Shown here: positions 1-39,803 of the stretch, in pieces | How positions within the stretch are numbered: position 1 is the first letter of the stretch | Layout: the number at the start of each line of letters is the position of its first letter | Assembly (NCBI RefSeq): GCF_016901675.1 | Contig: NZ_JACJKU010000006.1 | Location: 1-39,803, forward strand | Length of the DNA stretch: 39,803 nt | Reading direction: 5' to 3' | DNA from: Limosilactobacillus coleohominis | GTDB lineage: Bacteria; Bacillota; Bacilli; Lactobacillales; Lactobacillaceae | The notes under the pieces: model-generated | What the model saw: the letters and a program-made list of their open reading frames with translations, nothing else | The model's database searches: none | Told to the model about the DNA's origin: nothing | Translations under genes and position numbers: made by a program

Positions 1-1
1 G

Positions 2-60
2 CCCATAAAGGTCCTTCTTTCTTGGATTAGTTTAGCGACACCATTAAAGACCTTTATGGG
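2..60. repeat. 12-bp perfect inverted repeat, possible terminator
   Basis: CCCATAAAGGTC at 2-13 is the exact reverse complement of 49-60, and a TTTTCTT run follows at 61-67. On the plus strand this could end a gene lying to the left of the window. The 35-nt loop is long for an intrinsic terminator, so a mobile-element end or another repeat is possible. The flanking sequence that would decide is outside the window. Confidence 0.4.
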
Positions 61-96
61 TTTTCTTGTCCACTTATTTAACTGTTAACTTAAATA

Positions 97-507
97 TTAC
101 AATCTACGAAATGCAAAAAGATGCGAGATTTTTGTAATTTCTCTTAATTTCTTATATACTTGGTCAAAACCACAACCAGGAATTAATGAACCAAAGAAAT
201 GTTTCTGGTAATTTTGGTAGTGGATACTCATTCGCCAAGTTCCGACATCTGTTACAAAATTAGTTTGATATTCAGGATCTAATACTATTGTTTCTATTTC
301 ATTAAAAAATTGTTGCATCTCCTTGAGAGAAACTTTTGCTACTTTTTTTCTCAGCAACGTTTTGTCACCATATCGGTAGCCTCTGAAAACAAAGTGACCA
401 TCTCGATATAAGGTAAGGATTTGTATGGTTTCATCATTGAATTCCGGTTCTGGGCCAAAACAAATATTTTCAGAATCTAATTTGATTTTATCGATTGTAT
501 TAGCCAT
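97..507 (-). CDS. hypothetical protein, 136 aa
   Basis: I do not recognise this protein. It has a good ribosome binding site (AAGGAG, 5-6 nt before the ATG). There is no signal peptide or membrane segment. The composition is that of a soluble mixed alpha/beta protein rich in aromatic residues. The second half has a motif of the kind GTWRMSIHYQN...HFFGSL, roughly residues 89-107, followed by a predicted amphipathic C-terminal helix. It stands alone, next to gene remnants and a possible toxin-antitoxin locus, which suggests an accessory gene. No function is proposed. The call as a real gene rests on length, binding site and absence of a competing frame. Confidence 0.7.
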   Translation of the reverse strand: MANTIDKIKLDSENICFGPEPEFNDETIQILTLYRDGHFVFRGYRYGDKTLLRKKVAKVSLKEMQQFFNEIETIVLDPEYQTNFVTDVGTWRMSIHYQNYQKHFFGSLIPGCGFDQVYKKLREITKISHLFAFRRL

Positions 508-555
508 TTTTTCTCCTTAAAAAATCAGTCATTAAGTAATGATTACAACGCATTA

Positions 556-693
556 TTATAGCGACTTGATACTTTTTCTGACTCGTAGATTCCAGCCTAA
601 CTTATCTGGCTTGGAATAATTTATTGCGATATTGATTCGCTAATCATAATCCCTATTTTCATATTGTTGCTTGATTTTATCGTGTAGATTCAT
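556..693 (-). pseudogene. short broken reading frame with an internal stop
   Basis: An ATG preceded by AGGTGA at 8-nt spacing opens a 17-codon frame (MNLHDKIKQQYENRDYD) that ends in TAG at 640-642. The same frame continues for 27 more codons (RINIAINYSKPDKLGWNLRV...) to a TAA at 556-558. It may be the decayed start of a larger gene or a genuine tiny peptide. It lies just upstream of the 136-aa gene on the same strand. The family is not recognised. Confidence 0.25.
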
Positions 694-733
694 AAACTTT
701 TCACCTATTGCTTATCTGGAATTATGATACTCG

Positions 734-889
734 TCAGGACCCAGCCCCATAGGCCATTGATGCCAGTGTATGGCTAACTGTTACCTTACATCCACATTGA
801 GATAGTAATCGCTTAAATTCTCCAGTATGTTCCATATCGATAATTGTTAATTTCCCACCATGCCTAAGAACTCGAAATGCTTCATTCAT
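734..889 (-). pseudogene. C-terminal remnant of a class I SAM-dependent methyltransferase
   Basis: The 51-codon frame reads NEAFRVLRHGGKLTIIDMEH, followed by a stretch like EFKRLLSQCG. This resembles the post-motif-III segment of UbiE-like class I methyltransferases, whose usual form is (E)xxRVLKPGGxLxIxD followed by a loop like ECGF. The SAM-binding Rossmann start (motif I, DxGxGxG) is absent and an in-frame TGA lies just upstream of the ATG. The end (MAYGAGS) appears to fall in the family's usual WYGGP-like region. It is therefore read as a decayed fragment and not as a working enzyme. Such debris fits an old insertion or deletion boundary. Confidence 0.5.
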
Positions 890-939
890 TACTATTCATG
901 CTTGTGGGATCCCAGCCAGCAGGCTTTTTGTTGTTTCTA

Positions 940-948
940 TGATAAAAT
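940..948 (+). promoter_or_regulatory. extended -10 promoter candidate for the small-peptide transcript
   Basis: TGATAAAAT matches an extended -10 (TGnTAAAAT). No convincing -35 lies 16-18 nt upstream. A transcript would begin near 955, with a small hairpin at 967-984 whose 3' arm contains an ATG. Confidence 0.35.
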
Positions 949-1049
949 GCTATTAGGTCGGAATTGATGGGTCGCTCCCACCATGAAAGACTTAGCAGTT
1001 AACGTGGCTACACACCCCTCAAATAATCTGAACTGTGGAGGTGGAAGTC

Positions 1050-1097
1050 ATGTTAATTAGGAAAAGACTGGAGGAGTGGCAATTATTGCCGCCATAG
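1050..1097 (+). CDS. possible 15-aa leader peptide
   Basis: An ATG with GGAGGT about 7 nt upstream reads MLIRKRLEEWQLLPP and then stops, overlapping the hydrophobic frame that starts at 1076 in another reading frame. It could be a translated leader that opens the mRNA for the second frame. It could also be the N-terminus of one peptide split from its membrane segment by a one-base indel or a programmed shift. The binding site is better than that of the downstream frame. The call remains tentative. Confidence 0.25.
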   Translation: MLIRKRLEEWQLLPP

Positions 1098-1177
1098 TTA
1101 TCGTGGCAATCGGCCAGCTAATTATTGACTGTGCCAAAGCCTATGCGATAATAAAAAAAGCTAACCATAACGGTTAG
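1076..1177 (+). CDS. candidate type I toxin: 33-aa hydrophobic peptide
   Basis: The frame begins GTG-GCA-ATT and reads (V/M)AIIAAIVIVAIGQLIIDCA, then ends KKANHNG. It has one membrane-spanning stretch of about 17-20 residues and a charged polar tail, the usual build of type I toxins. The GTG lies only 1 nt after GGAGG, which is too close. A second in-frame GTG at 1103 or fusion to the upstream MLIRKRLEE frame are alternatives. The last codons and the stop at 1175-1177 lie inside a hairpin that ends a predicted antisense RNA, as in Fst/Ldr-type loci. The sequence is not one I can assign to a named toxin family, so function is inferred from size, composition and layout only. Confidence 0.4.
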   Translation: MAIIAAIVIVAIGQLIIDCAKAYAIIKKANHNG

Positions 1178-1180
1178 CTT
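1152..1180 (-). terminator. intrinsic terminator overlapping the small peptide stop
   Basis: AAGCTAACC (1158-1166) pairs perfectly with GGTTAGCTT (1172-1180) around a 5-nt loop. Read on the minus strand the stem is followed by TTTTTTT. The plus strand has no U tract after it, so it acts on minus-strand RNA. Confidence 0.75.
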
Positions 1181-1205
1181 AACTCCAGTCACCTGAACTG
1201 CGTTT

Positions 1206-1239
1206 GAGGGTAACGAGGCACCACTCGTTACTCTCTTTT
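1206..1239 (+). terminator. intrinsic terminator of the small-peptide mRNA
   Basis: GAGGGTAACGAG (1206-1217) pairs with CTCGTTACTCTC (1224-1235) with a single G-T wobble and a 6-nt loop, followed by TTTTCATTT. It would end a plus-strand transcript of about 285 nt begun near 955. The same sequence forms an internal hairpin in the antisense RNA. Confidence 0.75.
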
Positions 1240-1247
1240 CATTTACA

Positions 1248-1276
1248 ATGATATCTGATCTATTTTAATTTTTCAA
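1248..1276 (-). promoter_or_regulatory. promoter candidate for the antisense RNA
   Basis: Read on the minus strand: TTGAAA (1271-1276), a 17-nt spacer, and TATCAT (1248-1253). Spacing is ideal and each hexamer has one mismatch to consensus. Expected start is near 1241. Confidence 0.5.
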
Positions 1277-1398
1277 CTTGTAACTAAAAGTACGCTATCA
1301 AAACTAATTCAGTCGTCAAACCAGTATCAAGGCAGTGACGCTTTAATTCGACAAATATGACTTGATTTGAATTTGATGAATTACTAGTTTGTCTTTTC

Positions 1399-1448
1399 AA
1401 AAATCACCATCTTTTAACGCTACCTAAAGTTAACGTCCAAAGATGGTG
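1399..1448 (-). terminator. terminator downstream of the GNAT gene
   Basis: CACCATCTTT (1405-1414) is the exact reverse complement of 1439-1448, with a 24-nt loop. On the minus strand the stem is followed by ATTTTTGAAAAG. It sits about 70 nt after the stop codon of the acetyltransferase gene. Confidence 0.55.
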
Positions 1449-1515
1449 AAGTAATTAGAGTTAATATGTGAAAACTCGGGATATTTGGTACTTAGCTATT
1501 TTGGCTGGGTGCTTT

Positions 1516-1986
1516 TTAGTGTTCGGTGTTCATCGTCAAAACCAACATATCTTTTAACAGCAAACGATTTTCATAAATCGGCTGTTTATAATTTTTTGTG
1601 AAGAAGTCCTGCTTAATATCGGTCACCCTAAAGCCAAACTTTTGGTAAAGGTATAGTTGCTTAAAGCTGGTACTCCCCGTACCTATTTGTAATTGTTGAT
1701 ACTTGTGATTTTTGGAATATTGAATAGCAAAATACAACAAACGACTAGCAAAACCCTGATTCTCAAATCGAGGATCAACTGCAATATTTTTTATCTCTAA
1801 GCCACGTTCTGATACTGCCTCCAGCACAAGAATGGCGATTGGTCGGTCGTCTTTTTTAATATCAAAGACTTGACCCATCTGCAAATAATTCTGAACTAGA
1901 TGTTTGCTTGGATATGCTAATAAGAGCAGTCGCCAATGCTCACTAGTAATCTTTTCTACTTTATTAATTTTGCTTTTTGCAACCAT
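1516..1986 (-). CDS. GNAT-family N-acetyltransferase, 156 aa
   Basis: The protein has the GCN5-related acetyltransferase fold. The beta4/alpha3 acetyl-CoA segment is visible as NIAVDPRFENQGFAS at residues 67-81 (family form V.P..R..G.G/A). A C-terminal LYLYQKFGFRV segment is typical of the last strand and helix. Such enzymes move the acetyl group of acetyl-CoA to an amine; the substrate cannot be read from the sequence. The ATG has AAGG about 8 nt upstream. It lies alone, with its own terminator downstream and about 130 nt of intergenic sequence between it and the rRNA methyltransferase gene upstream. Confidence 0.85.
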   Translation of the reverse strand: MVAKSKINKVEKITSEHWRLLLLAYPSKHLVQNYLQMGQVFDIKKDDRPIAILVLEAVSERGLEIKNIAVDPRFENQGFASRLLYFAIQYSKNHKYQQLQIGTGSTSFKQLYLYQKFGFRVTDIKQDFFTKNYKQPIYENRLLLKDMLVLTMNTEH

Positions 1987-2098
1987 TGCTTAGCCTTCTT
2001 TACGTTCAACAACTGTAATGGTCTCCGCGGTTCGCCACTAACCAATCACTCGTCACGCTGTTCCTCGTTCTTGGGTGGCTATCGCGTGGAGTATCACT

Positions 2099-2134
2099 AG
2101 TACTTGAGCTTCGCCTTAGGCTCGCTCAAGTACT
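2099..2134. repeat. hairpin carrying the stop codon of the rRNA methyltransferase gene
   Basis: AGTACTTGAGC (2099-2109) is the exact reverse complement of 2124-2134, and inside it GCC and GGC pair around TAA, which is the stop codon of the gene. No U tract follows on either strand, so it may stabilise or process the 3' end, or be an intergenic repeat. The adjoining 2010-2098 is richer in GC than its surroundings and has further partial dyads (gccac near 2034 with gtggc near 2075). Confidence 0.6.
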
Positions 2135-3486
2135 GTGACACTCTCAACATGCGTCGTCTGCGGGAATTGGTCCACCGGCTGAATCGGTTTTGTTACATGG
2201 TAACCCTGGTCCATAAAACGTTGAATATCGCGAACCAGTGTGGCCGGATTACAACTTACATAGATTACCTTTTCAGGCTTCATCTTACCAGTTGCTTCGA
2301 TTAATTCTTCGCCCAACCCCTTCCGTGGTGGGTCCACAATCAAAACATCCGGTTTCAATCCTTCTTCCTGCCACTTTGCCATTTGTTCTTCAGCCTTACC
2401 AACTACAAATTCTGCATTTGCAATTCCATTATTTTTCGCGTTCATTTTGGCATCTTCAATCGCTGCCGGAACAATTTCTACACCATACACTTTTTTGGCG
2501 TGCTTAGCGACTGCCAAAGAAATCGTCCCAATACCGCAATATGCATCAATGACCGTTTGCGTACCATCTAATCCGGCATTTTGAATTGCCGTTTCGTAGA
2601 GACGTTCTGTTTGTTGAGGATTTACCTGGTAGAAAGACAATGGCGAAATTGTAAAGTTAATACCAAGTAGCTGATCATTAATTGTATCCTGACCCCACAA
2701 AGTATGGTTCACATCACCAAGAAGCTTGTTAGTTCGCTTACTATTAATATTCTGCACGATACTTTTAATCCCGGGTACCTTTGCGGATATTTCTTTAGTG
2801 ATTTCTTCAACATGTGGGATTTTTTTAGTATTCGAAATCAAAACTACCATCACTTCATGGCTGTAATAACCACGACGAACCATGACCGTTCGAATACATC
2901 CGCGTCCAGTTTGCTCGTCATATGGTTGAATATGATACTGACGCAGTTGGTCACGCACAATTTTAATTGTTTGATCAATAACGGGATCCTGGATTAGAAA
3001 GTTTTCAATTGGAACTAAGTCATGACTGCCCCGTTTGTAAAAGCCGGTTTGCAATTGACCCTTAATCAGCTTAACAGGTACCTGCGCTTTGTTTCGATAT
3101 TCATAAGGGTGTTCCATCCCCATTGTTGGTGCCACTTGAATATCATCCAAATGCGCTTTCTCTAGTAACTCTTGAATTTGATGACGCTTAAACTTAAGCT
3201 GAGCTGGATATTTTAAGTTCCCCAATGGAGCAATTCCAGTTTGTAGATACCGCTGATCCTTCATTTCAACCCGATCAGGACTCTTGGAAATTAATTTAAC
3301 CATTTTGCCCCAAGCAAAGTTTCTGGTTACCTTGGTTACAACAATTTCGACTTCTTCACCTGGTAAAGTATTAGGTACGAAGATGGGATAGTGTTCGACT
3401 TTAATTACACCGTTCCCTTGATATGTCAGATCAACCACCTTACTGGTAATATGATCGTTTTTGTAAACTGGTGTTTTAACTTTCAT
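2116..3486 (-). CDS. rlmD: 23S rRNA (uracil-5-)-methyltransferase, RumA/RlmD family
   Basis: This 456-aa enzyme uses SAM to make 5-methyluridine in 23S rRNA. In Firmicutes a single enzyme of this family (RlmCD) can modify both U747 and U1939. An N-terminal TRAM RNA-binding domain occupies about residues 5-65. The catalytic core shows FYQVNP (285-290), SAM-binding DAYCGIGT (314-321), DPPRKG (385-390), the nucleophile cysteine in YVSCNPATL (Cys412) and the general base in HVESV (Glu448). The Fe-S cysteine cluster of E. coli RumA, expected near residues 75-100, is missing: the segment reads QTGIAPLGNLKYPAQ. The ATG follows GGAGG at 7-nt spacing. It lies after a hairpin that separates it from dgkB, so it may depend on read-through. 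TrmA-like specificity is less likely. Confidence 0.93.
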   Translation of the reverse strand: MKVKTPVYKNDHITSKVVDLTYQGNGVIKVEHYPIFVPNTLPGEEVEIVVTKVTRNFAWGKMVKLISKSPDRVEMKDQRYLQTGIAPLGNLKYPAQLKFKRHQIQELLEKAHLDDIQVAPTMGMEHPYEYRNKAQVPVKLIKGQLQTGFYKRGSHDLVPIENFLIQDPVIDQTIKIVRDQLRQYHIQPYDEQTGRGCIRTVMVRRGYYSHEVMVVLISNTKKIPHVEEITKEISAKVPGIKSIVQNINSKRTNKLLGDVNHTLWGQDTINDQLLGINFTISPLSFYQVNPQQTERLYETAIQNAGLDGTQTVIDAYCGIGTISLAVAKHAKKVYGVEIVPAAIEDAKMNAKNNGIANAEFVVGKAEEQMAKWQEEGLKPDVLIVDPPRKGLGEELIEATGKMKPEKVIYVSCNPATLVRDIQRFMDQGYHVTKPIQPVDQFPQTTHVESVTVLERA

Positions 3487-3515
3487 TTTCTTCCTCCAGT
3501 GCGTTGTACGAAGAA

Positions 3516-3545
3516 GAGGTCGGAACCTGGTCCCGGCCTCTTTTT
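3516..3545. terminator. bidirectional-looking terminator between dgkB and the rRNA methyltransferase gene
   Basis: GAGGTCGG (3516-3523) pairs with CCGGCCTC (3533-3540) with one wobble. The plus side is followed by TTTTT. The minus side, which is the direction of the neighbouring genes, is followed only by TTCTTCG, a weak U tract that could allow partial read-through. Confidence 0.6.
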
Positions 3546-3546
3546 A

Positions 3547-4548
3547 CTATTCTTTACCGATTTGATCGACACCACGCACAAAATCATCTTCTGCTTTTTT
3601 CATGTCCGGATCAATCGATGCAATTGCATTTTCTGGAATTGCACTCACATCCGCTACGATATCCAAATGTTGTTTTAATGCTTGGAAATGCATTGGTGCA
3701 TCTCCACCATATTCACCATCAAGGTTAATCATAAGACGATCTTTAGTATCTAGGGGTGTAATTTGAACATCCTTTGCTTTGACATAAATCACGCGAGGAT
3801 CATCAAGGTGAGTTCCCTTGAGAGCTTTTGCCATAAGCTGCATTAAGCCGACCATGTTACTGTCCTTCACGATGATCAGTGAAAACATCCCATCATTTAA
3901 AGCGGCATCTGGAACAATTTGTTCAAAGCCACCTACCGAGTTAGTAAGTGCCAGAAAGACTGTTGATGCCATTCCATCAAATTCCTGACCATCATACTTA
4001 ATATTCATATGAACTGGCTTCACTTGCGGAAGCATTTCAGCACCCTTTGCAAAGTAAGCTAAATAACCAAATAATGATTTCATTTGAGTAGATACATCAT
4101 AGGTTAATTCAGTTAATGTTCCACCAGCAGCAATATTCATAAAGTAGTTGTCGCCGGCCTTCCCCAAGTCAATTTTAAAATGGTTGTCTTTATTTAAAAT
4201 CAACTTAGCTGCAGCAACCGGATCTTCCCGAGGAACATGTAATGCCCGTGCATAGTCATTAGTTGTTCCAGCAGGAATGATTGCTAATCGAGGGCGTTTT
4301 TCTAACCCTGCAATCCCATTAATGACTTCATTTAAAGTTCCATCACCACCAGCAGCTACTAATAGATCAAACCCCTCGTTTGCTGCTCGCGTTGCCTCAT
4401 GCTTGGCGGAATCAGGTTCTGGAGTAGTCGCAAAAGCACTGGTTTCGTAGCCCGCCTGCTCGTAGATTGTTAAGATGTCAGCCAGGTCATCATGCATTGC
4501 TTCGCGACCGGCCACTGGGTTATAAATAATCCGTGCTCGTTTTCGCAT
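3547..4548 (-). CDS. dgkB: diacylglycerol kinase, DgkB family lipid kinase
   Basis: DgkB phosphorylates diacylglycerol released when lipoteichoic acid is made, returning it to phosphatidic acid for phospholipid synthesis at the inner face of the membrane. The 333-aa protein has the DAGK catalytic domain with NPVAG near residue 10, the nucleotide-binding GGDGTLNEV at 67-75 and IPAGTTNDYARAL at about 95-107. It lacks membrane segments, which agrees with the soluble DgkB type and not the small DgkA type. The start ATG follows AGGAGG and lies 14 nt after gatB, so it is the last gene of the gat operon. It is slightly longer than B. subtilis DgkB (about 300 aa). Another YegS/BmrU-type lipid substrate cannot be excluded. 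Confidence 0.88.
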   Translation of the reverse strand: MRKRARIIYNPVAGREAMHDDLADILTIYEQAGYETSAFATTPEPDSAKHEATRAANEGFDLLVAAGGDGTLNEVINGIAGLEKRPRLAIIPAGTTNDYARALHVPREDPVAAAKLILNKDNHFKIDLGKAGDNYFMNIAAGGTLTELTYDVSTQMKSLFGYLAYFAKGAEMLPQVKPVHMNIKYDGQEFDGMASTVFLALTNSVGGFEQIVPDAALNDGMFSLIIVKDSNMVGLMQLMAKALKGTHLDDPRVIYVKAKDVQITPLDTKDRLMINLDGEYGGDAPMHFQALKQHLDIVADVSAIPENAIASIDPDMKKAEDDFVRGVDQIGKE

Positions 4549-4562
4549 CGCTGACCTCCTGA

Positions 4563-5987
4563 TTATTGTGCATTCAATGACTTCATCAAAAGCTTGTTAA
4601 CCACTTGTGGATTGGCCTTACCACGAGTTTGCTTCATGATTTGACCAACCAAGTAGCCGACAGCCCGATCTTTACCGTTCTTAAAGTCTTCAATTGATTG
4701 TTGGTTATTAGCCAAAATATCATCAATAATTGGTTGCAATTCTTTTGGATCGGATAATTGAACCAAACCATGTTCCTTCGCATAGGAAGCTGGTTCTTCA
4801 CCCGCAATAATTCCCTTGAAGACTTTCTTTGCCATCTTAGAAGAAATTGTACCATCAGTGATTAACTTAACCATGCCGGCTAAGTGTTCTGGTGTCAACT
4901 TAGTATCTGGCAAGTCAACTTGTTCATCATTCAGGTAACTGTTAACGTCGTTCATTAAGTAGTTGGCAACCCGCTTAGCGTCTCCACCAGCCTTAACTGC
5001 CGCGTCAAAGAAGTCGGACATTTCCTTAGTCTGAGTTAAGACCATGGCGTCGTAATCAGACAAGCCTAAATCTTTGGTGTAACGTTCACGACGTTCGCCA
5101 GGCATTTCTGGCATTTCAGATTTAATTTCATTAATCCAATCATCAGAAACATCCAGAGGTGGAATATCTGGTTCTGGGAAGTAACGGTAGTCTTCGCTAC
5201 CTTCCTTACTCCGCATGGAAACAGTTTCCTTAGTTGCTTCATCATAACGTCGGGTTTCCTGAGCAATTGTTCCCCCAGAAAGGATCACTTGCTGATGACG
5301 CTTTTCTTCGAATTCCAAAGCATTCTTAACATAATTGAAGGAGTTGATGTTCTTCATTTCTGTCTTAGTACCGAATTTATCAGAACCAAATGGACGGATG
5401 GAGATGTTAGTATCAACCCGCATGGAACCTTCTTCCATCTTAACGTCAGAAATCCCTGTAAATTGGATTCGTTGCCGTAGAGCTTCCAAATAAGCAACCG
5501 CTTCGTCAGCTGATGCAATGTCTGGCTTAGAAACAATTTCAATTAATGGTGTCCCTTGCCGGTTCAAGTCCACGTAGGAGTATTCACCCGTGTGCGTGTT
5601 CTTACCAGCATCTTCTTCGATGTGCATTTCTGCAATACCAATTTTCTTTTTCTTACCATTAACTTCAATTTCTACCCAACCATCGGTAGCAATTGGTGTT
5701 TCTGATTGAGTAATTTGATAAGCCTTAGGGTTGTCTGGATAGAAGTAGTTCTTACGATCAAAGTGCATGTGCTTAGTAATGTTAGCATGCAATGCTAATC
5801 CAGCCATGATACCATCACGAACTACTCCCTTGTTCAAGGTTGGCAGAGTTCCTGGGTAGGCCCAGTCAATCACGTTAGTGTTTAAATTTGGTTCCACACC
5901 GTATTGAACTGGTGATGGACTATAAATTTTAGAATTAGTCTTCAGTTCAACGTGAACTTCGAGTCCGATTGTCGTTTGAAAGTTCAT
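4563..5987 (-). CDS. gatB: Asp-tRNA(Asn)/Glu-tRNA(Gln) amidotransferase subunit B
   Basis: GatB is the tRNA-binding kinase subunit of GatCAB. It activates the mischarged glutamyl or aspartyl group with ATP so that ammonia from GatA can amidate it. The 474-aa length matches the family. Visible marks include the N-terminal [11 protein letters not shown], the metal/nucleotide region with [18 protein letters not shown] and [10 protein letters not shown], and [10 protein letters not shown] in the middle. A C-terminal tRNA-binding tail of YqeY type ends [20 protein letters not shown]. Only 1 nt separates it from gatA. It belongs to a gatC-gatA-gatB-dgkB operon. Presence of the complex implies that Gln-tRNA is made by the indirect route. 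Confidence 0.98.
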
Positions 5988-5988
5988 C

Positions 5989-7461
5989 TTAGTTTTGACC
6001 TCCTAACTTAGCATTCTTCTTGTGGAAGTCGGTAGTTTGTTCAAAAACGTATCCAGCATCGTAAACAGTTTGTTCATCAAATGGTTTACCGATGATTTGC
6101 AAACCAACAGGCATCCCATCTTTCTTAGAAAATCCTGCTGGCAAGGACATAGCTGGTAATCCTGCCATGTTAACCGGAATGGTCAATGCATCGTTAAGGT
6201 ACATCTTAGTTGGGTCAGTTACCTTATCACCAATCTTAAAGGCTGTTGAAGCATCCGTTGCACCTAAAATAACATCGTAGTCCTTAAAGACCTTGTTAAA
6301 GTCATCTGCAATCAACCGACGAACTTTAGCTGCTTTGTTAAAGTATGCATCGTAGAATCCGGCAGAAAGTGAGAAAGTTCCTAACATGATCCGCCGTTTA
6401 ACTTCATCACCAAAGCCTTCTGTCCGGGTCCGCACATAAACATCGTCCAGGTTCTTAACGTCATCAGCACGGAAGCCATAACGAATTCCATCATAACGTT
6501 GTAAGTTAGATGAAGCCTCAGATGATGCCAAAATGTAGTAGGCTGAAACACCATATTTGGTATGTGGCAGAGAAACGGTATCCACAGTAGCACCTAATGA
6601 TTCAAAATGTTTCAATGCTGCTTGAATAACTTCACGAACGTCATCATCAATGGCATCGCTAGTATATTCTTCAGGAACAGCAATCTTGAGTCCCTTAACG
6701 CTAGCTTTGTCTAGATTTGCAGCCCAGTTTGGTACTTCTTGATTAGCGGATGTCATATCATGCTTATCTAAACCACTAATTGCCTGCATTAAAATAGCGT
6801 TGTCTTTAACGTTGTTACTCAACCAACCAACTTGGTCAAAACTAGAACCAAAGGCAATGATTCCCCAACGAGAAACACGACCGTATGTTGGCTTCATTCC
6901 AACAATCCCGTTGAATGATGCTGGTTGACGAATTGAACCACCAGTATCAGTACCGAAGGCAGCCAAAACATCACCTGCAGCAACTGCAGCAGCTGAACCA
7001 CCAGAAGAACCACCTGGAACCCGTGTTAAGTCCCAAGGATTCTTAGTCTTTTTAAAGCCAGAATTTTCAGTAGATGATCCCATGGCAAATTCATCCATGT
7101 TGGTTTTACCAACATTAATAAAGCCTGCTTGGTTCATCTTTTCAATCACGGTGGCATCATAAACCGGTGTGAAATTTCCTAAAATCTTAGAAGCTGCGGT
7201 TGTTCTTAGCCCCTTTGTGACAATGTTGTCCTTTACAGCCAAAGGAATACCTGCTAAGAGCTGATCTTCAGCAATACCATTTTTATCAATTTCAGCAGCC
7301 CGCTTTAACGCTGCTTCTTCATTCAAAGTTAGAAAGGCTTGAACATCATCATCTGTAGCTTTAATCTGCTTGAAGGATTCCTTAGTTAGATCTGTAGCAC
7401 TAACTTCACCCTTAACTAATTGATTATGAAGGTCGGTAATATTAGTATCATTAAAATTCAT
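5989..7461 (-). CDS. gatA: Asp-tRNA(Asn)/Glu-tRNA(Gln) amidotransferase subunit A
   Basis: GatA is the amidase-signature glutaminase that frees ammonia from glutamine for GatB. The 490-aa protein has the complete Ser-cisSer-Lys triad in its usual positions: Lys77 (GIPLAVKDN), Ser152 (GGSSGGS) and the nucleophile Ser176 ([10 protein letters not shown]). The glycine-rich amidase signature runs at about 150-180. It overlaps the gatC stop codon by one base, which indicates translational coupling and equal dosage of the subunits. Length and motifs are normal. Confidence 0.98.
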
Positions 7462-7772
7462 TATTCGCCGTCCTCACTTTCATCAATAATTGCAGGAACC
7501 TTAATGAGTCCATCATGCGTTTCAGGTGCATTGGCTAGTAACTCATCACGTTGACCACTGCGGACCCCTTTATCTTCTCTCAGTACACTGTGTTCAGTAG
7601 TAGGACTGTACATTGGTTCAACACCATCTGTATCAACCTTCTGCAAGTCAGTAAATAAATCAATGATTTCCTCCAATTGTGGAGTAATCTTGTCAAGTGC
7701 CGCATCATCAAAAGACAACTTGGCGAGGTCAGCGACGTGCTTTACTTCTTGCCGATCAATTTTTTCAGCCAT
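7461..7772 (-). CDS. gatC: Asp-tRNA(Asn)/Glu-tRNA(Gln) amidotransferase subunit C
   Basis: This 103-aa protein wraps between GatA and GatB and stabilises the complex. The family's N-terminal helix is seen in [12 protein letters not shown] and the central helix in [18 protein letters not shown], followed by the conserved LREDKG-like strap. It is the first gene of the gat operon. A candidate promoter lies 36-63 nt upstream of the start codon. Confidence 0.96.
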
Positions 7773-7807
7773 TCTCTTAACCTCTTTTCAAAATATTACA
7801 CTAAACC

Positions 7808-7835
7808 ATTTTATCACATGAATCGACCTTTGACC
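7808..7835 (-). promoter_or_regulatory. promoter candidate for gatCAB-dgkB
   Basis: Minus-strand TGATAAAAT is an extended -10 (TAAAAT at 7808-7813). GGTCAA at 7830-7835 lies 16 nt upstream and is a poor -35. The position between the camS terminator and gatC supports it. Confidence 0.4.
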
Positions 7836-7861
7836 GCCCATCAAACCGCTTTTTAAAAAAC

Positions 7862-7893
7862 AAAAAAAGATGCTTCTGAACGAGGCATCTTTT
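7862..7893. terminator. terminator after camS
   Basis: AAAAGATGCTTC (7865-7876) pairs with GAGGCATCTTTT (7882-7893) around TGAAC, with one wobble. The minus side ends in a run of seven T. It lies 9 nt after the camS stop and separates the pcrA-ligA-camS operon from gatCAB. Confidence 0.85.
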
Positions 7894-7901
7894 GGTGTTT
7901 A

Positions 7902-9005
7902 TTAATATGAATTAAAGACATGTGATTGAAAGTTATCCGAACCTGAATTCCGGTAAACTACCGCTTGCATTTCGGAATCGGATTGAATCTTAATGTCAAT
8001 TGGAATTCCGTGTGGTAAGTAACGTTTTGCGGCCCGAGCAATGTAAGCAGTAAAACTGGAAATTTCTGATTGACTATAGAATTGTGTAGTAATCGTAATG
8101 TGCATTCCAGACAAACTACCATTATGATACTGAGCTTGAGCAGTAACACCACTTAAGTTCGGGAAGAAGTTCTGAATCTGACTCTTGAAGTTTGAGAAGC
8201 TATCGTTGTCAGTTGAACTACCAGAATTTTGACTGGTTTCAGCATTAGCCTTTGGCAAAACAGTGTTCTTGTAGTTTAACTTATGCCAGGTGGAAACGGA
8301 ACTACCACTATTCTTGCTGTAAGCAAAGAATGTTCCACCAACCAAACTATCATCTGGAGCTTGCTTGTATAGTGCGATAACAATTGGAATGTTCTTCAAA
8401 TCTTTCCGTTGGCGAAGACGTTTTAAGACTTTATCAGCAGCAATCTTACCTTGCCGTTGAACTTCTTCATCGGAAATCTTTTTGGTGTATGAAGGTCCAT
8501 CCGTCTTTTTATGATAATTGTATTCACTGTTAATACCAATACCAATGGTCATTCCTTTTAGTTTTAAGGAACTGCCACTTTCTGTCATATAATCCTGTTC
8601 TTCAATTTGTTGAATATACTCAGGATTAGGGTCACTCTTCTTACCTCGAGTGGGGTTTAACCCATTAGGATTACTCTTAGTTTTCCGTCCTAACCAACTT
8701 TCAATGGTATCAGTACTTAGGTATTGACCTTCTTGAAAAATATAGTTTTTAGTGGAAAAGACCCGTTTAGAGACATCCGTTAAACCACTTTCAAAACTCT
8801 TTAAATTGTATTGGTTATTATTTTGGTTAATATTTACACCACGGGCTTTACTAGTTTTGTAGTGGCCGCCCTTGATAACTCCTTGATAGGTTCCACCAGT
8901 TGAACCAGTTGTTGAATATCCCTTACTAGAGCTCTTACCACAGGAAGCCAATACAATAGTTGAAAGTAATAGCGTTCCCACAATTAGTAGTTTTTTAGCT
9001 TTCAC
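7902..9005 (-). CDS. camS: CamS-family lipoprotein
   Basis: This 367-aa protein is predicted to be exported and lipid-anchored. Its signal peptide has two lysines, a hydrophobic core (residues 6-19) and the lipobox LASC with Cys22. The mature part is serine- and asparagine-rich at first and then carries the CamS domain, with conserved pieces such as GLTDVSKRVFS and GVTAQAQYHNGSLSGM. In Enterococcus the CamS signal peptide is the source of the sex pheromone cAM373; the role of the mature protein is not settled. The residues before the cysteine here are STIVLAS. The start lies 4 nt after ligA, the third gene of the pcrA-ligA-camS operon. Confidence 0.9.
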   Translation of the reverse strand: MKAKKLLIVGTLLLSTIVLASCGKSSSKGYSTTGSTGGTYQGVIKGGHYKTSKARGVNINQNNNQYNLKSFESGLTDVSKRVFSTKNYIFQEGQYLSTDTIESWLGRKTKSNPNGLNPTRGKKSDPNPEYIQQIEEQDYMTESGSSLKLKGMTIGIGINSEYNYHKKTDGPSYTKKISDEEVQRQGKIAADKVLKRLRQRKDLKNIPIVIALYKQAPDDSLVGGTFFAYSKNSGSSVSTWHKLNYKNTVLPKANAETSQNSGSSTDNDSFSNFKSQIQNFFPNLSGVTAQAQYHNGSLSGMHITITTQFYSQSEISSFTAYIARAAKRYLPHGIPIDIKIQSDSEMQAVVYRNSGSDNFQSHVFNSY

Positions 9006-9009
9006 GAGC

Positions 9010-13318
<4,309 letters not shown>

Positions 13319-13353
13319 GACATTCCATCCTCTCTTAAAATCAGTTACAGAAT

Positions 13354-13362
13354 ATTATACCA
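13354..13362 (-). promoter_or_regulatory. extended -10 promoter candidate for pcrA
   Basis: On the minus strand TGGTATAAT is a perfect extended -10. The -35 at 17-nt spacing (CATTAA) is poor. It lies 36 nt before the GTG start of pcrA. Confidence 0.55.
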
Positions 13363-13390
13363 AACTTCCGTTTGAGTTAATGAGCAAAAG

Positions 13391-13425
13391 AAAGGAAAGC
13401 CGAAAATATTATTCGCCTTTCCTTT
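13391..13425. terminator. terminator after the PurK-like gene
   Basis: AAAGGAAAGCCGAA pairs with TTCGCCTTTCCTTT with one C-C mismatch and a 7-nt loop. T-rich sequence flanks it on both sides. It separates the purine-salvage operon from pcrA. Confidence 0.75.
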
Positions 13426-13429
13426 TTAG

Positions 13430-14590
13430 TTATTCAGTTGGATTGGTATCCTCATGTTCTGAATTCACCCATACTTCGGTATCATCAACTTGGTTTTGAA
13501 TTTCTTCAACGGTAGTGTCTTTACCAGTTGCCCAAACGTATGCATAAACTTGATCACGTTCACTTTGATTTGGTTCAAAAAAGCTGAACTTCCAGTTGTC
13601 ACGAATTAATGCTTGTCGTTCTAGCGCAGACAACTGTTCTTGACGACCAATCATAAAGATTGCTGGTTGAACTTCCTCAATAAAGTGTGCGGGACGCCCA
13701 GCAGAAATACGAACTTGTTGTTCATATTGACTAACATTAGCGCTTTCGGTAAAGATGTTAGCACTTGTGGACACTCCAGGCTCAAGGTCCTTCAGATACA
13801 AATTACCAGTGCTAGTAACATAAAAGTTTACTGAAATAATTCCTTTGTACCCTAGTTGATTACCAATTGAGTTAGCAATCCGTTTCATTTCCTCAAGCAT
13901 GTCATCTGGAACAATTACTGGAGATTTTACGGCCTGCAAACGGTGGCCTTCTGCATACTGCAGTTCACTTAATGGGTATAAATGATTTCCTTCGTTATCA
14001 ATGGCCATGGTCATGGCATATTCAGCAGTATGATCAATCCATGACTCCAGAAGATAAGTACCTGCCTTCATAAAGTCAGATGCACGGGCAATATCAGATT
14101 CCTTAGTAATCATTAGGGAGTCTTCACCAACACCACGTTGAATTGGCTTTAAAACAGCAGGATAACCGATAGAATCAATTGATTGATAAATATCATCTAA
14201 GCCAATTACAGTGACGTATGGTGCAACGTTGACGTTAATTTGATCTAGAAATGCTCGTTCCATCAAACGATCCTGCATTATTTCAAGTGGGTCTAGCCCT
14301 TGAGGAATGTTAGTATACTTGCTTAAGTATTTGATCACGATTGAATCAATAGAAGCAGTTTCATAAATTACGGCATCACAATTCTCACCAAATTCTGTTA
14401 ACTTTTCCTTATCACGATAGTTACCAATGACTGTAAAATCCGCTAACTTAGTATTTTCAGGTTCAGCATGGTCTAGGTAAACACCAACATTTAACCCGGC
14501 CTCTTTGGCTGCCATAATTAGTTTCTTACCATTCCGGTCAATTCCCATAATACCTAGCGTATTTCCATGGTACAAAACATCCGTACTCAT
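13430..14590 (-). CDS. ATP-grasp protein, divergent PurK-like paralogue
   Basis: The 386-aa protein has the fold and length of PurK (N5-carboxyaminoimidazole ribonucleotide synthetase): an N-terminal nucleotide domain, QDRLMERAFL at 106-115, ATP-grasp lysine in LKPIQRGVGEDS (about 147-158), and a C-terminal YEQQVRISAGRP like PurK's QFEQHIRAICGLP. Key PurK features are altered. The N-terminal GGGQLG is IMGIDRNG. The ATP loop lacks GYDGKGQ. The metal/substrate motif NEIAPRPHNSGH is KDLEPGVSTSANI at 267-279. No purE or other pur genes are near, and it follows xpt by 18 nt. It may use another substrate, serve as a regulator, or be a weak PurK. It probably shares the xpt transcript. Confidence 0.75.
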   Translation of the reverse strand: MSTDVLYHGNTLGIMGIDRNGKKLIMAAKEAGLNVGVYLDHAEPENTKLADFTVIGNYRDKEKLTEFGENCDAVIYETASIDSIVIKYLSKYTNIPQGLDPLEIMQDRLMERAFLDQINVNVAPYVTVIGLDDIYQSIDSIGYPAVLKPIQRGVGEDSLMITKESDIARASDFMKAGTYLLESWIDHTAEYAMTMAIDNEGNHLYPLSELQYAEGHRLQAVKSPVIVPDDMLEEMKRIANSIGNQLGYKGIISVNFYVTSTGNLYLKDLEPGVSTSANIFTESANVSQYEQQVRISAGRPAHFIEEVQPAIFMIGRQEQLSALERQALIRDNWKFSFFEPNQSERDQVYAYVWATGKDTTVEEIQNQVDDTEVWVNSEHEDTNPTE

Positions 14591-14608
14591 AATCGCACCC
14601 TCACTTCA

Positions 14609-15821
<1,213 letters not shown>

Positions 15822-15902
15822 TACCTGTCGACTCCTTCAAACTATTTTCTAATGTAACAATTTTACCGCATTTTAGAACGCTTTTTAAATATTTTTCACA
15901 AT

Positions 15903-15939
15903 AAAAAAGAGTATGACAAAGGTTTGGAGTGCCATACTC
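15903..15939 (-). terminator. terminator after the short-chain dehydrogenase gene
   Basis: GAGTATG (15909-15915) pairs with CATACTC (15933-15939). On the minus strand the stem runs into TTTTTT. It begins 24 nt after the stop codon of the dehydrogenase. Confidence 0.75.
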
Positions 15940-15962
15940 AAATATGAAAGAGATATTAAATT

Positions 15963-17277
<1,315 letters not shown>

Positions 17278-17290
17278 TTCCGTTCCCTCC

Positions 17291-17734
17291 TTAGATTAAG
17301 TTAGTAATGTCGAGTTTTTCAGGCTTTTGAGCTGCATGACTGTGGTCTTCACCAGCATAAACATGTAACTTCATACCCATCTTGCGACCAAGTGGGGTGT
17401 GTGGAAGCATACCCTTAATGGTTTGTTCAACCATCTTGGCAGGTTCCTTAGCACGGAAGTCACCGGCAGTCCGTTGCTTTAAACCACCTGGGTGGTTTGA
17501 GTGACGGTAGTAAATCTTCCGGCTAGCTTTTTTACCAGTTAACTTAACATCTGCTGCGTTGATAACAATGACATTGTCACCAGTATCAACATGAGGGGTG
17601 AACGTTGGCTTGTTCTTACCACGTAAGATAGAAGCTACAACTGATGCTACACGACCTAAAGAAACGTCTTTGGCATCAACGATGTACCACTTACGGTCAA
17701 CTTCACCAGGTTTTGCCATGTATGTCGTTCTCAC
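17291..17734 (-). CDS. rplM: 50S ribosomal protein L13
   Basis: L13 is an early assembly protein of the 50S subunit. The chosen start is GTG giving (V/M)[20 protein letters not shown] and the family length of 147 aa; GGAGG lies 8 nt upstream, and the in-frame ATG five codons earlier overlaps that binding site. The core has [16 protein letters not shown] and a [20 protein letters not shown] segment. It is the first gene of rplM-rpsI, behind a good promoter and a hairpin leader likely to mediate feedback. Confidence 0.98.
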
Positions 17735-17760
17735 GATTAAGTCCTCCAATTTTTGTCTTT

Positions 17761-17800
17761 CTTTTACAATAAATTGTGTACCGAGTAATTTATGGAAAAG
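17761..17800 (-). promoter_or_regulatory. rplM 5' leader hairpin (L13-leader-like)
   Basis: In the RNA, CTTTT and CATAAATT pair with AATTTATTG and AAAAG, giving a long stem with one mismatch, one bulge and an 11-nt loop. It lies between the promoter and the binding site of rplM. Firmicutes are known to have an L13 leader that binds L13 and represses the operon. Assignment to that family rests on position and shape only. Confidence 0.55.
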
Positions 17801-17811
17801 AAATACCAGCT

Positions 17812-17836
17812 ACTAGTGTACTCGATTATCACTAGT
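17812..17836. promoter_or_regulatory. dyad overlapping the rplM promoter
   Basis: ACTAGTG (17812-17818) and CACTAGT (17830-17836) are perfect inverted halves 18 bp apart centre to centre. They cover the -10 and most of the spacer of the rplM promoter. The arrangement is operator-like, but no regulator is known to me for it. Confidence 0.3.
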
Positions 17837-17843
17837 CAGTCAA
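17815..17843 (-). promoter_or_regulatory. promoter of rplM-rpsI
   Basis: Minus-strand TTGACT (17838-17843), 17-nt spacer, TACACT (17815-17820). The transcript would start near 17808 with a 5' leader of about 75 nt. Confidence 0.8.
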
Positions 17844-17847
17844 TGAT

Positions 17848-18615
17848 TTATTCCATGGAATTACTACCATAATCTACATTTACTAAGTATAAACCACTTG
17901 CCGGAGCAGTCATTCGAGCTTCTTGACGATCCTTTGCTGCGATTACCCGTGGAATATCGTCAACAGGTCGCTGACCACTCCCAATTTCCAACAATAGTGC
18001 TACCATAATTCGTACTTGATTGTATAAGAAGCCATTACCCACAAATTCAAAAATAATTTCATGGTCATGCTCTTCATAATAAACTTGTGCTTCATAAATT
18101 GTTCGCACATTGCTCTTGGCTTGAGATCCAGAGGCTACAAAGCTGGTAAAATCTTGAGTTCCTACCAAATCTTGTGCTGCCTGATTCATTTTTTCAATAT
18201 TAACCGGATACTTATAATGGGCAGTATAGTTACGTTTAAAAGGATCCACAAACTCTCCTTGAGTCACTCGGTAGCGATAACGCTTTTTATGGGCATTATA
18301 GCGAGCATGAAAATCATGCGAAACAATTTCAGCTTTTTTGACGATGATGTCCAATGGAAGCTGACTATTTAAAGCCCGTACCATTGACTTTTCAGGAATA
18401 TGGTATGGAAAGTCAAAATGTGCGACCTGATTTAACGCATGGACACCAGCATCAGTTCTTCCCGATCCAATAATTGAAATAGCAGGCTCAGGATTTTTTG
18501 CCATCCGATTAACGATTGTTTTTAAAGTTTGTTCAATTGTCCGTTTATGAGGTTGAATTTGAAAGCCAGAAAAGTTAGTGCCATCGTAAGCAAAAGTAAT
18601 TTTATATCGAACCAC
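17848..18615 (-). CDS. truA: tRNA pseudouridine(38-40) synthase TruA
   Basis: TruA isomerises uridines 38, 39 and 40 in the anticodon stem-loop of tRNA. The 255-aa protein has the catalytic aspartate (Asp55) in GSGRTDAGVHA, the N-terminal YDGTNFSGFQIQP and the C-terminal GNGFLYNQVRIMVA. The start codon is GTG, a few bases after AGGAGG. It is the last gene of the ecfA1-ecfA2-ecfT-truA operon, 9 nt after ecfT, an order common in Firmicutes. Confidence 0.97.
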   Translation of the reverse strand: MVRYKITFAYDGTNFSGFQIQPHKRTIEQTLKTIVNRMAKNPEPAISIIGSGRTDAGVHALNQVAHFDFPYHIPEKSMVRALNSQLPLDIIVKKAEIVSHDFHARYNAHKKRYRYRVTQGEFVDPFKRNYTAHYKYPVNIEKMNQAAQDLVGTQDFTSFVASGSQAKSNVRTIYEAQVYYEEHDHEIIFEFVGNGFLYNQVRIMVALLLEIGSGQRPVDDIPRVIAAKDRQEARMTAPASGLYLVNVDYGSNSME

Positions 18616-18624
18616 ACTGTCCTC

Positions 18625-19428
18625 CTAAAAAACAATTTTCAAAGCGAATAAGATGATTGAAATTAATACCACTAACAGTAGTGCATAAGTATCCCTTGAT
18701 TGCCATGTCAATACACGATACTTAGTTCTTTCCCTATTTGGATCATATCCGCGCGCTTCCATAGCAATAGCCAGTTCCTCTGCACGTTTAAATGAGGACA
18801 CAAACAAAGGAATCATCACCGGAACAAGCTTTTTAGCCCTTTGAAATAGATTTCCCTGTGAAAAGTCCATTCCACGTGCTCGTTGAGCATTCATAATCGT
18901 TTGAACTTCACTCATAATAGTTGGAATGAATCTTAAGGCAATGGATAACATCATTGCAATTTGGTTAACAGGCACCTTAATGTATTTCAACGGCTTCATT
19001 AGATGTTCGATGGCATCCGCCAACTGAAGTGTGGTAGTGGTGACTGTCAAAACGGTTGAAATCGTAATAATATACGCAAATCGTAAAATCAAATAAATTG
19101 ACTGTACAATTCCGGCAGAAGTAATACTCAAAAAATGCCACTGCCAATAAGTATGACCACCCGCAGAAAAGAATAATTGCACTAAAGCTGTAACAATAAT
19201 TACCCACATTAAAGTCTTTATTCCGGACCAATACATTTTGGTAGAAACTTTACTTAGACGCATAAAAATTAATAATACTAATCCCAGCCAAATATTGGTT
19301 AAAACACTATTTGCAAAAAAAACTAAGATTACATACCAAAAACAAACCATGAATTTCAAACGAGGATCTAGTCGGTGAATAATGGAGTTAGTTGGAACAT
19401 AAATTCCAAAAATGACTTTATTTCCCAT
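18625..19428 (-). CDS. ecfT: energy-coupling factor transporter transmembrane protein EcfT
   Basis: EcfT is the shared membrane scaffold of group II ECF transporters; it links the two ATPases to changing vitamin-binding S components. The 267-aa protein is highly hydrophobic in residues 25-130 with several membrane segments and again near the C-terminus. The two coupling-helix Ala-Arg-Gly signatures are present (QRARGMDF, 184-186, and MEARGYDP, 225-227). It overlaps ecfA2 by 11 nt. No S-component gene is in the window, as expected for a module serving several substrates. Confidence 0.96.
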   Translation of the reverse strand: MGNKVIFGIYVPTNSIIHRLDPRLKFMVCFWYVILVFFANSVLTNIWLGLVLLIFMRLSKVSTKMYWSGIKTLMWVIIVTALVQLFFSAGGHTYWQWHFLSITSAGIVQSIYLILRFAYIITISTVLTVTTTTLQLADAIEHLMKPLKYIKVPVNQIAMMLSIALRFIPTIMSEVQTIMNAQRARGMDFSQGNLFQRAKKLVPVMIPLFVSSFKRAEELAIAMEARGYDPNRERTKYRVLTWQSRDTYALLLVVLISIILFALKIVF

Positions 19429-20296
19429 AACCTGTCATTCCCTTCTTCACCTTGATAATCTCCTCAGCTAATTCATCGACATTCATAGGCAACTTAGTTA
19501 TGTGAACCCCTTGTTCTTGAAGTTTCTGAGCAAAGCGAACTGTTTGAGGAGCTACTAATCCAATCTTTTGTAAACGGGACTGATCATCAAATAGTTCATG
19601 TGGTGAACCATTAAAAGCAACCTGTCCATGACTTAATGCAACCACTTGATCCGCATATTCAGCAACTTGTTCCATTTGGTGTGTAATCAAGATAATAGTT
19701 TTACCTTCTTCGTGAAGTTGTTGAACCAATTGCATTAACTCTTTACGGCCATTTGGGTCTAACCCAGCAGTAGGCTCATCCAAAATTAAGATCTTAGGAT
19801 CCATTGCCAAGACACCGGCAATCGCAACTCTACGCATTTGCCCACCAGATAGTTCAAAAGGTGATCGTTCATATAAGTTCGTCGGAAAACTTAGTCGTTC
19901 TAACGCCTCTTTAGCATTTCTTCTAGCAGCGTTTTCACTCATTCCTAGGTTTAAGGGACCAAACATGACGTCTTGAATAACTGAATCTGCAAAAAGCTGT
20001 GACTCAGGGAATTGAAATACAAAGCCAACGTGATTGCGTAACTGAGCAAAATCCTCCTTGGAGGAATTAGGTGTTACCTTCACTTTACCAACAGTAATAG
20101 AGCCATTGGTAGGTATTAGTAAACCATCAACAAGTTGCATCAGTGTTGACTTACCGCTCCCAGTATGTCCGATTACTGCAGTAATGGTTTCACCCTGAAT
20201 GGTTAAATTAATATTACTTAAGGCCTGGTACGCAAATGCAGTTTCCGGACTATATATATAACTTAAATCTTCAATTTTTATTGCTGGCTCAACCAT
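19418..20296 (-). CDS. ecfA2: energy-coupling factor transporter ATPase EcfA2
   Basis: One of the two ATPases that power uptake of vitamins and metals through ECF complexes. The 292-aa protein has Walker A GHTGSGKST (43-51), Q-loop FVFQFPESQLF, signature LSGGQMRR (149-156), Walker B ILILDEPTAGLD (169-180) and the switch histidine in LITHQ. The signature and P-loop type identify the EcfA2 (CbiO2) branch. It overlaps ecfA1 by 19 nt and ecfT by 11 nt, suggesting tight translational coupling. Confidence 0.96.
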   Translation of the reverse strand: MVEPAIKIEDLSYIYSPETAFAYQALSNINLTIQGETITAVIGHTGSGKSTLMQLVDGLLIPTNGSITVGKVKVTPNSSKEDFAQLRNHVGFVFQFPESQLFADSVIQDVMFGPLNLGMSENAARRNAKEALERLSFPTNLYERSPFELSGGQMRRVAIAGVLAMDPKILILDEPTAGLDPNGRKELMQLVQQLHEEGKTIILITHQMEQVAEYADQVVALSHGQVAFNGSPHELFDDQSRLQKIGLVAPQTVRFAQKLQEQGVHITKLPMNVDELAEEIIKVKKGMTGYGK

Positions 20297-21099
20297 TGAA
20301 TCATTTGCTCCTCGTCTAGGTATACTTCTGGGGAAGGGATCCCCTTTGCCTTTAGTTTTGCCTTTAGTTGTTCTGTAAAAGGCAATCCAAGATTATAACG
20401 ATTCATTAAATCGTGATTAGTTAAAATGTCAGTAGTCTTTCCGCTTGCCATAATTTTGCCATGATCAAGGATAACAACATTATCACCTGCCACAGCCTCA
20501 GCAGGATCATGAGAGATAGCGATAATAGTAAAACCCTTTTCAACTTTCAGCTTTTTTAGTAATTGAATTATATTCAAGCGAGCTTGAGGATCTAGCATGC
20601 TGGTAGCTTCATCAAAAATTAAAATTTTGGGACGCAAACTTAAAATACCAGCAATTGCAACCCGTTGTTTTTGACCACCGGATAATTGAGCTGGCTCCTT
20701 TTTGGCAAATTCTAGCATATTGACATCATTCAAAGCCTGCTTAATCCTAAATTGCATTTTATCCCTTGGAACTTGATGGTTTTCTAATCCAAATGCAACA
20801 TCATCCTCAACTGTTGTACCGACAAACTGGTTTTCAGGATTCTGAAAAACAAACCCTATTTTTTGATGAACATCACCCACATGCTCAGCATCTACTGGAA
20901 CTCCATCCACAATGATTTCACCGGCACTAGTTGGAATTAATTCGTCAATTAATCTTGCTAAAGTGCTTTTTCCACTTCCATTATGACCAATAATTGTTGT
21001 CCATTCTTTTGTAGGAAACGAAACTGTAATATCGTTCAATGTCGGTTCATTGCTACCAGGATAAGTATAGGAAACACCTTTAACTTCCACGATTGCCAT
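20278..21099 (-). CDS. ecfA1: energy-coupling factor transporter ATPase EcfA1
   Basis: The partner ATPase of EcfA2 in ECF vitamin transporters. With the start at the ATG 6 nt after GGAGGAG the protein is 273 aa and begins MAIVEVKGVSYTYPG; an in-frame ATG five codons earlier overlaps that binding site and is rejected. Walker A is GHNGSGKST (38-46), Q-loop FVFQNPENQF, signature LSGGQKQR (140-147), Walker B ILIFDEATSMLD (160-171) and the switch histidine in AISHD. It is first of the four-gene operon and lies 223 nt after rplQ, behind a weak terminator, so it may have its own promoter around 21120-21160. Confidence 0.96.
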   Translation of the reverse strand: MAIVEVKGVSYTYPGSNEPTLNDITVSFPTKEWTTIIGHNGSGKSTLARLIDELIPTSAGEIIVDGVPVDAEHVGDVHQKIGFVFQNPENQFVGTTVEDDVAFGLENHQVPRDKMQFRIKQALNDVNMLEFAKKEPAQLSGGQKQRVAIAGILSLRPKILIFDEATSMLDPQARLNIIQLLKKLKVEKGFTIIAISHDPAEAVAGDNVVILDHGKIMASGKTTDILTNHDLMNRYNLGLPFTEQLKAKLKAKGIPSPEVYLDEEQMIQWLSQQ

Positions 21100-21188
21100 A
21101 TACTTCTCCTCCATTTATAAACTCAATTATCATTTTACCAAAAGTAAGCACTGCTAGCACTAAAAGGAATAAAAATATTATTGTATAC

Positions 21189-21220
21189 AAAAAAATCACT
21201 TACAATTGAGGCGCGTGATT
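21189..21220 (-). terminator. weak terminator after rplQ
   Basis: AATCAC and GTGATT (21194-21199 and 21215-21220) form a short stem; on the minus strand it runs into TTTTTTT. A second hairpin, AATCGTA with TACGATT (21280-21286 and 21299-21305), lies closer to the rplQ stop but has no U tract. The rest of this 223-nt gap is AT-rich, with a possible -10 (TAAAAT near 21136) for ecfA1. Confidence 0.5.
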
Positions 21221-21322
21221 AAATCACATTCAAGCTAGACTAAGGAATAATTCCCATCATCATAACGCTTTATACCATCAATCGTAGTGATTCTTTATTA
21301 CGATTATTTAACTAATTTTGAA

Positions 21323-21703
21323 CTAAACAAGTTCCAAAATTACCATCTTGGCACCATCACCACGACGTGGCATGGTCTTCAAAATACGTGTGTAACCACC
21401 ATTACGGTCAGCGTACTTTGGACCAAGTTCTTCAAATAAGTTTTGAAGAGCTGATTGTACCTTAATGTCATCGCCATCTTCCTTAACGTCAGCAACTACA
21501 TTACGAACAAATGCAGCAGCTTTACGACGTGAAGCAAGGTCACCCCGCTTAGCGAGAGTGATCATTTGATCCATGGTCTTACGAACTTCCTTAGCCTTAG
21601 GTTCAGTAGTCTTAATTGAACCATTAACGATTAAATCAGTAGTTAAGTCACGTAATAAAGCTTTACGTTGTGAACTAGTACGTCCTAATTTACGGTAACT
21701 CAT
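21323..21703 (-). CDS. rplQ: 50S ribosomal protein L17
   Basis: L17 lies near the exit of the 50S peptide tunnel. The 126-aa protein starts [20 protein letters not shown] and has the conserved [11 protein letters not shown] segment and the [16 protein letters not shown] tail region. It is the last gene of the alpha operon, 31 nt after rpoA, the standard order. Confidence 0.98.
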
Positions 21704-21734
21704 GAAGTGCTCCCTCCTTTAGTCTTTAAATTAA

Positions 21735-22676
21735 TTAATCTTCTTGACGAAAGCCGACACCAAGATCGTTCAACTTAATCTTGATTTCATCTAATGACTT
21801 TTGTCCAAGATTACGAACCTTCATCATATCAGCCTCAGTTCTCTCTGTTAAATCTTTAACAGTTTGAATGTCTGCCCGCTTAAGACAGTTGTATGAACGA
21901 ACTGATAGATCAAGTTCTTCAATTGTTTTGTCAAGTACCTTTTCTTGGTGTGATTCTTCCCGTTCAACCATCACTTGGGCACTTTGTGCTTCTTCAGTCA
22001 AGTTAACAAACATCGTTAAGTGTGACGTCAGAATCTTTGCGGCAAGACTAACTGCTTCAGTTGGTGTTAAAGAACCATTAGTCCAAACATCAAGAGTCAA
22101 CTTGTCGTAGTCATTGTTTTGACCAACCCGAGTATTTTCAACGGTGTAGTTTACACGTTCGATTGGGGTATAGATGGAATCAATTGGTAATACACCAATT
22201 GCTAAGTCCATCCGTGCCTTATTATCATCAGCAGAGGAGTATCCACGACCCTTATCAGCAGTCATTTGAATGTGCAATTCTGCACCATCAGCGACTGTAG
22301 CAATGTGGAGATCTGGATTCAAAATAGTAACGTCACCGTCACCTTGAATGTCCCCGGCTGTTACTTCAGCAGGACCTTTGACGTCCAATTCCAAATTCTT
22401 TGCATCCTCAGAATCAATCCGTAAGGAAACTTTCTTAAGATTCAAAATAATCTGGGTAACATCTTCAGTAACCCCTTCAACAGTACTAAATTCATGCAAT
22501 ACTCCATCAATGTTAATGCTGGTAATTGCAGCACCTGGTAATGAGGCAAGCATAACACGCCGAAGTGAGTTACCAAGAGTGGTCCCATAACCACGTTCTA
22601 GTGGTTCAACAACAAACTTACCGTAGTTATCGGTTTCCTCAACTTTGTGAATGTTTGGTTTTTCAAATTCGATCAT
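21735..22676 (-). CDS. rpoA: RNA polymerase subunit alpha
   Basis: The alpha dimer nucleates assembly of RNA polymerase, and its C-terminal domain contacts UP elements and activators. The 313-aa protein has the N-terminal dimerisation domain, with [20 protein letters not shown] at about 22-41, then an acidic linker. The CTD has [16 protein letters not shown] and [16 protein letters not shown] near 250-305. It sits between rpsK and rplQ in the alpha operon. A hairpin with a T run in the 85-nt gap upstream might attenuate it. Confidence 0.99.
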
Positions 22677-22717
22677 TCTACTCTAGTACCCCTTTCAAAA
22701 CGTGGATCGTATTTACC

Positions 22718-22756
22718 AAAAAGGCATCTGGCTGACTGAAACATCGCCGTTGATGC
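22718..22756 (-). promoter_or_regulatory. possible attenuator hairpin between rpsK and rpoA
   Basis: In the RNA, GCATC pairs with GATGC and, inside, GGC with GCC, with small internal loops and a 13-nt apical loop; CTTTTT follows. It is weaker than the operon-end terminators and could reduce rather than stop transcription into rpoA-rplQ. Confidence 0.35.
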
Positions 22757-22761
22757 TCTCA

Positions 22762-23148
22762 TTAAACACGACGACGCTTTGGAGGACGAGAACCGTTATG
22801 TGGTACAGGAGTTACATCTCGAATAGCTGTAACTTCAAGACCAGTTGCTTGAAGAGCACGGATAGCTGATTCACGACCAGAACCTGGACCCTTAACTTCA
22901 ACTTCAACGGTCTTCATGCCATGTTCCATTGCTTGCTTAGCAGCAGCTTCTGAAGCCATTTGAGCAGCAAATGGAGTAGACTTACGACTTCCTTTAAAGC
23001 CTAAGACACCAGCTGACGACCAGGCAACTGCGTTACCTTGTACGTCAGTAATCATAATCAAAGTGTTGTTAAATGTTGAGTGAATATGTGCAACACCAGT
23101 TTCAACATTCTTTTTCGCACGACGCTTACGCGATTTCTTGACTACCAT
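22762..23148 (-). CDS. rpsK: 30S ribosomal protein S11
   Basis: S11 is a platform protein near the mRNA exit site. The 128-aa protein has the basic start [15 protein letters not shown], the [14 protein letters not shown] core and the family end [16 protein letters not shown]. It follows rpsM by 24 nt in the alpha operon. Confidence 0.98.
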
Positions 23149-23172
23149 AGATTAACAAACCTCCTTTTCTAA

Positions 23173-23538
23173 TTATTTCTTCTTGTTAGCAATTGCAACT
23201 GCCTTACCCTTACGAGTACGTGCATTGTTCTTAGTGTGTTGACCACGAACAGGTAAACCACGACGATGACGCATTCCACGGTAAGAACCAATTTCTTGTA
23301 GACGCTTGATGTTCAAGGATACTTCACGACGAAGATCACCTTCAACTTTGATGTTTTCTACTTGTGCACGAATTTTTTCTTCTTGATCTGGAGTTAAATC
23401 ACGAACACGTACATCTTCAGAAACACCTGCATCAGCCAAAATCTTTTGAGCAGTTGAGTTACCAATCCCATAAATGTATGTTAAGCCGATTACGATTCGC
23501 TTATCACGAGGTAAATCGACACCAGCAATACGAGCCAT
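23173..23538 (-). CDS. rpsM: 30S ribosomal protein S13
   Basis: S13 is a head protein making the inter-subunit bridges with L5 and the 23S rRNA and touching P-site tRNA by its tail. The 121-aa protein starts [20 protein letters not shown] and has the helix-two-turn-helix [11 protein letters not shown]. The basic [19 protein letters not shown] segment is near the end. It lies between rpmJ and rpsK. Confidence 0.98.
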
Positions 23539-23564
23539 TATTACACCTCCGTTTCTTTAATAAA

Positions 23565-23681
23565 TTACTTACCTTGACGTTGCTTGTGCTTAGGGTTAGA
23601 GCAAATAACCATAACCCGACCACGACGCTTAACGATCTTGCAGTTATCACACATCTTTTTAACTGATGGTCGTACTTTCAT
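23565..23681 (-). CDS. rpmJ: 50S ribosomal protein L36 (zinc form)
   Basis: This 38-aa protein is the smallest 50S protein and organises part of domain VI of 23S rRNA. It reads [20 protein letters not shown] and keeps the zinc ligands Cys11, Cys14, Cys27 and His32, so it is the zinc-binding C+ type. The ATG is preceded by GAGGA about 7 nt upstream. It lies between infA and rpsM, 31 nt after infA. Confidence 0.97.
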
Positions 23682-23712
23682 TATAAAATCCTCCTCTAGT
23701 GTAGACTAAGAC

Positions 23713-23931
23713 TTATTTAAACCGGAAAGTAATCCGACCCTTAGTCAGATCATAAGGGGACATCTCCACTTTAACCCGATCTCCAGGTAAAATCTTAATA
23801 TAGTGCATACGGATCTTACCAGAAACATGAGCTAAAATTTCAACACCGTTTTCCAGTTGAACTTTAAACATTGCATTAGGCAAAGTTTCAGTAACTTTAC
23901 CTTCAACTTCGATTACATCAGCTTTTGCCAC
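23713..23931 (-). CDS. infA: translation initiation factor IF-1
   Basis: IF-1 binds the A site of the 30S subunit during initiation. With the GTG start placed 9 nt after AAGGAGG the product is 72 aa, the exact family length, reading (V/M)[17 protein letters not shown]. The OB-fold RNA-binding segments [19 protein letters not shown] and [13 protein letters not shown] are intact. An upstream in-frame ATG would add 17 residues not found in the family. A good promoter and a hairpin lie in the 134-nt gap to adk, so infA is probably transcribed both from the operon and by itself. The map gene often found before infA is absent. Confidence 0.98.
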
Positions 23932-23966
23932 TGAATGGTTCCTCCTTGCCGGACTCAAAATTACGT

Positions 23967-23995
23967 AAAAAGGTGGGTGCATTATTGCTACCCAC
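23967..23995 (-). promoter_or_regulatory. terminator-like hairpin in the infA leader
   Basis: In the RNA, GTGGGT pairs with ACCCAC and, after a bulged A, GCA pairs with TGC around ATAA; CTTTTT follows. It lies downstream of the internal promoter and 42 nt before the infA start codon, so it can act as an attenuator for both the read-through and the internal transcript. Confidence 0.6.
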
Positions 23996-24018
23996 TACGA
24001 GCTAGATAAACCTTGCAT

Positions 24019-24047
24019 AGTTTAGCATAGACCGCTACTGAGTGCAA
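24019..24047 (-). promoter_or_regulatory. internal promoter candidate for infA
   Basis: Minus-strand TTGCAC (24042-24047), 17-nt spacer, TAAACT (24019-24024). The start would fall near 24012, giving a leader of about 80 nt that contains the hairpin. Confidence 0.55.
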
Positions 24048-24065
24048 GATATTAAAAGCATTTCA

Positions 24066-24734
<669 letters not shown>

Positions 24735-24738
24735 CTAA

Positions 24739-26037
24739 TTATTCATGAATAAATCCAATGTATTCACGTTTCATTGTTAAACCGTTTAATTGTCGATCGA
24801 CATCTAATGCAATTTGAACAACAATTAGCAAACTAGTACCACCTAAACCAATTGATTGGCTTAGATTCCAAATGTTACTTGCCAGCAATGGAATTAATGA
24901 AATAACACCTAAGAAAAGTGCACCCACAGTTGACAGTCTCATCAATAAACCAGACACGTAGGTTTGAGTACCTTTGCCTGGCCAAACACCAGAAATGTAA
25001 CTACCTTGTTTTTGCAAGTTTTCCGCTAATTTCTCAGGGTTAACTTGAACAAAAGCATAGAAGAAAGTAAAGATAACAATTAATAACGTATACAAAGTAA
25101 TACCTGGTCCTGACTGCATATTAAAAATATTAGTCATAACTTGATACCAAGTATCTCCACCATGAGTTCTTTGGAAAGCCATTAAAATGGTTTGTGGCGT
25201 CGATATAAACGATCCAGCAAAAATAACCGGAATAACACCAGAAACATTAATCTTTAATGGTAGATAACTACTTTTAGGAGAAGTTGTTGTCCGCCTTGTA
25301 TATTGAATTGGCAATCGTCTTTCAGCCTGTTGAACCCATGTTACAAATCTAACGATGATCAATAAACAAATTGCAACGACCACAATGAACCCAATACCTT
25401 GCCATAGTGCAGTCCCGGATTCACCAACAATTTGGTCATCCCATAATTGATGCAATCCCTTTGGAAATTGTGCAATTATCCCGGCAAAAATTAACATTGA
25501 AACACCGTTTCCTAATCCCCGTTCAGTGATCATATCACCTAACCAGGTAGCAAACATTGTTCCTGCCGTTAAAATCAGACCAATTGTCAAGTATGTTGTC
25601 ACTCCCGGATTGTTCACCAATTTAATAGTGCTCAAGGCGTTAAATCCGGCCGTAATTCCGATTGATTGGATAAAACCAAGCACAATGGTTAACCATCGTG
25701 TAGCTTGGTTAAGCTTTCTCCGACCAACTTCACCTTGTTTACTCCATTCAACAAATTTAGGCACAATATCCATTTGAAGTAATTGAACCACAATTTGTGC
25801 GGTGATGTATGGTGATACACCCATCGCAAATAAGGAATAATTTTCTAAGCCACCACCACTGAACGTGTTCAGTATGGAAGCTAATCCAGTTGATGATATC
25901 TGAGCTAACGCCGAAGCGTTAACTCCTGGAACAGTGATGGATGCACCTAACCGATAAACAATCAATACAAACAAGGTGAAAAAGATTTTACTTCTAATCT
26001 CCTTAACCTTGAATGCATTTTTGACGGTTGTGAACAT
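24739..26037 (-). CDS. secY: preprotein translocase subunit SecY
   Basis: SecY forms the protein-conducting channel of the Sec translocon with SecE and SecG. The 432-aa protein has ten predicted membrane helices. Family segments are ITVPGVNA, the plug-region SGGGLENYSLFAMGVSPYI, and RLPIQYTRRT in the cytoplasmic loop that binds SecA and the ribosome. LLIVVQIALDV lies near the end. It overlaps the rplO stop by one base (TAATG), so its translation is coupled to L15. This is the standard position in the spc operon. Confidence 0.98.
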   Translation of the reverse strand: MFTTVKNAFKVKEIRSKIFFTLFVLIVYRLGASITVPGVNASALAQISSTGLASILNTFSGGGLENYSLFAMGVSPYITAQIVVQLLQMDIVPKFVEWSKQGEVGRRKLNQATRWLTIVLGFIQSIGITAGFNALSTIKLVNNPGVTTYLTIGLILTAGTMFATWLGDMITERGLGNGVSMLIFAGIIAQFPKGLHQLWDDQIVGESGTALWQGIGFIVVVAICLLIIVRFVTWVQQAERRLPIQYTRRTTTSPKSSYLPLKINVSGVIPVIFAGSFISTPQTILMAFQRTHGGDTWYQVMTNIFNMQSGPGITLYTLLIVIFTFFYAFVQVNPEKLAENLQKQGSYISGVWPGKGTQTYVSGLLMRLSTVGALFLGVISLIPLLASNIWNLSQSIGLGGTSLLIVVQIALDVDRQLNGLTMKREYIGFIHE

Positions 26038-26471
26038 TAAATCACCTCAGTCTTACCACCAGCAGCTTCAATTGCGCTAACAGCTGAAGCAGAGAACTTG
26101 TTAGCTTTAACAGTTAACTTCTTAGCTAACTTACCACTGCCAAGAATCTTAACACCGTTGTTAGTGTTCTTGATAACGCCAGCTTCTACTAAAGCATCAG
26201 GAGTAACTTCTGCACCATCATCAAATTTGTTAAGTGCAGCTAAGTTTACTAATGCATAGTCCTTATGATTCATGCTGGTAAATCCACGCTTTGGCTTTTG
26301 CCGGTATAAAGGCATTTGGCCCCCTTCAAAACCAAGACGAGTCTTTCCGTGAGCCTTTTGACCCTTGGTACCACGGCCAGAAGTGAAACCGTGACCGGAT
26401 GACAATCCCCGTCCCTTACGAAGACGCTTGAAACGAGAACCTTCAGAAGGATTTAATTCATTTAATTTCAT
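26037..26471 (-). CDS. rplO: 50S ribosomal protein L15
   Basis: L15 is an assembly protein of the 50S central region. The 144-aa protein starts [18 protein letters not shown] and has the glycine-rich, basic extension [21 protein letters not shown] globular C-terminal domain ends with [12 protein letters not shown]. It lies between rpmD and secY. Confidence 0.98.
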
Positions 26472-26502
26472 TAGGTTGGCACCTCCTTATGATTATTTTT
26501 GA

Positions 26503-26685
26503 TTACTTAACTTCTTCAACAGAAACTAAGTGAGCAACCTTGAAAATTGCTCCACGAGTAGCAGCGTTATCTGGGAGGATAACGGAGCTGTGTAACTTAC
26601 CGAGGCCCAAGGCCTTAACTGTCCGACGTTGAGTTGGTTGACGGTGGGCAGCACTCCGGATTAAAGTAACTTTAACTTTAGCCAT
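26503..26685 (-). CDS. rpmD: 50S ribosomal protein L30
   Basis: A 60-aa 50S protein in its usual place between rpsE and rplO. It reads [20 protein letters not shown] with [15 protein letters not shown] following, the typical L30 ferredoxin-like fold. Confidence 0.97.
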
Positions 26686-26700
26686 TATTTTGTCCTCCTA

Positions 26701-27210
26701 TTATTCAGCAAGGTGGTCTGTTGAGACACCACGAAGCTTGGCAACTTCATCAGCACTCTTCAATGACTTCAAGCCTTCAAATGTAGCACGAACAACATTG
26801 ATAGGTGTGTTTGAGCCTAAACGCTTTGAAGTAACGTCGCCAACACCAGCAAGTTCCATAACGTTACGTACGGCACCACCAGCAGCAACTCCAGAACCTT
26901 CAACAGCTGGCTTAAGCATGATCTTACCACCACCAAAAGTACCGATAACTTCGTGTGGGATGGTAGTACCAACGATAGGAACTTCAATCAAGTTCTTTTG
27001 AGCAGCAGCTGATGCCTTACGAATAGCTTCTGGAACTTCTTGAGCCTTACCAGTACCAAAGCCAACATGGCCATTACGATCGCCAACAACAACTAGGGCA
27101 GCAAAACGCATACGACGACCACCCTTAACAACCTTGGTAATCCGGTTGATGGCAACAACTTGATCATCAAGATCGAGCTTAGCTGGGTCAATATATGTTG
27201 ATTTAGCCAT
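26701..27210 (-). CDS. rpsE: 30S ribosomal protein S5
   Basis: S5 lines the mRNA entry tunnel and influences decoding accuracy. The 169-aa protein has the double-stranded RNA-binding-like N-domain with [20 protein letters not shown] and the [19 protein letters not shown] loop typical of the family (positions about 20-62). The C-domain has [20 protein letters not shown]. The spectinomycin-related loop around residues 25-33 looks normal. Confidence 0.98.
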
Positions 27211-27232
27211 TACAGGTTATTCCTCCTTCTTA

Positions 27233-27589
27233 TTAGAATTGCAGTCCGTTTTCACGTGCAGCTTCAGCCAAGGCTTGAACACGTCCATGGTAAAGATATC
27301 CACCACGATCAAATACGACGTTAGTAATGTTCTTTTCATTTGCCCGCTTGGCAACTAATGCACCAACACCGGCAGCCTTTTCTGACTTAGTTTTGCCGTT
27401 AACTTCACTGTCTAAAGTTGAGGCACTTGCGAGCGTCACACCCTTTACGTCATCAATTACTTGAGCGTAAATGTTTTTGTTAGAACGGTAAACACTTAAA
27501 CGTGGGCGCTCTGCAGTACCAGAGATCTTACCGCGAACACGCTTATGACGGCGTTGACGGATTTTGTTCTTATCTGGTTTTGAAATCAC
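27233..27589 (-). CDS. rplR: 50S ribosomal protein L18
   Basis: L18 binds 5S rRNA with L5 in the central protuberance. The start is set at the GTG 6 nt after GAGGTG, giving (V/M)[18 protein letters not shown] and 118 aa. Another GTG three codons earlier forms part of the binding site itself. The family end [20 protein letters not shown] is present. It lies between rplF and rpsE. Confidence 0.97.
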
Positions 27590-27646
27590 AACTGTCACCT
27601 CTATATTTCTTTTCGATTTTTATTTTAACTTGCTAATAAGTATTTT

Positions 27647-28183
27647 TTACTTACCAGTCTTACCTTCCTTACGGATGATATGTTCGTTTTCGTAACGAAT
27701 ACCCTTACCCTTGTAAGGTTCTGGTGAACGAACTGAACGTACATAAGCAGCAAATTCACCAAGACGTTCTTTATCAATACCACTAATTTCAATAGTAGTG
27801 TTGTTAGGAACTTTAGCTTCAAGGCCTTCTGGTACTTCAACTTCAACTGGGTTTGAGTAACCAACAGTTAATACCAAGGTCTTGCCCTTCATTTGTGCAC
27901 GGTAACCAACACCGACTAACTTCAAGGTCTTGGAGTAACCATTAACTACACCTTCAACCATGTTGTTAACATTTGCACGGGTAGTACCGTGTAAAGAACG
28001 GTTACGGTTATCATCACCGGAACGGTCGAATTTTACGACGTTACCATCAACAGTCATCGTAATAAGTGGAGAAATTTCACGAGTTAAAGTACCCTTAGGG
28101 CCCTTAACAGTTACGACGTTACCTTCTTGTGAAACTTCGACGCCCTTTGGCAAGTCAATTTCCTTGTAACCAATACGACTCAT
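27647..28183 (-). CDS. rplF: 50S ribosomal protein L6
   Basis: L6 sits by the factor-binding stalk and the sarcin-ricin loop. The 178-aa protein has two similar domains, starting [17 protein letters not shown]. The C-terminal signature is [16 protein letters not shown] with a basic tail. It lies between rpsH and rplR. Confidence 0.98.
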
Positions 28184-28210
28184 AAATACACCTCCTATCG
28201 ACTATTCTTT

Positions 28211-28609
28211 CTACCAAACGTAAGCAATAACTTCGCCGCCGACCTTCTTGGCTCTAGCAACTTTATCTGTAACAACACCATTTGATGTTGAGATAATAGC
28301 AATACCTAAACCATTCAGAACCTTTGGTACATCATCAGCCTTAACGTATGTCCGTAAACCAGGCTTGGAAATCCGCTTTAAACCGGAAATAACTTGTTCG
28401 CCATCTTGACCATACTTTAAGAATACACGGATGATGCCTTGCTTGTTATCATCTACATATTCAACATCGCGTACGAAACCTTCTTGCTTTAAGATTTCAG
28501 CAATGTCCTTCTTCATCTTTGATGCAGGTGCTTCAACTGTTTCGTGGTGCGCCATGTTAGCGTTACGAATACGAGTTAAGAAATCTGCAATTGGATCACT
28601 CATAGACAT
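28211..28609 (-). CDS. rpsH: 30S ribosomal protein S8
   Basis: S8 binds helix 21 of 16S rRNA; in E. coli it also represses the spc operon. The ATG 10 nt after AGGAGG gives [20 protein letters not shown] and 132 aa, the family length; an upstream in-frame start would add 12 residues across the binding site. The C-terminal [20 protein letters not shown] is typical. It follows rpsN by 29 nt. Confidence 0.97.
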
Positions 28610-28638
28610 CGATGTTTTTCCTCCTTTTGTCGAATTGT

Positions 28639-28824
28639 TTACCAACTAGCCTTCTTCATGCCAGGGATTTTACCTTCATGGGCAAGGTCGCGTAAGCAAA
28701 GCCGGCATAGGTGGAATTTACGGTAAACTGAGTGCGGACGGCCACAACGTTCACAACGTGTGTATTCACGTGAAGAGAACTTAGCTGGACGCTTGCACTT
28801 AGCGATCATTGATTTTTTAGCCAC
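28639..28824 (-). CDS. rpsN: 30S ribosomal protein S14 type Z
   Basis: The short, zinc-binding form of S14 (61 aa). The ligands are Cys24, Cys27, Cys40 and Cys43 in CERCGRP and CRLC. It reads [20 protein letters not shown] at the start and ends [10 protein letters not shown]. Many Lactobacillaceae also keep a zinc-free 89-aa paralogue elsewhere; none is in the window. Confidence 0.98.
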
Positions 28825-28842
28825 TTTTGTGAAACCTCCCTT

Positions 28843-29385
28843 TTACTTAGCGAATGGCATTCCTAATTGAGCCAATAATTCATGTGATTCTTCATCAGTA
28901 TTTGCGGTAGTGACAATTACAATGTCTAAACCACGAACACGCTTAACATTATCATAGTTAATTTCTGGGAAAATTAGTTGTTCACGTACACCTAATGTGT
29001 AGTTACCACGACCATCAAATGACTTGTTTGATACACCATGGAAGTCACGAACACGAGGTAATGAAACATTTACCAACTTGTCCAAGAAATCATACATACG
29101 TTCACCACGTAAGGTTACTTTGGCACCAATTTTCATACCTTCACGTAAACGGAAGCCGGCGATTGACTTCTTAGCCTTAGTAATAACTGGCTTTTGACCA
29201 GAAATTAAACCTAATTCTTCAACAGCTTCGTCAAGGTTCTTGGAGTTTTGAGTTGCGTCACCAACACCCATGTTCAAAACAATCTTGTCAATCTTTGGAG
29301 CAGCCATTACTGAAGAGTAGTTAAACTTTTCAATTAATGATGGACGAATTTCTTTTTCGTACTTAGCCTTTAAACGGTTTTCCAT
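28843..29385 (-). CDS. rplE: 50S ribosomal protein L5
   Basis: L5 links 5S rRNA to the 50S subunit and forms a bridge with S13. The chosen ATG gives [20 protein letters not shown] and the family length of 180 aa, 12 nt after AAGGAGG; an upstream GTG eight codons earlier overlaps that site. [20 protein letters not shown] text ([18 protein letters not shown]) and [19 protein letters not shown] are conserved. Confidence 0.97.
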
Positions 29386-29414
29386 GAGAATTTTGTTCCT
29401 CCTTTCCACAGTGA

Positions 29415-29723
29415 TTAGTCGATTTGCTTACCAGACTTCTTGGCAATCCGTACCTTCTTGCCATCAACAACCTTAAAACCAACACGGGTTGGTTCGTTAG
29501 TTGATGGGTCCATGAGCATAACATTTGATGCTTGGATTGGAGCCTCAGCGTCTACAATACCACCATTAGGGTTAGAATTGCTTGGCTTCTGGTGTTTCTT
29601 AATCTTATTAATACCTTCAACGATTACACGGTTTTCCTTGGCAAGGGTCTTCTTGATTGTACCTTCCTTACCCTTGTCCTTACCGGTAATGACGCGAACT
29701 TTGTCACCTGTCTTTAAAAACAT
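29415..29723 (-). CDS. rplX: 50S ribosomal protein L24
   Basis: L24 starts 50S assembly and lies at the tunnel exit. The ATG gives [20 protein letters not shown], a KOW motif, and 102 aa. The in-frame GTG four codons earlier is part of the ribosome binding site GGAGGTG. The [20 protein letters not shown] segment is typical. It lies between rplN and rplE. Confidence 0.97.
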
Positions 29724-29754
29724 GTGGTAGTGCACCTCCTTATTTTTGGTAATC

Positions 29755-30123
29755 TTAAAGAACTTCTGGGGCCAGTGAAACGATCTTCATGAAGTCGTCA
29801 TCACGTAACTCACGAGCGATTGGGCCAAAAATACGGGTACCCTTAGGGCTCTTGTCGTTGTTGATCAAAACAGCGGCGTTTTCATCAAACTTGATGTATG
29901 AACCATCCTTACGGTGCAGACCATGCTTAGTCCGTACCACAACAGCCTTAACAACGTCACCCTTTTTGACAACGCCACCTGGTGTTGCTTGTTTTACAGT
30001 AGCAACAATAATATCACCAATATTACCGGTCTTAACACGGGAACCACCTAAAATCTTGATAACCAAGATTTCACGGGCACCAGAGTTATCAGCGACCTTC
30101 AACCGACTTTCTTGTTGAATCAC
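29755..30123 (-). CDS. rplN: 50S ribosomal protein L14
   Basis: L14 forms bridges to the 30S subunit and binds RsfS. The 122-aa protein reads (V/M)[18 protein letters not shown] and ends [12 protein letters not shown], the family length exactly. The start codon is GTG, 9 nt after GGAGG. It opens the spc part of the cluster, 70 nt after rpsQ, without a visible terminator between. Confidence 0.98.
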
Positions 30124-30193
30124 GGTTAATGTCCTCCTTCCATCTTTTGTAAGAATTTAGAATACGAATTTCTTTGGATTGTTGACAAAGGCA

Positions 30194-30460
30194 TTAAAGA
30201 ATAACGGCCTTCTTGACAACCTTAACCAGCCGGAAACGCTTCTTAGCAGAAAGCGGCCGAGTTTCCATGATTTGAACAGTGTCACCCATGTGAGCTTCGT
30301 TGTTTTCATCGTGGGCATAGAACTTCTTTGAGTATTTAACACGCTTGCCATAAATTGGGGCACTCTTGTAAGTGTCAACAGATACTACAATAGTCTTGTC
30401 CATCTTATCTGAAACAACGTGGCCTTGGTACACCTTACGTGCATTACGTTCGTCACTCAT
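30194..30460 (-). CDS. rpsQ: 30S ribosomal protein S17
   Basis: An 88-aa OB-fold protein that binds 16S rRNA early in 30S assembly. It reads [20 protein letters not shown] with [20 protein letters not shown] after it, and the conserved [20 protein letters not shown]. It is the last gene of the S10 part of the cluster. Confidence 0.98.
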
Positions 30461-30485
30461 GCGCTAATCCTCCTTTTCGTATTCT

Positions 30486-30692
30486 TTATTTGTTTAATTC
30501 TTGTTGGCGAAGAACTGTCTTAACCCGTGCAATGTCCTTGCGAACGTTCTTAAGGCTTGCAGTGTTTTCCAACTGGCCGGTTGCTAATTGGAAACGTAAG
30601 TTAAACAATTGTTCCTTCAATTCCTTTTCACGGCTAAGCAATTGATCAGTGGTTAATCCATTCAGTTCTTTTACAAAATCTTTACTCTTCAT
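30486..30692 (-). CDS. rpmC: 50S ribosomal protein L29
   Basis: A two-helix 68-aa protein at the tunnel exit near the SRP and trigger-factor docking site. The ATG giving [20 protein letters not shown] is used; an in-frame GTG four codons earlier overlaps the GGTGG binding site. It overlaps the end of rplP by 11 nt, so the two are probably translationally coupled. Confidence 0.96.
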
Positions 30693-31116
30693 GAGATTGT
30701 CCACCTACTTCCTCACGTTTGATAATCTTAGTGCGAACTGGCATCTTAGTACCGGCAAGGCGTAAAGCTTCACGTGCAACTTCTTCAGAAACACCTGCAA
30801 CTTCGAATAATACCTTACCGCGCTTAACTGGTGCAACCCATCCTTCAGGAGCACCTTTACCATTACCCATCCGGACACCAACACCTTTGCTAGTGTATGA
30901 GAGGTGTGGGAAGATCTTAATCCATACCTTACCACCACGCTTCATGTAACGGGTAATTGCAATACGACCGGCTTCGATTTGACGGTTTGAGATCCAATGT
31001 GAATCTAATGCTTGCAAACCAAATTCACCGAAAGCAACAGTCTTACCACCCTTGGCTTCACCACGAAGGTGACCACGTTGAACCTTACGGTGCTTAACTC
31101 GCTTTGGTACTAGCAT
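30682..31116 (-). CDS. rplP: 50S ribosomal protein L16
   Basis: L16 organises the A-site side of the 50S and is a late assembly protein. The 144-aa protein starts [20 protein letters not shown] and has the [20 protein letters not shown] and [20 protein letters not shown] segments. The substrate arginine that RoxA/YcfD hydroxylates in some bacteria lies in the latter region. It lies between rpsC and rpmC. Confidence 0.98.
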
Positions 31117-31119
31117 GTT

Positions 31120-31779
31120 TTACTTCCCTCCTTTTGAGTCATTCTTCTTTTCGGGGAGCACTTCACCACGGTAAATCCAGGTCTTAATACCTAAAGCACC
31201 GTAAGTGGTACGAGCTTCATCCCATGAATAATCAATATCTGCACGAAGTGTATGTAATGGAACAGTACCATCAGAGTATGATTCAACTCGTGACATATCA
31301 GCACCATTCAAACGACCAGCAACTTGGATTTTAATTCCCTTAGCACCAGCACGCATTGCACGTTGCATAGCGCCACGCATTGCACGACGGAAAGCAATCC
31401 GGTTTTCAAGTTGTTGTGCGACATTTTCACCAACTAAGTGTGCATCCAAATCAGGCTTTTTAATTTCTACAACGTTGATGTGGACACGCTTGCCAGTTAA
31501 TTTGTTTAATTCAAGACGAAGTGCTTCAACTTCTGAACCACCTTTACCAATAACCATTCCTGGTCGAGCGGTATGAATTGAAACGTTGACGCGGTTAGCA
31601 GCACGTTCAATTTCGATGGTTGAGACAGAGGCATCAGCAAGTCGCTTTTCGATGTATTTACGGATCCGAAGGTCTTCGTTTAGATATTCAGCATAGTGCT
31701 TCTTATCTGCGTACCATTTGGCACTCCATGGACGAATGACCCCAACACGGAAACCATTAGGATTAATCTTTTGACCCAC
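31120..31779 (-). CDS. rpsC: 30S ribosomal protein S3
   Basis: S3 forms part of the mRNA entry channel helicase. The 219-aa protein starts with GTG as (V/M)[17 protein letters not shown]. It has the type II KH domain with [18 protein letters not shown] (about 73-90) and the C-domain starting [20 protein letters not shown]. It lies between rplV and rplP, 3 nt before rplP. Confidence 0.98.
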
Positions 31780-31791
31780 TATTCATTCCTC

Positions 31792-32139
31792 CTATTTTTC
31801 TGTAACAACCACTGTAATGTGACTAGTCCGCTTATTAATTGGTGAAGCAGAACCTTTAGCACGTGGACGGAACCGCTTAAGGGTTGGTCCTTCGTTAGCA
31901 AAAGCTTCTGATACAACTAATGAAGCACGATCAAGGTCAAAATTGTTTTCAGCGTTTGCAACAGCAGATTTCAAAACTTTTTCAACATCTGAAGCAGCAC
32001 CATTTGGAGTGAACTTCAGAATAGCAAATGCTTCAGCAACGCTCTTGTTACGGATAGTGTCTAAAACAAGACGAACCTTCCGAGATGATACACGAACCAT
32101 CTTAGCGGTTGCCTTAGCTGAAGTAATGTTTTCAGCCAT
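31792..32139 (-). CDS. rplV: 50S ribosomal protein L22
   Basis: L22 extends a beta hairpin into the peptide tunnel, where changes give macrolide resistance. The 115-aa protein has the start [20 protein letters not shown] and the hairpin [20 protein letters not shown] near residues 84-103, which looks intact. It lies between rpsS and rpsC. Confidence 0.98.
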
Positions 32140-32157
32140 TATTCAAGTCCCTCCTTA

Positions 32158-32439
32158 CTACTTAGCTTTTGTCTTCTTGTCATCAGATGCGTGACCATGG
32201 AAAGTCCGTGTTGGTACGAATTCACCAAGCTTGTGACCTACCATATCTTCTTGCACGTAAACTGGCACATGCTTACGACCATCATAAACTGCAAAGGTGT
32301 AACCAATGAAGCTTGGGAAAATGGTAGAACGACGTGACCAAGTCTTGATAACAGTCTTCTTTTCGTTATCGGCTTGTGCTTCAACCTTTTTAAGCAGAGA
32401 AGCATCTGCAAAAGGTCCCTTTTTCAAACTACGAGCCAT
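32158..32439 (-). CDS. rpsS: 30S ribosomal protein S19
   Basis: A 93-aa head protein that works with S13. It starts [20 protein letters not shown] and has the conserved [20 protein letters not shown] and [16 protein letters not shown] segments. It lies between rplB and rplV. Confidence 0.98.
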
Positions 32440-32475
32440 ATTTGTACCTCCTCTCAGGTATTACTATTATTTCAA

Positions 32476-33321
32476 TTAACGAGTGTGTGGTCCACGCTTG
32501 CGACCACGAACGATAAACTTGTTGGAACGAGCCTTGTGTGAACGAGTCTTCTTACCAACAGTCTTCTTACCCCATGGAGAAAGTGGAGATGGAAGACCAA
32601 CTGGTTGCTTACCTTCACCACCACCATGTGGGTGATCATTAGGGTTCATAACAGAACCACGAACATGTGGACGACGACCGGCGTAACGGTTACGACCAGC
32701 TTTACCCTTAATCAAGAGTGCACGTTCTTCGTTACCAATTGAACCAATAGTAGCACGGCAGGCTGCAAGAACCATCCGAACTTCACCTGAAGAAAGACGA
32801 ACTAAGACGTACTTTTCTTCCTTACCAAGTAATTGTGCTGAAGTACCAGCAGAACGGGTTAATTGACCACCCTTACCTGGCTTTAATTCAATGTTGTGAA
32901 TAACAGTACCAACTGGAATGTTCTTTAATGGAAGAGCATTACCAACCTTGATATCAGCTTCTGGACCAGATTGAACAGTCATACCTACTTCAAGCCCCTT
33001 TGGTGCTAAGATGTATGACTTTGTACCGTCAGCGTAAACTAACAATGCAATGTTAGCAGTACGGTTTGGATCATATTCAATGGCTTTAACAGTAGCTGGA
33101 ACATCATCCTTGATACGCTTAAAGTCAATGATACGGTATTGACGCTTGTTACCACCGCCACGGTGACGAACAGTCATTTTACCTTGGCTGTTACGACCAG
33201 CGGTATGCTTTAAAGGTGCCAATAATGATTTTTCCGGAGTTGTCTTCGTAATGTTAGCGAAGTCAAAACCGTTCATGTTACGGCGACCGTTAGTGGTACC
33301 TTTGTATTTGCGAATTCCCAC
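32476..33321 (-). CDS. rplB: 50S ribosomal protein L2
   Basis: L2 is needed for subunit association and peptidyl transfer. The 281-aa protein has the OB fold and SH3-like domains. The peptidyl-transferase-near loop [20 protein letters not shown] holds the conserved histidine, here intact. The start codon is GTG ((V/M)[16 protein letters not shown]). It lies between rplW and rpsS. Confidence 0.98.
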
Positions 33322-33347
33322 TATTCTTTCCTCCTAACTTTTCGAAT

Positions 33348-33641
33348 TTAGTCGTTGTTTTCGTCAAACAACTTAATTTCTTTTGAGTCAGCAGAAAGCT
33401 GTACGATTGCCTTACGACGACGTTTAGTGTAGCCAACGTAACGACCTTGACGCTTTTGCTTACCCTTAACATTCATAATGTTAACTTTAACAACTTTAAC
33501 ATCAAAAATTTCTTCAACAGCATTTTTAACTTGAGTCTTAGTTGCTCGTAAATCAACATCAAATGTATAACGTTTGTTGTCCATAGCAGCAGTTGATGCT
33601 TCTGTAATTACAGGACGTAAAATAATATCGCGTGCTTCCAT
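33348..33641 (-). CDS. rplW: 50S ribosomal protein L23
   Basis: A 97-aa protein at the tunnel exit, the docking place of trigger factor and SRP. It starts [20 protein letters not shown] and has the signature [20 protein letters not shown]. It overlaps the rplD stop by one base (TAATG), so translation is coupled. Confidence 0.98.
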
Positions 33642-34264
33642 TATGCGAGCACCTCCTCTACTTGAGAAAGAGCTGACTTCGTAATGACGATCTTTTGAGC
33701 ATCAACAACGTTTAAGATGTTTACACCAGATGGAGTAACAACATTAACGTTTGCTAAGTTGCGAGCTGATAATTCAGCATTCTTGTCATCGTCAGTTACA
33801 ACGATCAACACTTTTTCGTTGACCTTTAAGTTATCTAATACACCAGCAAATTCCTTTGTCTTTGGTGCATCAAAGTTAATGGAGTCAACTACAACGAACT
33901 TGTCATCTGCAACCTTTTGAGAAAGAGCAGACTTAATAGCAAGTTGACGAACCTTTCGTGGAAGACGGTAATTGTATGAACGAGGGGTTGGGCCAAATAC
34001 AATACCACCGCCACGGAATTGTGGTGAACGAATTGAACCTTGACGAGCACGACCAGTTCCCTTTTGACGCCATGGCTTCTTACCACCACCGCTAACTGCG
34101 GAACGGTTCTTAACTGCGTGTGTACCTTGGCGAAGTGAAGCACGTTGACGAATAATAGCTTCGTATTCAGCATTTTCGTTAGCTTCAACACCGAAGATTG
34201 CATCGTTTAAATCGATAGTACCGTTTTGGCTACCATCTTGCTTGAATAATGCAACGCTAGTCAT
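33641..34264 (-). CDS. rplD: 50S ribosomal protein L4
   Basis: L4 lines the peptide tunnel; in E. coli it also represses the S10 operon, which is not established for Firmicutes. The 207-aa protein has the tunnel loop [20 protein letters not shown] at about 58-77, the macrolide-relevant segment, with normal sequence. It lies between rplC and rplW. Confidence 0.98.
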
Positions 34265-34282
34265 AATTTACTTCCTCCTTTC

Positions 34283-34945
34283 TTAATTGTTGTGTTGTTT
34301 GCTAAGGCTCTTCTTAGTGTTAGCCTTAACTGAGTTTTGAATAGTTACATAAGACTTGTTTGCACCTGGAACATTACCCTTAATGAGTAATACGTTGTTT
34401 TCGGTATCAACCTTAACAACTTGTAGGTGTTGCATAGTCCGAGTATTACCACCCATACGGCCAGGGAGTTTCTTACCCTTGAAGACGTGGTTGATGATGG
34501 CACCCAGAGAACCTGGACGACGGTGATAACGAGAACCGTGTGCCATAGGACCACGAGATTGACCATCCTTATGGATGTTACCTTGGTAACCATGACCCTT
34601 GGTGATACCAGTTACATCAACTGTTTCACCTTCAGCGAAAATATCCGCTTTAACTTCGTCTCCAACTTTGATGTCGTCTCCTAATTCAGCGTCGCGGATT
34701 TCACCGATGAAGCGCTTAGGAGCCGTCTTTGCTTTTGCTGCATGACCTTGTTCAGCCTTGTTGCTCAAGATTTCACGCTTGTCATCGAAGCCAAGTTGAA
34801 TAGCATTGTAACCGTCATTTTCAACGGTCTTAACTTGCATAACAACGTTAGGAGTTACATCGATTACAGTAACTGGTACTAATTCACCGTTATCAGTAAA
34901 AACTTGAGTCATGCCGACCTTTTTACCTAAGATTCCTTTGGTCAT
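34283..34945 (-). CDS. rplC: 50S ribosomal protein L3
   Basis: L3 reaches toward the peptidyl-transferase centre and starts 50S assembly. The protein is 220 aa, somewhat longer than the usual 205-210, because of a basic C-terminal tail ([12 protein letters not shown]). [20 protein letters not shown] is the start, and the core loop [20 protein letters not shown] is intact at about 132-151. It lies between rpsJ and rplD. Confidence 0.98.
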
Positions 34946-35002
34946 GAGTACACCTCCAATTTATTTTGATTTTTATAATAGCTTGTTATTTATAAGTTTA
35001 AA

Positions 35003-35311
35003 TTAAAGCTTAATTTCAATGTCAACACCACTTGGCAAGTCGAGCTTCATTAATGAGTCAACTGTCTTTGGCGTAGGATCAACGATGTCAATCAAACGCT
35101 TGTGGGTACGCATTTCGAATTGTTCCCGTGACTTCTTGAACTTGTGTGGTGAACGAAGCACCGTGTACAAAGTCCGTTCAGTTGGTAACGGAATAGGACC
35201 TGAAATTTGAGCACCTGTGCGCTTAGCTGTTTCAACAATCTTATCTGCAGATTGATCTAAGACTTGGTGTTCGTAAGCCTTTAAACGAATACGAATCTTT
35301 TGTTTTGCCAT
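35003..35311 (-). CDS. rpsJ: 30S ribosomal protein S10
   Basis: S10 is a 30S head protein and, as NusE, a transcription antitermination factor. The 102-aa protein reads [20 protein letters not shown] and has the RNA-binding loop [20 protein letters not shown]. It is the first gene of the S10-spc-alpha cluster, behind a clear promoter and a structured leader of about 160 nt. The start ATG follows GAAGGAGG. Confidence 0.98.
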
Positions 35312-35333
35312 TATGTTCCCTCCTTCGTCAGAT

Positions 35334-35474
35334 TTAAAATTTGACTAGCTCCATGGAAATTACCGCCACATCCTGTGGCAAAGCGGCCGGGTGTGTCGCA
35401 ACCTTCCACTTCAACGCTTGTGATCTTGAATCAATACCCAGGGGCATAGTTATACCCTCTATAAATTCAAGCAC
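35334..35474 (-). promoter_or_regulatory. structured 5' leader of the S10 operon
   Basis: The RNA has an outer 7-bp stem (CTTGAAT with ATTCAAG, 35425-35431 and 35465-35471) enclosing the hairpin GGGTAT-AACT-ATGCCC, and a second strong hairpin GCCACA-GGA-TGTGGC at 35365-35379. The region is more GC-rich than the intergenic sequence around it. A 37-codon frame (MPLGIDSRSQALKWKVATHP...) with GAGGG about 8 nt upstream spans 35334-35447. I see it as a probable autoregulatory leader; a translated upstream ORF is a second possibility. Family unknown to me with certainty. Confidence 0.55.
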
Positions 35475-35480
35475 TTAACC

Positions 35481-35509
35481 ATAATACTAGAGAATTGGCG
35501 GAGTCGCAA
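35481..35509 (-). promoter_or_regulatory. promoter of the S10-spc-alpha cluster
   Basis: Minus-strand TTGCGA (35504-35509), 17-nt spacer, TATTAT (35481-35486). Start expected near 35474. Together with the terminator after fusA this shows the S10 cluster is transcribed separately from the str operon. Confidence 0.8.
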
Positions 35510-35576
35510 GGGTTTATAACAATTAATTTGAATTTTTATGTTAAAAATTGGTTACAGAATTATTTTTTAGCCAAAT

Positions 35577-35603
35577 AAAAAAGCCTGCATCAAATGCAGA
35601 CTT
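35577..35603 (-). terminator. terminator of the str operon after fusA
   Basis: AAGCCTGCAT (35581-35590) pairs with ATGCAGACTT (35594-35603) with one mismatch; on the minus strand it runs into TTTTTT. It lies 20 nt after the fusA stop. The rest of the 311-nt gap to rpsJ holds the S10 promoter and leader. Confidence 0.88.
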
Positions 35604-35622
35604 TTAATCTTATTTTATCAGA

Positions 35623-37710
35623 TTAGTTGTTGCCACCATTTTTAGCAATGATGTCTTCTTGAACTGACTTTGGAACAGCTGAGTAGTGGTCAAATGTCAT
35701 TGTGAATGTACCACGACCTTGAGTAGCTGAACGCAAGGTAGTTGCATAACCAAACATTTCTGATAATGGAACAAAGGCGTGTACTAATTGAGCATTACCA
35801 CGTTCTTCCATTCCATCGATTGAACCACGACGAGCAGTAACATGTCCCATAACATCACCAAGGTTGTCTTCTGGAGTAACAATATCAACCTTCATGATTG
35901 GTTCAAGGATAACTGGGTCAGCCTTCTTAGCAGCGTTCTTAAGTGCTAATGATGCAGCAACCTTAAATGCAGCTTCAGAAGAGTCGACTTCGTGGTAACT
36001 ACCATCGTACAGCTTAGCATGCATGTCAACTAATGGATATCCGGCAAGAACACCGTTTTCCATAGCTTCCTTCAAACCTTGTTCAACGGCTGGAATGTAT
36101 TCACGAGGAACAACCCCACCGACAATGGCATCTTCAAATTCGAAGCCTTTACCTTCGTCAAGTGGTGTAAATTCAATCCAAACATCACCATATTGACCTT
36201 TACCACCAGATTGACGTACGAACTTACCTTGTGCACTTGCTTGTTTAGTAAATGCTTCACGGTAGGAAACTTGTGGCTTACCAACAGTAACTTCAGCATG
36301 GAATTCACGACGAAGACGTTCAACAATGATGTCCAAGTGAAGTTCACCCATTCCGGCAATCAGAGTTTCACCAGTTTCAGGGTTAGTTTCAGTCTTGAAG
36401 GTTGGGTCTTCTTCAGCAAGCTTTTGCAGACCCTTGTCCATCTTGTCTTGGTCAGCCTTGGACTTAGGTTCAACAGAAACTTGAATAACTGGTTCTGGGA
36501 AGTCCATGGATTCAAGTTGTAATGGGTGATCAGGATCAGTTAAGGAATCACCAGTTGTAGTGTTCTTTAAACCAATAGCCGCTGCAATATCACCAGAGAA
36601 TACTTCTGGAATTTCGTGTTGTTGGTTAGAGTGCATTTGAAGCAAACGACCAATCCGTTCACGCTTGTCCTTAGTTGCGTTTAAAACATAAGAACCAGAT
36701 TGAAGTGAACCAGTGTAGACACGTAAGAATGTTAAACGACCAACGAATGGGTCAGTAGCAATCTTAAATGCCAAGGCAGCGAATGGCTTGTCATCACCAG
36801 CAGTTAATTCAACTTCGTTACCATCTGCATCATGAGCAACAAATGGCTTAACATCAAGTGGAGATGGTAAGTAGTCAATAACTGCATCTAGCATCATTTG
36901 GATACCCTTATCCTTATATGCTGAACCAGCTAATACTGGGAATAATTCTTCTGCTAATGTAGCCTTACGAATAGCTGCTTTAATCTCATCAACGGAAATT
37001 TCAGCACCATCAAGGTACTTTTCCATGATGTTGTCGTCAACATCAGCTAATGTTTCAAGCATTTGATCATGACGCTTTTCAGCTTCATCCTTCATGTCAG
37101 CTGGAATGTCAACAGTATCCCAGTTAGTACCTAACTTATCTTCATCATAAACGTAGGCAACCATCTTAACTAGGTCAACAACACCAGCAAAGTCATCTTC
37201 AGCACCAATTGGCATTTGGATAGGCAATGGGGTTACATTCAAACGATCCTTGATAGTTTGAACTGAGTAATCAAAGTTGGCACCCATTTTATCCATCTTG
37301 TTTGCGAAAACGATCCGTGGAACATCGAAATCGTCAGCTTGACGCCAAACAGTTTCAGTTTGTGGTTCAACACCGGCTTGGGCATCGAGCACCGTTACCG
37401 CACCATCAAGAACACGAAGTGCACGTTCAACTTCGACAGTAAAGTCAACGTGTCCTGGGGTATCGATGATGTTGATTCGGTGATCTTTCCATACCGCAGT
37501 AGTAGCGGCGGAAGTGATAGTGATACCACGTTCCTTTTCTTCATCCATCCAGTCCATTTGAGAAGCACCATCATGTGTTTCACCAATTTTGTGAATTTTA
37601 CCAGTGTAGTAAAGGATCCGTTCAGTAGCAGTGGTTTTACCGGCATCAATGTGGGCCATGATACCAATGTTACGGGTCTTGGCAAGTGGATATTCACGTT
37701 TGTTAGCCAT
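35623..37710 (-). CDS. fusA: elongation factor G
   Basis: EF-G is the GTPase that drives translocation and, with RRF, ribosome recycling. The 695-aa protein has five domains. GTPase motifs: AHIDAGKT (19-26), switch [21 protein letters not shown] and NKMD. Domain III-IV text includes [12 protein letters not shown] and the domain IV tip region around QVSYREAFT. The fusidic-acid region looks like wild type. It follows rpsG in the str operon; tuf, which follows fusA in many bacteria, is not here. A terminator-like hairpin lies between rpsG and fusA and may lower its transcription or make a separate start useful. Confidence 0.99.
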
Positions 37711-37742
37711 CTTTTTATTTATCTCCCTTCAAATCTTTCTTT

Positions 37743-37779
37743 AAAAAAAGGGTGACGTGATGTATTAGTTGCGTCGCCC
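37743..37779 (-). promoter_or_regulatory. terminator-like hairpin between rpsG and fusA
   Basis: In the RNA, GGGCGACG pairs with CGTCACCC with one mismatch and a 14-nt loop, followed by TTTTTTT. It looks like an intra-operon attenuator. No clear promoter for fusA is visible after it, so fusA depends on read-through. Confidence 0.65.
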
Positions 37780-37814
37780 TTATCGAAACTAGCTAGGCAA
37801 CCAGTTTCAGTTTA

Positions 37815-38285
37815 TTACCAACGATAGTGAGCAAATGCCCGGTTAGCTTCGGCCATCCGCAATGTATCTTCCTTCTTCTTGATGGAAGCACCAGTGTTGT
37901 TAGAAGCATCAATAATTTCTGCAGCCAAACGTTCAACCATTGTGTGTTCACCACGAAGACGTGCGTATTGAGTTAACCAACGAAGTGCTAAAGTCCGTTG
38001 ACGATCTGGACGAACTTCGATTGGAACTTGGTAGTTAGAACCACCAATACGACGAGCCTTAACTTCAAGTGCAGGTTGAACATTTTCAATTGCTTGTTCA
38101 AACACTTCTACTGGATCGTTACCAGTTTGGTCCTTAATTGAGTTAAATGCTTGATATAAGATCTTTGAAGCAGTTCCCCGCTTACCATCTAACATCAAGT
38201 GGTTAATCATGCTTGTTACCAGCTTTGAGTTGTAAATTGGATCTGGTAATACTTCTGGTTTTACAATATGTCCTTTACGAGGCAT
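37815..38285 (-). CDS. rpsG: 30S ribosomal protein S7
   Basis: S7 nucleates assembly of the 30S head and touches E-site tRNA; in E. coli it regulates the str operon. The 156-aa protein starts [20 protein letters not shown] and ends [11 protein letters not shown], the family form. [20 protein letters not shown] is conserved. It lies 23 nt after rpsL. Confidence 0.98.
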
Positions 38286-38308
38286 TTCTTATTTCCTCCC
38301 TCTGTTGA

Positions 38309-38722
38309 TTAGTCCTTAGGCTTTTTAGTACCGTACTTAGAACGGCTTTGACGACGTCCTTCAACACCGGCAGTATCAAGCGTACCACGGATAACATGGT
38401 AACGAACCCCAGGCAAGTCCTTAACACGGCCACCACGAATAAGAACAACTGAGTGTTCTTGAAGGTTATGACCAATACCAGGAATGTAAGCAGTAACTTC
38501 GATTAAGTTAGAAAGACGTACACGGGCATACTTACGTAAAGCTGAGTTAGGCTTCTTAGGTGTCATAGTACCAACACGGGTTGCAACCCCACGCTTTTGT
38601 GGAGATGGAGTCTTAACTTCTTCCTTCTTAAAACTGTTGTAAACAAAGCCAAGGGCAGGTGATTTTGACTTGTCCTTATGACTCTTACGGCCCTTACGAA
38701 CCAGTTGATTAATTGTAGGCAT
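38309..38722 (-). CDS. rpsL: 30S ribosomal protein S12
   Basis: S12 monitors codon-anticodon pairing in the A site. The 137-aa protein has the two loops where streptomycin-resistance mutations occur, [11 protein letters not shown] (55-64) and [13 protein letters not shown] (97-109). Both lysines have wild-type identity, so no ribosomal streptomycin resistance is indicated. The aspartate after Lys101 is the residue methylthiolated in some bacteria. It opens the str operon behind a consensus-like promoter and a structured leader. Confidence 0.98.
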
Positions 38723-38864
38723 AATTAATCCCCTTTCTTAAATTTAAGTCCACACATCCAGGTGGTTCTTTTTGAAGTATAAAAAAATGGATGTTATTTA
38801 ATTTGTGCTATCGCGGACGTCAGTCTGTCCGTCGACAGACACACTCGCTGCTAATGAAAGCACC
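38723..38864 (-). promoter_or_regulatory. structured 5' leader of the str operon
   Basis: The predicted RNA begins at the foot of a hairpin: GTGCT pairs with AGCAC (38805-38809 and 38859-38863), enclosing the perfect stem GTCTGTC-GACG-GACAGAC (38823-38840). A second element pairs CATCCA with TGGATG (38755-38760 and 38788-38793) and holds TTTTTTT and AAAAAG inside. The 142-nt leader is much longer than needed for initiation, so autoregulation by S7 or S12 or attenuation is possible. Confidence 0.5.
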
Positions 38865-38870
38865 TTGAAT

Positions 38871-38899
38871 AATTTAACATGACGTGGATCCAATGTCAA
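38871..38899 (-). promoter_or_regulatory. promoter of the str operon
   Basis: Minus-strand TTGACA (38894-38899), 17-nt spacer, TAAATT (38871-38876), preceded by TG at the extended -10 position. Start near 38864. Confidence 0.85.
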
Positions 38900-38911
38900 A
38901 TGCTTCTTTAA

Positions 38912-38917
38912 ACGAAT
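38912..38917 (+). promoter_or_regulatory. possible competence box before the prepilin peptidase gene
   Basis: AACGAATC contains ACGAAT, the core of the TACGAATA box read by the competence sigma factor ComX in streptococci. It lies 55 nt before the start of the comC-like gene and close to the divergent str promoter. A six-base match is weak evidence. Confidence 0.2.
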
Positions 38918-38972
38918 CTCTTTTTTCTTAATTTTTTTGTCATTTGCCGTCTATAGATAGTGAGGTGATTTT

Positions 38973-39656
38973 TTGAAATTTCTACTCTTTATTTGGGGTG
39001 CATGTTGGTCCTCTTTTATTACAACAATGAGTTGGCGATACTTAACGCAATGTCATCCCAATTATTCGTCCTCACGTTCAATTTGTGACTATTGTGAACA
39101 AAAAATTAAGATTCTCTTATTAGTGCCTATTCTAGGTTTCTTAATTCAAGGTGGTAATTGTAAAATCTGTCACAACAAAATCAATCCCATATGGACAATT
39201 TTTGAGTTTATCAACGGGTTAATCTGGATGTTAATTCCCTTATGTAACCTCACAGATTATTTATTGTTCTTAGTTATTGATTGTTGCTTACTGGCTCTCT
39301 GTGTACAAGACTGGTTTGACCAGAGAGTTAGCTGTCTACTATTTGTCGGCTTAGTTCCTTTGCATTGGTTAGCGATCGTCCCTTCTTTTAACATGATTAC
39401 TTTTATATGGGTAATTATTTTATGCCTTGGTTATTTTGTTGATTCAATTGGCAATGGCGATATCGATTTTATAGTCATTACAACCTTATTAATTGGTCCG
39501 ACTATCTGTATGCGCGCCGTTGCTATCGCCTGTTTACTTGGGTTAGTGTATGCCTACTTATTGAAACAACGCACCCTCCCTTTTATCCCATTTCTATCAT
39601 GGGGGTTGGCTATCAGCCTAATTTTGCAGGAACACAGTTCTTTTATCTGGTTTTAA
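38973..39656 (+). CDS. comC: prepilin peptidase, A24 family (ComC-like)
   Basis: This membrane aspartyl protease cleaves and N-methylates type IV prepilin-like proteins, such as the ComG pseudopilins used for DNA uptake. The 227-aa protein has several hydrophobic helices and the cytoplasmic zinc-binding cysteines CDYC and CKIC (38, 41, 63, 66). The two catalytic aspartates are in VQDWFDQRVS (113 or 116) and in GNGDID (163). The start is TTG, 5 nt after GAGGTG; no ATG fits better. It is divergent from the str operon and followed by its own terminator. In Lactobacillaceae such genes are often present although natural transformation is rarely shown. Confidence 0.9.
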   Translation: MKFLLFIWGACWSSFITTMSWRYLTQCHPNYSSSRSICDYCEQKIKILLLVPILGFLIQGGNCKICHNKINPIWTIFEFINGLIWMLIPLCNLTDYLLFLVIDCCLLALCVQDWFDQRVSCLLFVGLVPLHWLAIVPSFNMITFIWVIILCLGYFVDSIGNGDIDFIVITTLLIGPTICMRAVAIACLLGLVYAYLLKQRTLPFIPFLSWGLAISLILQEHSSFIWF

Positions 39657-39709
39657 AATAGATTAATTAAAAAAAGACCTAACGCTCGGTTAAACGGTTC
39701 TACACTATT

Positions 39710-39742
39710 CGGTACTGATGAGTTTTCATCAGTGCCGTTTTT
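39710..39742 (+). terminator. terminator of the prepilin peptidase gene
   Basis: CGGTACTGATGA (39710-39721) pairs with TCATCAGTGCCG (39726-39737) with one wobble and a GTTT loop, followed by TTTTT. It lies 54 nt after the stop codon. Confidence 0.9.
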
Positions 39743-39757
39743 GTATATGATGACAAT

Positions 39758-39802
39758 AAAAAAGGACAATTACCCCAAAAAATACACACACGGTAATTGC
39801 CC
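39758..39802 (-). terminator. terminator of a minus-strand gene to the right of the window
   Basis: GGACAATTACC (39764-39774) pairs with GGTAATTGCCC (39792-39802) with one mismatch. On the minus strand it runs into TTTTTTATTG. It implies a leftward gene just outside the window. Confidence 0.75.
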
Positions 39803-39803
39803 T

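Follow-up and report, generated by a model that had tools for sequence, protein, structure and literature searches.

Does the short stretch of a Limosilactobacillus coleohominis contig that an initial annotation, made from the letters alone, proposed as an undescribed type I toxin-antitoxin locus hold such a module, and if so, how might synthesis of its peptide be kept in check? The window, by which we mean the whole stretch of DNA analysed (39,803 nt), is the entire contig C186 of a draft genome of 1.69 Mb in 240 contigs. The locus is bordered upstream by a frame at 97-507, its function unassigned and its likeness to DUF6438 weak and below the family cut-off, and on the other flank by a GNAT-family frame at 1516-1986. 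All of the elements listed for it were found in place. On the plus strand these are an extended -10 motif, TGATAAAAT (940-948), with a predicted RNA start near 955; a frame of 33 codons from GTG 1076 to TAG 1175-1177; and a terminator (1206-1239) whose stem, 1206-1235, is followed by TTTT. The minus strand carries a promoter, TTGAAA-17-TATCAT (1276-1248), and a terminator (1152-1180) whose stem, 1180-1158, holds the stop of the peptide and leads into a run of T to 1152; both of these, like the plus-strand terminator, are conserved over 117 copies.

Within positions 1-3000, terminator-like sites are above background (7, against 2.5 ± 1.5 in shuffles) and promoter-like sites are at background (7, against 8.7 ± 3.1). 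Because promoter-like matches do not exceed background in this 3-kb stretch, the single sequence alone makes a weak case, and the case for the locus rests on comparison. Comparison confirms that the locus is real, and a conserved frame, an antisense terminator and promoter, and a covarying antisense target make the proposed type I toxin-antitoxin reading well supported. Overall, we consider it probable that this is a prophage-derived, chromosomal type I module belonging to a family of the Lactobacillaceae, with silencing in two layers and a toxin whose translation would be coupled to that of a leader.

A peptide family of the Lactobacillaceae

The peptide has a single hydrophobic segment, with a mean hydropathy of 2.5 over its best stretch of 19 residues, and a basic tail, both conserved across copies, and the peptides of the copies read to AYAIIKKAN at their C-terminal end (signature ..AYAIIKKAN[HR]..). 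When relatives were searched at the DNA level, 14 of 56 genomes gave a match at E ≤ 0.01; four further genomes of the genus carry near full-length copies, and elsewhere the matches were partial and lay around the peptide's C-terminus. An earlier profile (A3), applied at the looser E ≤ 0.1, found the family in 23 of 50 genomes of the same genus, and a profile of 17 rows (A4), at E ≤ 0.001, found it in 79 of 396 Lactobacillaceae genomes, representing 20 of 40 genera and with up to six copies per genome. A larger profile (A5) matched 22 of 395 genomes in an order-wide sample, all of them inside the same family, and 1 of 398 in a phylum-wide sample, that one being the genome of the window. Among the holders of 17 loci are Limosilactobacillus rudii, caccae, oris, vaginalis, alvi and secaliphilus, Companilactobacillus formosensis, Fructilactobacillus fructivorans, Agrilactobacillus composti and Lentilactobacillus senioris, and IMG/VR contigs hold 15 loci of the family.

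Family matches were fetched in part, as 30 loci and 60 added stretches, with the weakest left out. Profile matches fell in 155 loci; matches scoring below 20 bits or sharing their last 90 nt with another were dropped, leaving 119; removal of two that lacked flanks or held N gave the 117 copies used throughout, which still include shortened copies and doubtful frames (e.g. L018, L119, L123, the second L062 and the third L095 hits).

Across the last 31 codons of 30 disjoint pairs of copies, there are 83, 57 and 186 substitutions at codon positions 1, 2 and 3. These produce 122 amino-acid changes against the 208 ± 6 expected from scattering the same changes, and in the same test the other two frames give 217 and 227. 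By this pattern of substitution, the peptide frame is coding and under purifying selection. The initial annotation had named a frame no better conserved than its flanking DNA as evidence against the locus; what we find is a frame present in half of the genera sampled, with its amino acids under selection. A deletion of 27 nt shortens the frame in one copy (L003).

In the libraries searched, the peptide could likewise be placed in no named family. When 68 members were compared with Pfam, NCBIfam and PHROGs, matches were weak and scattered (best E 0.0037), and no family matched more than 5 of the 68 at E ≤ 1. A PDB search with the profile of these members gave nothing at E ≤ 1, and Rfam gave nothing at the locus. 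The family is thus absent from the libraries searched, and it is by layout that we class it as type I; one likely reason why it has no name there is that the peptide is short and many copies lack an ordinary start codon. The string AIIKKAN was found in no paper by literature search, and we found no published report of the family, though the Fozo 2010 or T1TAdb surveys may mention it. A plasmid home for the main types was rejected on a tblastn search of three peptides against plasmids, which returned either nothing or three weak partial matches (E 0.9) on Lactobacillus amylovorus plasmids. Two peptides searched against phages gave nothing.

A convergent antisense gene and its matched repeat

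An intrinsic terminator on the antisense strand, centred on the peptide stop, is predicted in 100 of the 117 copies and in none at a control position 70 nt upstream; a sense terminator lies 25-85 nt downstream in 84 copies, compared with 8 at the control place. Downstream, the mean sigma-70 score is 10.95 on the antisense strand; it is 7.52 on the opposite, sense strand and 7.06 in shuffles. With the set thinned for relatedness to 53 copies, the values are 10.67 and 7.50 for the two strands, and the antisense strand scores higher in 46. These predictions show an antisense gene that converges on the peptide gene, has a conserved promoter and ends inside the peptide's stop codon. Since the two RNAs would end at separate terminators, the predicted antisense RNA (about 90 nt, 1152-1241, minus strand) would be fully complementary to the 3' end of the mRNA, with the complement of the mRNA terminator serving as its 5' hairpin. 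The sense promoter of the initial annotation fared less well: TGATAAAAT is present and is kept in orthologues, but over the family the score of the corresponding window is no better than background (6.76, against 6.96 and 6.55). The two promoters of the window's locus score 11.7 (antisense) and 6.1 (sense).

A second link between the two RNAs, on which the initial annotation was silent, is a short repeat. The string CTGAACTG occurs twice on the plus strand of the window, with no third site: once at 1028-1035, just before the ribosome site of a leader frame described below, and once at 1193-1200, inside the antisense gene, where the antisense RNA would carry it as CAGTTCAG. Other copies have other letters at both places (TTCCGGAA, TCCGGAT, TCTAGATTA, CACTGACTT and TTAAGTTACG), so that the repeat varies between copies and agrees within each. 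A match of at least 7 is seen within 52 of the 117 copies, compared with 5.5% of pairs made from different copies. After thinning to 54 copies of less than 65% identity, the observed mean was reached by 0 of 5000 permutations, and the shifted-window controls by 1750, 85 and 130 of 5000, the last two being mildly raised. Unthinned, the same two of the three controls were raised more strongly (705, 0 and 1 of 2000), which we put down to relatedness of the copies; because relatedness matters, the thinned figures should be preferred. Run with no limits on position, the test gave a weak contrast, in which 24 of the 117 copies fell in the best 5% of their own cross scores. The covarying repeat ties the predicted antisense RNA to the mRNA at a point just before the leader's ribosome site, and we propose the copy at 1028-1035 as the antisense target. 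By comparison, then, the predicted RNAs display the general trait of a type I system, an antisense RNA gene matched to its own mRNA.

Leader frame, RNA folds and a proposed mechanism

The best ribosome site of the locus, TGGAGGTG (1036-1043), does not start the peptide. It starts a leader of 15 codons, MLIRKRLEEWQLLPP* (1050-1097), which is out of frame with the peptide, overruns its start and had been passed over in the initial annotation. Among 51 copies with a Shine-Dalgarno match of at least 7 nt, 47 start a frame other than the peptide's; thinning leaves 27 copies, of which 25 are out of frame (P = 0.0018, tested against an expectation of one third). Under the weaker criterion of at least 6 nt, the numbers are 61 of 71 and, thinned, 34 of 42 (P = 0.03), and the leader is in frame in 10 of the 71 unthinned copies. 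Control ATGs further upstream have no frame preference (43/41/37). These comparisons show that the frame of the strong ribosome site is mostly not that of the peptide. Most out-of-frame leaders (54 of 61) end within or past the peptide's start region. The offsets +1 and +2 occur with similar frequency (26 and 35 of 71 copies) and change between close relatives: the window has 2 and L004, at 91% identity, has 1.

These offsets bear on one way of joining the two frames, namely programmed ribosomal frameshifting that would fuse leader and peptide into a single longer toxin. In some copies (e.g. L036, with 41 residues, and L095) the first site does share the peptide's frame, so a fused product may be tolerated. 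As both offsets occur, and differ even between close relatives, one direction of slipping cannot serve both; we rejected frameshifting as a general route and regard it as very improbable.

Where the peptide itself begins was a separate question. The GTG at 1076 chosen by the initial annotation is not conserved, being GCA in the orthologues L160 and L171, and it stands only 1 nt after GGAGG. For both reasons, AUU 1082 is the likely start of the window's peptide, which would then be encoded by 31 codons (1082-1177), with the TGGAGG at 1069-1074 as its proposed ribosome site. A GGAGG-like motif recurs across copies near -105 from the stop. In the 71 copies that have it, the commonest in-frame codons 7 nt further on are ACG (10), ATT (7) and GTT (7), which in the window again points to ATT 1082; ATG and TTG often stand in the peptide frame at 8-10 nt. 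The AUU and ACG codons could merely mirror isoleucine and threonine in the peptide, and the frequency of NTG codons calls for caution of the same kind: isoleucine, leucine and valine abound in the peptide, and NTG codons are just as numerous in windows placed 21-24 nt further on.

In the predicted fold of the mRNA (953-1239, 287 nt), both the leader's ribosome site and its ATG lie inside a long 5' stem-loop in which CACCCC (1013-1018) pairs with 1037-1043, and in the loop the repeat is unpaired over its first six bases (probabilities 0.86-1.0). The complementarity between the stem arm and the leader's ribosome site was equalled in 2 of 5000 permutations, but a shifted control was raised as well (97 of 5000), and for this reason the helix at 1013-1043 rests mainly on the predicted fold. 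A shorter 5' hairpin, TGGG-TCGCT-CCCA (968-980), also folds. When pairs were counted over six orthologues, it was the only place with changes on both sides, all of them in one row (1 of 6). For the antisense RNA of 90 nt, the predicted fold shows a hairpin at the 5' end and the terminator, and between them CAGUUCAG, the antisense copy of the repeat, in a weak hairpin.

The same mRNA fold pairs 1066-1073 with 1190-1183 at a probability of 0.99 or more. Here the region of the second ribosome site has its complement at the beginning of the 3' UTR (GACTGGAG/CTCCAGTC in the window), and the letters again change together in other copies, e.g. ATCGAGGA/TCCTCGAT in L004, GGAGGAACTTG/CAAGTTCTTCC in L094 and GGGACACGGTTTG/CAAAACGTGTTCC in L037. 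Over 53 thinned copies, 0 of 5000 permutations reached the observed mean complementarity (z 6.3), and the controls were flat (993, 3651 and 647 of 5000). The covariation shows a 3' UTR segment that is complementary to the region of the peptide's ribosome site, a putative fold-back that the initial annotation did not mention. In the window, the helix is a full 8-bp match, and four of the five orthologues have a G-U pair or a shifted variant. The pair counting over six orthologues found no change on both sides of this helix; L164, in which the helix is shifted by one column, was counted there as unpaired. Complementarity between the 5' UTR and the 3' region is equally strong (0 of 5000, z 7.0), and the two may form a second, alternative fold; that between the leader start region and the 3' region is weaker (14 of 5000). 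In the TTCCGGAA group the repeat is palindromic, which inflates complementarity matches.

From this anatomy and covariation we infer silencing, leader coupling, the start codon and toxicity, and propose the following sequence of events. The mRNA would be silent twice over, with the leader's ribosome site covered by the 5' stem-loop, whose loop would display the repeat, and the peptide's ribosome site by the folded-back 3' end. Ribosomes translating the leader would run over the second site and open it, so that a weak start codon, in the window AUU, would yield the peptide at a low rate. The antisense RNA would contact the loop via CAGUUCAG and spread along the fully complementary 3' end, stopping leader translation and exposing the duplex to RNase III. 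Were the antisense RNA lost, for example together with the element, the mRNA would be freed, the peptide would enter the membrane and growth would stop. Several points weigh against this mechanism: the sense promoter finds no support over the family, the frame bias weakens at 6 nt or more, the AUU and ACG starts may be mere peptide codons, one copy (L011) has no antisense elements, another (L003) carries the deletion described above, the window's copy is without its prophage, and pair counting over the six orthologues gave the fold-back helix no change on both sides.

The same antisense-silenced peptide could also exist with no leader coupling, in which case the out-of-frame site would be a decoy that diverts ribosomes, and the peptide would start on its own, at the second site, whenever the fold-back opens. 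The leader's stop lies at no fixed distance from the peptide start (-107 to -4 from the peptide stop) and its offset is free between +1 and +2, as expected of a decoy; a mere decoy, however, needs no silencing, and the predicted antisense target is at the leader's ribosome site and not at the peptide's. We judge this decoy model rather unlikely and retain leader coupling as the preferred reading.

Relation to known type I systems and probable prophage origin

The initial annotation had likened the locus to known convergent pairs, naming Fst, Ldr/Rdl and TxpA/RatA. According to the passages of the sources consulted, this is apt for Fst/par, in which the antisense RNA is convergent with the toxin mRNA (PMC7472228), but not for Ldr/Rdl, where Rdl overlaps the 5' UTR of ldrD (PMC4147584). 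Fst/par, as these passages describe it, encodes a small hydrophobic peptide with a charged tail, has repeats common to both RNAs near the toxin's ribosome site that are poorly conserved between members, and masks a ribosome site with a 5' stem-loop (PMC7472228). The new family resembles Fst/par (par of pAD1, Lpt/RNAII) in each of these respects: the peptide with its charged tail, the convergent RNAs, the repeats at a ribosome site, whose layout agreed when tested and whose letters are poorly conserved between members, and the stem-loop, which here is predicted. It differs in having two terminators (antisense at the stop, sense downstream) where Fst/par has one bidirectional terminator, and in having an out-of-frame leader and a 3' fold-back. 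The Fst/Ldr definition in the same source includes a conserved Trp between membrane segment and tail and a PXXXG-type motif (PMC7472228); the A5 alignment of 68 members has conserved columns for neither, and PF13955 is not among the Pfam matches of these members at E ≤ 1, so membership was rejected. The Fst_toxin profile matched 0 of 50 genomes of the genus, a result to be read with the shortness of this profile in mind, as it responded in only 1 of 14 control genomes, and there below its cut-off. In the parts of the literature consulted, Lpt/RNAII of Lacticaseibacillus plasmids is a relative of Fst/par (PMC5608710, PMC8003834) and Lpt is found mainly on plasmids (PMC8003834), unlike the new family, which sits mainly on chromosomes and in prophages. 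A search for type I systems in lactobacilli found Lpt and its homologues only.

The likeness to Hok/Mok/Sok is of another kind. In the passages cited, the mok leader overlaps the toxin frame and its ribosome site is what the antisense RNA targets (PMC4147584), and Hok mRNA has long-range pairing and is processed at its 3' end (PMC7472228). The new family likewise has an overlapping leader, with a ribosome site as proposed antisense target, and a predicted long-range pairing in the mRNA; its layout and frame bias would agree with toxin translation that depends on the leader, as in Hok. It differs in its Gram-positive hosts, in peptides unrelated by Pfam (no Hok family was among the Pfam or NCBIfam matches of the 68 members at E ≤ 1), and in an antisense RNA that comes convergently from the 3' side and would reach the leader via the repeat, not from opposite it. 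The locus thus resembles a Hok/Mok/Sok-like logic set on an Fst-like layout in Gram-positives.

TxpA/RatA and BsrG/SR4 of Bacillus share with the new family a prophage setting and an antisense RNA that can pair with the toxin mRNA at its 3' end. The same is described for YonT/SR6. The new family differs from all three in having no Pfam match to such toxins and, in addition to the 3' overlap, a covarying 5' target; holin-like Bacillus toxins (TxpA, BsrG) were rejected as relatives because no such family appeared among the Pfam or NCBIfam matches at E ≤ 1.

We know of no Gram-positive system with this combination of controls, and a literature search for one gave only unrelated-looking results. 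More tentatively, and as a possibility that we put somewhat below even, this may be a Hok/Mok-like control that evolved independently among Gram-positives, in a type I family spread across the Lactobacillaceae by prophages. In it, an obligatory, antisense-controlled out-of-frame leader, a 3' fold-back hiding the toxin's ribosome site and near-cognate AUU/ACG starts that limit the toxin would be combined with an Fst-like convergent layout. If leader coupling and fold-back are true, the strategy of Hok would be a recurrent solution and not an enterobacterial peculiarity, and near-cognate starts would be a testable means of keeping a toxin low.

The closest copies sit in prophages. Upstream of them is a holin (PF05105, from L005), with an endolysin-like frame between in L160, L002 and L170; downstream is a small SHOCT-domain protein and, in loci that extend far enough, a frame resembling a serine recombinase (the endolysin-like and recombinase-like frames were judged by eye). 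L171-L174 have neighbours other than these. Proximity to lysis genes, like the L011 copy in an operon lacking antisense elements, would suit an antisense RNA that controls a membrane peptide other than a toxin, such as a regulator or a helper in prophage lysis timing. The layout, size, hydrophobicity, basic tail, number of copies per genome and mobile context are all traits of type I toxins, and we find a non-toxin role quite unlikely compared with the toxin reading.

In the window, only about 919-1285 has a match in the prophage copies, and the phage genes are gone, so that the window's module seems to be a stranded remnant left behind when the prophage went. It might now be decaying. A second copy in the same genome (on C221) is shortened, with its 3' side kept, which would suit a dead remnant. 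That the window's own copy is already dead is unlikely in our estimation, as each of its elements is intact and the fold-back helix is complete. The shortened copy (L018, G000:C221) and L039 have lost the 5' half and keep the 3' end of the peptide frame together with the downstream sense-terminator hairpin; both are possible orphan antitoxins.

Several other arrangements were seen. At L011 (1433-1555, G017), the peptide frame lies between two frames in an apparent operon, has none of the antisense elements and begins right at the stop of the gene for a small VSEAQ.. protein; this copy would appear to be captured or rearranged, a setting that is odd for a toxin and a poor fit with strong toxicity. 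In the TTCCGGA group (L008, L009, L020-L022, L030, L032 and others), a small basic protein, MVSEAQKRAKKKWDDKNKDKNRVYRYRSYARKFIRDLA.., encoded on the peptide's strand, starts just behind the antisense promoter in several species and has no Pfam family above cut-off. Two different members lie about 230 nt apart in convergent orientation, with their antisense promoters between them, at G357:C1:549856-551433 and G304:C8:72162-72588. Elsewhere in the window, an imperfect inverted repeat around AGTACTTGAGC..GCTCAAGTACT (2089-2143), single copy in the genome, lies at the 3' end of a minus-strand frame (2116-3486), and the window's only Rfam match at gathering threshold is RF01708, the L17 ribosomal protein downstream element, at 21214-21271 on the minus strand.
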